From the NCBI RefSeq assembly GCF_000429465.1, contig NZ_AUBX01000002.1, forward strand, positions 1-64,000: 64,000 bases of DNA. Reading direction: 5' to 3'. Positions within the stretch are counted from its first letter, which is position 1. Each line of letters begins with the position of its first letter. The stretch comes from Algoriphagus vanfongensis DSM 17529 (lineage in GTDB: Bacteria > Bacteroidota > Bacteroidia > Cytophagales > Cyclobacteriaceae). The notes below the pieces were generated by a model. The model ran no database searches and had not been told where the DNA came from. It worked only from the letters and a program-made list of their open reading frames with translations. The translations under genes and the position numbers were made by a program. Shown here piece after piece: positions 1 to 64,000 of the stretch.

Positions 1-35
1 GTTGGGTGCAAGCCAATGAAAAATAGATTATCAGA

Positions 36-440
36 ATGAATAAATATTTAGGCTCGTTTTTTCTACTTTTTGGAGTTTTGTTAGTTATTCAAAACATCAA
101 GTTGTTAATAGATAGGAATCAAATTCGTGATATTAAGTTAAATGGAGTTAAGGTAGAATCTGTTGTTAAATCAAATGATTGTGAAAATACTGGATTTGTT
201 ACATTCGAAACATCTTCTAAGAAGCTAATTGAGATGGAATTTGATAGTGATTGTTGGATTTTTGAAGTTGGAAACACACAAGTTTTTTATTACAGTGAGA
301 AATACCCTGGAAGGTATATCTTTCCAAATGAGTCAATAAGTACTATTAATGACCTTTTCATCTTAGGCTTAGCAATTTTATCTATTGTGGTTGGAACATC
401 ATTTATTAAGAAAAGAAGGCCAGCACCCAACAATAGCTAA
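36..440 (+). CDS. Small two-helix membrane protein (DUF3592-like)
   Basis: A 134-residue protein with an N-terminal hydrophobic helix (about residues 5-24), a roughly 75-residue polar, probably extracytoplasmic middle with three cysteines, and a second helix (about 105-124) followed by a basic KKRRP tail. This TM-domain-TM layout and size resemble DUF3592-type proteins, but the assignment is only by layout. It is the single gene of the first cassette unit: it starts 35 bp after the opening GTTGGGTGC, and its last codons overlap the closing half-site GCACCCAAC. No function can be given. Confidence 0.6.
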   Translation: MNKYLGSFFLLFGVLLVIQNIKLLIDRNQIRDIKLNGVKVESVVKSNDCENTGFVTFETSSKKLIEMEFDSDCWIFEVGNTQVFYYSEKYPGRYIFPNESISTINDLFILGLAILSIVVGTSFIKKRRPAPNNS

Positions 441-554
441 AATCCATGGCGAGAAAGTTGTTCAGTTGGCACACAAGAACAAGTTATACGATTAGAAAAA
501 TTAGAACGAATAGAAACCCGATGCGCCACGGCTTTTAGCCCGAACGTTGTGAGG
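423..554. repeat. attC-like site 1
   Basis: R''-like GCACCCAAC (423-431) is followed by AAT and an L''-like AGCTAAAA arm. The 3' side has GGCTTTTAGCC, a short spacer and the R' core GTTGTGAGG (546-554). GCTAAAA pairs with TTTTAGC. The R'' motif is the exact reverse complement of the bases at 1-9, not of its own R', as expected when R' belongs to the next cassette. Confidence 0.7.
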
Positions 555-563
555 CATATCAGA

Positions 564-1436
564 ATGAAGAAATACTTAGCCATACTTTTAATTTCAATAC
601 TTCTTTTTTCTTGCAATAAGGAAAAAGGGACAAAAATCTTTCAGGTATTTGAACAAAAGGAAAATGTAGTTGATACTACTTTTTTAAGAAGTGTTAATCT
701 CGAAAATATTAATCTATGTTATACCACCTTAACAGATCTCAAAAACAGCGGCTATGCTTTTGTTCCAACAACTCGGAATCAATCAGATTCATTGATCATG
801 GAGTATAAAAGACAAGGTGAGAACTTCTATTTAGATAACGATGAACAAATTTTAGTAGGAACTTATAGTGATTCAGAATTAATAAGTTCTGTTTGGTTGT
901 TAGAAGGATTTAACGGCAGCTTTTTAGGAAAATCCATTAACCTGAGTACTTATACAGTCAAACAAATGCTTTCTGATTTTCCTAGTTTTAAATGGTCGGT
1001 TACTGGTGCATCAAATCACTGGTACTATACCAACAATGACACAACAGTATTTTATATTGAAATTGATCGGTCAATAGAGCAATTTCCATTGGACGAAGAG
1101 CACTATTTAAACAACTCAATAGCGGGAGTTAAAATGGAATTATCATGCTGGAACATTTATGGTCCCAATTTTGGCAAAAAGGATACTGTTTCTATTAAAC
1201 CAATTTACGCGCCTTTAAATGATCCACACACAAACTATTACTTAGAGCAAAGAAAACCAGGCATTAAAACAACAATCAAGGAAATAACAACAACTGGTAA
1301 AAAGACAATTACTCAACAAAAAAGAATTGGAAAATGGAAGAATTTTAACCCTGACCATTCTCTAGAGTCGATAGAGTATTATAACAACGGAGAACTAATT
1401 AGGACTGAAAAAACGACCCCACAACAAATGCTATGA
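564..1436 (+). CDS. Hypothetical lipoprotein
   Basis: A lipoprotein of about 290 residues. The reading frame is open from a GTG at 549, but that lies inside the attC-like core, so the ATG at 564 (MKKYLAILLISILLFSC) is the better start. It gives a signal peptide with lipobox LLFSC. The mature part has no family I recognise. The C-terminal about 60 residues (KKTITQQKRIGKWKNF...SIEYYNNGELIRTEK) resemble one MORN/YwqK-type repeat, which is common in Bacteroidota lipoproteins. Its stop lies inside the following attC-like site, after the R'' motif. It is the only gene of the second cassette unit. Confidence 0.65.
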   Translation: MKKYLAILLISILLFSCNKEKGTKIFQVFEQKENVVDTTFLRSVNLENINLCYTTLTDLKNSGYAFVPTTRNQSDSLIMEYKRQGENFYLDNDEQILVGTYSDSELISSVWLLEGFNGSFLGKSINLSTYTVKQMLSDFPSFKWSVTGASNHWYYTNNDTTVFYIEIDRSIEQFPLDEEHYLNNSIAGVKMELSCWNIYGPNFGKKDTVSIKPIYAPLNDPHTNYYLEQRKPGIKTTIKEITTTGKKTITQQKRIGKWKNFNPDHSLESIEYYNNGELIRTEKTTPQQML

Positions 1437-1584
1437 ATGAATGGGGTTTTTTCGGTCAGGAAAGTTTGGTGGGAATTGGAAAGTACGCCACAAGTTTTAA
1501 ATTTAAATCAAGGCGTGGCTATGTTGCATAGGAAAGGTTAGTGCTATCTAATCCCCACTCATCATAGCTAAACCGTTGTAGGGC
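1417..1584. repeat. attC-like site 2
   Basis: R''-like CCCCACAAC (1417-1425) pairs 8 of 9 with the unit start GTTGTGAGG at 546. The L'' side ATGCTATGAATGAATGGGG is matched on the 3' side by CCCCACTCATCATAGC near 1551-1569, ending in the R' core GTTGTAGGGC (1575-1584). The CCCCA...TGGGGTTTTTT part could also terminate transcription of the lipoprotein gene. Confidence 0.7.
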
Positions 1585-1599
1585 ATTTGAAGAAAGACA

Positions 1600-2064
1600 A
1601 TGAAGTACAAGAATTATAAATCGGCAATTCACAATTTCACTCACTCTTTCATTAGCATAGACTATATGAAAAGTGGACGTCTAGCCGTAAATGTTTTGAT
1701 TGACTTGTATAACCTCGGACTTGAAACTAAGACAACATTTGACTTTGTCAACAAAACCATACAACCGGGCAAAACTGAATCAAAGGAGAGTAAACAGTTG
1801 CTAAATGATTATTTGGATTGGCTGCCAGAACACTTTTCAAATCACAACTGTGACTTGACCAAATTGGAGAAATTAGAAACAACAATTTGGACAGACTTCG
1901 ACTCAGCATTTTCGCCAACAAGAATGAATGATACTATTGAATTTACAGTCAACTCTGTGACAATTTGGAAAGCTGAAGAACGAGAAGAACAAACAATTGA
2001 GATTTCACAAACAGAGTTGATAAAGAAGAACTTTCTAAAGGTGAGAATTCCTGAAATGAAATGA
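1600..2064 (+). CDS. Hypothetical protein
   Basis: A 154-residue soluble protein with no signal peptide or membrane segment, rich in charged and aromatic residues. I do not recognise the family. It begins 24 bp after the R' core of the attC-like site, and its stop overlaps the next gene's start (ATGA at 2061-2064). The two form one bicistronic cassette that is probably translationally coupled. A role with the CPCC protein, for example as a toxin/immunity-type pair, is possible but unsupported. Confidence 0.55.
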   Translation: MKYKNYKSAIHNFTHSFISIDYMKSGRLAVNVLIDLYNLGLETKTTFDFVNKTIQPGKTESKESKQLLNDYLDWLPEHFSNHNCDLTKLEKLETTIWTDFDSAFSPTRMNDTIEFTVNSVTIWKAEEREEQTIEISQTELIKKNFLKVRIPEMK

Positions 2065-2342
2065 CAGCAACGAAAACAAAATATTACTGTCCGTGCTGTG
2101 GATACAACTCATTGGATGAAGAGCCGACAGGAACTTATCAAATCTGTGAAATCTGTTTTTGGGAAGACGACCCAATCCAATTTGACGATTGGAACTATGA
2201 AGGTGGAGCTAATAAGGTTTCGTTAATTCAGGGACAGAAAAACTTTGAAAAATTTGGTGCTGTTGAAAAGAGATTGATTCCTCACACCAAACAACCAACG
2301 AAGAAGAAATATGAACGAAATCCAAATTGGAAAAATAAATAA
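2061..2342 (+). CDS. CPCC-type cysteine-rich protein
   Basis: A 93-residue protein starting YYCPCCGYNSL, with a second cysteine pair ICEICFWEDDP and a conserved-looking D(D)W..EGGAN segment. This order matches the Cys_rich_CPCC family, small putative zinc-binding proteins of unknown function. The four cysteines could form a zinc ribbon at residues 10-32. It overlaps the upstream gene by the ATGA quartet. Five bases after its stop come the closing bases GCCCTACAAC of the cassette. Confidence 0.75.
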   Translation: MTATKTKYYCPCCGYNSLDEEPTGTYQICEICFWEDDPIQFDDWNYEGGANKVSLIQGQKNFEKFGAVEKRLIPHTKQPTKKKYERNPNWKNK

Positions 2343-2346
2343 AAAC

Positions 2347-2370
2347 GCCCTACAACAAAAGGTATAGGGT
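2347..2370. repeat. Collapsed attC-like site 3 (R'' joined to R')
   Basis: GCCCTACAAC (2347-2356) is the exact reverse complement of the unit start at 1575. Four bases later GGTATAGGGT (2361-2370) resembles the expected R' GTTATAGGGC, which would be cognate to GCCCTATAAC at 3274. The hairpin body normally lying between R'' and R' is missing, so the site appears to have lost its L''/L' stem. Confidence 0.5.
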
Positions 2371-2386
2371 ATTTTAAAAGACGACC

Positions 2387-2827
2387 GTGAAACAGACAAT
2401 AAACATAATAATCGGACTGACTTTAATTCTTTTCACTGCTTGTGGACAAGGACAAATAAAAACACCTGAAAACGCAATGACAAAATTTGACGAGTTCAAA
2501 ATCAAAGAAAAATTTCTACAAGACGACAAACTATTTTATCCAGGAATAGGCGACCCCAACCTAAAACCTGTTTTGACAGAAAAAATCAATCTTGCAGCTG
2601 ACGACTTTAAAAAACTTGCTGACAAAGGAAATGCAACAGACAAAGAATATCAAAACGCAATAAAAGTGGGACTTGAGAGATTTGCTGACCTTTACTTACA
2701 ACTTGACACAGAAGACAGAGAAAGAGTTTGTAGTTACTTTGAAGAGCTTATTGACATTGTAGGACTTGAAAGTTCAGGCGGACACTTGAACAACTTTATG
2801 TATGGATTTCAAATTGAAAAGAAATGA
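2387..2827 (+). CDS. DUF4844-like lipoprotein
   Basis: A 146-residue protein with a GTG start, a signal peptide and lipobox LFTAC followed by GQGQ. The mature part contains KFDEFKIKEKFLQDD..FYPG and a C-terminal DREKVC-like helix (TEDRERVCSYFEELIDIVGLESSGG.LNNFMYGF). From memory this matches the DUF4844 family of unknown function. It overlaps the next gene by ATGA (2824-2827), so the pair forms one cassette. Confidence 0.6.
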   Translation: MKQTINIIIGLTLILFTACGQGQIKTPENAMTKFDEFKIKEKFLQDDKLFYPGIGDPNLKPVLTEKINLAADDFKKLADKGNATDKEYQNAIKVGLERFADLYLQLDTEDRERVCSYFEELIDIVGLESSGGHLNNFMYGFQIEKK

Positions 2828-3282
2828 AATCAAAGCTGACAGATAAAGCGTTTCTATTTCCATTTTTAGCAATTTCTTTAATTATTGTTTCAGCTAAAAT
2901 TATTTTGGACAACTACCCTATTGACTTTTTAAAACTCCGGTGGATAGACTATTTTATGATAATCTTATTTTCTGTGACTCTTGTTTGGCTTATTAAATTT
3001 GAGGCCTTAAGAAAAATGATTTTTATAGAAATTACAAACAAACAAGTTTTTATTCAAAATATCTATTTAGCAAAAAGAAATATAGCTCTGAATGACTTAA
3101 TTGGTTTTAAAACACAAATTGAAGTAACTAGACTTGGAAACTATGAAGAAACGGTAATTTCAGCCAAAAATGACACAAAAATAATTTTATCGGAATTCTT
3201 CTTAGACAACTACAAAGATATAAAAGGCAGCTTGACAAAAAACATAATGGACTATGGTGGAGCAAGAAAAAACGCCCTATAA
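2824..3282 (+). CDS. Small membrane protein with C-terminal PH-like part
   Basis: A 152-residue protein with two N-terminal hydrophobic segments (about residues 9-28 and 40-58) and a soluble C-terminal half rich in beta-type sequence (FIEITNKQVFIQNIYLAKRNIALNDLIGFK). This recalls bacterial PH-domain membrane proteins but is not diagnostic. It is coupled to the upstream lipoprotein by ATGA. Its TAA stop lies inside the R'' motif GCCCTATAAC. Confidence 0.5.
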   Translation: MKSKLTDKAFLFPFLAISLIIVSAKIILDNYPIDFLKLRWIDYFMIILFSVTLVWLIKFEALRKMIFIEITNKQVFIQNIYLAKRNIALNDLIGFKTQIEVTRLGNYEETVISAKNDTKIILSEFFLDNYKDIKGSLTKNIMDYGGARKNAL

Positions 3283-3409
3283 CAGCAGCTACCCAAAAGG
3301 CGGGGTTTTGTGTTCCAAAGACAGTTTTGTGCTTAAAGGAAGTTTAGTTTTTCAAATCGAGCTTTGTGGTAAAAGTCCCGCCCTTCGGGTAGCTGTAAAA
3401 CGTTATGCA
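3274..3409. repeat. attC-like site 4
   Basis: R''-like GCCCTATAAC (3274-3283) is followed by AGCAGCTACCC and GGCGGG. The 3' arm CCCGCCCTTCGGGTAGCT pairs with these and ends in the R' core GTTATGCA (3402-3409), which is cognate to TGCATAAC at 4796. A short open frame across the palindrome is not considered a gene. Confidence 0.75.
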
Positions 3410-3431
3410 TTATTAAAAAACAACCAACTCA

Positions 3432-4802
3432 ATGGCATTTAAGAAAACAGTCCAAGAAAAATTAGAGACCAAATTTAATTCTCTTTCTCAACATTCTGAT
3501 GTTATAAGAAATGGACATGTTTTTAGTGTAGGAGAAGATGTGCTTTTGGAAGTTTCAGACACTGAAATGACCTACGGCATAAAGAGATATTCACCAACCT
3601 CAACTGACCCTCTATGGGATGATAATTTTGCTGTTACCTTACATTTAAGTCATGAGAACTTAAGCTTAGTAAATTCAAACCCTATAAACCCACCAAAAGG
3701 CTCAAAAAAAGTTTTTGATGTTTTTAAAAATATAGAGGGAGTTAATATTCAACGTATTCATATTGGAACTGCTGAAAATTCACTGAATGGTAATGACTTG
3801 TATGTAGCAAAAGATCTTTACACTACAATAAATGAAATAGACAGAGAAGAAGGTAAGGACAAAAGAGTTAGGGTGTTTAACAGGATTATCCCATTCTTTA
3901 ACTCAGAGTTTGGTATCGACATTTCTGAAATGGAAGTCGATAGAAATTATTCTTTGCTACTAAAAGAGATACTTTCAAGTGGAGAATTTTCACAACAAGA
4001 CATAGAGTCTTTCACTGAAAAATTAGAAGAAGGAGAATCAGCTAAAGTTGTGATTGAAAAACAGATTAACAAGCAAACCGAGTGGCTTATATCAACCATT
4101 GAAAGCTTATTGGAAATTGATAGGCTAACTAAACCAAAAGCTAAAGATTTTGGAAGTCTACATTTTAAATATTCCAAAGTCAGCATAACAGGTCCAGAGC
4201 ACTTAATGGAAAAAATTTTGACAGACTATGGACAATATTCACTTTTTGGAGTACCAGCACTACTGAATACGGATAAATATGTGATTCATGAGGGTAGCTC
4301 AAGGTCTCAGTTTGATCTTATCCTAATAAATCACTTAGGAGATATTGAGTTGGTTGAATTGAAAAGACCAGATCAATATCTTTTTGATTATGGGAATGGT
4401 AGAGGAAAGTTTTATCCTTCAAAAGACTTAGCAATAGCAATATCCCAAACTGAAAGATACATAACGGCAGTAACCAAAGACCATGATGATGAATATTTAA
4501 TTGATGGCAAGAAAATCAGGGATTTTATAAATGATGAGATTGGTAATACTATGTTCGTAGAATCCATTAGACCAAAAGCTCTAATAATTATTGGTTCTTG
4601 GGAAAAACTCGCAAAAGATTATGACAGTTTAAGTACAACTACTAAAAGCAAGGTGACAAAAGAAGAATATGACCAGGATTGTTTACAAGCATATAAGGAG
4701 TTACAGCACTCATTAAAAAATATTAAGATTATGACGTACTCTGAGTTGCTTGAGAATGCAAGGACAAGATTAGAACTTACAAAAGAAAATAACAATGCAT
4801 AA
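3432..4802 (+). CDS. sduA: Shedu-type nuclease (DUF4263), phage defence
   Basis: A 456-residue protein. The C-terminal part (about residues 275-450) carries GVPALLNTDKYVIHEGSSRSQFDLILIN..GDIELVELKRP, a PD-(D/E)XK-type core with D near residue 295 and ExK near 306-308. It is followed by a conserved-looking RPKALIIIGSWEKL segment. This is the DUF4263 signature of Shedu (SduA), a single-gene anti-phage system. The N-terminal about 250 residues are variable, as is usual in the family, and may sense the invader. It is alone in its cassette and its TAA stop lies within the closing TGCATAAC. Activity is inferred from the family. Confidence 0.75.
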   Translation: MAFKKTVQEKLETKFNSLSQHSDVIRNGHVFSVGEDVLLEVSDTEMTYGIKRYSPTSTDPLWDDNFAVTLHLSHENLSLVNSNPINPPKGSKKVFDVFKNIEGVNIQRIHIGTAENSLNGNDLYVAKDLYTTINEIDREEGKDKRVRVFNRIIPFFNSEFGIDISEMEVDRNYSLLLKEILSSGEFSQQDIESFTEKLEEGESAKVVIEKQINKQTEWLISTIESLLEIDRLTKPKAKDFGSLHFKYSKVSITGPEHLMEKILTDYGQYSLFGVPALLNTDKYVIHEGSSRSQFDLILINHLGDIELVELKRPDQYLFDYGNGRGKFYPSKDLAIAISQTERYITAVTKDHDDEYLIDGKKIRDFINDEIGNTMFVESIRPKALIIIGSWEKLAKDYDSLSTTTKSKVTKEEYDQDCLQAYKELQHSLKNIKIMTYSELLENARTRLELTKENNNA

Positions 4803-4932
4803 CAGCACCTAAGAAAACATGGGGTGGTCAGTGGTAAACGCCAGGCTCGTTCTTCGTGGCTATATTAGTCACGGGCGGACAGGAAAGAGCTTCGAAAGCC
4901 CCACGTTTCTTAGCTGCAAACCGTTGTAAGTA
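4796..4932. repeat. attC-like site 5
   Basis: R''-like TGCATAAC (4796-4803) is the exact reverse complement of GTTATGCA at 3402. AGCACCTAAGAAAACATGGGG pairs imperfectly with CCCCACGTTTCTTAGCTGC, and the site ends in the R' core GTTGTAAGTA (4923-4932). Confidence 0.75.
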
Positions 4933-4955
4933 ATGCCGAAAAACCCAGAAACCGA

Positions 4956-5750
4956 ATGAAAAAAACAATATTCGAAATTACCAAAATGGACTGTCCTTCA
5001 GAGGAAAATCTAATCCGAATGAAATTGGACGGAATTTCAAGTATTGCGAATTTGGACTTTGATATTCCGAACCGAAAACTGACTGTTTTTCACAGCGGAG
5101 AATCCGACCAAATCGAAAAGTCCGTTATTGAACTAAATTTAGGCGGAAAGAAAATCTCGACCGAACAGACCGACCAAACAGAATTTAATGAAAATGCAAA
5201 CCAAAAAAAGCTACTTTGGTCTGTACTTGCAATCAATTTTGCCTTTTTTATTATCGAAATGACAACAGGAATAATCTCAAAATCAATAGGTCTTGTTGCC
5301 GATAGTTTGGATATGCTTGCCGACAGTTTCGTATACGGAATTAGCTTGTTTGCGGTTGGCGGAACGTTGATTAAGAAAAAGCGGATTGCAAAACTTGCTG
5401 GATATTTTCAAATAACACTTGCGATTATTGGATTTGTGGAAGTTTTAAGAAGATTTTTTGGAAACGAGAAACTTCCCGATTTTTCGACAATGATTATCGT
5501 TTCGATTTTTGCACTTATTGCAAACGGTATTTGTCTTTACATTTTGCAAAAGTCAAAAAGCAAAGAAGAGGCTCATATGAAAGCGAGTATGATTTTCACA
5601 TCAAATGACGTGATTATCAATTTAGGAGTAATAATTGCTGGAATTTTGGTAAATTGGTTGAGTTCGAGCAAACCTGATTTGATTATCGGAACAATCGTTT
5701 TTGTTTTGGTAATTCAAGGAGCGTTTCGAATTTTGAAATTAAGTAAGTGA
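4956..5750 (+). CDS. Cation transporter, CDF family with HMA-like N-terminus
   Basis: A 264-residue protein. Residues 1-70 form a heavy-metal-associated-like domain (IFEITKMDCPSEE) in which the usual CxxC is reduced to CPSE. The rest has about five hydrophobic segments with the CDF-type intramembrane motif SIGLVADSLDMLADSFVYG. Such proteins export divalent metal ions by antiport. It lacks the usual long cytoplasmic C-terminal domain and is short for a CDF protein. Sole gene of its cassette. The metal cannot be deduced. Confidence 0.75.
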   Translation: MKKTIFEITKMDCPSEENLIRMKLDGISSIANLDFDIPNRKLTVFHSGESDQIEKSVIELNLGGKKISTEQTDQTEFNENANQKKLLWSVLAINFAFFIIEMTTGIISKSIGLVADSLDMLADSFVYGISLFAVGGTLIKKKRIAKLAGYFQITLAIIGFVEVLRRFFGNEKLPDFSTMIIVSIFALIANGICLYILQKSKSKEEAHMKASMIFTSNDVIINLGVIIAGILVNWLSSSKPDLIIGTIVFVLVIQGAFRILKLSK

Positions 5751-5762
5751 ATAAAAAAGCAC

Positions 5763-5961
5763 TACTTACAACAATGGCTATACGTAATGCGGGTTTTCTG
5801 CTAAACGAAAGGTTAGTGCATTTTAAGAAGTCCGCCAATACTTTAATTTGGTATTTAAAGTGAATAAAATAAAAACAAAATATAAACTATTGGCTCAGTG
5901 CAAATTTGAAACTTTCCGCTTTCAAATCCCGCACTACGCATAGCCGGGTCGTTGGCTGTAA
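5763..5961. repeat. attC-like site 6
   Basis: R''-like TACTTACAAC (5763-5772) is the exact reverse complement of GTTGTAAGTA at 4923. AATGGCTATACGTAATGCGGG pairs with CCCGCACTACGCATAGCC, and the site ends in the R' core GTTGGCTGTAA (5951-5961). At about 199 bp this is the longest intact site here. The A/T-rich loop holds no gene. Confidence 0.75.
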
Positions 5962-5991
5962 TGTAAAACGACATTCCCAAAAACAAAGAAA

Positions 5992-6459
5992 ATGACCCAA
6001 TCTGAACTTATAACTTTAAATTTTACAGAAATAAGGAGAAGAAGTATAAAACTTTGGAATGGGCTACCTGAGAAATATTATAATTGGAAACCTGACGAAA
6101 AAGCTATGAGTGCCTCAGAAATGATAAGACACATTTTGGAGGCTGATTATGGATGGAATATTATTATTAATCAAGGTGATATGAAAAATTATAGAACACC
6201 TTGGGAAAACCGACCATTCATTAACGTTACAGACGAACTTGAATTTGCCGAACCTCATAGAAAAGCATTTATAGAAAGTGTTAGGAAATTTTCGGATACG
6301 CAATTAAACGAAACCAAAATCATTCATCCAGGGAACGGAGAAAAGAAAATACTTGGAAAATATTTATTGCGCATTGGATATCACGAATCAGTTCACGCAG
6401 GACAATTTTTGTCGTATTTAAGAGCAATGAAAATTGATAGACCAAAAATATGGGATTGA
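5992..6459 (+). CDS. DinB-like metal-dependent protein
   Basis: A 155-residue protein with the four-helix DinB/YfiT pattern. Candidate metal-binding histidines lie in MIRHILEADYGW (near residue 47) and in GYHESVHAGQFLSYLR (near 131 and 135). The family includes thiol-dependent transferases and damage-inducible proteins; the substrate of this one is unknown. It is the single gene of a cassette opened by GTTGGCTGTAA and closed by CTACAGCCAAC at 6467, a 10 of 11 complement. Confidence 0.75.
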   Translation: MTQSELITLNFTEIRRRSIKLWNGLPEKYYNWKPDEKAMSASEMIRHILEADYGWNIIINQGDMKNYRTPWENRPFINVTDELEFAEPHRKAFIESVRKFSDTQLNETKIIHPGNGEKKILGKYLLRIGYHESVHAGQFLSYLRAMKIDRPKIWD

Positions 6460-6466
6460 AAAAACA

Positions 6467-6715
6467 CTACAGCCAACAACTAGGTTTTCGTTGCGTGCGT
6501 AGCACGAATCAATGAAACCGGTGTTGCACGGAACCGACGAGGTCTCTATGGAGATTGAATCAGTATTTTTTGAACGAAACTAGGTGACTGATTAGATTAA
6601 AAAAATAAATCGTAAGAGTAGATCCTGTATCAATTCAAAAAACCATTGTTGTTTTAGGTCTTTCCAATGCCTTTTGGAAGGGTTTTTTATTGCATGGGCA
6701 TAGCTTCGCCAGCCC
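6467..6715. repeat. R'' half-site followed by dispersed ~250-bp element, copy 1
   Basis: CTACAGCCAAC (6467-6477) closes the DinB cassette. It is followed directly by AACTAGGTTTTCGTTGCG and a hairpin CGTGC-GTA-GCACG. The next about 240 bp align with 14271-14520 (shared stretches include ACTAGGTTTTCGT, GCGTGCGTAGCACGAA, GAACGAAAC). In both places the element abuts an R'' motif. It holds no gene. Confidence 0.55.
6660..6688 (+). terminator. Rho-independent terminator-like hairpin
   Basis: CTTTCCAA and TTGGAAGG form an 8-bp stem (one G-T pair) around a six-base loop, followed by GTTTTTT. It would stop transcription leaving the DinB cassette before the IS remnants. Confidence 0.55.
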
Positions 6716-6730
6716 GATCAAAATCAGGAA

Positions 6731-7000
6731 TTAAAATTGGGTTGTGACAGCAGAAAAGACGGCCTTTGGAGGGCCACGCTTGGGTAGGCGCTGAATGCTT
6801 ACCATGCTTTCCTTCTGGCAGCAGTGGCAGTATCGTGGGTTATAGGTTTCAAGAATGCGGGGCTCCTTTTCTGGAATCGGAATTTCAAGTTCCCGATGAA
6901 TAAGCGGAATGATGAGTTGCTTAGCCGAGCTGCCGAGTATTCCAAAGTGGCGGATCCGAACCAGCCCTTTGGGTAAAATATGCATGGAAAACTGAAGGCT
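6731..7000 (-). pseudogene. IS91-family transposase, C-terminal fragment
   Basis: Read on the minus strand, the frame gives FSMHILPKGLVRIRHFGILG and later ILETYNPRYCHCCQKESM. This is the characteristic LPKGFVRIRHYG segment and terminal cysteine cluster of IS91-type Y2 transposases. The frame is open right up to the CCCCC terminus of the IS3-family element at 7001, where it is cut, so only about the last 85-90 codons survive. The rest of the gene is not found on the other side of the IS3 element. Confidence 0.75.
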
Positions 7001-7072
7001 CCCCCTTTTTTGGACAACTCTAAAATAGACAAAATCGGTTTTTGATGATGGCTATTGTTACTATTAAAGGTG

Positions 7073-7936
7073 TTAATTGTGGGTAACTTCGGAGAAGTTA
7101 TCCACTGTTAACGCCCGTTGCTGTGCAAACTCTACTGGAGAGCAGTTATTCAGGCTTCCATGTGGTCGGTGATGGTTGTAGTCCTCCAACCATTCCCTGG
7201 TAATCTCTCTGACCTCTTCGAGTGAAATAAAGGAATAATAATTCAATACTTCTGTTCTGTAGGTTTTGTTGAACCGTTCCACAAAAGCATTTTGCATGGG
7301 TTTCCCTGGTTGGATAAATAAGATTTTTACTTGGTTTGTTTCTGCCCAAGTCCTGAGTGGTTCGGCGATGAATTCCGGTCCATTGTCCACTCTGATCTGA
7401 CTGGGCAGGCCTCTCCATTCTTTCAATTCTTCCAATACCCTGACCACACGGAGTGAGGGCAGGCTGGCACCGATCTCGATATGGAGGGCTTCCCGGTTGA
7501 AGTCATCCAAAATGTTGAGCGTTCTGAAGCGCTGACCTGACATCAGGCTATCAGACATAAAATCCATCGACCAGCTGGAATTGACCAATTCCGGCTGAAT
7601 CAGGGGTTCCTTGACTCTTGCGGGGACTCTTCGCTTTCCTTTTCTGCGCATGCTCAGTTGGAGCAGTTTATAGACCCTATATACGCGTTTGTGATTCCAG
7701 GTGATTCCTTCTTTACGCATCCGCTTGTACAACAGCCAGAAGCCATATTGCCCAAAGCGATCTGCATATTCTCGTACTGTATCCACTACTTCTAAATCAT
7801 TTTTGACCGGCTTGTAATAAAATGCCGATCGGGAGTAGTCAACCAAGTCACAGGCCCTGATGATGGCGACGGGATAGCTGCCTAGTATGTACTCTACCCG
7901 CTGTCTTCTATCAGCAGGGCTCAGAACATTTTTCCC
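7073..7936 (-). CDS. IS3-family transposase OrfB (DDE integrase)
   Basis: The catalytic part of the transposase. Visible DDE-type landmarks are WSMDFMSD (first D), IRVDNGPEF (second D) and AFVERFNKTYRTEVL (E), after an HTH_21-like region (REYADRFGQYGFWLLYKRMRKEG). It has no obvious start of its own. It is expected to be made as an OrfAB fusion by a -1 shift at 7930-7936, so the coordinate given is the entry codon in this frame. It looks intact. Confidence 0.8.
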   Translation of the reverse strand, partial: GKNVLSPADRRQRVEYILGSYPVAIIRACDLVDYSRSAFYYKPVKNDLEVVDTVREYADRFGQYGFWLLYKRMRKEGITWNHKRVYRVYKLLQLSMRRKGKRRVPARVKEPLIQPELVNSSWSMDFMSDSLMSGQRFRTLNILDDFNREALHIEIGASLPSLRVVRVLEELKEWRGLPSQIRVDNGPEFIAEPLRTWAETNQVKILFIQPGKPMQNAFVERFNKTYRTEVLNYYSFISLEEVREITREWLEDYNHHRPHGSLNNCSPVEFAQQRALTVDNFSEVTHN

Positions 7937-8187
7937 AGGACATCCTTGAGAATCTTGTTGTCCAGGGCCAGCTCCGCGTACATCTGCTTGAGTTTCCGGT
8001 TTTCTTCCTCCAGCTCTTTGAGCCGTTTGAGTTCCTGGACTTCCATGCCTCCGTATTTCTTTTTCCAAGTGTAAAAAGTACCACGGTGGATTCCCAACTC
8101 CCGGCAAAGCTCATTAACATCCCGACCGGATTCATGTTCTTTCACAGCCTTGACGATCTGGCTTTCAGTAAATCTTGACTTCTTCAT
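7921..8187 (-). CDS. IS3-family transposase OrfA
   Basis: An 88-residue protein with an N-terminal helix-turn-helix (MKKSRFTESQIVKAVKEHESG...LCRELGIHRGTFYTWKKKYGGM) and a leucine-zipper-like coiled coil (about residues 55-85), typical of IS3 OrfA, which binds the terminal repeats. It overlaps orfB in the other frame. Translation that does not shift ends in MF followed by TGA at 7923-7921. Confidence 0.85.
   Translation of the reverse strand: MKKSRFTESQIVKAVKEHESGRDVNELCRELGIHRGTFYTWKKKYGGMEVQELKRLKELEEENRKLKQMYAELALDNKILKDVLGKMF
7930..7936 (-). other. Programmed -1 frameshift site G GGA AAA
   Basis: On the minus strand, in the orfA frame, the codons are CTG GGA AAA ATG TTC TGA. The heptamer G GGA AAA fits the X XXY YYZ rule for tandem -1 slippage and lies four codons before the orfA stop. 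Slippage puts ribosomes into the orfB frame (GGG AAA AAT GTT). A stimulatory structure downstream was not identified. Confidence 0.7.
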
Positions 8188-8240
8188 ACAGTTTAAAGTT
8201 AAAGACTTTGTCGTCTTTTAAACTGTCCTACTTTTGGGGA

Positions 8241-8368
8241 AGCTTACAATAGCAAATGCGGGCTGACTGCTTATAAATGAAGATTTTACAACTAAATAAA
8301 ATTCGGTCTGGCAGACAAAATTTCGGGTTTAAAACCCCGCACTTGCCATAACCAGGGCGGTTATGCAC
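8241..8368. repeat. attC-like site 8, left edge cut at the IS3 junction
   Basis: Right after the IS end, TTACAATAGCAAATGCGGG resembles the R''/L'' start of the other sites but lacks a clean AAC. GCAAATGCGGG pairs with CCCGCACTTGC near 8335-8345, and the site ends in the R' core GTTATGCAC (8360-8368). This core is the exact complement of GTGCATAAC at 10407. The short frame across it on the minus strand is not a gene. Confidence 0.6.
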
Positions 8369-8506
8369 AAGCGTGAAAAACGCTACGACCAAAAAAGAAC
8401 CAAGCCCACCCACCACCTGATTTTATCCATTTTGAACACAACATCATAGGATTTGAACACTTTTTTATGTGTCAACCTGCTCACTTTTGTACCATAATTT
8501 AAACGA

Positions 8507-9346
8507 ATGATTATGAGCAATAAGAAAGTGTGGTTTATCACAGGAACATCAAAAGGATTTGGATTGGCATTGACAAAACTGGCATTGTCTCAAGGTCATC
8601 AAGTTATCGCTACATCAAGAAATATCGAAGAGTTAAAAAATTCGATTACAGAAAAGCAAGACAATTTCTTGCCTTTGAAAGTGGATATTACTTCCGACAA
8701 AGAAGTTAAAAATGCTGTTCAACAAGGCATTGAAAAATTTGGAAGAATAGATGTAGTGGTCAATAATGCAGGCTATTCATTGGTAGGTAGCATAGAGGAA
8801 ATAACAGACAAGGAATTTCGTCAAACCGTGAACGTTAACTTGTTCGGAACAGTCAATATTTTGCGAAATGTAATGCCTCATTTACGAAAACAACAGTTGG
8901 GACATATCATCAATATTGCTTCCAATGCAGGTTATGTTGGTTTTGCCAATGCCACAAGTTACAACGCTTCAAAATTTGCGGTGGTGGGTATTTCTGAAGC
9001 ATTGGCACAGGAAGTAAATGACTTTGGTATAAAAGTTACCGTAGTTGCACCAGGACAGTTCAGAACCAGTTTTATGGAAAAAGGTTCTATGCAGTTTGCT
9101 AAAAACAGAATTTCAGTTTACGGTTTGGACAAAGCAGAGGAACTTTGGACAAATTACAGCGGACAACAGATAGGTGACCCTGAAAAATTTGTAAAAATAC
9201 TTGCCGAAATTGTCGAGTTGGAGAATCCACCGTTACGATTGCTATTGGGTATGGACACTTATGACTTGATAAAAGAGCATCGGGAAAAAGAAATGCAAGA
9301 GTTTGAAACTTGGAAACATTTGACGCTATCGACCAATTTTGATTGA
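8507..9346 (+). CDS. SDR-family oxidoreductase
   Basis: A 279-residue classical short-chain dehydrogenase/reductase. It has the nucleotide motif TGTSKGFG (residues 12-19), NNAG (residues 87-90), and the catalytic Ser (INIASNAG) with Tyr and Lys (SYNASKFAVVG, near residues 156-160). It is likely a cytoplasmic NAD(P)-dependent enzyme; the substrate is unknown. It sits 18 bp upstream of an AraC-type regulator, a pairing seen repeatedly in Bacteroidota, so the regulator may control it. An ATG six bases in (8513) is an alternative start. Both genes lie in one cassette bounded by GTTATGCAC and GTGCATAAC. Confidence 0.85.
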   Translation: MIMSNKKVWFITGTSKGFGLALTKLALSQGHQVIATSRNIEELKNSITEKQDNFLPLKVDITSDKEVKNAVQQGIEKFGRIDVVVNNAGYSLVGSIEEITDKEFRQTVNVNLFGTVNILRNVMPHLRKQQLGHIINIASNAGYVGFANATSYNASKFAVVGISEALAQEVNDFGIKVTVVAPGQFRTSFMEKGSMQFAKNRISVYGLDKAEELWTNYSGQQIGDPEKFVKILAEIVELENPPLRLLLGMDTYDLIKEHREKEMQEFETWKHLTLSTNFD

Positions 9347-9364
9347 TTTCGTATTTTTATATCA

Positions 9365-10285
9365 ATGAAACGGACAGGAAAAAAACCGCATATTTTTAAT
9401 TCGATATCCGAATTGCACAGAGCATTGGCTTTGCCAAAACCCAAACACCCATTGGTAAGCGTCATCAATTTTGAAGAAACAAAATGCTTTGATGATGAGA
9501 GTCTGCGTAGCGTGTCCTATAATTTCTACTGTATTGCCATCAAAAAGAATTTTGAGGGAAAAATGAAATACGGACAACAGTACTACGATTTTGATGAAGG
9601 TGTGATGACATTCTTTTCACCTATGCAGGTAGTAACCACCGACATTGTTGAAGGGTTAAAATTGTCAGGATATTGGTTGGTGGTTCATCCCGATTTCATC
9701 AGAAATTATACATTGGGAAAAACAATAAAAAACTACGGCTATTTTTCTTATTCAGTCAATGAAGCCTTACACCTTTCGGAAGATGAAGATAAAGCAATAA
9801 CCACCATAATGCAGAACATAGAAAATGAATACCGTTCTGTAATAGACCATTTTAGTCAAGATGTTATCGTTTCCCACATAGAATTATTGCTCAATTATTG
9901 CAACCGTTTTTACAACAGACAATTCATTACCCGAAGAACGGCAAGCAATGATTTGTTGGTAAAATTGGAATGTCTGTTAACCGATTATTTCAATAGCGAA
10001 CAAATACAGGAATCGGGACTTCCTACGGTTCAGTATGTTTCAAGTCAATTGAACATTTCGGCAGATTATTTAAGCGATATGCTTCGCAATCTTACAGGAC
10101 AAAATACGCAACAGCATATCCACAACCATTTAATCGAAAAAGCCAAAGAGAAATTATCTACCACCGAGCTTTCTGTTAGTGAAATTGCTTACGAATTGGG
10201 GTTTGAGTATCCGCAATCGTTCAGCAAACTGTTCAAGACCAAAACTAATTTAACGCCTTTAAAATTTAGGCAGTCGATTAATTAG
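9365..10285 (+). CDS. AraC-family transcriptional regulator
   Basis: A 306-residue protein with an N-terminal cupin-like effector domain (about 1-190) and a C-terminal AraC DNA-binding domain. The second helix-turn-helix reads LSVSEIAYELGFEYPQSFSKLFKTKTNLTPLKFRQ, and the first includes LNISADYLSDMLRNLTGQN. It follows the SDR gene by 18 bp and probably regulates it. It is unusual as cassette cargo because the cassette holds two genes over about 2 kb. Confidence 0.85.
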   Translation: MKRTGKKPHIFNSISELHRALALPKPKHPLVSVINFEETKCFDDESLRSVSYNFYCIAIKKNFEGKMKYGQQYYDFDEGVMTFFSPMQVVTTDIVEGLKLSGYWLVVHPDFIRNYTLGKTIKNYGYFSYSVNEALHLSEDEDKAITTIMQNIENEYRSVIDHFSQDVIVSHIELLLNYCNRFYNRQFITRRTASNDLLVKLECLLTDYFNSEQIQESGLPTVQYVSSQLNISADYLSDMLRNLTGQNTQQHIHNHLIEKAKEKLSTTELSVSEIAYELGFEYPQSFSKLFKTKTNLTPLKFRQSIN

Positions 10286-10406
10286 GGCGTGTTAACACAA
10301 GTCATTATTAATAATTCAACAATCAGAGCAGAAAATATAAAGCCTTATATGAATTGAAATATCGCAAATAAATATCCTAACGACCGAAGTATAATTAGGA
10401 ATGCCA

Positions 10407-10418
10407 GTGCATAACAAT
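10407..10418. repeat. attC-like site 9, R'' half (left of IS110-family element)
   Basis: GTGCATAAC (10407-10415) plus AAT. It is a 9 of 9 complement of GTTATGCAC at 8360. The rest of the site resumes at 11931 beyond the IS element. Confidence 0.65.
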
Positions 10419-10523
10419 GTATTCCATGAATAATCAAAAGTTCATTTTCTAACATTTTTTCTTTGTTTTGGCTGTTTTTGACTTGATTGCCTGTTTTTTT
10501 GGACTGATTGGAAGAAGTCAAGA

Positions 10524-10780
10524 ATGGACAAAGCGCTGCCCTGCGAGTGGAATGTCCACTCGCCTTGTTCTTTACTTCTGAAGTATCAGTCCATACCTTG
10601 CGATCATCAAATACAAGCCATGCTTCTCCCGATAGTTTCGGGACAGGCTATCAGAGATCCATGCTATTTATGGTCTCAGTTTCCGGTTAGTTTAGTAAGT
10701 GCTCCAGCCCCATACTATAATAGAGTTCCTGATTATTGGACTCTCATCCCGATAAATATCGGGATTGAGAGGTCTGGAGC
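10524..10780 (-). ncRNA. Candidate IS1111-type guide RNA (bridge/seekRNA) region
   Basis: This non-coding stretch downstream of the transposase contains several strong hairpins. They are GCGAGTGGA/TCCACTCGC (10543-10563), TCCCGA/TCGGGA (10627-10643) and TCCCGATA/TATCGGGA extended by CTCTCA/TTGAGAG (10741-10771). The last is enclosed by GCTCCAG (10701) and CTGGAGC (10774). IS1111-type elements encode their target-guide RNA downstream of the transposase. RNA ends and guide loops are not assigned. Open frames here are not considered genes. Confidence 0.4.
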
Positions 10781-10817
10781 TTATTGATGGGCTTGATCCA
10801 ATGGTCTTTACCACGGA

Positions 10818-11873
10818 CTAAGTTGAATATCCTACCTGGTAAGGTTCACCCGTTTTTAAGACATGATATATTCTTGACAAGAGTTTTCTTGCTATGATTA
10901 CTATGGCGCGTTTGCCGGTATGTCTTTGCAATAGTTCCTCGTATCGACTCAGCATCACCGGATCTCGTTGGACGGTGGTCCAGGCACATTCGATCAGTGA
11001 GCTTCTCAGTCCCTGATGATGGCGATAAGTCATGTATCCTTTTCGGTCTGATTCACCGCTGGAATGGACCATCGGTTTGAGCCCGATATAACTATTGAAG
11101 TGTTTGAAACTCCTGAAGCGATGGATATCCTCAATCTCAGTGAGTAACTGGACTGTTGTTAAGGGGCCTATCCCAGGAATCTGTCTCAGCAGCTTGGAGT
11201 TTGCCTTGTATTTTGCCTTTCGCTGCAGCGCACGGACAGAAATGGAGACCTTCAAAAAGTGACGGTAGGTAAATTCAAATTGGTCGAGCAATAAATCCAT
11301 TACCAGTCTGCTGCTATCCGAAGGGAGCTCTACGATGGCCAGCCAATCCAGAAAGTCCTTTGTCCAATAAGGATTATCGTATTTAGGAGGTATTTCTATC
11401 CCGTTTTGAAGTAGTTTGTCCTTGATCCTGTTTTTCACCCGGACCAAGTCTGCCCAGAGTCTCTTTCGGTATCTGAAGAGTTGTCGATCACCTTCTGTTT
11501 CCTGAGTTGGAACGTGGATTCCTCGCAGCAGTCCAGCCCGGAGTGTTTTGGCCATTTTCCGACTGTCCACAGGATCAGTCTTCTCACTGGATTCTTTATT
11601 GGTCGTGGGAAGATCAGCCGGATTGATTTCCACGCATTCGTAACCAAAAGATTTTAGATCCCGATAGATCCAAAACCCAAACTTACAGGCTTCATAACAG
11701 CATATGATATGATATTTTGGAAAAAACTTATCCAAGTAAGACTTCAAGGCTTTGGGATCAGGTGCCTGACTGAAGGTTTTATGATGGCAATTGGCTGTAA
11801 ATATGCAAACGCTCCACTGGCGCTTGTGCACATCAATACCAATGAATAACTTAGGAGAAACTTCGGTGTCCAT
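10818..11873 (-). CDS. IS110-family transposase
   Basis: A 351-residue DEDD transposase. The N-terminal RuvC-like part has FIGIDVHK (D14), CYEACKFG (E61) and KTDPVDSRKMA (D100, D103). The C-terminal Transposase_20 part has LLRQIPGIGPLTTVQLLTEI and YIGLKPMVHSSGESDRKG with the expected catalytic serine near residue 271. It appears intact. Enzymes of this family cut and paste DNA through a serine intermediate guided by an element-encoded RNA. Confidence 0.9.
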   Translation of the reverse strand: MDTEVSPKLFIGIDVHKRQWSVCIFTANCHHKTFSQAPDPKALKSYLDKFFPKYHIICCYEACKFGFWIYRDLKSFGYECVEINPADLPTTNKESSEKTDPVDSRKMAKTLRAGLLRGIHVPTQETEGDRQLFRYRKRLWADLVRVKNRIKDKLLQNGIEIPPKYDNPYWTKDFLDWLAIVELPSDSSRLVMDLLLDQFEFTYRHFLKVSISVRALQRKAKYKANSKLLRQIPGIGPLTTVQLLTEIEDIHRFRSFKHFNSYIGLKPMVHSSGESDRKGYMTYRHHQGLRSSLIECAWTTVQRDPVMLSRYEELLQRHTGKRAIVIIARKLLSRIYHVLKTGEPYQVGYST

Positions 11874-11930
11874 GATATATTCTTTTTGGTTCTATCCTTA
11901 AAACGAACCAGATTATATCATGGGAACTAT

Positions 11931-12045
11931 AGTGCATAAGGGTTTCAGCGGTTTTCGAGCAGTATCACCCGCTTCAATTTTGGGTGGTAACTTGATAGGT
12001 TTGAAGCCCGCAATTCCTTACGACACCATACACTAAACGTTGTGA
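11931..12045. repeat. attC-like site 9, L''-L'-R' part (right of IS110-family element)
   Basis: TAGTGCATAAGG (from 11930) pairs with CCTTACGACACCATACACTA (about 12016-12035), and the site ends in the R' core GTTGTGA (12039-12045). Joined to GTGCATAAC-AAT at 10407-10418 it rebuilds a site of the same plan as the others (AACAATAGC...). Confidence 0.55.
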
Positions 12046-12151
12046 CTCATGCCAAAAACGAGAGTAACATTTACCTCTCAGTATTAAACAAGGGTAAATA
12101 ATTGTTATTTTTACACCCGATCAACAATCAAATGTAAAATTTACTCTAGTT

Positions 12152-13234
12152 ATGAACTTCTTCGATAAAGCCAAACCATATAATGACTTACCTCTACTTC
12201 CACCTAAAGCAGATTTAGAAACGAAAGAAATTCTAACTAAGACTATTACGGCTAGTAGAGCCCTAGCTCAACTAAATGGAGCAATCAGAAACCTTCCTAA
12301 CCCAAGCCTATTTCTTGACACAATTCATCTACAGGAAGCAAAGGCAAGCTCTGAAATAGAGAACATTATAACAACCAATGACGACTTATATCAAGCTGTT
12401 GTTGCTGATAAAAAATTTGACAATTCTGCTACAAAAGAAGTCATTAGCTACAAAGAAGCTATATGGCTTGGTTTTAAGCATCTTGAGAAAAAACCATTCA
12501 TAACAACTAACCTATGTATTGAACTTGTACAGTGCATAAAACAGAATACTGCTGGAATTAGAACAACTCCTGGTACTACCCTATCCAACACAAAAGGTGA
12601 AGTAATCTACACTCCACCTTCAGGTGAACAAGTCATTCGAGAAAAAATGGCTAATCTTGAAACATTCATCAATGAAAATGAATCGTTAGATCCTTTAATA
12701 AAAATGGCTATATCTCATTACCAATTTGAGGCAATACACCCTTTTTCAGATGGTAATGGTAGAACTGGCCGTATTCTTCTATTACTTCAATTAAAACTTG
12801 AAAAACTTCTTGACATACCGGCTCTATTCTTAAGCGAATACATTATTCACCATAAAGACAACTATTACAAAGGATTAAGGGCCATTACGGAAAAAAACGA
12901 TTGGTCTAAATTCATACTCTATATGCTTGATATGGTTGAAACCACCTCTATCAAAGGATTAGACAGATTAGAATCAATCATTCAGCTCATGGAAACTACT
13001 GGCCAAGAAATAAAAGAAAGGCTTCCAAAGGTATATTCTAAAGACTTAGTCGAAGTCATCTTTAAGCTTCCATACACTAAAAGACAAAACCTAATTGATA
13101 TTGAACTAGGTACACCAAAAACAGTAGGAAACTATCTTATAGCATTAGAAGAAGAAGGATTTCTTAAATCGGTAAGAGTCGGAAAAGAAAAGTTATATCT
13201 GAACCAAAAATTAATGCGCATACTTGAAAAATAG
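12152..13234 (+). CDS. Fic-domain protein with N-terminal inhibitory motif
   Basis: A 360-residue protein. The canonical Fic motif HPFSDGNGRTGR lies near residues 197-208, supporting nucleotidyl (usually AMP) transfer to a hydroxyl group on a target protein. The Fic_N region contains SSEIEN near residues 65-70, which fits the (S/T)xxxE(G/N) auto-inhibitory motif of class II Fic proteins. No separate antitoxin gene is therefore required. The C-terminal about 90 residues look like a winged helix (LPYTKRQNLIDIELGTPKTVGNYLIALEEEGFL). Sole gene of a cassette opened at 12039 and closed by CACAAC at 13249. Confidence 0.85.
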   Translation: MNFFDKAKPYNDLPLLPPKADLETKEILTKTITASRALAQLNGAIRNLPNPSLFLDTIHLQEAKASSEIENIITTNDDLYQAVVADKKFDNSATKEVISYKEAIWLGFKHLEKKPFITTNLCIELVQCIKQNTAGIRTTPGTTLSNTKGEVIYTPPSGEQVIREKMANLETFINENESLDPLIKMAISHYQFEAIHPFSDGNGRTGRILLLLQLKLEKLLDIPALFLSEYIIHHKDNYYKGLRAITEKNDWSKFILYMLDMVETTSIKGLDRLESIIQLMETTGQEIKERLPKVYSKDLVEVIFKLPYTKRQNLIDIELGTPKTVGNYLIALEEEGFLKSVRVGKEKLYLNQKLMRILEK

Positions 13235-13246
13235 AAAAGCACCGAA

Positions 13247-13379
13247 GGCACAACAATGGCTAAGCTTCAGGCGGCTTGACGGCAATCCGCTAGGTGTTTG
13301 CTTATTTGCTATCTTCGGTCTCGGCCGAATAGAACACGCCAGTAAACTCCGCCCGAAGGCTTAGCCGCAGCGTTGTGTC
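13247..13379. repeat. attC-like site 10
   Basis: R''-like GGCACAAC (13247-13254), AAT, then GGCTAAGCTTCAGGCGG pairing with CCGCCCGAAGGCTTAGCC, a GCAGC spacer and the R' core GTTGTGTC (13372-13379). This is the cleanest palindrome of the array. The about 140 bp to the next start hold only a possible 29-codon hydrophobic frame from a GTG near 13421 to 13514, not annotated. Confidence 0.75.
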
Positions 13380-13518
13380 ACATATAAGAAAACAGAATAT
13401 GAATTAAAGAATAGAAATTATGTGAGGAATTTGGCTTTCAAAAAAAGAAAAACAGAAACGTTGCTAATCGCATCTTTATTGCTGATCGGATCAGGAATGG
13501 CTTTGCTAATGTGAATTT

Positions 13519-14256
13519 ATGAAAATTAAGAAACGTAAATTATTTAGACTAATTTGGTTTAGCCTTGTTGCGATATTTTTCATTTGGCAATGGACAACCT
13601 ATCAATCTCGGGATTTACCAGAAAACACGTTTAAAAGCGATAGTACAGTTTCGGTCAAAACAACTGGTGATGTAATTACATTTTTGTCAAAAAGTTCAAA
13701 CTATCAAAACGAAATTATTTTCTTCCAAGGTGGATTGACAGACCCAAAAGCTTACGCACCTCTTTGTCGAATGATTGCTGAAAATGGATTTACCTGTCAT
13801 CTCATCAAAATGGATTGGAGAGTGCCTCAATGGGATTATAAAAAAATTGAGACTATGTTCGACCTGAAAAACGGAAAGTACATAATTGGCGGACATTCAC
13901 AAGGAGCGAAAATGGCATCCCAATTCGTGTATGAAAATCCGGGTTTAATGAAAGGACTTTTCTTATTAGGAACTTCTCACCCGAGAGATTTTGATTTATC
14001 GACCAGAATTTTGCCGACTATCAAACTTTATGGAGAATTAGACGGATTGGCAAGCGTTTCAGAAGTAATGGAAAATAGAGACAAGCTTCCAAAAAATACT
14101 GACTTGGTTGAAATAAAGGGTGGAAATCATTCTCAGTTTGGGTATTTAGGAAAACTATTAACAGACAATACTTCCGAAATTGATTTAGCTGAACAACAGC
14201 GTTTAACATTTGAGAAATTGATTAATTTTTTCCATAAAACAGAGAATGAAAAATAA
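13519..14256 (+). CDS. Membrane-anchored alpha/beta hydrolase
   Basis: A 245-residue protein with a basic N-terminus and one hydrophobic segment (about residues 8-26), then an alpha/beta hydrolase fold. The nucleophile elbow GGHSQGAKM is near residues 124-132, an acid residue in LYGELDGLAS, and the catalytic histidine in KGGNHSQFGYLG. This pattern matches alpha/beta hydrolases of the DUF/TAP-like type found as single genes. The substrate is unknown. It is the last recognisable cassette gene; the closing half-site TGCACAAC follows at 14263. Confidence 0.75.
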   Translation: MKIKKRKLFRLIWFSLVAIFFIWQWTTYQSRDLPENTFKSDSTVSVKTTGDVITFLSKSSNYQNEIIFFQGGLTDPKAYAPLCRMIAENGFTCHLIKMDWRVPQWDYKKIETMFDLKNGKYIIGGHSQGAKMASQFVYENPGLMKGLFLLGTSHPRDFDLSTRILPTIKLYGELDGLASVSEVMENRDKLPKNTDLVEIKGGNHSQFGYLGKLLTDNTSEIDLAEQQRLTFEKLINFFHKTENEK

Positions 14257-14262
14257 ATACGT

Positions 14263-14520
14263 TGCACAACAACTAGGTTTTCGTCGCGTGCGTAGCACGA
14301 ACGATAAACCGATGCTGCCCAGCCTGTCGCGATAGCGAAGCGTATCGGGAGAATCGATGAGGTTCTTATGGGGATTGAGTCAGGATTTTATGAACGAAAC
14401 GAGGTGTCCTAATGGTTTAAAAAGTAATACCTGTCAGAAGATTCGGTATTTTTTCAAAAAGAGTTTTAATGTTCTAGCCTTTCTAATACCTTTTGGAGGG
14501 ACTATGGGAAATCATGATCG
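14263..14520. repeat. R'' half-site followed by dispersed ~250-bp element, copy 2
   Basis: TGCACAAC (14263-14270) closes the hydrolase cassette, and AACTAGGTTTTCGTCGCGTG follows at once. The next about 240 bp are a diverged copy of 6478-6715, again with the CGTGC-GTA-GCACG hairpin. No gene is seen; a 62-codon frame here is judged spurious. Confidence 0.5.
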
Positions 14521-14644
14521 GGCTCACCACAAAACGATTGGATAATTCTTGAAGCGTTTCCCGCTCATTAATGGCTTCAATGGCAACCGCTGACTTAAAC
14601 TGTGATGTGAATTTTCTTCCTTTTTGTCTTATACCAATGCTCAA
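14506..14644 (-). pseudogene. IS3-family OrfA fragment
   Basis: On the minus strand the frame from a TTG at 14644 reads GIRQKGRKFTSQFKSAVAIE and then AINERETLQELSNRFVVSP. This is the N-terminal half of an IS3/IS150-type OrfA (usually RKFTxxFKxxVALEALKGxxTLAELA). It decays after about 45 codons and no orfB follows. The flank at 14690 (GGGAGTGTTACAAT) may be the former terminus. Confidence 0.6.
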
Positions 14645-14761
14645 TTTAATCTGTTGTTTTTAATTGAGCCAGTGGTCTGGTTTTAGGGGAGTGTTACAAT
14701 AAGGACTCTAAAGTGTTCGTTTTGGATGCTTTTGAGCTTTTACAATTACTTCAATAAAAAG

Positions 14762-14808
14762 TATTTCCGTAATTTTCTCAGGCCTTGGAACTGGCCAGAA
14801 AATTCCAG
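14762..14808. repeat. 47-bp direct repeat, left copy
   Basis: This segment (TATTTCCGTAATTTTCTCAG onward) recurs at 49391-49437 in the same orientation with a single mismatch. It is itself an imperfect inverted repeat (TTTTCT..GGCC and GGCC.AGAAAA around TTGGAACT). The copies lie just outside the block 14882-49251. About 70 bp of A/T-rich DNA without features separates it from lacI. Confidence 0.75.
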
Positions 14809-14881
14809 TTTTAGCATTATGAACGCTCTTTGAGAATGTGAGCAAACATATTTTATTCTTATAAGAAAGTCTTTTTTTAAC

Positions 14882-15901
14882 TTACTCAGTGCTTTCTCTG
14901 ATGATCAATTGAGGCTTAATAGTTTTGTTGTAGAATTTGAGAGTTCTTTCTTCTGCGTTAATTTCTTCAAGAATTAAGTCTGCGGCCATATGTCCCATCT
15001 CAAATGAAGGTTGAGCCATGGTTGTCAGGGAAGGAGAGACGAATTTACTGAGGTCATCATTCCCGAAACCGGCGATAGCAAGTTCTTTGGGTACGTTGAC
15101 TCCTAACTTTTTACAAGCTTGTAATACTCCAATTGCAAGTATATCGGCAAAACAAAAAATTGCATCTGGACGAACCCCGTTTTCCCAAAGTGTAAGTATT
15201 GCCTTTTCTGCTGCGGAATAGGAGAATTCGTCAATTTCTAAGACCAAGTTAGGGTCAATGTTTAAACCTCCTTCTCTAAGAGCCTCTTTATATCCAGCTA
15301 GTCTATCTTCGCATACTCCTAGAGAAATAGGGCCGCTAAGGTAGGCTATTTTCTTCTTGCCTTTGTTTATCAAATGTGCTACTATTTCCTTCGCACCATT
15401 TCGGTCATCAGTGATGACTTTTGAAGTGTTGATTTCTGTGCAGACTCTTTCGAATAAAAGTACTGGAATGCCCCTGTCTATAATACTTTGAATGTGGTCA
15501 TAAGTCTTAGTCTCTTGTGAAAGTGCCAAAAGAATCCCATCTACTCTACTGTTTGCAAGTGTTTCGACTATTTCTATTTCTTTTTGGAAAGACTCAGCAG
15601 ATTGAAAAATCATGACTTTATAACCGTGTTCGTAGGCTGAATTTTCGATTCCTGATATCGAATTGGACCAAAACTGACGGTTGATAGTTGGGACTACAAC
15701 TCCCAGTATTTTGGTCTTTTTACTGCTTAAACTGCTCGCTAGTAGATTGGGGTGATAATCCATCTCCTTAGCCATCTTCATAACGGCTAGCTTAGTCTCC
15801 CTTTTGATGTCAGTGGAACCCCGTAGTGCTCTTGAAACTGTTGCTATAGAAATATCAAGTCTTTCAGCAATGTCCTTAATGGTTGTTACTTTTTTACTCA
15901 T
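14882..15901 (-). CDS. LacI-family transcriptional regulator
   Basis: A 339-residue repressor-type protein. The N-terminal LacI helix-turn-helix reads TTIKDIAERLDISIATVSRALRG, with hinge helix NLLASSLSSKKT, followed by a periplasmic-binding-protein-like effector domain (residues about 65-335) including PDAIFCFADILAIGVLQACKK and GFGNDDLSKFVSPSLTTMAQP. It is divergent from the glycan locus. The intergenic region contains a palindromic LacI-type operator (16063), and a related one precedes susC (19746). It probably represses the locus until a sugar or glycan fragment binds. Confidence 0.9.
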   Translation of the reverse strand: MSKKVTTIKDIAERLDISIATVSRALRGSTDIKRETKLAVMKMAKEMDYHPNLLASSLSSKKTKILGVVVPTINRQFWSNSISGIENSAYEHGYKVMIFQSAESFQKEIEIVETLANSRVDGILLALSQETKTYDHIQSIIDRGIPVLLFERVCTEINTSKVITDDRNGAKEIVAHLINKGKKKIAYLSGPISLGVCEDRLAGYKEALREGGLNIDPNLVLEIDEFSYSAAEKAILTLWENGVRPDAIFCFADILAIGVLQACKKLGVNVPKELAIAGFGNDDLSKFVSPSLTTMAQPSFEMGHMAADLILEEINAEERTLKFYNKTIKPQLIIRESTE

Positions 15902-16062
15902 GGATTACTTATGGGTGCTGTTAATCTTTTCCAATATAAGTAAACAAGTTAGTAGGTCAATTTTTCATCTACTCCTATAATCCTACAAGTAACTCTATTT
16001 CGAGGGAACTTGAATTGTGAATTTGGTAATTCTCCTGCCATTTTATTGAAAAGAAGGAAATT

Positions 16063-16086
16063 GTAAACGATATCGATAGCGTTTAC
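16063..16086. promoter_or_regulatory. LacI-type operator upstream of the FAD oxidoreductase
   Basis: A 24-bp near-perfect palindrome with arms GTAAACG and CGTTTAC around ATATCGATAG, centred at 16074/16075. It lies 86 bp before the oxidoreductase start and 161 bp before lacI. The central CG-rich symmetry and arm sequence are typical of LacI/GalR-family sites. Confidence 0.7.
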
Positions 16087-16171
16087 GGTATAAAGTTTTG
16101 ATTTTGGTTTTATTGACAGTGTTTTATATCGGTGATATTGAATAATTTGGGTCAAATTTTACAATAGACCC

Positions 16172-17968
16172 ATGTTTAAAAGAATTCTTGCTTTTGCGCT
16201 TTTCTGCCAGTTTTTTTTACCTTCTGCGCTTGCACAATCCGTGCTGATCGAAGCAGAAAGTTTCGATGATCTAGGAGGGTGGGTGGTAGACCCTCAATTT
16301 GTTGAGCAGATGGGATCTCCATACTTAATGGCTCATGGAATGGGAACTCCAGTATCCAATGCCAAAACCAAATTCAACCTAAAAGAATCAGCGGAATATC
16401 ATATTTGGGTAAGGTCTAAGAATTGGGCTCCAGGCGATTGGGATGCTCCAGGTAGATTCCATGTTGCTGTGAATGGACAAAAGCTTCCCGAAACACTGGG
16501 TGTAAGTCCCGGATGGTCCTGGGAATATGCTGGTAAAATGGAGTTGAAATCTGGGGAAACGACGATAGATTTAATAGATCTAACTGGCTTCAACGGCAGA
16601 TGTGATGCTATCTATTTTACCACTGAAAAAAATGCTCCTCCCCGGGATTCTTCAGGGTTAGCGAAATGGCGCTCTAAAGAATTGAATGAGGCATCAATAC
16701 CCGAAGAAATCTTAACATTTGATTTAGTAGTAGTAGGGGGTGGTATTGCAGGTTGTGCAAGTGCTATTGCTGCAGCAGAGCAAGGTTTGAAAGTGGCTTT
16801 AATTCACGATCGTCCAGTATTGGGAGGAAATGCAAGTAGTGAAATAAGAGTTCATACACTTGGGATTTATGGCCACTTTGAAAGAATATTAAAAATGTTG
16901 GATACTGAGCATTATCCAAATGGTTCTCCAGAAGCTTTAAAAGATGAGGAAAAGAGACATATGAATGTTGAGAAATATGCCAATATTCATTTGTATACCA
17001 ACTGGAGAGCTTACGATGCCAACACTGAAGGCAATAAAATTACGTCTGTGGATGCAAGGCATACTGCGGAAGGTAAAAGGATACGATTTGTGGCTCCAAG
17101 ATATGTAGATTCTACTGGAGATGGATGGATAGGGTATTGGGCAGGAGCAGACTTTATGTACGGAAGAGAATCAGTGGATACTTATGGGGAAGCTTTTGAA
17201 GAATGGGGGGAACTTTGGTCTCCTGAGGAAGCAGATGATTTTGTGATGGGTTCGTCTGTTCTCTGGCGAACGGTAAATACTGATCAAGAAACCGATTTTC
17301 CTGATGTGCCATGGGCTATGGAAGTAGCTCAGAAGCATGAGGCAACAGAAGGAACATGGAAATGGGAGCTCTCACGTCTGGATCTTCATCAGATAGATGA
17401 TGCAGAAGAAATAAGGGATCATATGCTGAAAGCTATTTACGGATCCTTCGCCAATGCGAAAAAGCAACCAAATAATGAAAAGTTGACATTTGAATGGATT
17501 TCATATTTGGTAGGTAAAAGGGAATCTAGAAGATTAGAAGGGGATTACATTTTTACATTTAATGATGTAACAGAGCAAAGGAAATTTGAAGATTCAGTGG
17601 TTATGGAAACCCGCGAAGTGGATGTTCACTATCAGCAGAATTTGAGGGATGAAAATAAGCCTGACTTCCTCTCCGAGGCCATTTTTTACAAAACTCCAAA
17701 ATACTACATCCCTTATAGAGCTTTATATTCGAAAAACATCGAAAATTTATTTATGGCCGGGAGGAACTTTAGTTGCTCTCATATCGGGCTGGGAGGACCA
17801 AGAGTGATGAGGACGACTGGTCAAATGGGAGCTGCTGTGGGTCTTGCAGCTGTAATCTGTGATAAATATGGGGTCAATCCACGAGAAGTCTACACGGAAC
17901 ATTTGAAAGAATATATGGAATTGATAGAGACTCAAAAAAGTTATAGGGCTATCGCTCCGAAAATGTGA
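16172..17968 (+). CDS. Exported FAD-dependent oxidoreductase with N-terminal carbohydrate-binding-like domain
   Basis: A 598-residue protein with signal peptide MFKRILAFALFCQFFLPSAL-AQ. Residues about 23-155 form a beta-rich domain (VLIEAESFDDLGGWVVD...YHIWVRSKNW) like the CBM-type modules of surface glycan enzymes. The rest is an FAD_oxidored domain with dinucleotide motif VVVGGGIAGCASA (near 186) and RPVLGGNASSEIR. It shares GKRESRR and an ending GG-PRVM with the second oxidoreductase at 28996. It is first in the operon, behind the LacI operator. Probably a periplasmic enzyme oxidising a sugar residue; substrate and electron acceptor are not known. Confidence 0.8.
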   Translation: MFKRILAFALFCQFFLPSALAQSVLIEAESFDDLGGWVVDPQFVEQMGSPYLMAHGMGTPVSNAKTKFNLKESAEYHIWVRSKNWAPGDWDAPGRFHVAVNGQKLPETLGVSPGWSWEYAGKMELKSGETTIDLIDLTGFNGRCDAIYFTTEKNAPPRDSSGLAKWRSKELNEASIPEEILTFDLVVVGGGIAGCASAIAAAEQGLKVALIHDRPVLGGNASSEIRVHTLGIYGHFERILKMLDTEHYPNGSPEALKDEEKRHMNVEKYANIHLYTNWRAYDANTEGNKITSVDARHTAEGKRIRFVAPRYVDSTGDGWIGYWAGADFMYGRESVDTYGEAFEEWGELWSPEEADDFVMGSSVLWRTVNTDQETDFPDVPWAMEVAQKHEATEGTWKWELSRLDLHQIDDAEEIRDHMLKAIYGSFANAKKQPNNEKLTFEWISYLVGKRESRRLEGDYIFTFNDVTEQRKFEDSVVMETREVDVHYQQNLRDENKPDFLSEAIFYKTPKYYIPYRALYSKNIENLFMAGRNFSCSHIGLGGPRVMRTTGQMGAAVGLAAVICDKYGVNPREVYTEHLKEYMELIETQKSYRAIAPKM

Positions 17969-19044
17969 ACTATCTAACATCATTCTATATATTTCTATTT
18001 AGCCTTTTTCCAGTATTTGAGGAGGAGAGTATAAAACCTTTATTCTTTGATCTTATTCTTCCTGAGGAACCTTTGTTAAGAAAATCAGTGGTTGGGGAAG
18101 TAATGGAGGAAGGGTTTATTGAGCCAATCTCATTACAGTTGGTGCAGGGTGCGGAGAAACCGATTTTCTATGAGTCAACCATTCGTACTGCGGTATGTGA
18201 TGATGAGATTTGCGAGATCTTGTATGTCAAATTGTATTGGGATCTTGTCGGGGAGTATGTGGGGTATGATACCCTTCCAGGTCACCAGCTTACAAAATTT
18301 GATCATGAGCCATTCACTACCCAGGACTATCATAAACTTCATGAATTGTTGAAAAATGACGGTTCAATTTTAAAGTTCAAGGTAAAGGATGAGTTGATTG
18401 ATAAGGAAAAATTGAAGGCTTCGGATGTAGTAGACGGCACAACTGGAGCTACAGCCTTAGAAATCAAGGAGGAGGTGGTAGAGGGTGCTTTGTATTCATC
18501 ATACACATTATGGCATCTGGCTTACAGCGGAACGATCCAAAATATGCTGACTAATCATACCGTGCAATTTGTAGACAATGAGTTAAAATACTATTTATTG
18601 AACTCTAATAGAGCAGGGTACCGACTGTTTGCATTTCAAAATTTCAGAGAGGGTGATTTTAAATTGTATGAGAACTTTTGGTTGAAGTCACTTCGTGAAG
18701 ATATTCCAATGACAAGAAAATTCATCTTGGCAAATTTACCCGATCCCCTTTGGAGTACGGTCAGTGTTCAAGATAAAGTCTGTGGATTGTTTCAATTTTT
18801 TGATGTGAATACAAAGACGTATTTATTAAAGAAGATGGAAGCTCTAAATGAGATTTCTGCTGTTTCATTAGAATATATTTCAGTTGCTATAATGGATATG
18901 AATAAAAATCAAGTAAAACAGTTTTTAGAATTAGCAAAGAGGAATGAGGTTACTGATGAAGCGTTGAGAAATATTTCTAATGCAAGAAGTAATGATGGAT
19001 TTAAATATGGTTATATCATTGATGAGTATGATTTGATAAATTAA
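17965..19044 (+). CDS. Exported protein with flavin-attachment-like DxxTGAT motif
   Basis: A 359-residue protein starting at a GTG that overlaps the upstream stop (GTGA). The N-terminus is hydrophobic (TSFYIFLFSLFPV). Around residues 157-163 it has DGTTGAT, fitting the Dxx(S/T)GAT sequence at which ApbE-type transferases attach FMN to a threonine in FMN-binding domains. The C-terminal half is helical and HEAT-like. Next to an FAD enzyme and a thioredoxin-like protein it could carry electrons, but the FMN reading rests on one short motif. No family was recognised for the whole protein. Confidence 0.5.
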   Translation: MNYLTSFYIFLFSLFPVFEEESIKPLFFDLILPEEPLLRKSVVGEVMEEGFIEPISLQLVQGAEKPIFYESTIRTAVCDDEICEILYVKLYWDLVGEYVGYDTLPGHQLTKFDHEPFTTQDYHKLHELLKNDGSILKFKVKDELIDKEKLKASDVVDGTTGATALEIKEEVVEGALYSSYTLWHLAYSGTIQNMLTNHTVQFVDNELKYYLLNSNRAGYRLFAFQNFREGDFKLYENFWLKSLREDIPMTRKFILANLPDPLWSTVSVQDKVCGLFQFFDVNTKTYLLKKMEALNEISAVSLEYISVAIMDMNKNQVKQFLELAKRNEVTDEALRNISNARSNDGFKYGYIIDEYDLIN

Positions 19045-19063
19045 TGATAAAATTGGTTTTAAT

Positions 19064-19600
19064 ATGATTGCAAAGAATGTTGTATATTTTATTTTTGTAT
19101 TTACAATAATTGGGTTGTTTTCAGCGAATGTATATGCTCAGAAAAATGGAGATGTTTTCATGGAAATACCTGAATTTAAGTTGACCGGTTCAAATGGTGA
19201 AGTTATCACAAATAAGGATATAAGGGGTAAGGTAGTAGTACTTGATTTTTGGGCAACATGGTGTGCTCCTTGCATAAAATCGTTTCCGGCTTTGATGGAA
19301 GTTGATGAAAGTTTTAGTAAAAATGAGGATGTTAAATTTTTATATGTCAATACGTTAGAGTCTTCGAGTAGAGATTCAGTGTATATTCTAAATTTTCTAA
19401 AGAATAAGGGGATTGACACCACTGTTTATTTTGATACGACTTCTTCACTTAGTGATAAGTTAGGAGTGAAAACGCTTCCGTATAAACTAATTTTAAATAA
19501 GTCAGGAGAAATCATGTTCAAGGATTTGGGTTTCTATGGGGAACCTGAGGATTTGATTAGAGATTTGACTGAGAAAATTAATAGCCTTTTGAACGAGTAA
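19064..19600 (+). CDS. TlpA-like thioredoxin-fold protein
   Basis: A 178-residue protein with signal peptide (FIFVFTIIGLFSANVYAQ) and a thioredoxin fold of the TlpA/ResA type: VVVLDFWATWCAPCIKSFP with active site WCAPC near residues 67-71, and cis-proline segment VKTLPYKLILN. Likely a periplasmic thiol reductase. It is 19 bp after the putative flavoprotein, so it may be a redox partner in the same transcript. The roughly 300 bp after it hold the susC operator. Confidence 0.8.
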   Translation: MIAKNVVYFIFVFTIIGLFSANVYAQKNGDVFMEIPEFKLTGSNGEVITNKDIRGKVVVLDFWATWCAPCIKSFPALMEVDESFSKNEDVKFLYVNTLESSSRDSVYILNFLKNKGIDTTVYFDTTSSLSDKLGVKTLPYKLILNKSGEIMFKDLGFYGEPEDLIRDLTEKINSLLNE

Positions 19601-19745
19601 GAATTGATTTTTTGTAACCGATTTTTATTTCTATTTTCTGTTTTGTTATTTAGTTCTTTTGCTCTACTTCATTGCTCGTTGTTTCTGAAATAATCTGATT
19701 ATATATTTTTAATTTATTGGCATTAATTTTATGAAATTTAAAAAT

Positions 19746-19769
19746 GTAAACGTTATCGTTATCGTTGTC
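19746..19769. promoter_or_regulatory. Second LacI-type operator, upstream of susC
   Basis: GTAAACGTTATCGTTATCG (starting at 19746) matches the 16063 operator at 19 of 24 positions, with the left arm GTAAACG identical. It lies about 130 bp before the susC start, in an A/T-rich 298-bp intergenic region with no gene. This suggests the same LacI protein also controls the susCD transcript. Confidence 0.55.
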
Positions 19770-19898
19770 GGTGTAAATTTTTAAAGTTATTTATATGTGG
19801 TTTATTATATGGTTTATTTAATGTTAAATTGACATGAAATTATTGATTATAGATAATTGTAATTATGCCCATGTTTTTTAACAAAATAACCGAGAAGT

Positions 19899-22800
19899 AT
19901 GAAGAGAAAATTACGTTCGATGCTTGTAGTGCTGGTTGTGCTTACATGTCATTATTCATTTTCCGATGCAATTGCGTCTACCGATTACCCTCATACGAGT
20001 GAAGCAATCGTAGAAAAAGAAATTACAGGGAAGGTAACAGATTCTAGTGGTGAGGCATTACCTGGTGCCAGTATACTAGTAAAAGGTACGACCATCGGAG
20101 TTATCTCCGATATGGATGGGAAGTTTCAGTTGACCATACCTGATGAAATATCAGGGCCAGTCTTGGTGGTTTCTTTCATTGGTTTTGATAATCAGGAGAT
20201 TGTAGTAGGTAATCAAACTGAGATAAATATTCAAATGAGTGAAAACTTGTCTGCTCTCGACGAAGTCGTCGTCGTTGGCTACGGGACTCAGAAAAAAAGT
20301 GATCTTACTGGAGCGGTTTCTACTATTTCAGGAAGAGATTTAGCGGAGCGTAAAACCTCTCAAGTTTCCCAAGCGCTACAAGGGACTGTTCCTGGCGTCA
20401 TGGTGACAAGAAACAATAATGCTCCTGGGGCTTCGGCGAGTATTCGGATCCGTGGAATTACCACTATTGGAGACAGTAATCCTTTGATTATCATGGATGG
20501 AGTACCTATCAGTAGCTTGGATAACATCAATTCCAATGACATCGAAAGCATATCTGTACTAAAGGATGCTGCCTCGGCATCTATTTACGGCGCAAGAGCT
20601 GCTGCAGGTGTTATTGTGGTTACTACTAAGCGTGCTAAAAAGGGTGAGTTGAGTCTAAACTACAATTTCGAGTATGGCATGGAAGTGCCAACTACCTTGC
20701 CTGAATATGTGGATGTGCAGCGGTACATGGAGATAGCCAACGAACTGCGGTGGAATGATAATGGTAATAATGAAAACGAGTATCCCCAATATCCTCAAGA
20801 TCTAGTAGAGAATTATTTGGATTTAAATGCTCAAAATCCTGATTTATACCCAATTACGGATTGGGTGGGTTTGGTGTTGAAAAAAAGCGCCCCCAGACAG
20901 AGACATGCCATTGATATTTCCGGAGGTGGGGATGCGATTCGGACTAAAGCATCCATAGTCTATGACAAGTTTGATGGGTTGTATATGGGACAAGATTTTG
21001 AAAGGATAACTACGCGCATCAATACCGATGGGAACATCACCAAAAGGTTGAGTGTGACAATGGATATGTTTTTCAGACGGGAAGTAAACAACCGACCAAG
21101 TATAGATCCTATTTATAGCACATTTATTTCAGCTCCCATTTATGCCGCAGAATGGTCGGATGGACGAGTGGCTGAAGGAAAGACTGGACACAATGTCTAT
21201 GGTCAAATTAAATATGGAGGATACAGGACTAGCTGGGCAAATCAGCTTGGAGGTAGAATGGCTGTTAACTATGAAGTCTTAGATGGTCTCAAGCTCTCCG
21301 CTGTATTGTCCCCCAATTTTAACTTCAATAAAGGGAAGAATTTCCAAAAGAGAATTCCATACTATGCCTATGATGACCCTACTGTCTATATGGGAACACT
21401 TCAGTGGGCAAACGCAACAAGCCTTTCTGAATCCAGAAACGATAACCATCAGGTCACCACTCAGTTTTTGGCTACTTACGATAAAAAGTTCGGAGATCAC
21501 TCTGTGAATTTTTTGGTTGGAAATGAAAATTACAGTGCTTTTTACGAAAGTCTTGGGGCTTCCAGAGATCAGTATTTGTTGGACAATTTCCCTTATTTGG
21601 ATTTGGGACCTTTGGAGTTTAGAGGCAACAGCGGTAGTGCTTATGAAAATGCCTATAACTCATTTTTTGGAAGAGTAACTTATAATTATGCCGAGAAATA
21701 TTTTGTTCAGGCAAATCTTCGATACGATGGTTCTTCAAGATTTGCTCCGGAATATAGATGGGGCTCTTTTCCATCATTTTCACTAGGATGGGTACTAACT
21801 GAAGAAGGCTTTTTGAAGGGAAATGAAGTGATTTCATTCTTGAAGCTTCGTGGGTCTTATGGTACGTTGGGAAATGAAAGAATCGGCAACTATCCTTATC
21901 AGTCTTCCATTGGATTCGCTAATGTTCTGTTCCATCAGGGTTCAAATGTCGTCTCATCTCAATCTGCTGCTCAATGGCAATATGCGATCGAAGATATCAG
22001 TTGGGAAAAAACAGCCTCTTACAATATTGGGGTGGATGCCAATTTCTTCAATTACCGCTTGATGCTTTCCGGTGAATATTTCAAAAAGACGACTAGCGAT
22101 ATGCTGCTTCCGCTTGAAATCCCGGATTATATAGGATTCGACAATCCAGATCAGAATACCGGAAAGATGTATACCAATGGATGGGAATTTGAATTGAGCT
22201 GGGCGGATGATATCGGAGAATTAGGGTATTCAGTTGGGTTTAACTTGTCTGATTTCAAATCAAAAATGGGAGACCTTGGAGGCATTCAGTTCTTGGGGAG
22301 CCAAGTAAGAATGGAAGGAAGTGAATTCGACGAGTGGTATGGTTATGTGTCGGATGGATTGTTTCAGACTCAGGAAGAAGTGGATAATTCACCAGTTTTG
22401 AATTCTTCTGTAAAGCCGGGCGATGTAAAATACAAGGATATCAGTGGACCGAATGGGGAACCTGACGGTAAAATATCACCTGAGTATGACCGCGTCCTCC
22501 TAGGGGGGAGTATGCCTAGGTATCTGTATGGGGGGAATATTCGCTTAAACTACAAGAACTTTGATTTTGGATTGATGATCCAGGGTGTAGGCAAACAGAA
22601 TTACAGAATGGGAGGCCTGATGGTTCAGCCACTTCCTGAAAACTGGGGGCATGTTCCTAAAATCATTGACGGTAACTACTGGAGTACTTACAATACCGCC
22701 GAAGAAAACAGAAACGTCAGGTATCCAAGACTTTCAAGAACGAGCGATGCCAACAATATGGCTATGTCCGATTACTGGATGATAGACGGAGGGTATTTCC

Positions 22801-23000
22801 GGTTGAAAAACATCTCCTTGGGCTATACAATACCTCCAGCAGCATTACAAAATATCGGTATCCGGAGTATCAGAGTTTACGGAAACGCTTCTGATATTTT
22901 TACCATCAATAGTTATCCAAAAGGGTGGGACCCCGAGGTGGCATTATCAGGATATCCGATCACTTCATCTTTTGTGCTAGGAGCTAATATTCAATTCTAA
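19899..23000 (+). CDS. susC: SusC/RagA-family TonB-linked outer membrane transporter
   Basis: A 1033-residue protein. After the signal peptide come a CarboxypepD_reg-like domain (ITGKVTDSSGEALPGASILVKGT), a TonB-box-like stretch, and the plug signature LDEVVVVGYGTQKKSDLTGAVSTI and SIRIRGITTIGDSNPLIIMDGVP. A long beta-barrel ends in FVLGANIQF with the terminal aromatic residue. It imports oligosaccharides across the outer membrane together with the SusD lipoprotein encoded 12 bp downstream. No STN domain, consistent with LacI rather than sigma/anti-sigma control. Confidence 0.95.
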   Translation: MKRKLRSMLVVLVVLTCHYSFSDAIASTDYPHTSEAIVEKEITGKVTDSSGEALPGASILVKGTTIGVISDMDGKFQLTIPDEISGPVLVVSFIGFDNQEIVVGNQTEINIQMSENLSALDEVVVVGYGTQKKSDLTGAVSTISGRDLAERKTSQVSQALQGTVPGVMVTRNNNAPGASASIRIRGITTIGDSNPLIIMDGVPISSLDNINSNDIESISVLKDAASASIYGARAAAGVIVVTTKRAKKGELSLNYNFEYGMEVPTTLPEYVDVQRYMEIANELRWNDNGNNENEYPQYPQDLVENYLDLNAQNPDLYPITDWVGLVLKKSAPRQRHAIDISGGGDAIRTKASIVYDKFDGLYMGQDFERITTRINTDGNITKRLSVTMDMFFRREVNNRPSIDPIYSTFISAPIYAAEWSDGRVAEGKTGHNVYGQIKYGGYRTSWANQLGGRMAVNYEVLDGLKLSAVLSPNFNFNKGKNFQKRIPYYAYDDPTVYMGTLQWANATSLSESRNDNHQVTTQFLATYDKKFGDHSVNFLVGNENYSAFYESLGASRDQYLLDNFPYLDLGPLEFRGNSGSAYENAYNSFFGRVTYNYAEKYFVQANLRYDGSSRFAPEYRWGSFPSFSLGWVLTEEGFLKGNEVISFLKLRGSYGTLGNERIGNYPYQSSIGFANVLFHQGSNVVSSQSAAQWQYAIEDISWEKTASYNIGVDANFFNYRLMLSGEYFKKTTSDMLLPLEIPDYIGFDNPDQNTGKMYTNGWEFELSWADDIGELGYSVGFNLSDFKSKMGDLGGIQFLGSQVRMEGSEFDEWYGYVSDGLFQTQEEVDNSPVLNSSVKPGDVKYKDISGPNGEPDGKISPEYDRVLLGGSMPRYLYGGNIRLNYKNFDFGLMIQGVGKQNYRMGGLMVQPLPENWGHVPKIIDGNYWSTYNTAEENRNVRYPRLSRTSDANNMAMSDYWMIDGGYFRLKNISLGYTIPPAALQNIGIRSIRVYGNASDIFTINSYPKGWDPEVALSGYPITSSFVLGANIQF

Positions 23001-23011
23001 AGGATAGAAAA

Positions 23012-24700
23012 ATGAAAACTGTAAAATACATATATATACTCGCTTTTGTTGGACTGGTATCTTGTGCGGACCTTGATCTCAACCCGCTTTCTCAGGGATC
23101 AAGTGAATCTTGGTATTCCAATGAAACAGAAATAGACATGTCCGTCAATGACCTGTTCAGGGATGTGTTCTGGCCGGATCTGAGCGATAGTTGGACAGAC
23201 GATTATACCAATCGGGAAGCGCTTACTCCCATTACCAATGCCACTATCAATGGGGAGTGGGGAACGATAAATTCGCTTTGGGCAAATACCTACAAGGTCA
23301 TTGCAAGGTGCAACACTATTTTGTTGAACCTGGACAAAGTAGAAGGGAAAGTTCCACAGGCTACTATTGATGACTTTCAGGGGAACGCACTTTTTGTCAG
23401 GGCACAGAAATATGCTGAGATGACTTTCTTGTTCGGGGATGTAATCTACTCAGAAGACATCTTGTCTCTCGATGATGCTTTTTCACTTTCAAGGACTGAT
23501 AAGAACACCATCAAGGAAGCGGTTTATAGGGATTTTGATCTCGCAGCTCAGTTGCTTCCTGAATCTTACGGTTCTTCGGAAAACAAGAGGGGCACAAAGG
23601 GAGCTGCCTTGGCGATGAAAGCCCGCTATGCCATGGAAATGGGAGATTGGGATGTAGCAAGAGCTGCAGCAAAAGCTTGTATGGATCTGGGTGTATATTC
23701 CTTACATTCTGATTTTGATAATCTTTTCTTGACTCAGACCAGAAATCCTGAAGAAGTGATTTTTGCTATTCCGAGATCAAGGGCCTTGAATGCTACCTGG
23801 TATGTACGTGATTTTTTGCCTAGAAACGCAGGTGGATGGGGAGGAGCTCAAGCCCCTTCATGGGACCTATTTAGTGCATTCCTTTGCACCGATGGTTTGC
23901 CTATAGATGAATCCCCACTCTATGATCCTCATAATCCTTTTGAAAATAGGGATCCGAGATGCAGTTCCACTATTGTAGAATTTCAATCCACTCATTTGAA
24001 TTTTACCTATGAGCCTCACCCTGACTCTGTCACCGTGATGAACTTTAATACGGGAAGCAGACAAGCCAATAATGACACTCGATCTGTTGCGCCCTTTGCA
24101 TCCTTCAATGGGTTGCTTCTTCAGAAGGGAGTAGATGAGGATTGGCTTCCCAATTTTAATGCTGAAAATGATAGAATATTGATGCGCTATGCCGATGTGT
24201 TGCTGATGTATGCAGAGGCCAGTATCGAATCTGGACAAATAGATCAGACTGTGTTGGATGCTATTAATATGGTAAGGGCTAGAGCATATAAAGTGGACTA
24301 TTCGGATACTTCCTCTTACCCTGCAGTTATATCCATGAACCAAGCTGAGTTAAGAGAAGTGATTCGCTTTGAGCGAAGAATGGAGTTTGCATTTGAAGGA
24401 AACAGATACCGGGATATCATTCGCTGGGGAATAGCTGAAAAAGCTTTAAATCAAAGTATTTATGGTTTATTGGATCCTGTTGACTTAAAGGAAAAAGTAG
24501 TTGATCAGGGCTTGTGGTTTTTCCCCATGACACCTGAAGTCGATGAAAATGGAATTGCTGACCTTTCTCCTATGTACGAAGCCGGCTTGGTCAAGAGACT
24601 CGCAATTCGGTCATTTGACGGGTCAAAACAGTATTTATGGCCAATTCCTACGAAGGAGATTTTGATCAACGACAACTTGAATCAAAATCCTGGTTATTGA
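23012..24700 (+). CDS. susD: SusD/RagB-family glycan-binding lipoprotein
   Basis: A 562-residue lipoprotein (YILAFVGLVSC lipobox) with the SusD_N (DLDLNPLSQGSSESWYSNETE) and C-terminal RagB/SusD pattern (IRFERRMEFAFEGNRYRDIIRWG). It ends at LNQNPGY, as is typical of the family. It acts as the surface lid of the SusC barrel and binds the glycan. Followed by a terminator-like hairpin before the downstream enzymes. Confidence 0.95.
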   Translation: MKTVKYIYILAFVGLVSCADLDLNPLSQGSSESWYSNETEIDMSVNDLFRDVFWPDLSDSWTDDYTNREALTPITNATINGEWGTINSLWANTYKVIARCNTILLNLDKVEGKVPQATIDDFQGNALFVRAQKYAEMTFLFGDVIYSEDILSLDDAFSLSRTDKNTIKEAVYRDFDLAAQLLPESYGSSENKRGTKGAALAMKARYAMEMGDWDVARAAAKACMDLGVYSLHSDFDNLFLTQTRNPEEVIFAIPRSRALNATWYVRDFLPRNAGGWGGAQAPSWDLFSAFLCTDGLPIDESPLYDPHNPFENRDPRCSSTIVEFQSTHLNFTYEPHPDSVTVMNFNTGSRQANNDTRSVAPFASFNGLLLQKGVDEDWLPNFNAENDRILMRYADVLLMYAEASIESGQIDQTVLDAINMVRARAYKVDYSDTSSYPAVISMNQAELREVIRFERRMEFAFEGNRYRDIIRWGIAEKALNQSIYGLLDPVDLKEKVVDQGLWFFPMTPEVDENGIADLSPMYEAGLVKRLAIRSFDGSKQYLWPIPTKEILINDNLNQNPGY

Positions 24701-24713
24701 TAAATTAAAGAAA

Positions 24714-24754
24714 GCTCCTTCCATTCATGAGTTGAAATGCGAAGGAGCATTTTT
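24714..24754 (+). terminator. Terminator hairpin after susD
   Basis: GCTCCTTC (24714-24721) pairs perfectly with GAAGGAGC (24741-24748), with further CATT/AATG pairing inside, followed by ATTTTT. The enzyme genes start 45 bp later with no obvious separate operator, so it may act as a partial terminator setting the susCD:enzyme ratio. Confidence 0.7.
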
Positions 24755-24798
24755 CCCGCTATTAAGTCAGATTCCATACTAATACCTTCAATCAGTCT

Positions 24799-27276
24799 AT
24801 GAAACAACTTAAACTTCTATTCTGCATTAGCCTAATTTTGCTGATACAGTCCTGCGGGATTCCTGATGAAACGACTCAAACCCTATCGAAATATCGATCA
24901 ATCAGTGGAATCTATCCTCATTTGGCATTTTATAATGAAGAAGGAGAATGTGGGACAGGAGCGGTAGTTCCATGGGCTGATAAGTTATGGGTAGTCACCT
25001 ATGGTCCTCATTTTCCATTTGGGTCATCGGATAAACTTTATGAAATAAATTCTGACTTAGATGAGGTGGTAAGAGGAGAAAGTATTGGTGGAACTCCTGC
25101 AAATAGAATGATTCACAGAGAAAGTGATCAGCTATTCATTGGTCCCTATGTCATAGATAAAGATCGTCACGTCACTGCCATTCCTTATGAGAAGATGCCC
25201 GGTAGACATACCGGAAATGCGCGTCACCTTACCGACCCGGAGAATAAAATCTATTATGGGACGATGGAGGAAGGATTTTACGAAGTTGACGTTCACACTT
25301 TGGAAATCAACCAATTATATGTAGATGGAAATGTAGTTAGGAAAGAAGGAAATGCTGCCCAGTTTAGTCCTTTATTGGTTGGTGCTCATGGCAAGGGACT
25401 TTATTCGGGGCAAGGGGTCCTGGTGTATTCCAATAATGGTGAGGATGTCCCAGAAGCCTTGAAACAGTTTGATATAGAAGCCGGAGTACTTGCAGAGTGG
25501 GATGGGGTAACTTGGAAAGTTGTCCGGCGGAATCAATTTGTGGAAGTTACTGGTCCGGGAGGAATCTACGGAAATTCAGATCCTGAAGAAGATCCTATTT
25601 GGGCTACAGGATGGGATCATCGATCGATCATTTTAGCCACTAGAGATCAAGGGAGTTGGAGTTTTTATAGGTTGCCCAAGGCCAGTCACAGCTATGACGG
25701 GGCACATGGATGGAATACAGAATGGCCTCGGATTAGAAATGTCGGAACGGAGGAAGAAGCAGACTATCTGATGACGATGCATGGCATGTTTTGGGATTTT
25801 CCCGGGAGTTTTTCTTCACACAATACTGCGGGAATACGCCCTCGATCTGCCTACTTAAAAGTAATCGGGGATTTTACCAGGTGGAATGATCAATTGGTCT
25901 TCGGCTGCGATGATTCAGCCCAGCGTGAATTTCTGAATAAGAGAAAAGCTAAAGGAGGAATTGAAGGGCCAGGACAGTCCAATTCCAATCTCTGGTTTAC
26001 CTCATTGGAAAAGCCGGATCAATTGGGTCCATCTACGGCTGAAGGAGCGTTGTACATATCGGAGGAAATCAAAAAAGATACTCCATCAGATCCGTTCTTA
26101 TTTGCTGGATGGAGTCAAAGGATGGCATGGGTTCAAAATGAAGGAAGGATACCAACTTCCTTTGAATTTGAAGTAGATAAGAATGGGGATGGCAACTGGG
26201 AATCATTAAAAGAAATCACTCTAGCATCGGGAGAGTCGCAAGCTGTTGAATTCAGTAACTCTCAAGTCGGTGAATGGATAAGAGTGACGTCCAATGAAAC
26301 TACCACGGGAACCATCCACTTTACCTATACAGACCAAAGTAGGTACACGGGTCTCGATGAGAGGGTTTTTGAAGGGCTGGCGAATCTGAATTCAGACGAA
26401 TATACCGGAGGCCTGTTATATGGTTTGGGAAAAAACCGGAGGGCGCTGGGTGTGCTATCTGGCAATTTTTCAAAGGGTCAGTTTGAGGAAGAGGGATATT
26501 ATGAGCTTGATTCAGCCATGCACTTGACCAAGAAGGATGATCCGGAAACAGCAAATTTTATCAGAGAGAAATTTGAAATTCCCAAGTCTGTAGTTTCAGT
26601 GGAGGAGTCTTCTGTATTAGTAATAGATGATTCTGGTAGAAGGTGGAGATTGCCATTGGGTAGTGGAGCATTTGATTCTCTTGCCACTAATGGTACCATG
26701 AGGGTTGCGCGGGAAGTTGCTACTGAGAGAGATCTTTTTAATGTCCACGGGACCTTTTATGAATTACCTGCGGAAAATGCTGATGGGTTTGCCAAAATCC
26801 GTCCTATTGCTTCTCACAATTTCAAAATTCACGATTATGCGTCTTATAGAGGTCTGCTGGTGCTGTCAGGTCTAGAGAAAACTGTGTCTGCTGGAGAACA
26901 CGTCATAAAGTCAGAGGATGGAAAGGCGGCCGTTTGGGCAGGTACAATAGATGACTTATGGAAGTTGGGGAAACCTGTAGGACAGGGAGGGCCATGGAAA
27001 GAAAGCGCTGTTCAGCGTGATGTCCCTTCAGATCCTTATCTCATCGGGTTTTATGACAACAAATCATTGGAGATCTCCCATGATTCCAACAAGGCAGTCA
27101 CCTTTTACCTGGAGGTGGAACCTATTGGACATGGTCCATGGATGGGATATAAAGAAATTACAGTTCCAGCAGGGGAGACGGTCCACTTTACGTTTCCTGA
27201 GTCTTTTCAATCTCGATGGGTTAGATTTAAATCATCAGACGCCTGTACTGCAACCACCTGGCTGACTTACAATTGA
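24799..27276 (+). CDS. Large surface lipoprotein with duplicated C-terminal domain
   Basis: An 825-residue lipoprotein (LLIQSCG lipobox, Cys near residue 19). I do not recognise the family. The first about 420 residues look like repeated beta-strand blades with many Trp/Gly turns, possibly a propeller. Two related modules of about 85 residues occur near 430-520 (DTPSDPFLFAGW...GTIHFTYTD) and at the C-terminus, 740-825 (DVPSDPYLIGFY...ATTWLTYN). They share the SDP(F/Y)L start, a KEIT-(P/L)A-GE core and a W-R-V centre. Position after susCD suggests a surface glycan-binding or glycan-cleaving protein. Confidence 0.7.
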   Translation: MKQLKLLFCISLILLIQSCGIPDETTQTLSKYRSISGIYPHLAFYNEEGECGTGAVVPWADKLWVVTYGPHFPFGSSDKLYEINSDLDEVVRGESIGGTPANRMIHRESDQLFIGPYVIDKDRHVTAIPYEKMPGRHTGNARHLTDPENKIYYGTMEEGFYEVDVHTLEINQLYVDGNVVRKEGNAAQFSPLLVGAHGKGLYSGQGVLVYSNNGEDVPEALKQFDIEAGVLAEWDGVTWKVVRRNQFVEVTGPGGIYGNSDPEEDPIWATGWDHRSIILATRDQGSWSFYRLPKASHSYDGAHGWNTEWPRIRNVGTEEEADYLMTMHGMFWDFPGSFSSHNTAGIRPRSAYLKVIGDFTRWNDQLVFGCDDSAQREFLNKRKAKGGIEGPGQSNSNLWFTSLEKPDQLGPSTAEGALYISEEIKKDTPSDPFLFAGWSQRMAWVQNEGRIPTSFEFEVDKNGDGNWESLKEITLASGESQAVEFSNSQVGEWIRVTSNETTTGTIHFTYTDQSRYTGLDERVFEGLANLNSDEYTGGLLYGLGKNRRALGVLSGNFSKGQFEEEGYYELDSAMHLTKKDDPETANFIREKFEIPKSVVSVEESSVLVIDDSGRRWRLPLGSGAFDSLATNGTMRVAREVATERDLFNVHGTFYELPAENADGFAKIRPIASHNFKIHDYASYRGLLVLSGLEKTVSAGEHVIKSEDGKAAVWAGTIDDLWKLGKPVGQGGPWKESAVQRDVPSDPYLIGFYDNKSLEISHDSNKAVTFYLEVEPIGHGPWMGYKEITVPAGETVHFTFPESFQSRWVRFKSSDACTATTWLTYN

Positions 27277-27330
27277 TCAAATTTCAAACCAACCTTTCTT
27301 AGCAGGAACTACGGTTTCTACCATTCATTC

Positions 27331-28992
27331 ATGGGATACCTGGACTATACTACCATCATTCTTTTCACCCTGATCATCATGATCGTCGGTCTCTCCTTTG
27401 GTAAACAGGGAGGGGATATGAAATCCTTTTTTGCGGCCGGAGGTGCTGTGCCCTGGGGGATCAATGGACTGTCCTTATTTATGAGTTTCTTCTCCGCGGG
27501 GACATTCGTAGTGTGGGGGTCTATTGCGTACCAGTATGGACTTGTGGCCATTACAATACAAATGGCCATGTGTCTCAGTGGATTTCTGATCGGCTATTTT
27601 ATCGCACCAAAATGGAGGGGCACCAACGCATTGACTGTGGCAGAATACCTGACCAGACGCTTTGGGGAAAGAGTCCAGAAGTACTATACCTACATCTTTT
27701 TGTTTCTGTCTTTGGGATATACCGGGTCTTTTCTGTACCCCGTAGCCAAAATCGTAAATGTCTCCACGGGTTTTGATATCTACTATTCCATTCTTCTTCT
27801 GGGGGGAATAATCATGGTTTATACAGCTGTTGGGGGATTATGGGCCGTAGTGGTGACCGATGTGTTACAGTTTGTGATTCTTACTGCTGCGGTTTTGATT
27901 GTATTGCCCCTTTCAATTGAGCAAGTCGGGGGCATAGGTAATTTTGTAGAATCAGCTCCCGAAACATTTTTTAATGTGTTCAATGGGGAATATACCCCGC
28001 TTTTTATTGTGGCATTTTGTGCTTACAACCTAGTGTTTATCGGAGGGAACTGGGCATACGTTCAGCGATACACAAGTACCAAGGATAAAAAATCAGCCAG
28101 TAAAGTAGTCTATCTTTTTGGAGTGTTGTATCTGATTAGTCCTATTATCTGGATGCTTCCTCCGATGATATATCAGGTGCTAAACCCGGCCTTGGATGGC
28201 CTGCAGGCTGAGGGAGCTTATTTAATGATCTGTAAAGAGGTTTTGCCTGTAGGGATGCTGGGGTTGATGATCGGAGGGATGATCTTTGCCACGGCAAGTT
28301 CGGTAAATACCTCGTTGAATCTTGCTGCCGCTGTTCTGACGAACGATGTCTATAAGCCATTGAAACCTTCGGCAACGGATAAGGATCTTATGTTTTTTGC
28401 ACGAATGGCGACTCTGATATTTGGAGTACTCACAATCGGCGTAGCATTTCTGGTTCCCTTGGCAGGGGGGATTGTGGAGGTGGTTTTGAGTATCGGTGCT
28501 GTCACAGGAGGAGCTTTGTATGGACCAGCGATATGGGCCTTATTTTCTAAGAAGCAAACAGGCAGATCAATTTTGGGAGTTACTCTTGTCAGTCTTTCAG
28601 TCAACCTGTTTTTTAAATTTCTTTCTCCACTACTTTTTGACTTTTCCCTAAGCAGAAGCGAAGAGATGATTGTAGGAGTGGGTTTGCCTTTCCTGCTTTT
28701 GCTGGGATACGAAATTATTGGAGAAAAACGCTCTAATGAGAACACTTACTCTGGAGTCCGAACCAATTCTGAAAATGATAGTGCCAAAGTAGGTCAGATA
28801 CAGAATTTGTATGGGATAAAAATCCTTTCATTGGCTATGGTCACAATTGGTGTGTTGTTTTTGATTTTGATGCTTTGGGCGGCGCAAGCGGCCATTTACT
28901 TGCTGATACTGGGATTGGCAATTGCCATATTGGGGGGATTCCTCTATCGGTACGCCACGAATACTTCTAAACTTTTGAAGAGAACTTATTGA
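27331..28992 (+). CDS. Sodium:solute symporter (SSS family)
   Basis: A 553-residue inner-membrane protein with about 13-14 hydrophobic helices. SSS features include GLSFGKQGGDMKSFFAAGG, the segment GINGLSLFMSFFSAGTFVVWGSIAYQYG, and the ATASSVNTSLNLAAAVLTNDVY region of the sodium site. It probably takes up the sugar product of the periplasmic enzymes. It follows the lipoprotein by 54 bp and precedes the cytosolic FAD enzyme by 3 bp, which suggests its substrate is oxidised inside the cell. Confidence 0.88.
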   Translation: MGYLDYTTIILFTLIIMIVGLSFGKQGGDMKSFFAAGGAVPWGINGLSLFMSFFSAGTFVVWGSIAYQYGLVAITIQMAMCLSGFLIGYFIAPKWRGTNALTVAEYLTRRFGERVQKYYTYIFLFLSLGYTGSFLYPVAKIVNVSTGFDIYYSILLLGGIIMVYTAVGGLWAVVVTDVLQFVILTAAVLIVLPLSIEQVGGIGNFVESAPETFFNVFNGEYTPLFIVAFCAYNLVFIGGNWAYVQRYTSTKDKKSASKVVYLFGVLYLISPIIWMLPPMIYQVLNPALDGLQAEGAYLMICKEVLPVGMLGLMIGGMIFATASSVNTSLNLAAAVLTNDVYKPLKPSATDKDLMFFARMATLIFGVLTIGVAFLVPLAGGIVEVVLSIGAVTGGALYGPAIWALFSKKQTGRSILGVTLVSLSVNLFFKFLSPLLFDFSLSRSEEMIVGVGLPFLLLLGYEIIGEKRSNENTYSGVRTNSENDSAKVGQIQNLYGIKILSLAMVTIGVLFLILMLWAAQAAIYLLILGLAIAILGGFLYRYATNTSKLLKRTY

Positions 28993-28995
28993 TAA

Positions 28996-31284
28996 ATGCA
29001 AACTATGATACTAGAAGGTTTTACTACTGAAAAGCGAAAATCTCATCAAATAACTATCAATTCAGATTTAGTGATTGTAGGGGGCGGTATGGCTGGAACT
29101 TGTGCAGCTATTACAGCCGCCAGGGAAGGTTTGTCTGTGTGCTTGGTTCAGGATAGACCACTTTTGGGAGGAAATGCATCTTCAGAAATCCGTCTTTGGA
29201 TTTTGGGTGCCACTTCACATATGGGAAATAACAATCGCTGGGCGCGGGAAGGTGGTGTGATTGATGAATTATTAGTTGAGAACCTCTATAGAAACCCAGA
29301 GGGTAATCCTATAATACTTGATACCATCTTGATGGAAAAAGTGAGTTTGGAGAAAAATATCAAGTTACTGTTAAATACCAGTGTATATGATTTAGAGAAA
29401 AAAGGTGCAAATCAGATTGCGCATGTTAAAGCTTTCTGCAGTCAAAATTCCACTGAATATGAGTTGTCTTCCCCGTTGTTTATGGATGCGTCCGGAGATG
29501 GTATATTAGGTTTTTTGGGGGGTGCTGCTTTTCGAATGGGGGCAGAGTGTAAGGAGGAATTTGATGAGCAGTTTGCACCGGATGAGAAATACGGAGAGCT
29601 ATTGGGACATTCTTTGTATTTCTATAGTAAAGACATAGGGAGGCCCGTTCGGTTTATTCCCCCTGCATATGCCAATAAAGATATTTCCCAGCTCCCCCGA
29701 TTTAAAACATTTAATCTACGAGAGGATGGTTGTAGACTATGGTGGGTAGAGTATGGAGGTCGTACAGATACTATTTTAAACAGTGAAGATATAAAATGGG
29801 AGCTTTGGAGGATAATCTATGGGATATGGGATCATGTGAAAAATTCCGGCGAATATTCCAATGTAGAAAACCTAACGCTGGAGTGGGTAGGAACCATACC
29901 AGGCAAACGGGAAAGTCGGCGGTTTGAGGGAGAGTACATGATGCATCAGAAAGATGTGGTAGAGCAGCGCGAGCATTTCGATGCTGTTTCGTTTGGGGGA
30001 TGGGCACTTGATCTGCATCCTGCAGATGGAGTATATAGCGATAGACCGGGTTGTACCCAGTGGCACTCAAAAGGGGTATATCAGATCCCTTATCGCACGA
30101 TGTATAGCCGGAACATACAAAATCTATTTTTGGGCGGTCGTCTGTTAAGTGCCAGTCACGTAGCCTTTGGATCTACACGAGTGATGGCTACCTGTGCCCA
30201 CAATGGGCAGGCTATTGCAATGGCGGCAAAACTTTGCAAAGAGAGAGGATTATTGCCTGCAGACTTGACAGATCAAAAGTGTATGAAAGAACTGCAAGCT
30301 TTGTTGGTCCAAAACGGACAGTATATTCCTAAGCATCCATTCGATGTGAAAAGCAACTTAGTCGGAGATGCGGAAATTAAAGTTTCCAGCGAGTTTGAAC
30401 TTTTGGAACTCCCATTTGACGGTCCTTGGAAGAGTCTGGAATTTTCCATGGCACAGCTTTTACCTGTTAGGAAAGGGGAAGGGGTTTCTGCTCAAGTTAT
30501 GATTCGGGCAAAGGTGGATTGCTTGCTGAAATTGGAACTCAGAAACAGTCAAAAATCAGGAAATTTCACCTTGGACAACCTGTTGGAAACTTTAGAATTG
30601 CCAATTAAAAAAGGAGATCACAGGTATGATATCGACTTCGATTTTGAAAGTAGTTCTCAACAGTATGTTGCCTTGTGCATGCTTCAAAACGATAGAATTG
30701 AAGTAAAATGTTCGGATTTCAGAGTTACCGGTATTGTGTCCATTTTTAATAAATTCAATAAATCTGTAGCAACCAGTAGTATACAGTCACCCCCTTCCGG
30801 AATCGGGATTGATGAATTTGAATTTTGGGTTCCTGAGAGAAGACCTGAGGGTCATAATTTGGGCTTAAGTTTAAAACATTCATTGAAGGCGTTCACTAAG
30901 TCAAATCTTTCAAATGGGATGTTCAGACCTACGGTCATGCCCAATGCATGGGTAGCTTCCCTTTCCGATAAGCAGCCCCAGCTGAAACTAACTTGGGGCG
31001 AAGCAAAAACTATCAGTGAAATAAGATTGTTTTTCGATACTGATTTCGACCATCCCATGGAATCCACACTCATGGGGCATCCGGAATCCGAGATTCCTTT
31101 TTGTGTCAGGTCTTACAGAATCAGGGATGGAAAAGGAGCTATTTTATTTGCGGAGGATTCCAATCACCAGACGATCAATCGAGTGATTTTTGAACCTGCT
31201 GTTTCTGTTCAAGAACTCGTAATTGAATTGGACCACCCGGGAAAATCCATTCCAGCCGCACTCTTTGGCCTTCTTTGCTATTAA
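28996..31284 (+). CDS. FAD-dependent oxidoreductase without signal peptide
   Basis: A 762-residue protein with no export signal. It has the dinucleotide-binding motif SDLVIVGGGMAGTCAAITAAREG (near residues 28-50) and RPLLGGNASSEIRLW, and shares GTIPGKRESRRFEGEY with the exported enzyme at 16172. After the FAD_oxidored domain (to about residue 450) come roughly 300 residues of beta-rich sequence of unknown type. It is immediately downstream of the symporter, so a cytosolic oxidation of the imported sugar is likely. The two oxidoreductases are paralogues placed on opposite sides of the inner membrane. Confidence 0.8.
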   Translation: MQTMILEGFTTEKRKSHQITINSDLVIVGGGMAGTCAAITAAREGLSVCLVQDRPLLGGNASSEIRLWILGATSHMGNNNRWAREGGVIDELLVENLYRNPEGNPIILDTILMEKVSLEKNIKLLLNTSVYDLEKKGANQIAHVKAFCSQNSTEYELSSPLFMDASGDGILGFLGGAAFRMGAECKEEFDEQFAPDEKYGELLGHSLYFYSKDIGRPVRFIPPAYANKDISQLPRFKTFNLREDGCRLWWVEYGGRTDTILNSEDIKWELWRIIYGIWDHVKNSGEYSNVENLTLEWVGTIPGKRESRRFEGEYMMHQKDVVEQREHFDAVSFGGWALDLHPADGVYSDRPGCTQWHSKGVYQIPYRTMYSRNIQNLFLGGRLLSASHVAFGSTRVMATCAHNGQAIAMAAKLCKERGLLPADLTDQKCMKELQALLVQNGQYIPKHPFDVKSNLVGDAEIKVSSEFELLELPFDGPWKSLEFSMAQLLPVRKGEGVSAQVMIRAKVDCLLKLELRNSQKSGNFTLDNLLETLELPIKKGDHRYDIDFDFESSSQQYVALCMLQNDRIEVKCSDFRVTGIVSIFNKFNKSVATSSIQSPPSGIGIDEFEFWVPERRPEGHNLGLSLKHSLKAFTKSNLSNGMFRPTVMPNAWVASLSDKQPQLKLTWGEAKTISEIRLFFDTDFDHPMESTLMGHPESEIPFCVRSYRIRDGKGAILFAEDSNHQTINRVIFEPAVSVQELVIELDHPGKSIPAALFGLLCY

Positions 31285-31311
31285 TCTGGAAGGCGATTAA
31301 ACCCATTAACT

Positions 31312-33900
31312 ATGAACCCAAAATTTATATTTTATTGCTTGTTTCTGATTCTTCCTTTTCGGGGCATTGCTCAAGAGGTTGTAAGTATTTCCAATCAAAA
31401 AATTCAGATTGAATGGACGGAATCTGAACACGGGTGGAAATTGTCCAAGCTGGCTATTTACAATGGTAAGGAGTGGCAAAAACTAGATCACCTGTCAGGC
31501 GAATATACACTCTTGGCTTCCGATCAAAGTCCATCAGAAGATCCGTTGAAGGGATTTCCTACCATAACAGGAAAACCCTTTCCCGGAGAAAGCTATAAAT
31601 ATATTGTACCCACCTGGGAAAAAAGGACAGCCCCAGTACCCTTGAACACAGCGGGAAAAGCACTGAATTTTTATCCTAAAACAATAAAAAAGTTAAGTCC
31701 AACACGTATCGAGTTTACTTCTGATACGGATTATGGAAAGGTAACAACTTGCTGGTCGTTGGACAGTGAAGAAACTTCGGACATTTCAATCAAACAGCGC
31801 TTTGCTGCTGCCAGAGTTGGATATTATTCGCTTACAAGTCCCACACTGGTGACTGTTCCGGAAAAAGAATTGAAATGGGCCACTGTGCCAGGTTATTTCC
31901 ACGGGAACCAACTGGAGGAAAACCTTCCTCTTTCCTATGGTTACGGCAACGGAATTCCGGCAAAGCCTATTGTTTTCAGTGAAATCACAGCAAGTACTCT
32001 AAGTCCCATGATCACCTCGACTTCCGGGTTCACCATAGCTGCAATACCGGATCCTGGATTGGCCAGGAATCCTTGGGAATCTGATGAAAATACGCACTCC
32101 AAATGGAGGCTGGGGATATCCCATATGAATAGAAACTCGCAATTGTCCCCGACTATCTACTATCCCGTGCTTGGAGGAGAAAACAGTGCGATGGAATCCG
32201 GAGAGGCAATTGAATTTCAGTTTCGGATGAGTATCCAGCATGTGGATTGGTTTGCCATGCTGAATCATGCTGTTTACAATATCTATGATTTTGAAACGGG
32301 ATTGCATCAGCGTTCTAATAAACAATCGCTGAGCAACAGAGTGGAATTGATGCACGATTATTTGATGGATCCGGTTACTTCTCTGTGGCGAATAGAGGAA
32401 TTCGAAGGGAAAGAAATTGGGGCTCAGTCTTATTTGGGAGGGGTGGTAGGTTCTGATAAGGATGCCATGAAAAATGCCGATTACGGAGCAATGTGGATGC
32501 TTGCAAAGAGTACTGGAAACCCGAAAATCAATGAGCAGATTCTGCCCTATGCATTAAACTTCAAGCTAAAGCAACAACAGACATCAGAGGGTTTTTTTCA
32601 AGGGGCTGCCATCGGGCAATATTACCTGTACAAGTCCAAAAAGTTTGTGGAGGAGTGGGGAGAAATGGTAGAACCAATAGCTCTGATGTATTATATCATG
32701 CTGGATGTAGGGAATATTCTACTTTTTGAACCGGAGAACGACGAATTGAAAGAGCGACTCAGGCTAGGCGGAGATCTTTTGTTGGACTGGCAGAAAAATG
32801 ATGGAAGTTGGGCTGTGGCCTATGACCGGAATGGAAAAGAAATCTTTACCGAGGTTACGGATTTTAGACCTACATTTTATGGATTGTTGGTAGCCTACAA
32901 GATTTTAGGCGATCAGAAATACCTAGAAGCTGCCAAAAAAGGTGCCGATTGGTTCATCGCCAACGGTGTGGAGACAGGAAGCTTTTTAGGGGTTTGTGGC
33001 GATGTCAGATATGTTCCTGATTTTGCTACCGGTCAAAGTGCCCAGGCCCTGTTGGATTTATATGATATCACTAAAAACGAAGTGTATAAAAAGGCTGCTG
33101 TGAAAGCTGCTGAAATCTATACGACTCATATATACACGCATCCGGTAACTACTGAAGCCACCAAATCCCAGAATGGGAATGATATATTGGATTGGGAAAT
33201 AGCACAGACCGGATTGAGCTTTGAGCATGGTGGAGCTCTTGGTTCAGCGAATGGAAATGGCCCTATTTTGCTGGCAAGTCATGCGGGAATGTTTGTCCGG
33301 ATGTATGAGCTTACCGGCGAGAAGATTTTTAGAGATATGGCCCGTTCGGCGGCAATAGGAAGAGATGCCTTTGTAAATAAGGAAACCAGTGTGGCTTCTT
33401 ATTATTGGAGGGCAATGGATGCTGGCTCAGGTCCGTTCCCGCATCATGCTTGGTGGCAGATAGGGTGGATCACCGATTACCTGATGGCTGAGGTGGAATT
33501 AAGGTCTGATCGTGAGATTATCTTTCCACGGGGATTCATTACACCAAAAGTTGGTCCGCATCAAACCTATGGCTTTAAATCAGGAAAAGTGTTTGGGGAA
33601 GAGGCTAACTTAAAAATACTGACCAGTGGTTTAAGTGTAGACAATCCTTCATTTGAACATGTCGTCATGGAGACTGAGGATACCAAAACGCTTTATATCG
33701 CACTGCTCAATCAAAATAGTGAATTTCAGCAGGGTGTTGTGAGTCTTGATCTCGGGGAATCCGGTTTGTCTGGTAGGATAAAATCCACCTCGATTTTAAA
33801 TAAGGAAGGATTCAAACTCAGTGAATTAACCAGCAGGGATTCATGGGAAGTGGGAATTGAGAAATATGGACTTGCGGTCTTGAAAATAGTTTTTGAGTGA
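31312..33900 (+). CDS. Exported six-hairpin (alpha/alpha) glycosidase-like protein
   Basis: An 862-residue protein with signal peptide (FIFYCLFLILPFRGIAQ). An N-terminal beta-sandwich (about 22-320) is followed by an alpha/alpha-toroid region (about 330-720) with repeated helical hairpins such as LLLDWQKNDGSWAVAYD, YLEAAKKGADWFIANG and ALLDLYDITKNEVYKKAA. A small C-terminal beta domain ends the protein. The plan resembles polysaccharide lyases and GH88/105/127-like enzymes, but no diagnostic motif was found. It is in the middle of the enzyme operon and overlaps the next start. Confidence 0.65.
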   Translation: MNPKFIFYCLFLILPFRGIAQEVVSISNQKIQIEWTESEHGWKLSKLAIYNGKEWQKLDHLSGEYTLLASDQSPSEDPLKGFPTITGKPFPGESYKYIVPTWEKRTAPVPLNTAGKALNFYPKTIKKLSPTRIEFTSDTDYGKVTTCWSLDSEETSDISIKQRFAAARVGYYSLTSPTLVTVPEKELKWATVPGYFHGNQLEENLPLSYGYGNGIPAKPIVFSEITASTLSPMITSTSGFTIAAIPDPGLARNPWESDENTHSKWRLGISHMNRNSQLSPTIYYPVLGGENSAMESGEAIEFQFRMSIQHVDWFAMLNHAVYNIYDFETGLHQRSNKQSLSNRVELMHDYLMDPVTSLWRIEEFEGKEIGAQSYLGGVVGSDKDAMKNADYGAMWMLAKSTGNPKINEQILPYALNFKLKQQQTSEGFFQGAAIGQYYLYKSKKFVEEWGEMVEPIALMYYIMLDVGNILLFEPENDELKERLRLGGDLLLDWQKNDGSWAVAYDRNGKEIFTEVTDFRPTFYGLLVAYKILGDQKYLEAAKKGADWFIANGVETGSFLGVCGDVRYVPDFATGQSAQALLDLYDITKNEVYKKAAVKAAEIYTTHIYTHPVTTEATKSQNGNDILDWEIAQTGLSFEHGGALGSANGNGPILLASHAGMFVRMYELTGEKIFRDMARSAAIGRDAFVNKETSVASYYWRAMDAGSGPFPHHAWWQIGWITDYLMAEVELRSDREIIFPRGFITPKVGPHQTYGFKSGKVFGEEANLKILTSGLSVDNPSFEHVVMETEDTKTLYIALLNQNSEFQQGVVSLDLGESGLSGRIKSTSILNKEGFKLSELTSRDSWEVGIEKYGLAVLKIVFE

Positions 33901-36197
33901 AAAAGATGATACAAAGATATAGTCAGTGGATTTTTGTGTTTTTAATGTTCTGGATAGTTGCCTGCAGTACTATGCAGGGAAAAAAATCCAAAGGGGATAT
34001 TACGGTCCGGGGAAAATCTCTCATTCTGCAACTCGATAAAAGCACTACTTCTTTTGCTGTTTTTGATTTAAGTGGGAATGAGGAAATGGCTGCCCATCAG
34101 GAATCCGGTATTTTATTTTCAGTTGGAAAAAAGAGTACTCCTTTGCCTGCTTCCATTCGAAGCTTTGAAACAAGAAGCAATCAAGTAGAAGGCAGTCTTC
34201 TTAACGAAAATGGAGAGACAGCCCTCTTTCGACTAACCGTAGAAGAAGATCACCTTCATGTTGAAGTTTGGTCTGATGATACTACTGAGATGGTTTTTGA
34301 GGTTAGGACAGCCGCTGTGTCCCCGGTCTATGGTTTGGGAGACCATGGCAGTTATGAAGGAAAGACGAACCTTTTTGGCTTTAGGAATGACCATTTTATC
34401 AATGACAGAACCAGCTCCCACAATTGGAATCATTACCGGTTTATTTCAACCTTCGCCATCTTTCCTTCCAAGAACCTGGCTCAGGTACTATTTGCAAAAG
34501 GGGAAAAGAGGATTGCCATAGATTCACAGGAAAACAAAATGGGTGTACACGGTGAAAAGCTGAATGCCTATTATTTTTTTGGAAGTCCCAGGGAAATATA
34601 CCAAGCTTATAATGTCGTTAGGGAATCAGAGGGCTATGTCAGTAAAAAGCCCAAGATTCGTTTTTTTGAATTGGGCTATGAAGCCTTTGGTTCACTGGGA
34701 TGGAATACTTTTCAAACCTCTGTTGAGGAAGATATAGACACCTATCTTCAAAAAGGATATCCATTGAAATGGGCGGTAGTCGGAAGTGGTTTTTGGAAGG
34801 GAGAACGAAGAAAACCCACAGAGGGAGCGACCACTTCTTTTGGGATATGGGACAGTGTACCCGGTCCAAAAAGGGAGGATGGTCTCCCCAATCCGAGATA
34901 TCCCGATGTACAGGGGATGAGGGATTTTTTCAAACAAAGAGGCATTGATTTGCTATTGGGTAGCCGGATCAATTTTAAAGCGCTTCCGGAAGATGGAGGA
35001 AATTATGATTCTCTCAATGATGGAAAATTTGTGTATGAGGCCATTGACATGGGGTACTTCATAAAAAATGAGTCGGGAAGTCCACAGGTCTTTGACGTGA
35101 ATTTTCCTACCGGGAAAACCTATCTTCTCAATACCCAGATGCCAGAAGCGGTGAATTGGTTTGTATCCAACTTTGGTAAATGGGGAGTGGATGGAATCAA
35201 AGAAGATCTAATGCTTCAGGATGGCGTGCTGCTCAATAATGATGGTAAACAGAATCCCGTCAATGCCGCCTTTATGGATCAGGGAAAAATGGTCATGGTG
35301 AGGAATTCCGCTTATGGAGTTCCGGGTGATATCTTACGGATGGAAGATACCAAGTATGGGTTCGATCAGGACCGGACCCCAATCAACGCGTTGGCTTATG
35401 CCTATAGTGGAGCAGGGAATATTTATCCGGATATCGTAGCGGGCAAGTACCTGACCAATCCATTGACAGAGGATCAGAAAAGGTACTTTGTCAGAAACGC
35501 CATGTTGGCTGCAGTCATGCCTGTCATGTCTTTGGGTTATGGTCCATGGCATATGAAGAATAGTACTTATGAAGAGGTTGTTGAAAAGGCGGTCGATGTG
35601 CATCACAAGCTTGTTCCCTTTATCTATAGCGAAGTGGTAAAGGGATTCGAAACAGGATTTCCAAATGCCATGACGCCTCTGCCTTTGGCATTTCCTGAGG
35701 ATGAAAACACCTATTTCCTCGCAGATTCTATTAAGAGACAGTACAGCTGGATGATCGGGGAGTCTTTATTGGCCACACCTATTTTCGGCAATGATTATGC
35801 TACGGCTCAATCCCGTGATCTGTATCTTCCTCAGGGACGCTGGATGGACTGGGAATCGGGTGAAGTTTTGGAAGGTGAGAAAACGTATCCAGCATATAGA
35901 TTCCCCGATGCCAAAATTCCCTTATTCATAGGGGGAAAGGATTGTATTGTTCTTCGAAAAGAGGGTAAACTGTATCTGTATTACTTCCCATTGAACTTCA
36001 GTGGAGGTGATTTAGACTTTGTTTACCCTGATGGGGTTTCTAGATCCATAATTAAAACTCCAAGTAACAAGGGAGAATCCTACAGCTATCAGTCATCAAA
36101 TGGAGAACTTATCCCTTTGTCATTTGATGAGAAAATCGGAGGTTTTTTCTTCGAGATAAAGCCAGGACTCAATTATGAAATCCTTCCAAATCACTAA
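33897..36197 (+). CDS. GH31-family alpha-glycosidase-like lipoprotein
   Basis: A 766-residue protein with GTG start overlapping the upstream stop and lipobox FWIVACS. The N-terminal beta domain has SPVYGLGDHG.. typical of GH31, followed by a TIM barrel. The nucleophile region is KWGVDGIKEDLM with the candidate Asp near residue 437. The later segment VRNAMLAAVMPVMSLGYGPW and the C-terminal DLYLPQGRWMDWESGEVLEG match GH31 alpha-glucosidases/xylosidases. Substrate specificity cannot be read off. Cell-surface or periplasmic location is likely. Confidence 0.8.
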   Translation: MKKMIQRYSQWIFVFLMFWIVACSTMQGKKSKGDITVRGKSLILQLDKSTTSFAVFDLSGNEEMAAHQESGILFSVGKKSTPLPASIRSFETRSNQVEGSLLNENGETALFRLTVEEDHLHVEVWSDDTTEMVFEVRTAAVSPVYGLGDHGSYEGKTNLFGFRNDHFINDRTSSHNWNHYRFISTFAIFPSKNLAQVLFAKGEKRIAIDSQENKMGVHGEKLNAYYFFGSPREIYQAYNVVRESEGYVSKKPKIRFFELGYEAFGSLGWNTFQTSVEEDIDTYLQKGYPLKWAVVGSGFWKGERRKPTEGATTSFGIWDSVPGPKREDGLPNPRYPDVQGMRDFFKQRGIDLLLGSRINFKALPEDGGNYDSLNDGKFVYEAIDMGYFIKNESGSPQVFDVNFPTGKTYLLNTQMPEAVNWFVSNFGKWGVDGIKEDLMLQDGVLLNNDGKQNPVNAAFMDQGKMVMVRNSAYGVPGDILRMEDTKYGFDQDRTPINALAYAYSGAGNIYPDIVAGKYLTNPLTEDQKRYFVRNAMLAAVMPVMSLGYGPWHMKNSTYEEVVEKAVDVHHKLVPFIYSEVVKGFETGFPNAMTPLPLAFPEDENTYFLADSIKRQYSWMIGESLLATPIFGNDYATAQSRDLYLPQGRWMDWESGEVLEGEKTYPAYRFPDAKIPLFIGGKDCIVLRKEGKLYLYYFPLNFSGGDLDFVYPDGVSRSIIKTPSNKGESYSYQSSNGELIPLSFDEKIGGFFFEIKPGLNYEILPNH

Positions 36198-36203
36198 AAT
36201 CTA

Positions 36204-38498
36204 ATGATGAGAAAAATTTTCAAAATCACTTTTCTTGTGGCTCTACAGCTGGTTGCGATGGAGGGTTTTGCGCAGCAAAACAACCTTTCTCTTACTGGCA
36301 CCGCAGATGCTAGTTTTTTTAGGGAGGAACATACCCCTGAAAATGCCATAGATGGAAAACCCAGTACTTGGAAGAGTGGGGTAGAGGGTGAAGAGAAATG
36401 GCTGATGGTCAGGTTGCCGGGAGCGACCGAAATCTTGAAATTGGAACTGGATTTTGGAACTGGGACAACTCCTCCTCAAGATTTCCAATTGCAAAAGATG
36501 CATAATGGAATGTGGCAGAATATTCAGCAGGTCAAAGCAAATGACCAATCTCGGGTGATCCTAGACCTTAAAAATGCAGTATTAACTGACAGGATTCGAT
36601 TTTTTGCACGGACACCCCAGGAAATCGTCCTTGCTGAATTAGCAATTTATGGACAGGAATATGTAGACAGTTCGGCGATGGATGTCAGAAAAGTATTGGT
36701 CAACCAGAGTGGATACAATCTGAATCGCCCCAAGAGATTTTCAGCGCCTAGTTTAGAAGCTTCCGCTGCATTTGAAGTAAGAAATGTAACTAGCGGCGAG
36801 GTGGTTTATCAAGGTGAACTAACTAATCATATTGGTGATTTTTCAGCCTTTAATCCCCAATCAACCAATGAATATATTGTGGTGGTAGAGGGAGAGGAAT
36901 CCTTTCCATTTCGGATAGGAGTCAATTGGCTGGAGCGGGTGACTTATAGAAATATGATTGATTTCATGATTGGAGCCCGCCATTACATCGGAACAACTCA
37001 GGAAATAAGACCCCTGTCCTGGGAGTGGAGAGATGGGGATTTTTTTAATTGGGCACAACAAAGTTTAGTCTCCCTCTACTTGTCCAATCCCCATGCTTTT
37101 GATAGGATGGAGCAAACTATTCACTATGTGCCCAATGCTGATTTTCCAGAAGCATATAAGGGGAAATGGGGAGCACTAGAGCCCTTTGCGCCTAGTACAC
37201 CTGATATCGTACAGTTGATTCATTGGGATGCTGATGTGAAATTGTCTCAAGGTCTGGAACACGAAATGCAAAAGGCAGAACTGGCCTATTTTCTGTATGC
37301 TTGGCCTTACTTAAAACAATGGCTGCCTAGGTCGAATTTTGATCAGGTGTATGATTATGTAAAGGGGATTTGGACGAAGGAGACAGTAGGGGAATACTCG
37401 ACCACGAAATATGACTTAAGTCCCAGTCATAATTTATTGGCACTGAAAACCCAAATGGGTACGACCAAGGGAGAACTTCCTCCTGGACATTCTGTGGTTC
37501 CCAATCTAATGATGTATGAGGTGGCTTTACGGGAAGGAGATCCAGATGCAGATCGTTACTTTCAGGCTGCCTACCGTCAGATGGCCTGGATGATTGCCAA
37601 TTTAGATTGGGAAGATCCGATGACTACCAAAGGGCAGCGGATGTCCGAGCATATCACCATGCGGGCCTTTGCTTTTTTTCAATCTCAATATCCTGATAAA
37701 GCTCCCAAAGGATTGCAGGAAAAAGTGTCACAATGGGCAGAAGTGATGGTTTCAAGATCAGCCAATTATTGGGATTTTAGAAAATTCAGCGAAGAGGAAT
37801 GGACTCCTCCTAGTTGGAATGAAACGGGGAATGTACTTGGTTTTCCTGCTGCTGCATTCGCCGCTATTTCAGTAATAGATGATGAACAGATTAAGAACAA
37901 ATTGGAAATAATTGCCTGGGCACATTTGGATAATGCCTTTGGAAGAAATCCTACCGGAAGGCATTTTTCCTACCGCGGGCCAAAGGAAATCGAAGGGGTA
38001 GATTTAGGTTGGTATAGCTATCATAAGGGTGGTTACGGCCTCTTAGATGAGGTGAGATTTGTGTTTGATGGATCTCCAAAATCCTTCCATTATCCAAATC
38101 ATCCTGAGGTGGGGAATCTGGGATGGACCGAAGGCTGGGTTCAGTTTAATACCGCTTTTAATCTGAGTATGGCCTATATGGCAAACCAGTATAGCTACAT
38201 CAAAATGGAGCGGCAGGGAGAAAAGTTGCAAATCGTTCTTCAGGCCCCTCTAAACTTTGATCAGACATCAGAGGAGACAGTCCAGGTAATGCTTCGAAAT
38301 AAAGCTGGTCATGAAATTCCGATCAAGTTGACCGAGCAGAGCCCGTACGATGAAATTTTTGTGTCCCAATTGGATATTAAAAATGACCGCGTTCTGGCAG
38401 GAAGTCAATTTCTTCCATTAGAAGCAGAGGACGAGCTATGGGTTTCTTACGGATATGGATTTATGAAAAAAGCAGCCCACCTGACACTCAAAAAATGA
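36204..38498 (+). CDS. F5/8-type CBM plus GH9-like glycosidase
   Basis: A 764-residue exported protein (signal MMRKIFKITFLVALQLVAMEG-FAQ). Residues about 28-150 form an F5/8C (CBM32-like) module (ENAIDGKPSTWKSG...). Next is a GH9-type N-terminal Ig-like domain (VRKVLVNQSGYNLNRPKRFS), then an alpha/alpha barrel with a degenerate GH9-like end (WAHLDNAFGRNPTGRHFSYRG). GH9 proteins are mostly beta-glucanases; the active-site residues were not verified. Starts 6 bp after the GH31 gene, and its stop overlaps the esterase start. Confidence 0.7.
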   Translation: MMRKIFKITFLVALQLVAMEGFAQQNNLSLTGTADASFFREEHTPENAIDGKPSTWKSGVEGEEKWLMVRLPGATEILKLELDFGTGTTPPQDFQLQKMHNGMWQNIQQVKANDQSRVILDLKNAVLTDRIRFFARTPQEIVLAELAIYGQEYVDSSAMDVRKVLVNQSGYNLNRPKRFSAPSLEASAAFEVRNVTSGEVVYQGELTNHIGDFSAFNPQSTNEYIVVVEGEESFPFRIGVNWLERVTYRNMIDFMIGARHYIGTTQEIRPLSWEWRDGDFFNWAQQSLVSLYLSNPHAFDRMEQTIHYVPNADFPEAYKGKWGALEPFAPSTPDIVQLIHWDADVKLSQGLEHEMQKAELAYFLYAWPYLKQWLPRSNFDQVYDYVKGIWTKETVGEYSTTKYDLSPSHNLLALKTQMGTTKGELPPGHSVVPNLMMYEVALREGDPDADRYFQAAYRQMAWMIANLDWEDPMTTKGQRMSEHITMRAFAFFQSQYPDKAPKGLQEKVSQWAEVMVSRSANYWDFRKFSEEEWTPPSWNETGNVLGFPAAAFAAISVIDDEQIKNKLEIIAWAHLDNAFGRNPTGRHFSYRGPKEIEGVDLGWYSYHKGGYGLLDEVRFVFDGSPKSFHYPNHPEVGNLGWTEGWVQFNTAFNLSMAYMANQYSYIKMERQGEKLQIVLQAPLNFDQTSEETVQVMLRNKAGHEIPIKLTEQSPYDEIFVSQLDIKNDRVLAGSQFLPLEAEDELWVSYGYGFMKKAAHLTLKK

Positions 38499-40042
38499 CT
38501 TCCTGTTTTGTAAAGTTTCTAAGCCGTTTTGATCAAATGAATTCCAAGTGTAAGAACAGGTTAACATCAAAAGTCCAGGGATTTGCTTTAGCCACCATGC
38601 TGACCATGCTTACTTCTCTTACTATTTCAGCTCAGGATGTTTCCTATTCAGAACAACGTCACTATACCTTGATAGGATTGGGTGATTCGATTACCGAGGG
38701 AGGGCCAAATTTCACCTCCTATTTGTATCCGCTATGGGAGAAATTGTTTGCTGCGGGATTTAGTGTTGAATTTATTGGACCAAGAAATGCGGCCACAAGT
38801 ATCGGAGGTATAGCTCATGCCGGGTTCAGTGGAAGGACCGCTGAGTTTCTTGATTCTTCCATTGATAGTATTTATTCTGCGTATCCAGCTGATATCGTCT
38901 TGTTACATGCAGGTCACAATCACTTTCAAGAGGAGCAGCCCGTAGCTGGTATTATTAATGCGCAGGAGTCTATCGTGCAGCAAATCAAAGCCATTAATCC
39001 CAATGCGATTATAGTTCTCTCAAAGGTCATAGAAAGTGGCAAGCTGCCCAAATATGCCTATATCCCTGAGCTAAACGATGCAATGGAGAGATTGTATGAA
39101 AAACTAGATGCCCAGTATGAAGGAGTGTACTTGGTGGACCAGTCAGCGGAGTTTGAGTGGCCTTCAGATGCAATAAAAGATAACGTACATCCGAATCCAT
39201 CAGGTGCCCAAAAGATGGCGAATGTTTGGTTTGAGGAATTGCAGACTATTTTGGAAGAACCTCCCATTACCTTTTCTCCTACTATGTATACCTACAAAAG
39301 CACTTCTACTGAAGAGTTAAAATTGCATGTGTTCAGCCCTCAAAATGGTTTGAAAAATCGGGAAAAGCCCTGTGTTGTTTTCTTTTTTGGTGGTGGGTGG
39401 AAGATCGGAACTCCTTTACAATTTTACAGGGAAGCGAGTTACTTGGCCTCAAGAGGGATCGTCGCAATTTCAGCTGATTACAGGACTGAATTTGAAAACG
39501 GTTCCACTGCTTTTGAGAGTGTCAGTGATGCCAAATCAGCCATCCGATGGATAAGAGCGCATGCACAAGAACTAGGGATAGATCCAAATCGGATAGCAGC
39601 GGCAGGAGCATCCGCTGGAGGGCATTTGGCTGCAGCTACAGCTACGCTTGACGGGCTGGATGAAGTGGACGAAGACTTAACAATCAGTTCAAGGCCCAAC
39701 CTCAATATACTTTACTATCCAGTGATTGATAATGGCCCAAAAGGCTATGGGGCTGGTGACTTAAAATCCAATTATAAAGACATTTCCCCGATCCACAACC
39801 TCAGGGTAGCTGTTCCTCCTACCTTGATTTTAGTCGGGACAGAGGATAAGTCTCTCCCTGTGGCTACCGCTGAGAAATACCAACAGTTGTTAAAAGAATT
39901 AGGAGTAGCGTGTGAATTAAAGCTATACCCTGGAGCAGGTCATCCTATCTTTTATTACAGAAAAGGCTATTCTCCCTATTACGATCAGATGATGGCTGAT
40001 ACAGAGGAGTTTTTGATAAAGCATGACTTTTTGGAACCTTGA
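38495..40042 (+). CDS. Two-domain esterase: SGNH hydrolase fused to alpha/beta hydrolase
   Basis: The chosen ATG at 38495 overlaps the previous stop (ATGA); an ATG at 38537 just before the signal peptide is equally possible. The first half is an SGNH/GDSL hydrolase (TLIGLGDSITEGG, LHAGHNHF, and DNVHPNPSG with the Asp-His pair). The second half is an alpha/beta hydrolase of the acetylesterase type (VVFFFGGGW oxyanion, GASAGGHLAAA nucleophile, ending GAGHPIFYY with the His). Both catalytic sets look complete, so the protein could remove two kinds of acyl decoration, or act twice on one. Last gene of the locus. Confidence 0.8.
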   Translation: MTSCFVKFLSRFDQMNSKCKNRLTSKVQGFALATMLTMLTSLTISAQDVSYSEQRHYTLIGLGDSITEGGPNFTSYLYPLWEKLFAAGFSVEFIGPRNAATSIGGIAHAGFSGRTAEFLDSSIDSIYSAYPADIVLLHAGHNHFQEEQPVAGIINAQESIVQQIKAINPNAIIVLSKVIESGKLPKYAYIPELNDAMERLYEKLDAQYEGVYLVDQSAEFEWPSDAIKDNVHPNPSGAQKMANVWFEELQTILEEPPITFSPTMYTYKSTSTEELKLHVFSPQNGLKNREKPCVVFFFGGGWKIGTPLQFYREASYLASRGIVAISADYRTEFENGSTAFESVSDAKSAIRWIRAHAQELGIDPNRIAAAGASAGGHLAAATATLDGLDEVDEDLTISSRPNLNILYYPVIDNGPKGYGAGDLKSNYKDISPIHNLRVAVPPTLILVGTEDKSLPVATAEKYQQLLKELGVACELKLYPGAGHPIFYYRKGYSPYYDQMMADTEEFLIKHDFLEP

Positions 40043-40127
40043 ATTTGCTTGAATCATAACCAATTCTTAACACCATTATTTCATTCCAGGATATGGTTAC
40101 AGGTAACTTTACTACAAAACAAAGTGC

Positions 40128-40715
40128 ATGAACCCAATCCACAACGAAGATTTACTTCTCCTTAAGATTCAGCAAGAGGATGATGAAGTTTCCTTCAAGC
40201 TTCTATTTGATGGATATTGGGAGGTACTTTTTCTTCATGCACTGAAAAAGACAAAGTCAAAGGATCTTGCTCAGGATTTGGCTCAGGAGACTTTTATTAA
40301 TTTTTGGAAGTATAGGAAGAGTATAGGTGAGGTTCAGAACCTTAAAAGTTATCTGGTCACTATGATGAAATACCAATTTTTTAAATGGATCGATCAGGAA
40401 AAAATTGTATTTGATGAGCTAAATTCTGCAATGCCTAATTCTTTATGTGTGGATCAGGTGGATGGTTTTAAAATCATGGAATTTAATGAGCTGTATACTT
40501 TTTTGATGGAAAAAATAAATGAGTTGCCCGTAAGAAGTAAACAGATATATCTTCAGAGTAGGTTTGAAAATAAAACGGTGAAGGAGCTTGCTGAAACGTA
40601 TAGTATAGCGGAATCAACTGTTAGAAATCATCTAAGTCAAGCTAATGCGAAACTTCAAACCCAGCTTGAAAACAATCTTATGGCATTGGCGATATTGGCT
40701 TCAATTGTAAATTGA
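40128..40715 (+). CDS. ECF-type RNA polymerase sigma factor
   Basis: A 195-residue sigma-70 family protein with region 2 (DLAQDLAQETFINFWKYRKSIGEVQNLKSYL) and region 4 (LPVRSKQIYLQSRFENKTVKELAETYSIAESTVRNHLSQANAKL). It is followed by a FecR-type anti-sigma and an STN-domain SusC. This is the Bacteroidota trans-envelope signalling unit in which substrate binding at SusC releases the sigma factor to switch on the downstream transcript. Confidence 0.92.
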   Translation: MNPIHNEDLLLLKIQQEDDEVSFKLLFDGYWEVLFLHALKKTKSKDLAQDLAQETFINFWKYRKSIGEVQNLKSYLVTMMKYQFFKWIDQEKIVFDELNSAMPNSLCVDQVDGFKIMEFNELYTFLMEKINELPVRSKQIYLQSRFENKTVKELAETYSIAESTVRNHLSQANAKLQTQLENNLMALAILASIVN

Positions 40716-40797
40716 CCCTGTTACTTTTTTGTTAACAAGTTATTTTTTTATTCATGATTCAATAATCGATTTGAACTAGACAAAAGTAGTGGATAAG

Positions 40798-40818
40798 ATC
40801 TCTTCAGTGGGAAGAGAT
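40798..40818 (+). promoter_or_regulatory. Hairpin at the fecR start codon
   Basis: ATCTCTTC and GAAGAGAT pair perfectly over 8 bp around AGTGG, ending five bases before the ATG at 40824. In the mRNA this would cover the ribosome-binding region of the anti-sigma gene and could lower or regulate its translation relative to the sigma factor. The rest of the 108-bp gap is A/T-rich. Confidence 0.45.
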
Positions 40819-40823
40819 AGTCT

Positions 40824-41801
40824 ATGAATCCACAAAAAATCAAAGCCCAGATAAGAGGTCTTTTTCTAAAAAAGCCGGGAGATCTTCCGAACATCGAAGA
40901 GTTGAATCATTGGTACAATTCAATGAATGAAACTACTGAAGAGCCGCATGAAATGAATCGACTCCGTGCGGAGTCATGGAGGGGAATACAGAATGAAATT
41001 GAACTTTCGAAAGCTGAAAGTTCAAGCACGCATGGCAAGAAGAGTCTTCCAGTTTTTAGACAGTGGATATGGAGAGCTGCTATCCTGTTGATCTTTTGTG
41101 GTTCTGTATATGGAATGTTTTCCCTACTGGATGATCAACCAGACCAACCAGTGATAGCATCAGGTTCATTCACAAATGATATTGGAAAGATTTCCAGTTT
41201 TGTATTACCTGATGGTAGTAAAGTTTGGTTAAGCACTGGCTCAACTGTTGAGTATGCTGAAGACTTTCCAAGGAACCGTAAAGTGACACTGTTAGGTGAA
41301 GCATTTTTTGATGTGTTTCATGATCCCGAGTTCCCTTTTATAGTAGCAACAGGACATGTTAATACAAAAGTACTTGGCACATCCTTTAACCTTAAATCAT
41401 ACGATCAAAAAACTGTAGAGCTATCTGTGTACTCTGGGAGAGTCAGTTTTAGTGATCAGCAAGTCAATATTGATTCAGCTGTCCTTTTAAAAGGAGAGCG
41501 TATTAGCTGGGAAACCGGAAAAGGACTTTCTGAAATTGAGCAGTTTGATTTAAATCAACTTCCTGATTGGAGGTCAGGGAGGATTTCATTCGATCATGCT
41601 GATTTGGAATCCATCAAGTCTACCCTGGAGAGATGGTATAATGTTGAAATCTCCCTAATAGGAAAGGGGCACGACTGTCATTACAGTGGTGAGTTTACGC
41701 AATCCAGTCTAGAGCATATTCTACAAACACTGAGCTATTCACTTAATCTCACATATAAAATCAATGAAGATCATGTAACTATTCATGCAAACCCCTGCTA
41801 A
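40824..41801 (+). CDS. FecR-family anti-sigma factor
   Basis: A 325-residue inner-membrane protein with a cytoplasmic N-terminus (about 1-70), one membrane helix (WIWRAAILLIFCGSVYGMFSLL), a periplasmic FecR domain (FVLPDGSKVWLSTGSTVEYAEDF, VTLLGEAFFDVFHDPEFPF) and a C-terminal DUF4974 (GRISFDHADLESIKSTLERWYNVEISL). It holds the upstream sigma factor inactive and senses the STN domain of the downstream SusC. Confidence 0.92.
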   Translation: MNPQKIKAQIRGLFLKKPGDLPNIEELNHWYNSMNETTEEPHEMNRLRAESWRGIQNEIELSKAESSSTHGKKSLPVFRQWIWRAAILLIFCGSVYGMFSLLDDQPDQPVIASGSFTNDIGKISSFVLPDGSKVWLSTGSTVEYAEDFPRNRKVTLLGEAFFDVFHDPEFPFIVATGHVNTKVLGTSFNLKSYDQKTVELSVYSGRVSFSDQQVNIDSAVLLKGERISWETGKGLSEIEQFDLNQLPDWRSGRISFDHADLESIKSTLERWYNVEISLIGKGHDCHYSGEFTQSSLEHILQTLSYSLNLTYKINEDHVTIHANPC

Positions 41802-41834
41802 AAAAAAAGCCGATGATTGAATCAACCACCGGCT
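41800..41834 (-). terminator. Minus-strand terminator in the susC leader
   Basis: A 27-nt hairpin (41808-41834; outer arms AGCCG/CGGCT, inner TTGA/TCAA-type pairing, two A-C mismatches on the plus strand) has a run of nine A on its left. Read on the minus strand this is a stem followed by nine U, a strong rho-independent terminator. There is no minus-strand gene here, so it implies an antisense transcript. Confidence 0.6.
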
Positions 41835-41908
41835 CAAAGATCGAATGAATTAAATGACTTGATGGTGTACAAATTTGGCGATGCGGCACCTCCAAGTCTC
41901 AACCTTTT
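41800..41908 (-). ncRNA. Candidate antisense RNA to the susC leader
   Basis: On the minus strand TAATTTTG (41922-41915) fits the Bacteroidota -7 box TAnnTTTG, with a TTG 17 bases further upstream (41942-41940; slightly short spacing). A transcript starting near 41908 would end at the terminator at 41800 after about 110 nt and cover almost the whole susC 5' leader. Cis-antisense RNAs at this position, between the anti-sigma gene and susC, are known to repress PULs in Bacteroides (DonS type). Ends are predicted only. Confidence 0.4.
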
Positions 41909-41921
41909 ATTTATCAAAATT

Positions 41922-44900
41922 ATGAAAAAAAAATTACTACAACTCATGTGGGATACATCCAAGTGCCTCATGGTAGTCTTCTTATTGAGTTATTGTTTCA
42001 GCGGCCTTGCTGTTGCAAATAGCTCTTACGGGCAACATTTAAATTTGACTCAAATCTCAGTTGAGGAGAAGAAAACTTCGGTTCTGGAGTTTTTTCGACT
42101 TGTTGAAAAACAATCAGAATTCAGGTTTCACTTTAATCCGGATGCTGTAGAGAATAAGCGAATTGTCTTATCAGGAAATTCTGATCTGGAGACCTTGCTT
42201 TATGAAGTAGCAGCACAGGCAAACCTTGGGTTTAAACAAATAAATGAATCTATCGCTGTTAAGCCCGGTGTGATGAAATCTCAAGAAAGAATTGAGGTGA
42301 AAATTAAAATCGAAGGTAAAGTGGTCGATGCTGAGACAGGAGAGCCAATTTTAGGAGCAAGTGTTTTTATAGCTGAAACCAGTCAAGGCACCCTGGTGGA
42401 TATGGATGGGAACTGGTCCTTAGAGATTGATGAAGCCCTTGTTGGGAAGGAAATAAAAGCATCAGCACTGGGATATAATCCCATGGTTAAGATCATTGGT
42501 AACGGAGATGTTATTTTTTCTCTCTTGCCGCAGGAACTTGCTGAAGTAGTGGTAGTAGGATATGGAACCCAGAAGAAAATCAATCTCACTGGAGCGGTAT
42601 CTCAAATTGGTTCTGAAGCCATAGAAAATAGACCTTCTCCAAATTTGACTAGAATGCTTCAGGGTACTCTTCCCAACTTGAACATCAAAATGGTAGATGG
42701 TAGTCCGACTCGATCAGCTGCTTTTAATATCAGGGGGACGACATCCATCGGTGCTGGTGGAGATGCATTAGTTCTTATTGATGGTGTTGAAGGGGATGCT
42801 AATTTGGTCAATCCTAATGATGTGGAAAGTGTAACTGTCCTAAAAGACGCTTCTTCAGCGGCTGTATATGGTTCCAGAGCGGCATTTGGTGTGGTGCTTA
42901 TTACTACTAAAAACCCAACTGCAGGCAAGACAAATTTAGATTTGAAGATCAGTAGATCTGTGAACCAACGTACTGTTGTGCCAAATCTGGTCACCAATGG
43001 ATATGAGTGGGCAAAAAACTTTGATGAAGCATTTTTTGCTTGGTACGATTACAAAACACATCCTATTTCTGTCAATGCGAATTTTCCATTCTCATTAGAG
43101 TATTTGGATCGTTTAAAAGCTCGTGATGAGGATCCATCACTACCCAAAACTGAATTTAATGAGGAGCTAAACAGGTATGAATACTATGGGAATACGGATT
43201 GGTTCCAGTTGATTCATAGAGATAAAATGCCTGCATTGGAAGCGTCCCTATCAGCTTCGGGAGGAAATGACAAGGCGAGATATTTTATTTCTGGTCTTTA
43301 CTACCATCAGGATGGGATTTTCAGATATTCTCCTGACAAATTTGACAAGTACAATATTCGAGCTAAAGGAGAGGTGGATTTAAAACCTTGGCTTACGCTG
43401 GAAAATAATTTTGATCTAAGTACTTACAAGTATGAATATCCTTTGCTTGCAAATGGCGACGCAGGAATCTGGAGGTACATGGCAGTAGGGGGCTTTCCAA
43501 TGGCAGTGATGACTAATCCTGATGGGACATTTACCCAGCAGGGAGTTCAGACGGGAGCTTCATTTGTGGAAGGAAGCAGTAAATCAAATCAATCGAAATT
43601 CTATGTGAGAAATACCCCAAGCATCACAGCAAAACCGTTCGGAGACTTGATGACTTTGAAGGCAAATTTTACTTTCGCTAAGACTTTTAATACCGATAAG
43701 CGCTTCAATAATTTTATCAACTATAGTAATGCGCCTGGACATTCAGCAAGATATGGTCAAAGTCTTCTAAGAGAACTTTCAGATGAAACGACTTATTGGG
43801 GGTCCAATATCACAACGGAGTTTAAAAAGACCTACAGCAATGCTCACAATTTTACTCTTTTGCTCGGTTATAACGTGGAAAGCAACCGTTTCTTGAATAC
43901 TGATTCTCAACGGGACGGTTTACTGGTTCCTTCAAAACCAGACTTCAATTTGCTAGATGGGTTGAATTACAACATTTCAGGCGGTGGAAATGAATGGAAG
44001 TATGTCGGTGTATTCTATAGACTGAACTATGCGTTCAAGGATAAATATTTATTGGAGTTCAATGGTCGATACGACGGTTCTTCCAAGTTCCCGAATGATC
44101 AGCGATTTGGGTTCTTTCCATCGATGTCTGCAGGCTGGAATATTTCCGAAGAAGGATTTATGGAAAATACCCGCTCCTGGTTGGATAACCTGAAAATCAG
44201 AGGTTCTTACGGTTCCCTAGGTAATGGGAATGTGGCTCCATATCGCTATATGGAAACTATGTCTGTGGGCAAAACCAGTGTGATATTGGAAGGAGTACAA
44301 AAAGGCTATACTTCTCTGCCGGGAGTTATTCCAACAGGGTTGACTTGGGAAAAAGCCACGACTTTGGATCTTGGCTTGGATGCAGCTTTCTTTCAGGGCA
44401 AGTTGAACCTGACCTATGACTGGTACAGCCGCGTCACCACGGATATGTTTACCTATGGACCTCCTTTGCCTAATGTATTTGGAGCGACAGAACCCTACGG
44501 TAACTATGCTGACCTGACTACCAAAGGCTGGGAGTTTTCAGCCACTTGGAGAGATCAGTTCAGTGCCGGTGGAAGCCCGCTAAATGTAAGTTTCACGGGT
44601 TCACTTTGGGATAATCAATCTGAAATCACCAAGTTCAACAACCCTGAGAAAATCATTAGCAGTACCTATTATGTTGGAAGTAAGATCGGTGAAATCTGGG
44701 GCTACGAGACCATGGGCTTTTTCACCTCAGAAGAAGATGTTGCCAATCACGCCGACCAGTCTTTTTTGCTGAATTCCAACAACAGGCAATGGTTACCCGG
44801 TGATTTGAAATACGCTGACCTAAATGGAGATGGCGTAATCAATCAGGGAGAAAACACGGTAGAAAATCCTGGAGATCGCAGGGTCATCGGGAATAATGCT

Positions 44901-45440
44901 CCTCGATATCAGTTTGGTTTCAATTTTTCAGCCAACTGGAAAGGCTTCGGACTCAGTGCATTTTTCCAGGGGATTGCAAAAAGAGACTGGTATTTTGCTC
45001 CTGAAGCGGATCTCTTCTATGGCCCATATAACAGACCATATGGCTTCCAGCCAAAAATCATGATGGATGATTACTGGACGGAAGAAAACCCAGATGCTTA
45101 TTGGCCAAGATTACGAGGATATACAGCTTTGGGAACCAATAGATCTTTGGGGACACCTCAAACAGGGTATCTGCAAGATGCGAGTTATCTAAGGTTGAAA
45201 AACATCACCTTGGATTACTCTTTTCCAACCCCATGGGTAGAAAAAGCAGGTATTAAAAATGCGATGGTCTATGTGAGTGGACAAAATATCCTGACTTTCT
45301 CTGGTCTGTATAAATACACGGACAATTTTGATCCTGAAATCATCGAAAATCCGACGGGTGGAATGACCAACAGCCATGGTCAAGGTGATGCATACCCAAT
45401 GTTGAAAACTTACACTGTAGGGCTCAACCTTTCTTTCTAA
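41922..45440 (+). CDS. susC: SusC-family transporter with N-terminal STN signalling domain
   Basis: About 1172 residues from the ATG at 41922 (MKKKLLQLMWD); the in-frame extension upstream starts at a TTG within a terminator hairpin and is unlikely. Signal peptide, then an STN domain (VLEFFRLVEKQSEFRFHFNPDAVENKRIVLSGN), CarboxypepD_reg (IEGKVVDAETGEPILGASVFI), plug (LAEVVVVGYGTQKKINLTGAVSQI) and barrel ending in YTVGLNLSF. The STN domain passes the substrate signal to the FecR protein. Confidence 0.93.
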   Translation: MKKKLLQLMWDTSKCLMVVFLLSYCFSGLAVANSSYGQHLNLTQISVEEKKTSVLEFFRLVEKQSEFRFHFNPDAVENKRIVLSGNSDLETLLYEVAAQANLGFKQINESIAVKPGVMKSQERIEVKIKIEGKVVDAETGEPILGASVFIAETSQGTLVDMDGNWSLEIDEALVGKEIKASALGYNPMVKIIGNGDVIFSLLPQELAEVVVVGYGTQKKINLTGAVSQIGSEAIENRPSPNLTRMLQGTLPNLNIKMVDGSPTRSAAFNIRGTTSIGAGGDALVLIDGVEGDANLVNPNDVESVTVLKDASSAAVYGSRAAFGVVLITTKNPTAGKTNLDLKISRSVNQRTVVPNLVTNGYEWAKNFDEAFFAWYDYKTHPISVNANFPFSLEYLDRLKARDEDPSLPKTEFNEELNRYEYYGNTDWFQLIHRDKMPALEASLSASGGNDKARYFISGLYYHQDGIFRYSPDKFDKYNIRAKGEVDLKPWLTLENNFDLSTYKYEYPLLANGDAGIWRYMAVGGFPMAVMTNPDGTFTQQGVQTGASFVEGSSKSNQSKFYVRNTPSITAKPFGDLMTLKANFTFAKTFNTDKRFNNFINYSNAPGHSARYGQSLLRELSDETTYWGSNITTEFKKTYSNAHNFTLLLGYNVESNRFLNTDSQRDGLLVPSKPDFNLLDGLNYNISGGGNEWKYVGVFYRLNYAFKDKYLLEFNGRYDGSSKFPNDQRFGFFPSMSAGWNISEEGFMENTRSWLDNLKIRGSYGSLGNGNVAPYRYMETMSVGKTSVILEGVQKGYTSLPGVIPTGLTWEKATTLDLGLDAAFFQGKLNLTYDWYSRVTTDMFTYGPPLPNVFGATEPYGNYADLTTKGWEFSATWRDQFSAGGSPLNVSFTGSLWDNQSEITKFNNPEKIISSTYYVGSKIGEIWGYETMGFFTSEEDVANHADQSFLLNSNNRQWLPGDLKYADLNGDGVINQGENTVENPGDRRVIGNNAPRYQFGFNFSANWKGFGLSAFFQGIAKRDWYFAPEADLFYGPYNRPYGFQPKIMMDDYWTEENPDAYWPRLRGYTALGTNRSLGTPQTGYLQDASYLRLKNITLDYSFPTPWVEKAGIKNAMVYVSGQNILTFSGLYKYTDNFDPEIIENPTGGMTNSHGQGDAYPMLKTYTVGLNLSF

Positions 45441-45459
45441 ACCATTGAAATCAATGATC

Positions 45460-47208
45460 ATGAAAAATTCTATTCTAATCATATTAATCCAAATTCTCGT
45501 AGCCATCACCTTTACGTCCTGTGATGATTTTCTAGAGACAGAACCTATGGACAAGTTGGTTCCAAATACCTTTTTTCAAACTGAAAAGGATTTGGAACTC
45601 TATACCAATTCCTTCTACCAACGAATGATCCCAGGAGGACTGGAAGTGGTTCAAAGTGATGAATTGGGAGAATTTACCTCCAAAAATCAGAGCCCAACTT
45701 TTATCGCTGGAAATTACTCTTCTGTGAATGAAGGGGCTTGGAGCTGGACTGATTTGCGAAATATCAATTACTTCCTTGAAAATTATGACAATGAAGTAAT
45801 TCCGGAAGAAGCCCGAAACCACTATGCGGGAATAGCCCGTTTTTTCCGGGCTTGGTTTTATTTTGAAAAAGTAAAGCGTTACGGAGATGTTCCTTGGTAT
45901 GATAAGACGCTTGCAACAGACGATGAGGACTTGTATAAAGCCAGGGATCCAAGAGAAATGGTAATGGACAATGTGATGGCCGATCTGAATTTTGCGGTAG
46001 AGAATATCCGTGACCGGAAGGATAACAGTGCATCTATGATCACCAGACAGGTGGCACTGGCATTCAAGTCTCGGGTAGCACTTTTTGAGGGTACTTATAG
46101 AAAGTATCATACTGAATTGGGACTTTCTGGCTCTTCAGAGTTATTGAGAGAAGCGGCAAGTGCGGCAAGAATCGTAATGGATGCCAATCAATATAGCTTA
46201 TACAACACGGGTGCTCCGGAGTCTGATTACCGTACCTTATTTATCTCAGAAAATCCGATTAGTCAGGAAGTGATGCTTGCCGTAGTCTACAACAATGCAT
46301 TGAGAAGATGGCATAACATCACCTGGAAATTCAACTCTGCAACCTATGGGGCGAGATGGGGATTGAATAAGCAGTTTATCAATACTTACTTGATGACGGA
46401 CGGGTCTAGATTTACCGATCAGCCAGGATTTGATGAGAAAGTATTTGTGGAAGAGATGGCCGACAGAGATCCTAGATTAGCCCAGACAGTTCGTTCCTTG
46501 GGTTACACTAGGAGCGATGGGAGTGCTGCACCTCCGAATTTTGGATATACCTATACAGGCTATCATATTTTGAAATTCAGCTTAGATGATAAGCGATATG
46601 ATGGGATCAGCGAAGCTTACAATTCCATCTCCCTGATCAGGTATGCAGAAGTTTTGTTGAACTATGCAGAAGCTAAAGCGGAATTAGGAGAGTTTGATGA
46701 ATCAGTATGGATGGAGACAATTGCTCCATTGCGTGAAAGAGCTGGGGTTGATTCTTCTATCCCAATGGAGGCAGATACTTATTTACAAGAAGTTTATTTC
46801 CCTGAACTCTCTGACAGATATTTGTTGGAGATTAGAAGAGAACGTGGAATAGAGTTATGTTACGAAGGACTAAGATATGATGATTTAATGCGGTGGAGGA
46901 AGGGTGAATTGGTTGAAATGTCATGGAAAGGAATCTATGTGCCTGCCTTGGATACTCCGATGGATCTGGACGGAAACGGAACTCCGGATGTGTCATTTGT
47001 ACAAACTGTACCAGCCACCAAAGAACCTGGAGTGATCTATTTTGTAATAGACGGAAACGCTTCTCAGCTCTCCGAAGGTACTAAAGGGCATCTGATTTGG
47101 AGAGACGATGAGAACCGGGAGTTTCCGGATAAAAAATACCTACATCCTATTTCCAATACGGACATCGTGTTGAATCCGAATCTGGAACAAAACCCAGGTT
47201 GGGATTGA
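45460..47208 (+). CDS. susD: SusD/RagB-family lipoprotein
   Basis: About 582 residues from the ATG at 45460 (MKNSILIILIQILVAITFTSC); the ATG at 45454 is an alternative, and the frame opens at a TTG at 45445. Lipobox FTSC then DDFLETEPMDKLVPNTFFQ, SusD_N, and the C-terminal pattern YLLEIRRERGIELCYEGLRYDDLMRWRKG, ending NLEQNPGWD. It pairs with the STN-SusC. Confidence 0.92.
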   Translation: MKNSILIILIQILVAITFTSCDDFLETEPMDKLVPNTFFQTEKDLELYTNSFYQRMIPGGLEVVQSDELGEFTSKNQSPTFIAGNYSSVNEGAWSWTDLRNINYFLENYDNEVIPEEARNHYAGIARFFRAWFYFEKVKRYGDVPWYDKTLATDDEDLYKARDPREMVMDNVMADLNFAVENIRDRKDNSASMITRQVALAFKSRVALFEGTYRKYHTELGLSGSSELLREAASAARIVMDANQYSLYNTGAPESDYRTLFISENPISQEVMLAVVYNNALRRWHNITWKFNSATYGARWGLNKQFINTYLMTDGSRFTDQPGFDEKVFVEEMADRDPRLAQTVRSLGYTRSDGSAAPPNFGYTYTGYHILKFSLDDKRYDGISEAYNSISLIRYAEVLLNYAEAKAELGEFDESVWMETIAPLRERAGVDSSIPMEADTYLQEVYFPELSDRYLLEIRRERGIELCYEGLRYDDLMRWRKGELVEMSWKGIYVPALDTPMDLDGNGTPDVSFVQTVPATKEPGVIYFVIDGNASQLSEGTKGHLIWRDDENREFPDKKYLHPISNTDIVLNPNLEQNPGWD

Positions 47209-47228
47209 TTGGCTTATCAGGATTAGTT

Positions 47229-48398
47229 ATGAGAAATAAACTTGCATTAATACTGCTGATGGTTTTTGCCATCAGCAGTATTTCCCTTGCCCAAAACAGT
47301 AAGGTTTCTGTTCCTGATATTCCGGGATATTATACCCTCAAAGGTGATTTTCACATGCATACCGTCTTTTCGGACGGACATGTATGGCCTACATTCAGGG
47401 TAAATGAAGCTATTCGGGATGATCTAGACGTTATTTCCCTTACTGAGCATATTGACTACGAAGGATTTCCGGATATCATTGAGAAAGATTATAACAAGTC
47501 CTATGAAATCGCCACCAAAGCAGCTGCAAACAAGGGCTTGATTATCATCAGAGGTGTGGAGATTTCACCTAGGGTTGCTCCTTACCATCATAATGCCCTG
47601 TTTTTGGAGGATGCAAATGTGTTGCCGACAGAATACATGAAAAGTGGCAAGGCTCAATTTGTGATGAAAGACAGCATTACCCATGATCAGTTGATGGGGC
47701 CGTTTTTAGCGGTGAAGAAGCAAAATGCGTTCGTATCATACAATCATCCGAGTTGGGGTTGGTGGGACAAAAAAGACACGGTTTTGTTTACTTCCTTTCA
47801 TCAGGAATTGCTAGACCTGGATATTCTCAAAGGTGTTGAGGTGGTCAATTCCGGCAACTATAATGTGATCGCACATAGGATAGCGATGGAGCATGGGTTG
47901 ACCATGCTTTGCAATACGGATGAACATTATGACAATCATCCTAGGTATAAGGATACGCATCGTCCCATGACGCTGGTTTTTGCGAAGGAAAAAACAGCAG
48001 AAGGAGTGGAGGAAGCACTATTTGCCAAACGTACCGCATTGTATTTTGGTGACTATATTGTAGCTAGGCAAGCCGAGGCAGAGGCTTTGTTCAAATCAGC
48101 TGTTTCTGTTTCTGTAGAGCGGAAACTTAGAAAGTCGGAACCCTTACTGGTTGTGAAATTTGTGAATAACTCTGATATTCCCTTTGAAACAAGGATGAAA
48201 AGTGAATATGACATTGAAGGGTATCCTTTGGGGAAAGTAAAAATTGCTCCTCATGATACTACTCAGGTCATTTTAAGAGCAGTATGGAGTTATCCTCAGG
48301 AAACTAAATTAGATGCTATAGTTGAGAACATACTAGTGGCACCTGAAGAAAGTCTTCAAACAGAATTTTTAATTTCAACTAAGGGGTCACATGAATAG
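47229..48398 (+). CDS. Exported PHP-type phosphodiesterase (Sb-PDE-like)
   Basis: About 389 residues from the ATG at 47229 (MRNKLALILLMVFAISSISLAQ signal peptide). PHP-fold metal ligands are visible: DFHMHTVFSDG (H42, H44), SLTEHIDYEG, EISPRVAPYHHNALF, YNHPSWGWW and NTDEHYDNHP. This resembles the Sb-PDE family, described for organophosphate diester cleavage, and related exported PHP phosphoesterases. It follows susD by about 20 bp, so a phosphodiester in the imported substrate is the likely target. Confidence 0.75.
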   Translation: MRNKLALILLMVFAISSISLAQNSKVSVPDIPGYYTLKGDFHMHTVFSDGHVWPTFRVNEAIRDDLDVISLTEHIDYEGFPDIIEKDYNKSYEIATKAAANKGLIIIRGVEISPRVAPYHHNALFLEDANVLPTEYMKSGKAQFVMKDSITHDQLMGPFLAVKKQNAFVSYNHPSWGWWDKKDTVLFTSFHQELLDLDILKGVEVVNSGNYNVIAHRIAMEHGLTMLCNTDEHYDNHPRYKDTHRPMTLVFAKEKTAEGVEEALFAKRTALYFGDYIVARQAEAEALFKSAVSVSVERKLRKSEPLLVVKFVNNSDIPFETRMKSEYDIEGYPLGKVKIAPHDTTQVILRAVWSYPQETKLDAIVENILVAPEESLQTEFLISTKGSHE

Positions 48399-49251
48399 AT
48401 TTTTAAGTACACATCTGAAAATTAGCACCTTCTGTTCGGTTTTGTTATTGTTTTTTCTCTTTTGTTCCTGTGCAATAGGACAAGATTCGGAAAGGGAACA
48501 GGATGTTTCCGAAAATTTGGATTTACAAGAAGGACTGGAAATAAAAATTCTCTCATACAACGTACATCATTGTAGTCCTCCTAGTAACCCGGCTCTCATA
48601 GATGTAGCCGGAATTGCCAGAGTAATAATTGATTCAAAAGCAGATCTCATAGGTTTACAGGAGATCGATGTAAATAATGAGCGGTCTGGAGTGAACCTGG
48701 ACCAAGCAGCTAAATTGGCAGAGTTGACTGGTATGAATTTCTATTTCTCGAAAGGAATTGATTATAAAGGAGGAGCCTACGGAACAGCGATTCTTTCAAG
48801 ATATCCAATTTCCGAAATGGAAACAATTCTACTTCCCCAAGAATCAGGTACTGAACAAAGAACTCTCTCAGTATTGACTGTAAGCTTCGAAAGTGGCCAT
48901 AAACTTAGGTTTGCAAATACTCATTTGGACTTCACGAGTGATTCGAATGCATTAGCACAGGCAAAGAGGATAACCGGTTATTTTGAGAGAGAGAAGTTGC
49001 CGGTTATTTTAGTTGGAGACTTTAATGTCGAAGAATCAAGTCAAACAATGGGGCATTTGGATAAAACTTTTAACAGAACATGTGAGCAGGGTTGTCCAAA
49101 TACAATTCCGGTTGTAAACCCAAGAAAAACAATTGACTTTATTATGTATTCTGAAGGATTCGGAATACAAACTATCTTTCATGAAGTGATTCAAGAACAC
49201 TATGCATCCGATCATTTACCTGTGTTTGCTAAAATTAGATTAGTTAATTAA
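48391..49251 (+). CDS. Endonuclease/exonuclease/phosphatase-family lipoprotein
   Basis: A 286-residue protein with lipobox-like LFCSC and the EEP fold signatures LSYNVHH, LQEIDVN, FANTHLDF, LVGDFNVE and ASDHLPVFAKI. Members cleave phosphoester bonds in nucleic acids, lipids or inositol phosphates. It overlaps the PHP gene by 8 bp and is the last gene of the ECF-controlled operon. Together the two enzymes suggest stepwise phosphodiester/phosphomonoester cleavage. Confidence 0.82.
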   Translation: MNRFLSTHLKISTFCSVLLLFFLFCSCAIGQDSEREQDVSENLDLQEGLEIKILSYNVHHCSPPSNPALIDVAGIARVIIDSKADLIGLQEIDVNNERSGVNLDQAAKLAELTGMNFYFSKGIDYKGGAYGTAILSRYPISEMETILLPQESGTEQRTLSVLTVSFESGHKLRFANTHLDFTSDSNALAQAKRITGYFEREKLPVILVGDFNVEESSQTMGHLDKTFNRTCEQGCPNTIPVVNPRKTIDFIMYSEGFGIQTIFHEVIQEHYASDHLPVFAKIRLVN

Positions 49252-49317
49252 ATACACTTCAACGTGTTTTGGCTTTAAAGGCTTAGAATGAAGATAGAAA
49301 TGGAATAGTTTGGCAAT

Positions 49318-49349
49318 GGGAAAGACGAAGTTTTATGTTTGTCTTTCCC
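49318..49349. terminator. Hairpin downstream of the EEP gene
   Basis: GGGAAAGAC and GTCTTTCCC form a perfect 9-bp stem around a 14-base loop, 66 bp after the stop. No T-run follows, so it is a weak terminator candidate or an mRNA 3'-end stabiliser. The remaining intergenic DNA to 49484 contains the 47-bp repeat and no gene. Confidence 0.4.
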
Positions 49350-49390
49350 TGTGCTTATCTCATAGAAGACAGCTGTTCTGGTGAAAAAGT

Positions 49391-49437
49391 TATTTCCGTA
49401 ATTTTCTCAGGCCTTGGAAGTGGCCAGAAAATTCCAG
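49391..49437. repeat. 47-bp direct repeat, right copy
   Basis: Identical to 14762-14808 at 46 of 47 positions (G instead of C in the loop) and in the same orientation. It lies between the end of the ECF operon and the tra module. Confidence 0.75.
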
Positions 49438-49484
49438 AATAACTTTTCCTAACACTTACATACTTTACAGGAAGATATCTTTAT

Positions 49485-49763
49485 TCACTTCAGTCTTACT
49501 CTACTGCCTTTCTTGGGATGATACGAAGGCTGGTATTCTAACATGCCCCTGTCACTTAATTCGGAGATACACTTGTGGTAGGTAACAATGCTTTTAATAC
49601 CGGAGTGTTTCATTACTTTTTTTCGGGTGATGTTGAATGGATTTTGATGCTTTTGTTCTCTCCATAAGTGCAGGATTGCCATAAACACGGATACCCTACT
49701 GGGTTGCAACCCTTTCTCCTGAATTAATCGTGAGACATAGTTTTCCAATTTTTTTAGCTTCAT
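49485..49763 (-). CDS. Small winged-helix-like protein
   Basis: From the ATG at 49763 the protein has 92 residues (MKLKKLENYVSRLIQEKG...). It contains a helix-turn-helix pattern ITRKKVMKHSGIKSIVTYHKCISELSDRGMLEYQPS. It is related to the protein at 50065-50358 (same KK/RE-LMK-S-I-S-TY core and YQPSY/YYPTF end), so the two are paralogues on either side of an excisionase-like gene. Likely an accessory DNA-binding protein of the mobile element. Confidence 0.6.
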   Translation of the reverse strand: MKLKKLENYVSRLIQEKGLQPSRVSVFMAILHLWREQKHQNPFNITRKKVMKHSGIKSIVTYHKCISELSDRGMLEYQPSYHPKKGSRVRLK

Positions 49764-49773
49764 GATTGTTTGC

Positions 49774-50031
49774 TTATTGCTTGAAAAGAGAATTGAGTTC
49801 TTCTGTTTTATAATAATACAAGCCTGAAATCTTGACAGGGTTGACCACGCCTCTGATCCGAAGATTTTGGAGAGAGGCATCTGATATGCTGAGCATTTTT
49901 TTGACATCTCTGCTTCTAAGCCATTCTTTAGGTTTTGGTTCGGGCTGAGCGGGTTTTTCCAGCAGTTCCTTCAAATCAGCAAATAGCTGATGTCTTAGGT
50001 GTTCCAAGTCTAGTTTGGTGATAGGCTCCAT
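49774..50031 (-). CDS. Excisionase-like helix-turn-helix protein
   Basis: An 85-residue protein with the MerR/HTH_17 pattern WLRSRDVKKMLSISDASLQNLRIRGVVNPVKISGLYYYKTEELNSLF. Such small proteins are common in Bacteroidota conjugative elements, where they act in excision or regulation. It lies between the two winged-helix paralogues, 11 bp from the first. Confidence 0.7.
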   Translation of the reverse strand: MEPITKLDLEHLRHQLFADLKELLEKPAQPEPKPKEWLRSRDVKKMLSISDASLQNLRIRGVVNPVKISGLYYYKTEELNSLFKQ

Positions 50032-50064
50032 GAATTTCAGGTTTAGATTAGAGTGGGATAGTAA

Positions 50065-50358
50065 TTACTGGTTCAAGGGAATTTGTACTTTACTCTGACT
50101 CATTCTGTTGAAAGTGGGATAATAGTGGATGTATCCATATTCATGCAGTTGTCTGAGAATCTTGAAGTAAGTCGCTGTGCTTGAGATTTTGGCGGATTTC
50201 ATCAGTTGTTCCCGTTTGATGGGGAAGGGCTCTTTTCCTTCATGCTTTTCCCTGAGATGTAAAAGCACGGAGAACAAACCGATGTGGGAAAGACAGATCC
50301 TCGGATCTTTATCTATCCCATTCATGAAGTTCCCCAGTGCTTTTTTGATTTTGGCCAT
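50065..50358 (-). CDS. Small winged-helix-like protein
   Basis: A 97-residue protein with a helix-turn-helix region FPIKREQLMKSAKISSTATYFKILRQLHEYGYIHYYPTFN. It is a paralogue of the 49485-49763 product. Predicted DNA-binding accessory protein; no specific role can be assigned. Confidence 0.6.
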   Translation of the reverse strand: MAKIKKALGNFMNGIDKDPRICLSHIGLFSVLLHLREKHEGKEPFPIKREQLMKSAKISSTATYFKILRQLHEYGYIHYYPTFNRMSQSKVQIPLNQ

Positions 50359-50370
50359 GATCGTTTGAAC

Positions 50371-51147
50371 TTACGCTATGCCGGCAGCTTTACGCTTGCG
50401 ACGTTTTTTCGAGGGACTCTCATCAGACTCTTCCTGAATATCCTGCTTCTGCATTTTACTTTTTGATTCGCTCTGGCTTTCTTTTTGGCTCTCAGTAGTT
50501 CTCATTTGATTGGAATCATAGATGTTGAGGTTTTTAAACTGAGGACTGGCTTCGATAAAGCGTTTTTGATCACCGCCTTCCAGTTGAAACGTAACAGATT
50601 GACGATTTCCCTTTTTAAGCGAATCCATCAAGCGACTTTGATCTTCCGGATTTTGCAACTCTTTGATCGGGTGTTTTTCCAAGGCTTTGCTGAGGTTAAA
50701 TCCATAGTTTTCATGGAATTGCTTTAGCTTGAAATTTCCCTGATTGTCTGTATCCTTAAAGTCCAGTTGAACCCAGGCATTGTATTTTTCCTGCTCCTTG
50801 TTTACAAGGTTTTTATTCACAGCACGTCCATCCAGGAGATTGTATCCCTCTTTTAGGGTGATGTTATTGTCCTTGTTGACATAAAAAGTCTGGCTGATCG
50901 AGGGGTCCTCCTGACCGGACTTGGTCAGACTCAGATCGTATTTGTTGAAGAAATACATGTCTGTCATTCCAGACTTTCGAAAGTGGAGGTTGGCATTCAC
51001 AGTATCGCCTCCAAAATCAGCCTGATGTTTTAAGGAGAAATCCGGTTCCCCTTTTTGGATCTGTTCTTTGAGTTGCCCTTCCAGTGTTTCACCGAACCCA
51101 CTGTACTTGACTTGGTTTTTGAGGTAATCGAAGTTTTGTTCATTCAT
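50371..51147 (-). CDS. Conjugative-element protein (DUF3945-like)
   Basis: A 258-residue soluble protein. It has two related halves of extended sequence with KKGNRQSVTFQLEGGDQKRFIEASPQFKNLNIYD and a highly basic C-terminus (SPSKKRRKRKAAG). The segment resembles DUF3945-type proteins found in Bacteroidota conjugative elements. No catalytic motif is seen. It follows traN in the same direction. Confidence 0.5.
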   Translation of the reverse strand: MNEQNFDYLKNQVKYSGFGETLEGQLKEQIQKGEPDFSLKHQADFGGDTVNANLHFRKSGMTDMYFFNKYDLSLTKSGQEDPSISQTFYVNKDNNITLKEGYNLLDGRAVNKNLVNKEQEKYNAWVQLDFKDTDNQGNFKLKQFHENYGFNLSKALEKHPIKELQNPEDQSRLMDSLKKGNRQSVTFQLEGGDQKRFIEASPQFKNLNIYDSNQMRTTESQKESQSESKSKMQKQDIQEESDESPSKKRRKRKAAGIA

Positions 51148-51204
51148 GGTTTTATATAGTTTGGGTTAAAGAAATTCCTTGATTCATGTGTGACTGCTGT
51201 TGCT

Positions 51205-52044
51205 TTAGTCTAATACCTGTGCTTTCATCAAATGCCTGTTTTTGACTTTGATCTGTAAATGCCTGCCGCCGTTTTCCTCTTTCAATTCTATTCCCAGATG
51301 TTTCTGGTCAGGGATGGTAAATTTGGGTAAGGCAAACACCAGTATTTGTGTGGATTGGGAAGGGATTCTATGGATGTTCCCATATGTCAACACAGGAAGC
51401 TGTTCGAGTTCTTGAGAAGCACTTCGCTTACTCTGTTTATTGTCCCGGATAAAGAGTCGAAACTGCTCAATGTCGTATGGAATATTGGTGTGATTCTCGA
51501 GCTTTATCTGGAAATAAAGTAGATCATTGTCAATGTATATTCCCGTCAACTCCAGACCAGTTGAGAACTTTCTTTGGCGGATTGCTGACATGGTTTGGTT
51601 CTTATTGGATACTCTTTGTGCAGTTTTGATCAACTCTGATTCAGGTTGAATAGGCTTTTCAAATTCTGCTTGACGATTGGGAAGGGTAGGTTGGATTTTA
51701 AGATTGAGATTCTGCGGCTTTTGTTCATATTCTACCTTGAAGGAATAGAAACTTCCGTCTGCAGTAATAACCGTCAGGTTGCTACTGGATAAGTCCCTGT
51801 TTTCAGCCTTTAGCTGTAGGATATTTTCGACCTCCTTTGCTTTTTGCACCAAGATGTCCCGGTTACCTCTGTCCACACTTTTGATGGCATGGGGAAATAT
51901 CAGGTTGGTTGTCATCTGGTCACTCAGCTGAAGGGATGAGGATGGAATGGTTTGAATCTTGATTTGATTGCCTCCTTGTCCTTTGAGCAAGAATGGGGAA
52001 CTGGTGAATAGGAGAATGGCGAGATATCGAGAAAGATGTTTCAT
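51205..52044 (-). CDS. traN: Conjugative transposon protein TraN
   Basis: From the ATG at 52044 (MKHLSRYLAILLFTSSPFLLKGQ) about 279 residues, with a signal peptide and beta-rich mature part: LIFPHAIKSVDRGNRDILVQKA and GIYIDNDLLYFQIKLENHTNIPYDIEQFRLFIRDNKQSKRSASQE. This is the DUF4138/TraN pattern of CTnDOT-type transfer systems, a VirB9-like periplasmic component. Directly downstream of traM. Confidence 0.85.
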   Translation of the reverse strand: MKHLSRYLAILLFTSSPFLLKGQGGNQIKIQTIPSSSLQLSDQMTTNLIFPHAIKSVDRGNRDILVQKAKEVENILQLKAENRDLSSSNLTVITADGSFYSFKVEYEQKPQNLNLKIQPTLPNRQAEFEKPIQPESELIKTAQRVSNKNQTMSAIRQRKFSTGLELTGIYIDNDLLYFQIKLENHTNIPYDIEQFRLFIRDNKQSKRSASQELEQLPVLTYGNIHRIPSQSTQILVFALPKFTIPDQKHLGIELKEENGGRHLQIKVKNRHLMKAQVLD

Positions 52045-52069
52045 GAGATTGGAGGAGTAGATGTGAGTG

Positions 52070-53362
52070 TTAGTTGTTCTCAATCAGCCATACTTGATAG
52101 CCGGCTTTTAGATTAACTTTGACTTGTTTGATTTTTTTGCCCAAAAAGCTCTTTGCTGTTTCAATTCCGGCAGTGGCGGCTTGGGATTCTAAAGAATTGT
52201 CAAATGTGCTGAGCCCCAAGCTCTGGATGGTTCGGCTGCCTTGGTGACTGCTGACTTCCTGGCTGATGGTTCCGGGAATCCGGATGCCTTCCAGCCCATC
52301 CGCATCATGGGTCCGAAGGTCAACGGAAAGGATTTGGTCTTGCAATCGGATATGCTGAATGGCTATTTTGAGTCGCTCACCATTTAGAGAAGCGATCCCA
52401 TATATCAATTGGTCTTTGGGGATAGTGATCCCCTGAACCTGTATATTCTCAAGTAGCCTTAGTTTGACCGTGGCACCGGATACCAGGCTTTGATCTTCGT
52501 GAATGACTGCCCGAATAGAGGGGGAAGAGATAGGCATGGTTGGTGAATCCTCCAAGCCATAAAATCCATTGCCAACCTGAGTAGGCTGCGACTCATGGCT
52601 GAGGTTTGCATCTAAACTTGTAGCAACAGATTCTGATGTACCTGTGACTTGAGGGGTAATAGAAGATTCTTGCTTTTCCTTTTGGCTGTGCAATCGCTCC
52701 TGCACCCGCTCTGGATGTTGGATGTCCAATATTTTATCCAAAAGCTCAGCCATCTGCTCAAATTCCGGATCTGGGCCAGTTTGGGTGTTTTGCATTTGCT
52801 GCATCATCTGATCCAACCTGTCCAAGTCAGTACTTAAGTTGGGAGTAGATTGAAATGGAGAGGATAGAGAAGGAATTGAGGAAAGCGTGCTTGTCAGAGC
52901 GGGGGTGGGATTTGGTTTTTCTGTGAGTGTTTGATTGAGTGCTTCCAGTCTTAGAAGGATTTGCTCTTCTTGAGGATGACTGTAAAGCGGGATAGTGTTT
53001 TGACCAGGAGATATATAATACAGGTCTGCAGTCTCTGCTTTCGCCTGTGAGTCAAGATCCCTTCCTTGTTGGTAAGCCATTTTATAATAGGGGTCATTCT
53101 TAACCTCCTGAAGAAAGCGAGTGGAATCTGCACTGGATCGTTGGTAATGCCCCAGTTTATCCAGCGATTTTTCATCGGTATCACTGATTCCCGGAAGTTC
53201 TAAATTGAATCCTTGCTTAGGTTTTTCCAGGATGGGACTGCCTGACTGCGTACCGCCTCCCAATGCCCAAAATGTCAGGGTCAGGAAAGGCAAGGTCAAT
53301 AGGGGGAGCATAATAAGAAACTTCCTTTTTTGCTGAAACTTGGAGTTTTGATTCGTTTGCAT
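52070..53362 (-). CDS. traM: Conjugative transposon protein TraM
   Basis: A 430-residue protein with one N-terminal membrane helix (FLIMLPLLTLPFLTLTFWALGGG), a long low-complexity Pro/Ser/Gln-rich middle, and a conserved C-terminal domain (AVIHEDQSLVSGATVKLRLLENIQVQGITIPKDQLIYGIASLNGERLKI...). It is the VirB10-like bridge between inner and outer membranes. Stop/start spacing with traK is 2 bp. Confidence 0.88.
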   Translation of the reverse strand: MQTNQNSKFQQKRKFLIMLPLLTLPFLTLTFWALGGGTQSGSPILEKPKQGFNLELPGISDTDEKSLDKLGHYQRSSADSTRFLQEVKNDPYYKMAYQQGRDLDSQAKAETADLYYISPGQNTIPLYSHPQEEQILLRLEALNQTLTEKPNPTPALTSTLSSIPSLSSPFQSTPNLSTDLDRLDQMMQQMQNTQTGPDPEFEQMAELLDKILDIQHPERVQERLHSQKEKQESSITPQVTGTSESVATSLDANLSHESQPTQVGNGFYGLEDSPTMPISSPSIRAVIHEDQSLVSGATVKLRLLENIQVQGITIPKDQLIYGIASLNGERLKIAIQHIRLQDQILSVDLRTHDADGLEGIRIPGTISQEVSSHQGSRTIQSLGLSTFDNSLESQAATAGIETAKSFLGKKIKQVKVNLKAGYQVWLIENN

Positions 53363-53364
53363 GT

Positions 53365-53982
53365 TTATCTGGTTTGAATGTGGATGTCTTGATTTTCCAG
53401 GGTCTTCCAGTTTTCTATCAAAAAGCCATGGGGATTGTGTTCACTGCGGGATACTGACCGCAAGTTTCCTTCAGTAATCAATAGACGGGTGACAATGGAG
53501 CCTGTACGGGTCAGAATCTGTCGGCCATAGTACCTGAAGTAATATGGCTCTTTGCTCAGATCCACTTGTACGCTGTCTGTTTGGATCTCCTGACTGATGT
53601 TTCCGGAAATAATGTTTGAGTAATAATTGCTCTCTTTGAAATTGTCGTATTGTCTTTTGGCAGAGAGGTCTGCCAGATAAAGCGCCTTTGTTGTATTGGC
53701 TTGAATGACTTTTTCATCGGGATCCAGCGTGAAGAAATGCTGGTGAAAAACAGAAATGTGATTCTTGGCTTCTACCTGAAGATTTTCTCTTCGGTCAGTC
53801 AGCAAAGCTTCCAAGACTTTACCGTTTGCCAGCACATAGACCTTTTGCTGCAAGGATGTCGTAAGTCGTTGGCTTTGGAAAAGGGTGTATCCTGCAAAGA
53901 GGAATGAACCCATAATGATGATCAGCGTGAAAAGACGGATTTGTCTAAAGGCGGTGTCGATATTTTTTGGTTTTTCGAACAT
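53365..53982 (-). CDS. traK: Conjugative transposon protein TraK
   Basis: A 205-residue VirB8-like protein with N-terminal membrane helix (LFTLIIIMGSFLFAGYTLF) and a periplasmic domain (VEAKNHISVFHQHFFTLDPDEK..). TraL, usually between traK and traM, is absent here. Confidence 0.88.
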   Translation of the reverse strand: MFEKPKNIDTAFRQIRLFTLIIIMGSFLFAGYTLFQSQRLTTSLQQKVYVLANGKVLEALLTDRRENLQVEAKNHISVFHQHFFTLDPDEKVIQANTTKALYLADLSAKRQYDNFKESNYYSNIISGNISQEIQTDSVQVDLSKEPYYFRYYGRQILTRTGSIVTRLLITEGNLRSVSRSEHNPHGFLIENWKTLENQDIHIQTR

Positions 53983-53993
53983 GGTGGTAGGGT

Positions 53994-55214
53994 TTAGGAA
54001 TTGCCTTTTAGTTTGTCTTTCTGATAAGTATCCCCCTCATTAAAATATCCAGAGGAAGTGCCATGGGCGGACATGGATTGGTAAATCTTACTTGCCTGAT
54101 CACCCAAATAATCAGCAACCATAGATGCTCCTCGATAGGATGCTCCTGCTGCTCTTCCGGCCATACCCACAGTTCCAGTAGCAGTCCGGGTAAAGAAACT
54201 GGATACTTTATGGGGAAGAGCTCCACCTGAAGCAGCATGTATGATGTAATTGGCAACCGATGGGACTGAGAAGTAACCGATAATGCCAATTACCAGGAAG
54301 ATCAGGTAGCCGGTGTCTGTGGCGGAGAAAAAGGTGTCTCCATAGTCTTCAATTTGTCCGATATCCAGCACCAGCATTTTTTCCTGGATGGTAGCGATAA
54401 CAGCCCCGAAAATATTGGCAACTGGGAGCCAGAGATAGATATTGATATAGCGGGCAATCCATACGGTCAATGTGTGATGAAATCCATCAAATACGGAAAG
54501 GCCAAACACCAAGGGGCCCAAAATGGAAAGGACAATAAGCTGGAAGGTTCTCAGTGTATTGATGCAAAGAGAAGCGGCTTGAAAGAGAACCTGAAGTAAT
54601 TCAGAAAGTGCCTGTTTGATCCAATGTTTGAAGTTGAACATGGATTTGGATGCGGCAAAGGCCCATCTGTCACTGATGGATTCCCAAAATCCCCGCTCGG
54701 GAGTCGGACTGTCTTCATCCAATCCTTCAGAGTACTTCAGCCACTTTTCGTAATCATGCTCTTGGATTTCTGTTCCAAGCATTTGACCTTTTGTAGTTCC
54801 TTTGGCTACTTGTTCCTTGTGAAGAAGCAATGCTTCGATGGAGGAATTGGAACGCTCCACCATGGCAGCAGTGGCAGTGACCGTCGGATTCATGACTCCA
54901 TTGATCAGCCCCAAAACCGAAGGGAAAAGCAAAATGCAAAACCCGATTGCAAAGGGGCGGAAGAGGGGATAGAGATCTATTGGTTCGGCTTGGGCAATGG
55001 AACGCCAAACCCTACTTCCGATGTACCATAAGGCTGCAAAAGCAGCAATTCCCTGTGCAACACTGATCAGTTGGTTACAGAGTGGCATCATCTCCGTATA
55101 GAGTTCATCCAATACTCCATGCAATCCCTGATTGATGCCGGATTGAGCACTTGAGAGCAGAGGGAAAAGGAAAAGTATTCCCATTAGAGCTATTTGTTTG
55201 TATCGCTTGATCAT
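53994..55214 (-). CDS. traJ: Conjugative transposon protein TraJ
   Basis: A 406-residue polytopic inner-membrane protein with signal-like N-terminus and about six to seven hydrophobic helices (LFPSVLGLINGVMNPTV, LIVLSILGPLVFGLSVFDG, YLIFLVIGIIGYFSVPSVANYII). It is the VirB6-like channel component. Followed by traK after 11 bp. Confidence 0.88.
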   Translation of the reverse strand: MIKRYKQIALMGILFLFPLLSSAQSGINQGLHGVLDELYTEMMPLCNQLISVAQGIAAFAALWYIGSRVWRSIAQAEPIDLYPLFRPFAIGFCILLFPSVLGLINGVMNPTVTATAAMVERSNSSIEALLLHKEQVAKGTTKGQMLGTEIQEHDYEKWLKYSEGLDEDSPTPERGFWESISDRWAFAASKSMFNFKHWIKQALSELLQVLFQAASLCINTLRTFQLIVLSILGPLVFGLSVFDGFHHTLTVWIARYINIYLWLPVANIFGAVIATIQEKMLVLDIGQIEDYGDTFFSATDTGYLIFLVIGIIGYFSVPSVANYIIHAASGGALPHKVSSFFTRTATGTVGMAGRAAGASYRGASMVADYLGDQASKIYQSMSAHGTSSGYFNEGDTYQKDKLKGNS

Positions 55215-55224
55215 GGGGATTTGC

Positions 55225-55863
55225 TTAAGAGAGTTTCTGGGAGTAATAGCTTCTGATTCCGTTGATTTCCTGCATAGCCTTATAGCGACTCTGGGCCAGA
55301 AACTGGGCTTGTTGATTGAATGCAGTCAAAAAGTGAAACTTATCCTGCATGTCCAGGTGAATGCGATCAATGGCTTCCAGTCTTTCCTCATCTGACATTC
55401 TCAGTTTGCCGGCAGTCAGTACCAGTGTCAATTCATCGAGCTGTTGCAGGCTTTTTTCCAGCAGGTTTCCATACACTTGAGAGAGATAGGAAACCTCGTC
55501 TAGAGAGAACTGCTCAGAGGCCTTGAAACTGGAAAAGGCTCTTTGGTAATCTTGGACCAGTTTGATTTGATAGCGGATGATCTCGGCGACTTTGTGGTAG
55601 TTTTTGACAGCTGGACTTACCTGTAAGAGCTTGTTCAAGAAAGTTTCATGCAAGCTGAAGTTTCCTGATGCAAGGGTTTCGATTTGGGAGTATCCGGTTC
55701 TTAAGGTGCTATACCCTTTTTCCAGATCACTCAAGATTTCCTTGAGTTGACTCAGTTTGGTGACGTTGATTAGCAATTGAGCAGCTTCATCTGATTGGGC
55801 TTTGCTTTGTTGTGTTCCCAATACAATCAGGAAGGAGATGAGTATAGATGTGGCCGTCTTCAT
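55225..55863 (-). CDS. TraI-like conjugation protein (third copy)
   Basis: From the ATG at 55863 (MKTATSILISFLIVLGTQQSKAQ) about 212 residues. It is an exported, strongly helical protein of repeated heptads, with the end segment LRMSDEERLEAIDRIHLDMQDKFHFLTAFNQQ. It shares this ER-LE-I-(D/H)-x-(I/T) segment with the next two upstream products. The frame continues above 55863 into the neighbour, but the signal peptide fixes the start. Confidence 0.7.
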   Translation of the reverse strand: MKTATSILISFLIVLGTQQSKAQSDEAAQLLINVTKLSQLKEILSDLEKGYSTLRTGYSQIETLASGNFSLHETFLNKLLQVSPAVKNYHKVAEIIRYQIKLVQDYQRAFSSFKASEQFSLDEVSYLSQVYGNLLEKSLQQLDELTLVLTAGKLRMSDEERLEAIDRIHLDMQDKFHFLTAFNQQAQFLAQSRYKAMQEINGIRSYYSQKLS

Positions 55864-55870
55864 AGCGGGC

Positions 55871-56518
55871 TTAGTTTTGGTGGATTGCATGGAGTGACTT
55901 GCTGGCAGTGATGGATTGTAGTTCTTGCTTTCTGGAAAGCATGAGGTTTTCACATTCTTGGTAAAAGCGAAGGCCAAAGCCAAGGACTTCTTGCAAGACG
56001 TTTTGGGTTTGATGAATTCTCTCTAACCTTTCCGAATCATTCAGTTGGATTTTTTCTTCCTGAAGGAAGCTTTCTAAGTCTAGTAGAATCTGATCACTGT
56101 CCTTTTGGATTGCCTGACAGATATGAAGTATCACTCTTTTTTCAGCCTCGGACAACAATGCTATTTGGAGAAGTGAGTTGGGGATATGGGTAGTGAGTTG
56201 CTTTGTCAGCTCGTAGATCTGAATGCATTTTTCAGTCTCGGGATGGGAGCTTATGGCTGGATTGATTCTGCTAAAAGAACCATAGAAACTTTGATGCTGG
56301 GAGAAGTCTTCATGTTGAATGGTGCGCATCAGACCTAAGCCTTGGGAAACTGTTTCATAGCCTTCTTTGAGTACAGCTCCATAGGCTTCAAGTGCTGCCA
56401 ATTGTTCTGCGAGGTATTTTTTCTGGGTTTCTTTTTGATTCCACCATTCTTCAAATGTCTGAGAATAGGAGGGGAGTGACAGAAAAGCCAGATAGCAGAT
56501 GGGAAGTAGCTTTTTCAT
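55871..56518 (-). CDS. TraI-like conjugation protein (second copy)
   Basis: A 215-residue exported helical protein (MKKLLPICYLAFLSLPSYSQ). Same plan as its neighbours, with LNDSERLERIHQTQNVLQEVLGFG near the end. Predicted periplasmic; it may form a coiled-coil assembly with the other TraI-like products. Confidence 0.7.
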   Translation of the reverse strand: MKKLLPICYLAFLSLPSYSQTFEEWWNQKETQKKYLAEQLAALEAYGAVLKEGYETVSQGLGLMRTIQHEDFSQHQSFYGSFSRINPAISSHPETEKCIQIYELTKQLTTHIPNSLLQIALLSEAEKRVILHICQAIQKDSDQILLDLESFLQEEKIQLNDSERLERIHQTQNVLQEVLGFGLRFYQECENLMLSRKQELQSITASKSLHAIHQN

Positions 56519-56520
56519 GA

Positions 56521-57234
56521 TCAGAATGATTGGTGTGTGATGCCGTAGAGGCTTTTGATTTGTTGGATTTCTTGGCTTCCGGAAGCCCGTTGCAGACTAA
56601 GCAATCCATTGCTTTGGTTGAAGGCGAGCAAGTCCTGATAGTTTTGATCCACCCGATTGGCAGTTTGATGGATGAGTTCGAGTCTTTCTCCCTCGCTCAT
56701 CTGTAGGGTGAATGATTTGACCAAAAGAGCCATCTGATCCAGATTATCTACCGTAGTGGCTAAAATGCCGGAATAGACTTGAGCCATGTATTCCTTTTCT
56801 CGGGAAGTGAAATGTTCGTCCTGCTGAATAAGGGCCCATACCTTTTTGTATTCTGTAACTATCCGGGCTTGTTTCTGAGAAATTTCTTTGATGCGCTGAT
56901 ATCCTGAAATCGCCGATTTGACGGTTTGCAGTTCATTGAAATAGGTTTCATAGAGTTCCTTTTGCTTTGCTGACCAATTGGCTATTTCTTCCAACTTGAG
57001 CTTGGAAAGGGTGTTTTCTAGCACCTTTTGAGCGTTTTGGAGCCATAGCACCTTGTTCTGCTCTCGTTGGATCTTGAGATCCATAGCCACGATGACTTTG
57101 GTGACACCTGCTTTGATGATCTCTAAAATGGCTACCGGGATGGCTGCTTCTGAAGGTTGGGGACTTAGAGTCAGAGTCATGCAGAGCAGGGTGAGAAGGA
57201 ATCCCTTTTGAAGTGTTTTCTGATGTTCTTTCAT
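56521..57234 (-). CDS. TraI-like conjugation protein (first copy)
   Basis: A 237-residue exported helical protein (GFLLTLLCMTLTLSPQPSEA). It is the copy closest to the CTnDOT TraI pattern (AAIPVAILEIIKAGVTKVIVAMDLKIQREQNKVLWLQNAQKVLEN). C-terminal MSEGERLELIHQTANRVDQ matches the other two copies. Downstream of traG by 11 bp. Confidence 0.75.
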   Translation of the reverse strand: MKEHQKTLQKGFLLTLLCMTLTLSPQPSEAAIPVAILEIIKAGVTKVIVAMDLKIQREQNKVLWLQNAQKVLENTLSKLKLEEIANWSAKQKELYETYFNELQTVKSAISGYQRIKEISQKQARIVTEYKKVWALIQQDEHFTSREKEYMAQVYSGILATTVDNLDQMALLVKSFTLQMSEGERLELIHQTANRVDQNYQDLLAFNQSNGLLSLQRASGSQEIQQIKSLYGITHQSF

Positions 57235-57245
57235 GAGCTGGATCG

Positions 57246-59705
57246 TTAGTTACTGGTTTCGGCATATAGAGCAGTAATTCCATTTTGAATGGAGCCATAG
57301 CGTTTGGCATATTCCAGGACCTTGACTTTTTCACTTTCCTCAGTGGTATAAGCGAGGTATTCCTGGAGGGAAACCTCTGTGCGATAGACTTTGGAATGGG
57401 TGCCTCCCAAGCTGATAAATACCTCTTTGTATTTTCGGTTGGGATCATTGGCCTTATTGACAGAGAGCACCAGGGCTCTTTCTTTGTCTGTAAGTCCAAG
57501 CAGTTGCTGGATCTGATCAAACTTGTTCTGATACTTGGACTGATCGAGCAGGATCTTACAATCGCTATTGTTGATAATGGCCTGCTTGACGACCGGGGAG
57601 CTGATGATGTCTTCTACTTCCTGGGTGACCACAATGGCTTCTCCATAGAATTTCCGCACAGTCTTGAAGAGGTATTTGATGTATTCGGCCATGCCTTCTT
57701 TGGCAATGGCTTTCCAGGCTTCTTCGATCAGGATCAATTTGCGAATGCCTTTCAGCTTGCGCATTTTGTTGATAAATACTTCCATGATGATGATGGTCAC
57801 CACCGGGAAGAGAATAGGGTGATCCTTGATATTGTCCAGTTCAAAGACGATGAAGCGCTCCTGTAGAAGGTTTAAGTTTTCTGTGGCGTTGAGCAAGTAG
57901 TCAAACTCTCCCCCTTGATAATAAGGCCGGAGCACATAGAGGAAATTGGAGATGTCAAAATCCTTTTCCTTGACCTGATCTGAGTTTAGGGTTTGCTGGA
58001 ATTCTGATTGGAGGAATTCATAAAAGGTATTGAAGCAGGGGAAGAGGTTTGGGTTGTTTTGCAGCTTTTCATAATAGCCTTTCAGTGCATTGGACAGGGC
58101 TACGTATTCGCTTCGGCGATAAGTTTCATTGTCCTTTTTCCAGAGGGCCAGAAGAAGGGTTTTGATGCTTTCCTTCTTTTCTGTGTCCAATTGATCCCCT
58201 TCGGCTATGAAGAATGGATTGAATCGAATGGGATTTCTTTCATCATAGGTGAAATAATATCCTTCGACCAGATCACAAAGTCCCTTGTAAGAATGGCCGA
58301 CGTCGACCAGGATCACATGAGTTCCCTGTTCGTAATAGCTTCGAATCAGATGATTGGTGAAAAAGGATTTTCCTGATCCGCTTGGGCCTAAGATAAACTT
58401 GTTCCGGTTAGTACAAATGCCAAGTTTGACAGGCTCATCTGATAGATCCACATGGATGGGTTTACCGGTTTGACGATCTCCCAATCTGATTCCAAATGGG
58501 CTGGGAGAGCTTTGGTAGCCAGTCTCCAGATTGAGAAAGCAGGTAGCCTGTTCCAAAAATGTGTCAAAGGTATCATTCATGGGAAAGTCTGCACTGTTTC
58601 CGGGAATCCCGGCCCAGAATAATTGCGGGGCACCTACGGTTTCTTCTTTTATAGTGGCTTCCATTTGGGAAAAGGCTGCTCCAACCTGCTTTTTGATTTC
58701 TTGGATCTGCTCAGTGTTTTCTGACCAGACCATCAGGTTGAAATGTGCTTTGATGGGAAGCCGTTGTTGTCCTATTGCTTCATTAAGGAAATCATGCGTG
58801 GCATCCCGAGCAAGGGTGTTTTCGCGACTGTAGTTGGCCAGTGATTGCAGTCTGAGACGTTTCGATTCCAAGTCTTTTAAGCTTTGTTGGACATCACCGA
58901 GAAAGAAATATTGATTATAGATGTGGTTGCAGGGAAGGAGCTGGCCTAAAGAAGAGGCAAACCCGATACTGAACTTACTGGTGTCCGTGCTGTATTTGTC
59001 GTAATTGATTCTGCTGCCACAAAATGCCGGAAGGTTTTCAGCTTCGCTTAAACTGAAGATTTTGCAGATCTTATCTCCGATCTGAAATCTTGGTTTGAAA
59101 GCTATGTCTCCAACCCAGGTCGGCATCCTGTCTTCTGAAAGACTGCAGTATTGCTCCAGAATTCCTTTTTTTTGGGAATTGCTGTAGATGGATTCCTCTG
59201 TGAGTCTGGTGATTTTCACAAATCCGCTGTCAGTCAGAATTCTTTCAAACTGTCCGCAGGCATCCAGAAAGTGTGGAAGGGTATGGGAGAGATTCAGCTC
59301 CTCAGGAATAAGGTGGCTACGGAGTAGGGAGGAAAATAAACTACTGGAGGTCTTTCTGTTTTTGGGTTTAAGACTGAGATAGAGGTAGCAGAAATGATCC
59401 AGATAAGGCCTTTCATTGAAAAACCGATCGCTGCTTCTGTTTAGGAAACTGGGTTTCTCTTTGCTGAAATCAGCCTGAAAGTTCTTTTCAATAAACCAAT
59501 CCTGTTTGTGTAAAACACTGTGAACAGGGAGGGTCTTGATGGCTTTGATCCAGACCTGATGAAATGCCTCGTAATCCCGATCACTGAGTGTGAATATCTC
59601 TGGCAGCTGGATTTGATAGGCTACTGTGATATCTCCCATTTTTGAGAGAATACAGTCCTGCTCAATACTCAGAATAGGGAAATGCTTTTCTAATTGTCTT
59701 TCCAT
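57246..59705 (-). CDS. traG: Conjugation ATPase TraG (VirB4-like)
   Basis: An 819-residue ATPase. N-terminal VirB4-type domain, then Walker A ILGPSGSGKSFFTNHLI (near residues 437-453) and Walker B RKLILIEEAWKAIA, followed by VVTQEVEDIISS. It energises assembly of the transfer apparatus at the inner membrane. It appears full length and intact. Confidence 0.92.
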   Translation of the reverse strand: MERQLEKHFPILSIEQDCILSKMGDITVAYQIQLPEIFTLSDRDYEAFHQVWIKAIKTLPVHSVLHKQDWFIEKNFQADFSKEKPSFLNRSSDRFFNERPYLDHFCYLYLSLKPKNRKTSSSLFSSLLRSHLIPEELNLSHTLPHFLDACGQFERILTDSGFVKITRLTEESIYSNSQKKGILEQYCSLSEDRMPTWVGDIAFKPRFQIGDKICKIFSLSEAENLPAFCGSRINYDKYSTDTSKFSIGFASSLGQLLPCNHIYNQYFFLGDVQQSLKDLESKRLRLQSLANYSRENTLARDATHDFLNEAIGQQRLPIKAHFNLMVWSENTEQIQEIKKQVGAAFSQMEATIKEETVGAPQLFWAGIPGNSADFPMNDTFDTFLEQATCFLNLETGYQSSPSPFGIRLGDRQTGKPIHVDLSDEPVKLGICTNRNKFILGPSGSGKSFFTNHLIRSYYEQGTHVILVDVGHSYKGLCDLVEGYYFTYDERNPIRFNPFFIAEGDQLDTEKKESIKTLLLALWKKDNETYRRSEYVALSNALKGYYEKLQNNPNLFPCFNTFYEFLQSEFQQTLNSDQVKEKDFDISNFLYVLRPYYQGGEFDYLLNATENLNLLQERFIVFELDNIKDHPILFPVVTIIIMEVFINKMRKLKGIRKLILIEEAWKAIAKEGMAEYIKYLFKTVRKFYGEAIVVTQEVEDIISSPVVKQAIINNSDCKILLDQSKYQNKFDQIQQLLGLTDKERALVLSVNKANDPNRKYKEVFISLGGTHSKVYRTEVSLQEYLAYTTEESEKVKVLEYAKRYGSIQNGITALYAETSN

Positions 59706-59743
59706 GTTCGGTTTTATTGATATGAATGGTTCGTTGCGGTGTT

Positions 59744-60073
59744 TTACTTTTTTTGAGTCTTTACTTTTCGAAAGACCGCTCTGGATTTGATTCGGATGGC
59801 ATGAGGCACTTGTCGGTAGGCCATTTTTTTACTCAGACCATGCTCTCCATAAGCATGACTGAGTCGATAGATCTGGATGACAAGAGTACTTCCTACGCTA
59901 CCGACTAATGCCAGGCAAGCGACGGGGTGAATTCCCGTGATATACATTAGAATAAAAAGGATAAGTAGTGCCAGCACACCGGCTCCTAGGTACCAGATGT
60001 ACTGGGCTTTTAATCCTTTGAATTCTATGGGCTTGTTGATACCCTTATTGATTTTGTAGATGCTGATCGCCAT
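59744..60073 (-). CDS. traF: Conjugative transposon protein TraF (DUF4133)
   Basis: From the ATG at 60073 (MAISIYKINKGINKPIEFKGLKAQYIWYLGAG) 109 residues with two hydrophobic helices and a basic C-terminus. This is the DUF4133 pattern of TraF, VirB3-like. The frame runs upstream to 60220 but that part overlaps traE and has no homology. Confidence 0.88.
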   Translation of the reverse strand: MAISIYKINKGINKPIEFKGLKAQYIWYLGAGVLALLILFILMYITGIHPVACLALVGSVGSTLVIQIYRLSHAYGEHGLSKKMAYRQVPHAIRIKSRAVFRKVKTQKK

Positions 60074-60111
60074 AAGAAAATGGGTTTTGTAAGAAAGACT
60101 CCCAGATGTTT

Positions 60112-60441
60112 TTAGACTCCAAAAAATGATTGGATAACTGTGGCGACCACTACCAAAAACACACAGCTGCCAAACCATGCTGCTGCAACCTTCCCGGTGT
60201 CCGGGTCTCCGGCATTCCATTTTTGATAGACTTTTACTGCACCGATCAGGCCCAGAATGGCCCCGATTGCATACATCAAACTGGTACCTGCGGCAAAGTA
60301 GCTTCGGACCTGCCTGTCAGCTTCGGCAATACCTGCGAGTCCGTCTTGTGCTTGAGCCGAGAGACTTGAAAAGTAAAGGAGAAGGGCTGCTAGAACAGAT
60401 GTTTTTTGGTTTTGGCTAAATGTTAGCGTTGGCTTTTTCAT
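60112..60441 (-). CDS. traE: Conjugative transposon protein TraE (DUF4134)
   Basis: A 109-residue protein with signal peptide (SVLAALLLYFSSLSAQAQ) and two hydrophobic helices (MYAIGAILGLIGAVKVY, WFGSCVFLVVVATVIQSFFG). The DUF4134 pattern GLAGIAEADRQVRSYFAAGTSLMYAIGAI is typical of TraE, VirB2 pilin-like. Confidence 0.9.
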   Translation of the reverse strand: MKKPTLTFSQNQKTSVLAALLLYFSSLSAQAQDGLAGIAEADRQVRSYFAAGTSLMYAIGAILGLIGAVKVYQKWNAGDPDTGKVAAAWFGSCVFLVVVATVIQSFFGV

Positions 60442-60495
60442 GGGATAAGAGTTTGGAGGTTTAGAATAATGCGTAGGAGGGATGTTGGTTTGTAG

Positions 60496-60933
60496 TCATT
60501 CCTGTCCCCATAGAGATTGCAGTTCCGATTCGTTGAAGTCGAAATGTGTATTCTTGGGGATGTTTTCGGTAAGGAAGTTGAGAATGGCAACCCGGTAGGC
60601 GGGCTCCCGAAGCCCGGGGTGGTTGGACAGGATATGGCTGAGCTGTTGATGCAGGTCTTGTTTACCTGTCATGTTTCCCGCCTTTCCGAGTATGCCTTGG
60701 AGTTCCGCAACCGTGATCTCCAGTTCTTCAAAGGGATCAAGTTCATCTGATTCAGTCTGGTGTGGGGGCTGTACTTTTTCCGACTGGGAAATGAGATTGA
60801 ACCGCATTGTTTTGCCGGAAATCAGGCTACGGATTTCTTGAGGGTAGTATAGGATAGCGATCCCTAGGTAGTAGGCTGTGAGCCCGAATGCTAGGGCGCT
60901 GAAGTAATGGTTCCAGGTAAGTGCTTCCAACAT
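60496..60933 (-). CDS. Small membrane-anchored protein upstream of traE
   Basis: A 145-residue protein with one N-terminal hydrophobic helix (SALAFGLTAYYLGIAILYY) and an acidic helical cytoplasmic part (DELDPFEELEITVAELQGILGKAG). I recognise no named family. It leads the minus-strand tra transcript, 54 bp before traE. Genes of this type often precede traE in Bacteroidota elements, but a role is not established here. Confidence 0.6.
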   Translation of the reverse strand: MLEALTWNHYFSALAFGLTAYYLGIAILYYPQEIRSLISGKTMRFNLISQSEKVQPPHQTESDELDPFEELEITVAELQGILGKAGNMTGKQDLHQQLSHILSNHPGLREPAYRVAILNFLTENIPKNTHFDFNESELQSLWGQE

Positions 60934-61120
60934 GGGTTTTCTGTTTTGGTAATCGGGATTTGTATTCCCTTGACAGAAGCAAAATTGTATGCTGTAATCC
61001 CTTGTTTTTTACACTGTTGTGGTAGCTACCAAAAAAAAGTTTATCAAGATCCTGGTAAAGGAAAATTGACGTATTTACTATATTCAGAGAAGGATACTAG
61101 TTGGAATAGTAGATTGTTTG

Positions 61121-61138
61121 TATACCCGTACGGGTGTA
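61121..61138. promoter_or_regulatory. hip operator 1
   Basis: TATACCCGTACGGGTGTA, an inverted repeat TACCC-N4-GGGT(A/G). First of three similar sites upstream of the hipB-like gene, and nearest to the divergent tra gene. Confidence 0.65.
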
Positions 61139-61160
61139 TTATTGTTTGAATTGGTAGTAT

Positions 61161-61178
61161 TATACCCGTTTAGGTATA
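61161..61178. promoter_or_regulatory. hip operator 2
   Basis: TATACCCGTTTAGGTATA, 40 bp after operator 1 start-to-start. Same palindrome with one weaker half. Confidence 0.65.
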
Positions 61179-61201
61179 ATGTTGGATTTTTTTCTTTAAA
61201 T

Positions 61202-61219
61202 TGTACCCATAAGGGTATA
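61202..61219. promoter_or_regulatory. hip operator 3
   Basis: TGTACCCATAAGGGTATA, 41 bp after operator 2 and 5 bp before the hipB-like start. A HipB dimer here would block the start region. Confidence 0.7.
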
Positions 61220-61224
61220 CTTAT

Positions 61225-61464
61225 ATGGAGTGGAATAGAAATAGCAGCATATCAGAGTTTGTTCGAAAAAGGCGAAAAGAAGCTAACCTGACACAATTGG
61301 AACTCGCAAATATATCAGGAGTTGGTGTGAGGTTTATTCGGGAATTAGAACAAGGGAAACCGAATCTGATGGCGGATAAAATCAATCAAGTGCTTTTGTT
61401 TTTTGGTCATGTATTATCACCTAGCCCGATAAGCGATGAGACAAGGAGAAATTTGGGTAGCTGA
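61225..61464 (+). CDS. hipB: HipB-like XRE-family antitoxin/repressor
   Basis: A 79-residue protein with a Cro/C1-type helix-turn-helix (ISEFVRKRRKEANLTQLELANISGVGVRFIRELEQGKPNLMADKINQVLLFFG). It is the DNA-binding antitoxin of the Hip module and most likely autoregulates through the three palindromes immediately upstream. It overlaps the next gene by 29 bp. Confidence 0.85.
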   Translation: MEWNRNSSISEFVRKRRKEANLTQLELANISGVGVRFIRELEQGKPNLMADKINQVLLFFGHVLSPSPISDETRRNLGS

Positions 61465-61750
61465 TCAGTTGGCAGGAATACTCTCTGAAGAAGAAGAAGG
61501 GTATGTATTTACCTACAAGAAAAAATACTTAGGGGCAAAGAATGCTTTGCCAGTGTCCTTGACGTTGCCGTTACAACAAGAGCCCTTTCTTTCAGAAACC
61601 TTATTCCCTTTTTTTGATGGCTTGATACCTGAAGGCTGGCTTTTGGAGGTTGCGCATCAAAATTGGAAACTCAATCCAAGAGATAGGATGGGACTGTTAT
61701 TGAAAACATGTAGGGATTGCATTGGGAATATAAGTGTGATAGAACTATGA
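61436..61750 (+). CDS. hipS: HipS-like protein (HipA N-subdomain)
   Basis: A 104-residue protein matching the N-terminal subdomain of HipA (VWVADQLAGILSEEEEGYVFTYKKKYL..., PVSLTLPLQQEPFLSETLFPFFDGLIPEGWLLE). In tripartite HipBST modules this domain is a separate protein acting as antitoxin against the kinase. It overlaps hipB upstream and ends in ATGA with the kinase gene. Confidence 0.82.
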   Translation: MRQGEIWVADQLAGILSEEEEGYVFTYKKKYLGAKNALPVSLTLPLQQEPFLSETLFPFFDGLIPEGWLLEVAHQNWKLNPRDRMGLLLKTCRDCIGNISVIEL

Positions 61751-62694
61751 ACTATTGTCTTGCGTGTAGCGGAATCTTGGATGGAGAAGAGCTATATCAT
61801 CAAAAATGCCTGAAGGATTTTTGGAAAGAAGATGAACCGGTTTTGAGTTTGGACTTGGATCTGGCGAATATTGATGAGCTGGCAAGAGAGAACATTTCTC
61901 AACGAATAATTGTGACAGGAGTACAGCCCAAATTGTCTCTTGGCTTTATAGGGAAAACTAGAGAGAAGAGATTGACTATTGTTGGGGCTTTAAATGGGAA
62001 ATATATTTTGAAGCCTCCATTTGATCTCTATCCTCAAATGCCCGAAATCGAAGCTTTGTCTATGCTTTTGACAAGAGAGGCAAGGGTAGAAACAGTTCCT
62101 TTTTTGCTGATACGCCTGCAAAGTGGAGAATTGGCCTATCTCACAAAGAGGATAGATCGAAGTTCGGCCAATAAAAAGTTCGCAATGGAAGATGCCTGTC
62201 AATTTACAGGACGACTTACGGAACATAAATACCGGGGCTCCTATGAGCAGATTGCAAAGGGTATTCTCACGTATAGTCAGAACCCTTTATTGGAGGTTGT
62301 GAAATTCTACCAACAGGTAATCCTCTCATTTTTGATTGGAAATAATGACATGCACTTTAAAAACTTTTCGTTGATAGCCTTTAAAAATGGCGCGTATCAA
62401 TTATCTCCAGCTTATGATATGGTTGCTGTGAACTTGTTGATAAAAGACGATCCAGAGGAATTAGCGTTGAATTTGAACGGGAAAAAGAGAAAATTGACGA
62501 GGGAAGATTTTAATGTCGCAATGTCAAAATCTAGTATCCCTGCCAAATCAATTGAAAATCTCTGGAATCGAATTGAAAGTGGAATACAGGGTTGGCCTGA
62601 ATTGATTGGTAGAAGCTTTTTGACTGAGGATGCTAAAGCTGAATTCCTGAACATAATACAGCGAAACTCGGAACGATTAGGGCTGATATTTTGA
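61747..62694 (+). CDS. hipT: HipT/HipA-type serine/threonine kinase toxin
   Basis: About 315 residues from the ATG at 61747. N-terminal CxxC...HxxC segment (YCLACSGILDGEELYHQKC), a Gly-rich loop region TGVQPKLSLGF, catalytic segment GNNDMHFKNFSLI (near residues 198-210) and the metal-binding SPAYDMV. The shared N-subdomain is supplied by the separate HipS. Such kinases phosphorylate aminoacyl-tRNA synthetases and arrest growth; this target is not known. Confidence 0.85.
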   Translation: MNYCLACSGILDGEELYHQKCLKDFWKEDEPVLSLDLDLANIDELARENISQRIIVTGVQPKLSLGFIGKTREKRLTIVGALNGKYILKPPFDLYPQMPEIEALSMLLTREARVETVPFLLIRLQSGELAYLTKRIDRSSANKKFAMEDACQFTGRLTEHKYRGSYEQIAKGILTYSQNPLLEVVKFYQQVILSFLIGNNDMHFKNFSLIAFKNGAYQLSPAYDMVAVNLLIKDDPEELALNLNGKKRKLTREDFNVAMSKSSIPAKSIENLWNRIESGIQGWPELIGRSFLTEDAKAEFLNIIQRNSERLGLIF

Positions 62695-62977
62695 TTTTTT
62701 ATTTTGCCTTCAAAGGTGTTTATTCAAGGTCTAACAAATGCATTGTTATATTTAAAATAGGTCTTGTTAGAGAATTCTGTCCTCTGAATTTCTCGCCAAG
62801 GTAGTCTCTGGTGCTTCGGGCAACCAGAAGCTTCCGGCATAAAGCCGCTTGCTTTGCTGCGCTTTTTATTCCTTTTCCTTCTGGTTTTACTCACCCCAGG
62901 ACTAGGACTGCTTCATAATTCATTGTACCAGAAAAAAAGATTAGAAAGACTGTATTTGCAAAAAAAGTTACAAATCT

Positions 62978-63421
62978 ATGATTTACTCAGGTTTTGTTTG
63001 GCTAAGAAAGAAGCCAGGCTACCTGAATCTAGATACCGGCCTTTCATTTTCAAGTAAAAATAGTCATAGTCCAGTTTTGGGTATAAATTTTTTGACGGAG
63101 ATCACTTCTAATTTAGCAACAACCGCAATGTTTTTGCCGGTATTGGCACCTATGGCGTTTACATTGGACGTACACCCTTATTTACTGATGGTGCCAGTTG
63201 CTATGGCTGCCTCTTGTGCATTTATGCTTCCTGTTGCTACTCCCCCTAATGCTGTAGTGATGGGCTCAGGCTATCTGAAAATAAAAGATATGATGCGTGC
63301 AGGATTGTGGTTGAATCTGATTTCTGTTCTGATTATTACTATTTCCTGTTATTATTTATTGGAATTAGTTTGGGGTTTTGATCCATTAAGATTTCCTGTT
63401 GGTTTTCAGAAACCTGAATAG
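62978..63421 (+). pseudogene. SLC13/DASS-type transporter, C-terminal fragment
   Basis: From about 63086 the frame reads NFLTEITSNLATTAMFLPVLAPMAF..., with ATPPNAVVMGSGYLKIKDMMRAGLWLNLISVLI. This is the last third of divalent-anion:sodium symporters (second SNT motif and ATPPN). The first two thirds are missing and the preceding 30 codons are unrelated, so it is a remnant. The about 280 bp before it hold only small hairpins. Confidence 0.7.
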
Positions 63422-63547
63422 ACACTTTGGATCATAAGTAGGGTTCTTGGGGTGAAATGTCTTGGATTTTCATAAACAGGTTGGCCTCGGGAAGTACGGA
63501 TTTTCTTCCTTTTTAGCTAACCCAAATCTGAGTTTGATATATTAAGG

Positions 63548-64000
63548 TTACTTCTGGGGCTCCCTCTTTAAATAGGACCTTTTCAAAAAGCTTAAGCGTT
63601 CTTCGTAGGATTTTTTATACCGGTCCTTCATCTCTTTGGCCAAATAGCTTCGGTTAATTAAAGGCTCGGCTTCTTCAATAGGTTTAGAGAATTCTCGAAT
63701 GATCCGCTTCACTCTGTTTTCTAGGATTCCGATTTTCACCCCAAACTCATAGAAATCATCATACGCCAACAAACCCATCGCTTCATAGCTTTGGGTGTAA
63801 TAGTCGTTGGCAAATAGACCATCCTTGAGCGCAAGTTCTGCATCTTTGACATGAAGTCTTGTATTGACCATATCATATGCGGGGCTCAATTGATAGTCCC
63901 CTTGAGGAGTCTCCAGTAGCGCGAAGTTTTTTAAATGAGCATCTCCGTTGGAGAAAAGAAAGTTGAATAGGACCAATTTGAAAAACTCCTCCAAGGCAAT
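63548..64000 (-). CDS. HipA-type kinase, C-terminal part (runs off right edge)
   Basis: The frame is open to the window edge (IALEEFFKLVLFNFLFSNGDAHLKNFALLETPQGDYQLSPAYDMVNT), so the gene starts outside. The NGDAHLKNF catalytic segment and SPAYDMV metal site match the HipA kinase domain and resemble the hipT product in the same region. Truncated only by the window as far as can be seen. Confidence 0.8.
   Translation of the reverse strand: MALEEFFKLVLFNFLFSNGDAHLKNFALLETPQGDYQLSPAYDMVNTRLHVKDAELALKDGLFANDYYTQSYEAMGLLAYDDFYEFGVKIGILENRVKRIIREFSKPIEEAEPLINRSYLAKEMKDRYKKSYEERLSFLKRSYLKREPQK

What the first reader, a model, noticed from the sequence alone, without database searches (positions are those of the whole stretch)
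10407..12045. IS1111-type element inserted precisely inside an attC-like site
GTGCATAAC-AAT (10407-10418) and AGTGCATAAGGG (11931-) are the R'' and L'' of one site separated only by the IS. Subterminal inverted repeats are present. In Proteobacteria, the IS1111-attC group targets integron attC sites; this would be an analogous attC-targeting element in Bacteroidota.
Basis: partly seen in the sequence, partly recalled or inferred. Interest (0 to 1): 0.75.

Follow-up and report, generated by a model that had tools for sequence, protein, structure and literature searches.

The report
RNA-guided insertion element targeting integron sites
A small mobile element in a Bacteroidota genus repeatedly lands at one exact spot in the recombination sites between gene cassettes, probably led there by its own RNA, and it seems to have evolved this habit separately from the known elements that do the same in Proteobacteria.

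Summary
The finding is real. A 1,506-bp IS1111-type element (window 10422-11927, intact 351-aa transposase on the minus strand) splits an attC site between R'' and L''. The site lies in an array with at least six other attC sites (four by scanner, two by eye). Among 17 distinct intact right ends of copies in the genus (Algoriphagus, inferred), 15 abut an attC R'' box at the same offset and orientation; one is shifted by 1 bp, one is nested in another copy. Homologous uninterrupted attC sites run through the junction without a gap there at 23 distinct places; no same-cassette empty allele was found. Relatives in other genera (7 of 7 right ends in three genomes) have the same register. One of them splits a peptidase gene at a matching linear sequence, so linear sequence, not the folded hairpin, is probably read. 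ISPa21, of the Proteobacterial IS1111-attC group, occupies nearly the same attC position in the same orientation, but its transposase is 23% identical and lies in another clade: attC targeting arose at least twice. A seekRNA-like region has candidate guides, convincing in one relative, weak or absent by shuffling in the others, and interrupted in the window's own copy. No genus genome (0 of 72) has an integron integrase over the cut-off.

The parts
10422..11927 (-). IS1111-type insertion sequence, 1,506 bp (10423-11928 is equally possible)
   Evidence: ends conserved among copies; uninterrupted homologous attC sites define the junction
10818..11873 (-). DEDD transposase, 351 aa; D14, E61, D100, D103 and SG at 272-273 (motif assignment by eye)
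   Evidence: Pfam PF01548 + PF02371, NF033542 215.9 bits over cut-off 140, residues
11911..11926 (-). left-end subterminal inverted repeat TTCCCATGATATAATC
10422..10435 (-). right-end subterminal inverted repeat GATTATTCATGGAA
10701..10781 (-). candidate seekRNA / bridge RNA hairpin region in the long noncoding 3' end (inferred RNA)
   Evidence: position downstream of tnp as in IS1111; alignment; fold of the 110 nt 10672-10781(-), z -4.52, 0 of 200 shuffles as good
10715..10723 (-). candidate guide B, CTATTATAG, resembling the L'' side of the target
   Evidence: weak on its own
10748..10763 (.). palindrome CCCGATATTTATCGGG in the loop that carries candidate guide T in sister copies
   Evidence: alignment of window and A. 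formosus copies with L008/L013/L006
10409..10415 (+). attC R'' box GCATAAC of the interrupted site
11928..11942 (+). attC L'' (begins with GTA at 10419-10421) of the interrupted site
12016..12045 (+). attC L' and R' (GTTGTGA at 12039-12045) of the interrupted site
425..552 (+). attC site of the array
1419..1581 (+). attC site of the array
3277..3408 (+). attC site of the array
4797..4929 (+). attC site of the array, recognised by eye
   Evidence: sequence printed
5766..5957 (+). attC site of the array, recognised by eye (longer than the scanner's limit)
   Evidence: sequence printed
13247..13378 (+). attC site of the array, next after the interrupted one

Best explanation
The element is an IS1111-type transposon with a DEDD transposase and a long noncoding 3' end. 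It inserts at a fixed point of integron cassette recombination sites: just 3' of the R'' box (cassette strand CAACAATGGC|TATAAG), transposase antisense to the cassettes, no target duplication. Shown: repeated, precise, oriented insertion at R''/L'' in several genera, and homologous uninterrupted sites without a gap at the junction. Inferred from the family's biology: excision as a circle and insertion led by a seekRNA made from the 3' end, one guide pairing with the R'' side and one with the L'' side. Inferred: the linear double-stranded sequence is read, not the folded attC, because one relative inserted into a peptidase gene that carries the same linear motif. Insertion separates R'' from the rest of attC, so the site is presumably dead for an integrase. 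The attC habit arose separately from the Proteobacterial IS1111-attC group.
For: Targeting: 15 of 17 right ends (+1 shifted, 1 nested) at R''. Of 17 left ends, L'/R' follow at the expected place in 10 by eye (window, L002, L003, L005, L008, L013, L028, L030, L036, L055; the R' of L005, L036 and L055 is a variant); 5 have 5% or fewer shuffles as good. Five joined sites: own arm beats the other four sites' arms in 5 of 5. No gap at the junction at 23 distinct places. Relatives: G103 2 of 2, G676 4 of 4, G671 1 of 1 right ends with GTT in the same register. Off-target: G676 L150 interrupts Peptidase_M3, the two flanks matching profile 43-140 and 144-240. IS1111 traits. Convergence: ISPa21 after CTAACAATTC in the smr attC, antisense to the cassette, 23% identity; at least 2 changes forced by starred branches. 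Guides: for G103, 0 of 400 shuffles reach its score.
Against: The guide step is weak: 36 of 400 shuffles reach the score of L008, 195 of 400 that of the window copy, 423 of 1000 that of G676 on its site consensus. The G676 guide fits G103's sites slightly better than its own; for the RNA region of G103, 17 of 200 shuffles fold as well. The window and A. formosus copies have a palindrome in the guide-T loop, yet A. formosus holds copies with it at different sites. Left ends L004, L056, L031 and L061 are not in recognisable attC, and L026, L057 and L058 were not confirmed. Removing TA would improve the window's own pairing (11.5 against 10.5; in the other four sites it lowers it).
Confidence: 0.85

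Rival explanations
1. Ordinary IS110-family insertion into a repeated intergenic palindrome of Bacteroidota that only looks like attC; no link to integrons.
For: No genome of the genus (0 of 72) has an integrase over the TIGR02249 cut-off. The window's joined site folds no better than shuffles.
Against: The sites have R''/L''/L'/R' order and lie one to a few ORFs apart. A contig of a family member with an integrase fragment over the cut-off carries a site with a similar 5' end, TTACAACATTGTATAA (G151); the other integrase-bearing contig gave none (G096).
Confidence: 0.1
2. The transposase recognises the folded single-stranded attC hairpin, as integron integrase does.
For: The target is a palindromic site; insertion is on one arm and in one orientation.
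Against: A relative split a Peptidase_M3 gene at a matching linear sequence. Known IS1111 elements use RNA complementary to both strands of a short target (PMC11187229).
Confidence: 0.07
3. The clustering at attC reflects spread by cassette movement or one ancestral insertion, not repeated targeting.
For: Several A. formosus copies lie within about 20 kb of one contig.
Against: Upstream gene ends and attC loops differ between sites, and divergent relatives in other genera show the same register.
Confidence: 0.05

Closest known systems
IS1111-attC group of Proteobacteria (ISPa21 read here; ISKpn4, ISPst6 and ISPa25 known from PMC11187229 passages)
   Same: IS1111-type element inserted just 3' of the attC R'' box, transposase antisense to the cassettes (ISPa21 in pME-1a).
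   Different: Transposase 23% identical over 261 aa, in another clade with IS4321 and ISEc11; Bacteroidota host; cassette arrays without a recognisable integrase in the genus.
IS1111/IS110 seekRNA or bridge-RNA guided transposons (ISEc11, IS621)
   Same: DEDD + Transposase_20 protein, subterminal inverted repeats, long noncoding 3' end, no target duplication.
   Different: No RNA was measured; guide matches are convincing only for the G103 relative.
CALIN (attC cluster lacking integrase)
   Same: Array of attC sites with one to a few ORFs between, no IntI over cut-off in 72 genomes.
   Different: Found by a crude scanner and by eye, not by IntegronFinder.

Membership tests
IS1111 family | DEDD transposase with C-terminal Transposase_20 domain | tested here: met
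IS1111 family | subterminal inverted repeats | tested here: met
   TTCCCATGATATAATC / TTCCATGAATAATC, alike but for small indels
IS1111 family | long noncoding region downstream of the transposase gene | tested here: met
   396 bp downstream (10422-10817) against 54 bp upstream (11874-11927)
IS1111 family | terminal extensions of 7 bp left and 3 bp right, no target duplication | tested here: inconclusive
   no duplication; 7 and 3 fit if the boundary is moved by 1 bp, but the repeats contain indels
IS1111 family | transposase groups with IS1111 rather than IS110 members | tested here: inconclusive
   the Bacteroidota clade is separate from the IS4321/ISEc11/ISPa21 clade; root unsure, one IS110-type row only
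IS1111 family | seekRNA bound to the transposase and essential for movement | not testable with these tools
   candidate region only
IS1111-attC group | insertion at one position and orientation of attC | tested here: met
IS1111-attC group | kinship of the transposase with the Proteobacterial members | tested here: not met
   tested with ISPa21 only: 23% identity (53.1 bits), against 24% and 65.5 bits for IS4321, whose target is another; attC label needs at least 2 changes
integron | integron integrase in the genome | tested here: not met
   0 of 72 genus genomes over the TIGR02249 cut-off; weaker matches in 72 of 72, as in all 14 control genomes, are read as other tyrosine recombinases; 2 of 196 family genomes are over it
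integron | attC sites between cassettes | tested here: met

The most novel reading that the evidence does not exclude
Two unrelated lineages of RNA-guided transposases have each programmed their guide RNA with the R'' core of the integron recombination site and parasitise attC at nearly the same base and in the same orientation. In Bacteroidota this is an old clade across several genera whose guides (AACACTGTG, AACATGCGG, AACACTCGC after the pyrimidine) have diverged to follow different attC families, in arrays where no integrase is present, so that the transposon may be the main agent acting on these sites.
Probability: 0.45. Interest if true: 0.68.

Novelty: new variant of a known kind. Interest (0 to 1): 0.52.

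Why it matters
It shows separately evolved, probably RNA-guided targeting of integron recombination sites in two phyla, gives a natural series of related elements and attC variants with which guide-target rules of IS1111 elements can be tested, and shows that cassette arrays in Bacteroidota, where few complete integrons are reported (PMC9024848 passage), are common enough to support specialised parasites.

Tried and rejected
Rfam scan of the window at gathering thresholds: 0 matches. Guide search on the window's own noncoding region: no signal above shuffles, which the palindrome explains only in part. An alternative guide, GCATGGCT, was considered and dropped because it does not follow the target in G103 (by eye). 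The G186/G126 relatives (41% and 40% identity) were first taken for attC-targeting because their right flanks read CCAACATTCT / ACAACATTCT and their candidate guide B changes with the left flank; no L' or R' was found, so they are not counted (they were labelled attC in the tree, not in that). G744 (46% identity to G103) has CTAACAAAAT at both right ends, but that box lies inside the stretch the two copies share, so it may be IS sequence; not counted. G754's right end was not found. The phylum search (395 genomes) gave one distant relative, G458, not at an attC that I could recognise. Eight other distant elements (G057, G068, G099, G143, G198, G241, a second G103 element, G732) sit in other sequence, judged by eye. 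No same-cassette empty allele turned up in 72 genomes (only the best candidates per genome were scored); the L008 site gave no match across its junction. Right ends with more than 4 mismatches were not examined; of 25 left-end groups, 8 with 3-4 mismatches were left out, of which L039, L041 and L068 look like decayed IS ends. Two long-branch rows (L134, L135) were dropped between the trees.

Papers. Searches listed no paper on an attC-targeting IS in Bacteroidota, as far as titles, abstract starts and terms show; only that openly licensed library was searched. Seen: PMC11187229 (passages; parts 2 and 3 of 9 of the text); passages only of PMC12444791, PMC11616780, PMC6739498, PMC7232449, PMC7558541, PMC9024848, PMC9668308, PMC8618304, PMC11208160. 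Tetu & Holmes 2008 is not held and Post & Hall 2009 was not looked up; what I say of them is recalled or comes from passages that cite them.

Full report
What is there. The window carries one IS1111-type element at 10422-11927 (1,506 bp; a shift by one base is equally possible). The transposase, 10818-11873 on the minus strand, 351 aa, is intact and matches DEDD_Tnp_IS110 and Transposase_20 and NCBIfam's RNA-guided IS110 transposase. The noncoding end downstream of the gene is 396 bp, the upstream one 54 bp; this is the IS1111 arrangement described in PMC11187229 (passages; parts 2 and 3 of the text). It is the only copy found in its genome.

Where it sits. The flanks are two parts of one attC site in an array of cassettes. 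A crude scanner found four further sites on the plus strand (425-552, 1419-1581, 3277-3408, 13247-13378) in the window with the IS left out, and two weaker hits in the other 47 kb; ten shuffles of the first 15 kb gave 0 or 1 hit each. The scanner did not flag the interrupted site itself. Two more sites (4797-4929, 5766-5957) were recognised by eye in sequence printed.

Other copies. IS DNA, fragments included, matches in 23 of 72 genus genomes, the own genome among them; only the best candidates per genome were scored. The transposase at E <= 1e-60 is in 6 of 72, of which two (G057, G068) hold only 38-39% identical relatives. Not all matches were fetched: its 30 loci and 20 regions. One search listed 20 groups of right ends with up to 4 mismatches. 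I counted those with at most 1, which are 16 groups or 17 places. In 15 of 17 the R'' box lies in the same register and orientation; L037 is shifted by 1 bp; one in L006 abuts internal IS sequence. Of the four degenerate ends left out, L042 has the box in register; L059, L065 and L066 do not. Ends with more than 4 mismatches (for example in L032, L033, L040) were not examined. Of 17 left ends with at most 2 mismatches, 10 are followed by L' and R' at the expected place by eye, three of them with a variant R'. Five reach 5% or less by shuffling (L002, L003, L005, L028, L055), L013 (58 of 1000) and L030 (72 of 1000) are just above it, and the other ten, the window among them, are not significant. 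L004, L056, L031 and L061 look unlike attC.

Exact junction. In five joined sites the arm across the junction pairs with its own 3' arm better than the arms of the other four do (5 of 5; 0 to 6 of 500 shuffles as good). Dropping TA lowers the score in four and raises it in the window's site (10.5 to 11.5). Homologous uninterrupted attC sites in relatives run through the junction with no gap there: 27 alignment rows, 23 distinct places, for four of the five sites. For the window's own site there are two, at 73-75% identity, with gaps some bases away. A same-cassette empty allele was not found. Thus nothing is added or lost: GGC|TATA on the cassette strand. In sites that read GGC, both junctions show the dinucleotide CT, the core reported for IS621 (passages of PMC11208160).

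Relatives. G103 (63% identity to the window's transposase) has two copies at R'' boxes. The left flank pairs as attC (TATGATGAATGGCC with GGCCACTCATCATA, followed by GTGTTAC, by eye); one of the two loci is cut short there, so this is one left flank. G676 has four copies, all at R''-like boxes in the same register. One of them (L150) interrupts a Peptidase_M3 gene, the two sides matching profile positions 43-140 and 144-240; that copy suggests that the linear sequence TAACAGAAGC|TATGCACTAT is enough. G671, of another genus, holds an almost identical element (tree path 0.044) at CAACAATGGC|TATAAAG. So 7 of 7 right ends in these three genomes are in register. G744 has an R''-like box at two right ends, but within the stretch shared by both copies, so it is not counted. 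These rows form one starred clade of eight (97/92) with G744 and with G754, whose right end was not seen. Nine more distant elements sit in sequence that I could not recognise as attC, and two (G186, G126) are unresolved.

Comparison with Proteobacteria. ISPa21 in pME-1a (named so in passages of PMC6739498 and PMC7232449) splits the smr attC just after CTAACAATTC, with the transposase antisense to the cassettes. Its exact junction was not determined here; it lies within a few bases of the point used by the window's element. Its transposase is 23% identical over 261 aa, with fewer bits (53.1) than IS4321 (65.5), which has another target. It falls with IS4321 and ISEc11 (100/99, 100/100). Starred branches force at least two changes of the attC label. 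ISPa21 is a long branch, and it is the only Proteobacterial attC-targeting row. The best near-full-length plasmid match to the window's transposase is 31% (36-38% over joined pieces).

Guide RNA. The 110 nt 10672-10781(-) fold better than all 200 shuffles, as do the 97 nt of L008; for G103, 17 of 200 shuffles do as well. Aligned copies show a loop reading CAACACTGTG in palindrome-free Algoriphagus copies, CAACATGCGG in G103 and TAACACTCGC in G676, followed by a second segment resembling the L'' side. The order, R''-side guide first, is that reported for IS1111. The shuffle test supports G103 (0 of 400), is weak for L008 (36 of 400), and is absent for the window (195 of 400), G186 (227 of 400), G126 (170 of 400) and ISPa21 (238 of 400). 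For G676 it is absent on the consensus (423 of 1000); for its four sites singly it gives 270, 7, 18 and 268 of 300, the 7 at the expected place and the 18 at another. Own guides fit own sites best for the R'' side in Algoriphagus and G103 but not in G676, and for the L'' side clearly only in G103. The window and A. formosus copies have a palindrome in that loop. I therefore hold RNA guidance as very likely from family biology, and these particular guide positions as about even.

Integrase. No genus genome (0 of 72) has a match over the TIGR02249 cut-off, while 2 of 196 family genomes do, so the test can find one. Of those two, attC-like sites were seen on the contig of one (G151, a 192-position match) and not in the 20 kb read around the other (G096). 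[quoted passage not shown]

Verdict. A real, precise, recurrent attC-targeting IS1111-type lineage in Bacteroidota, whose attC habit arose independently of ISPa21's. New variant of a known kind.

Noticed in passing
window 425-13378 and genus genomes: Cassette array of attC sites with no integron integrase over the curated cut-off in any of 72 genus genomes; what moves these cassettes is unknown.
   Followed up: partly
window 10748-10763: A palindrome CCCGATATTTATCGGG lies in the guide loop of the window's IS and (in variants) of A. formosus copies, but not of L006, L008 and L013; copies with it still occupy attC sites.
   Followed up: partly
L150 (G676), junction at 1425/2907 of the locus: A sister element interrupts a Peptidase_M3 gene at a sequence matching the attC target.
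   Followed up: yes
window 3432-4802: A gene between attC sites with the Shedu SduA C-terminal domain, an anti-phage defence family by recall.
   Followed up: no
window 7073-8187: An IS3-family transposase (NF033516) with a small upstream ORF, inside the same array.
   Followed up: no
window 6474-6603 and 14267-14423: Two copies of a repeat of about 130-160 bp (97% and 78% alike in parts), not a typical attC; a similar sequence lies next to a degenerate IS end in L061.
   Followed up: no
L142 (G671, another genus of the family): An almost identical IS in another genus suggests recent transfer between genera.
   Followed up: partly
G012 contig C14, about 0.8-20.7 kb: Several full and partial IS copies crowd one contig stretch in A. 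formosus.
   Followed up: partly
L073 and L074 (G186, G126): In these relatives the candidate second guide differs in the same way as the left flank (TTTTTAG with TTTATAG, TTATGAG with TTTATGAG), a hint of natural reprogramming; the target is not confirmed as attC.
   Followed up: partly
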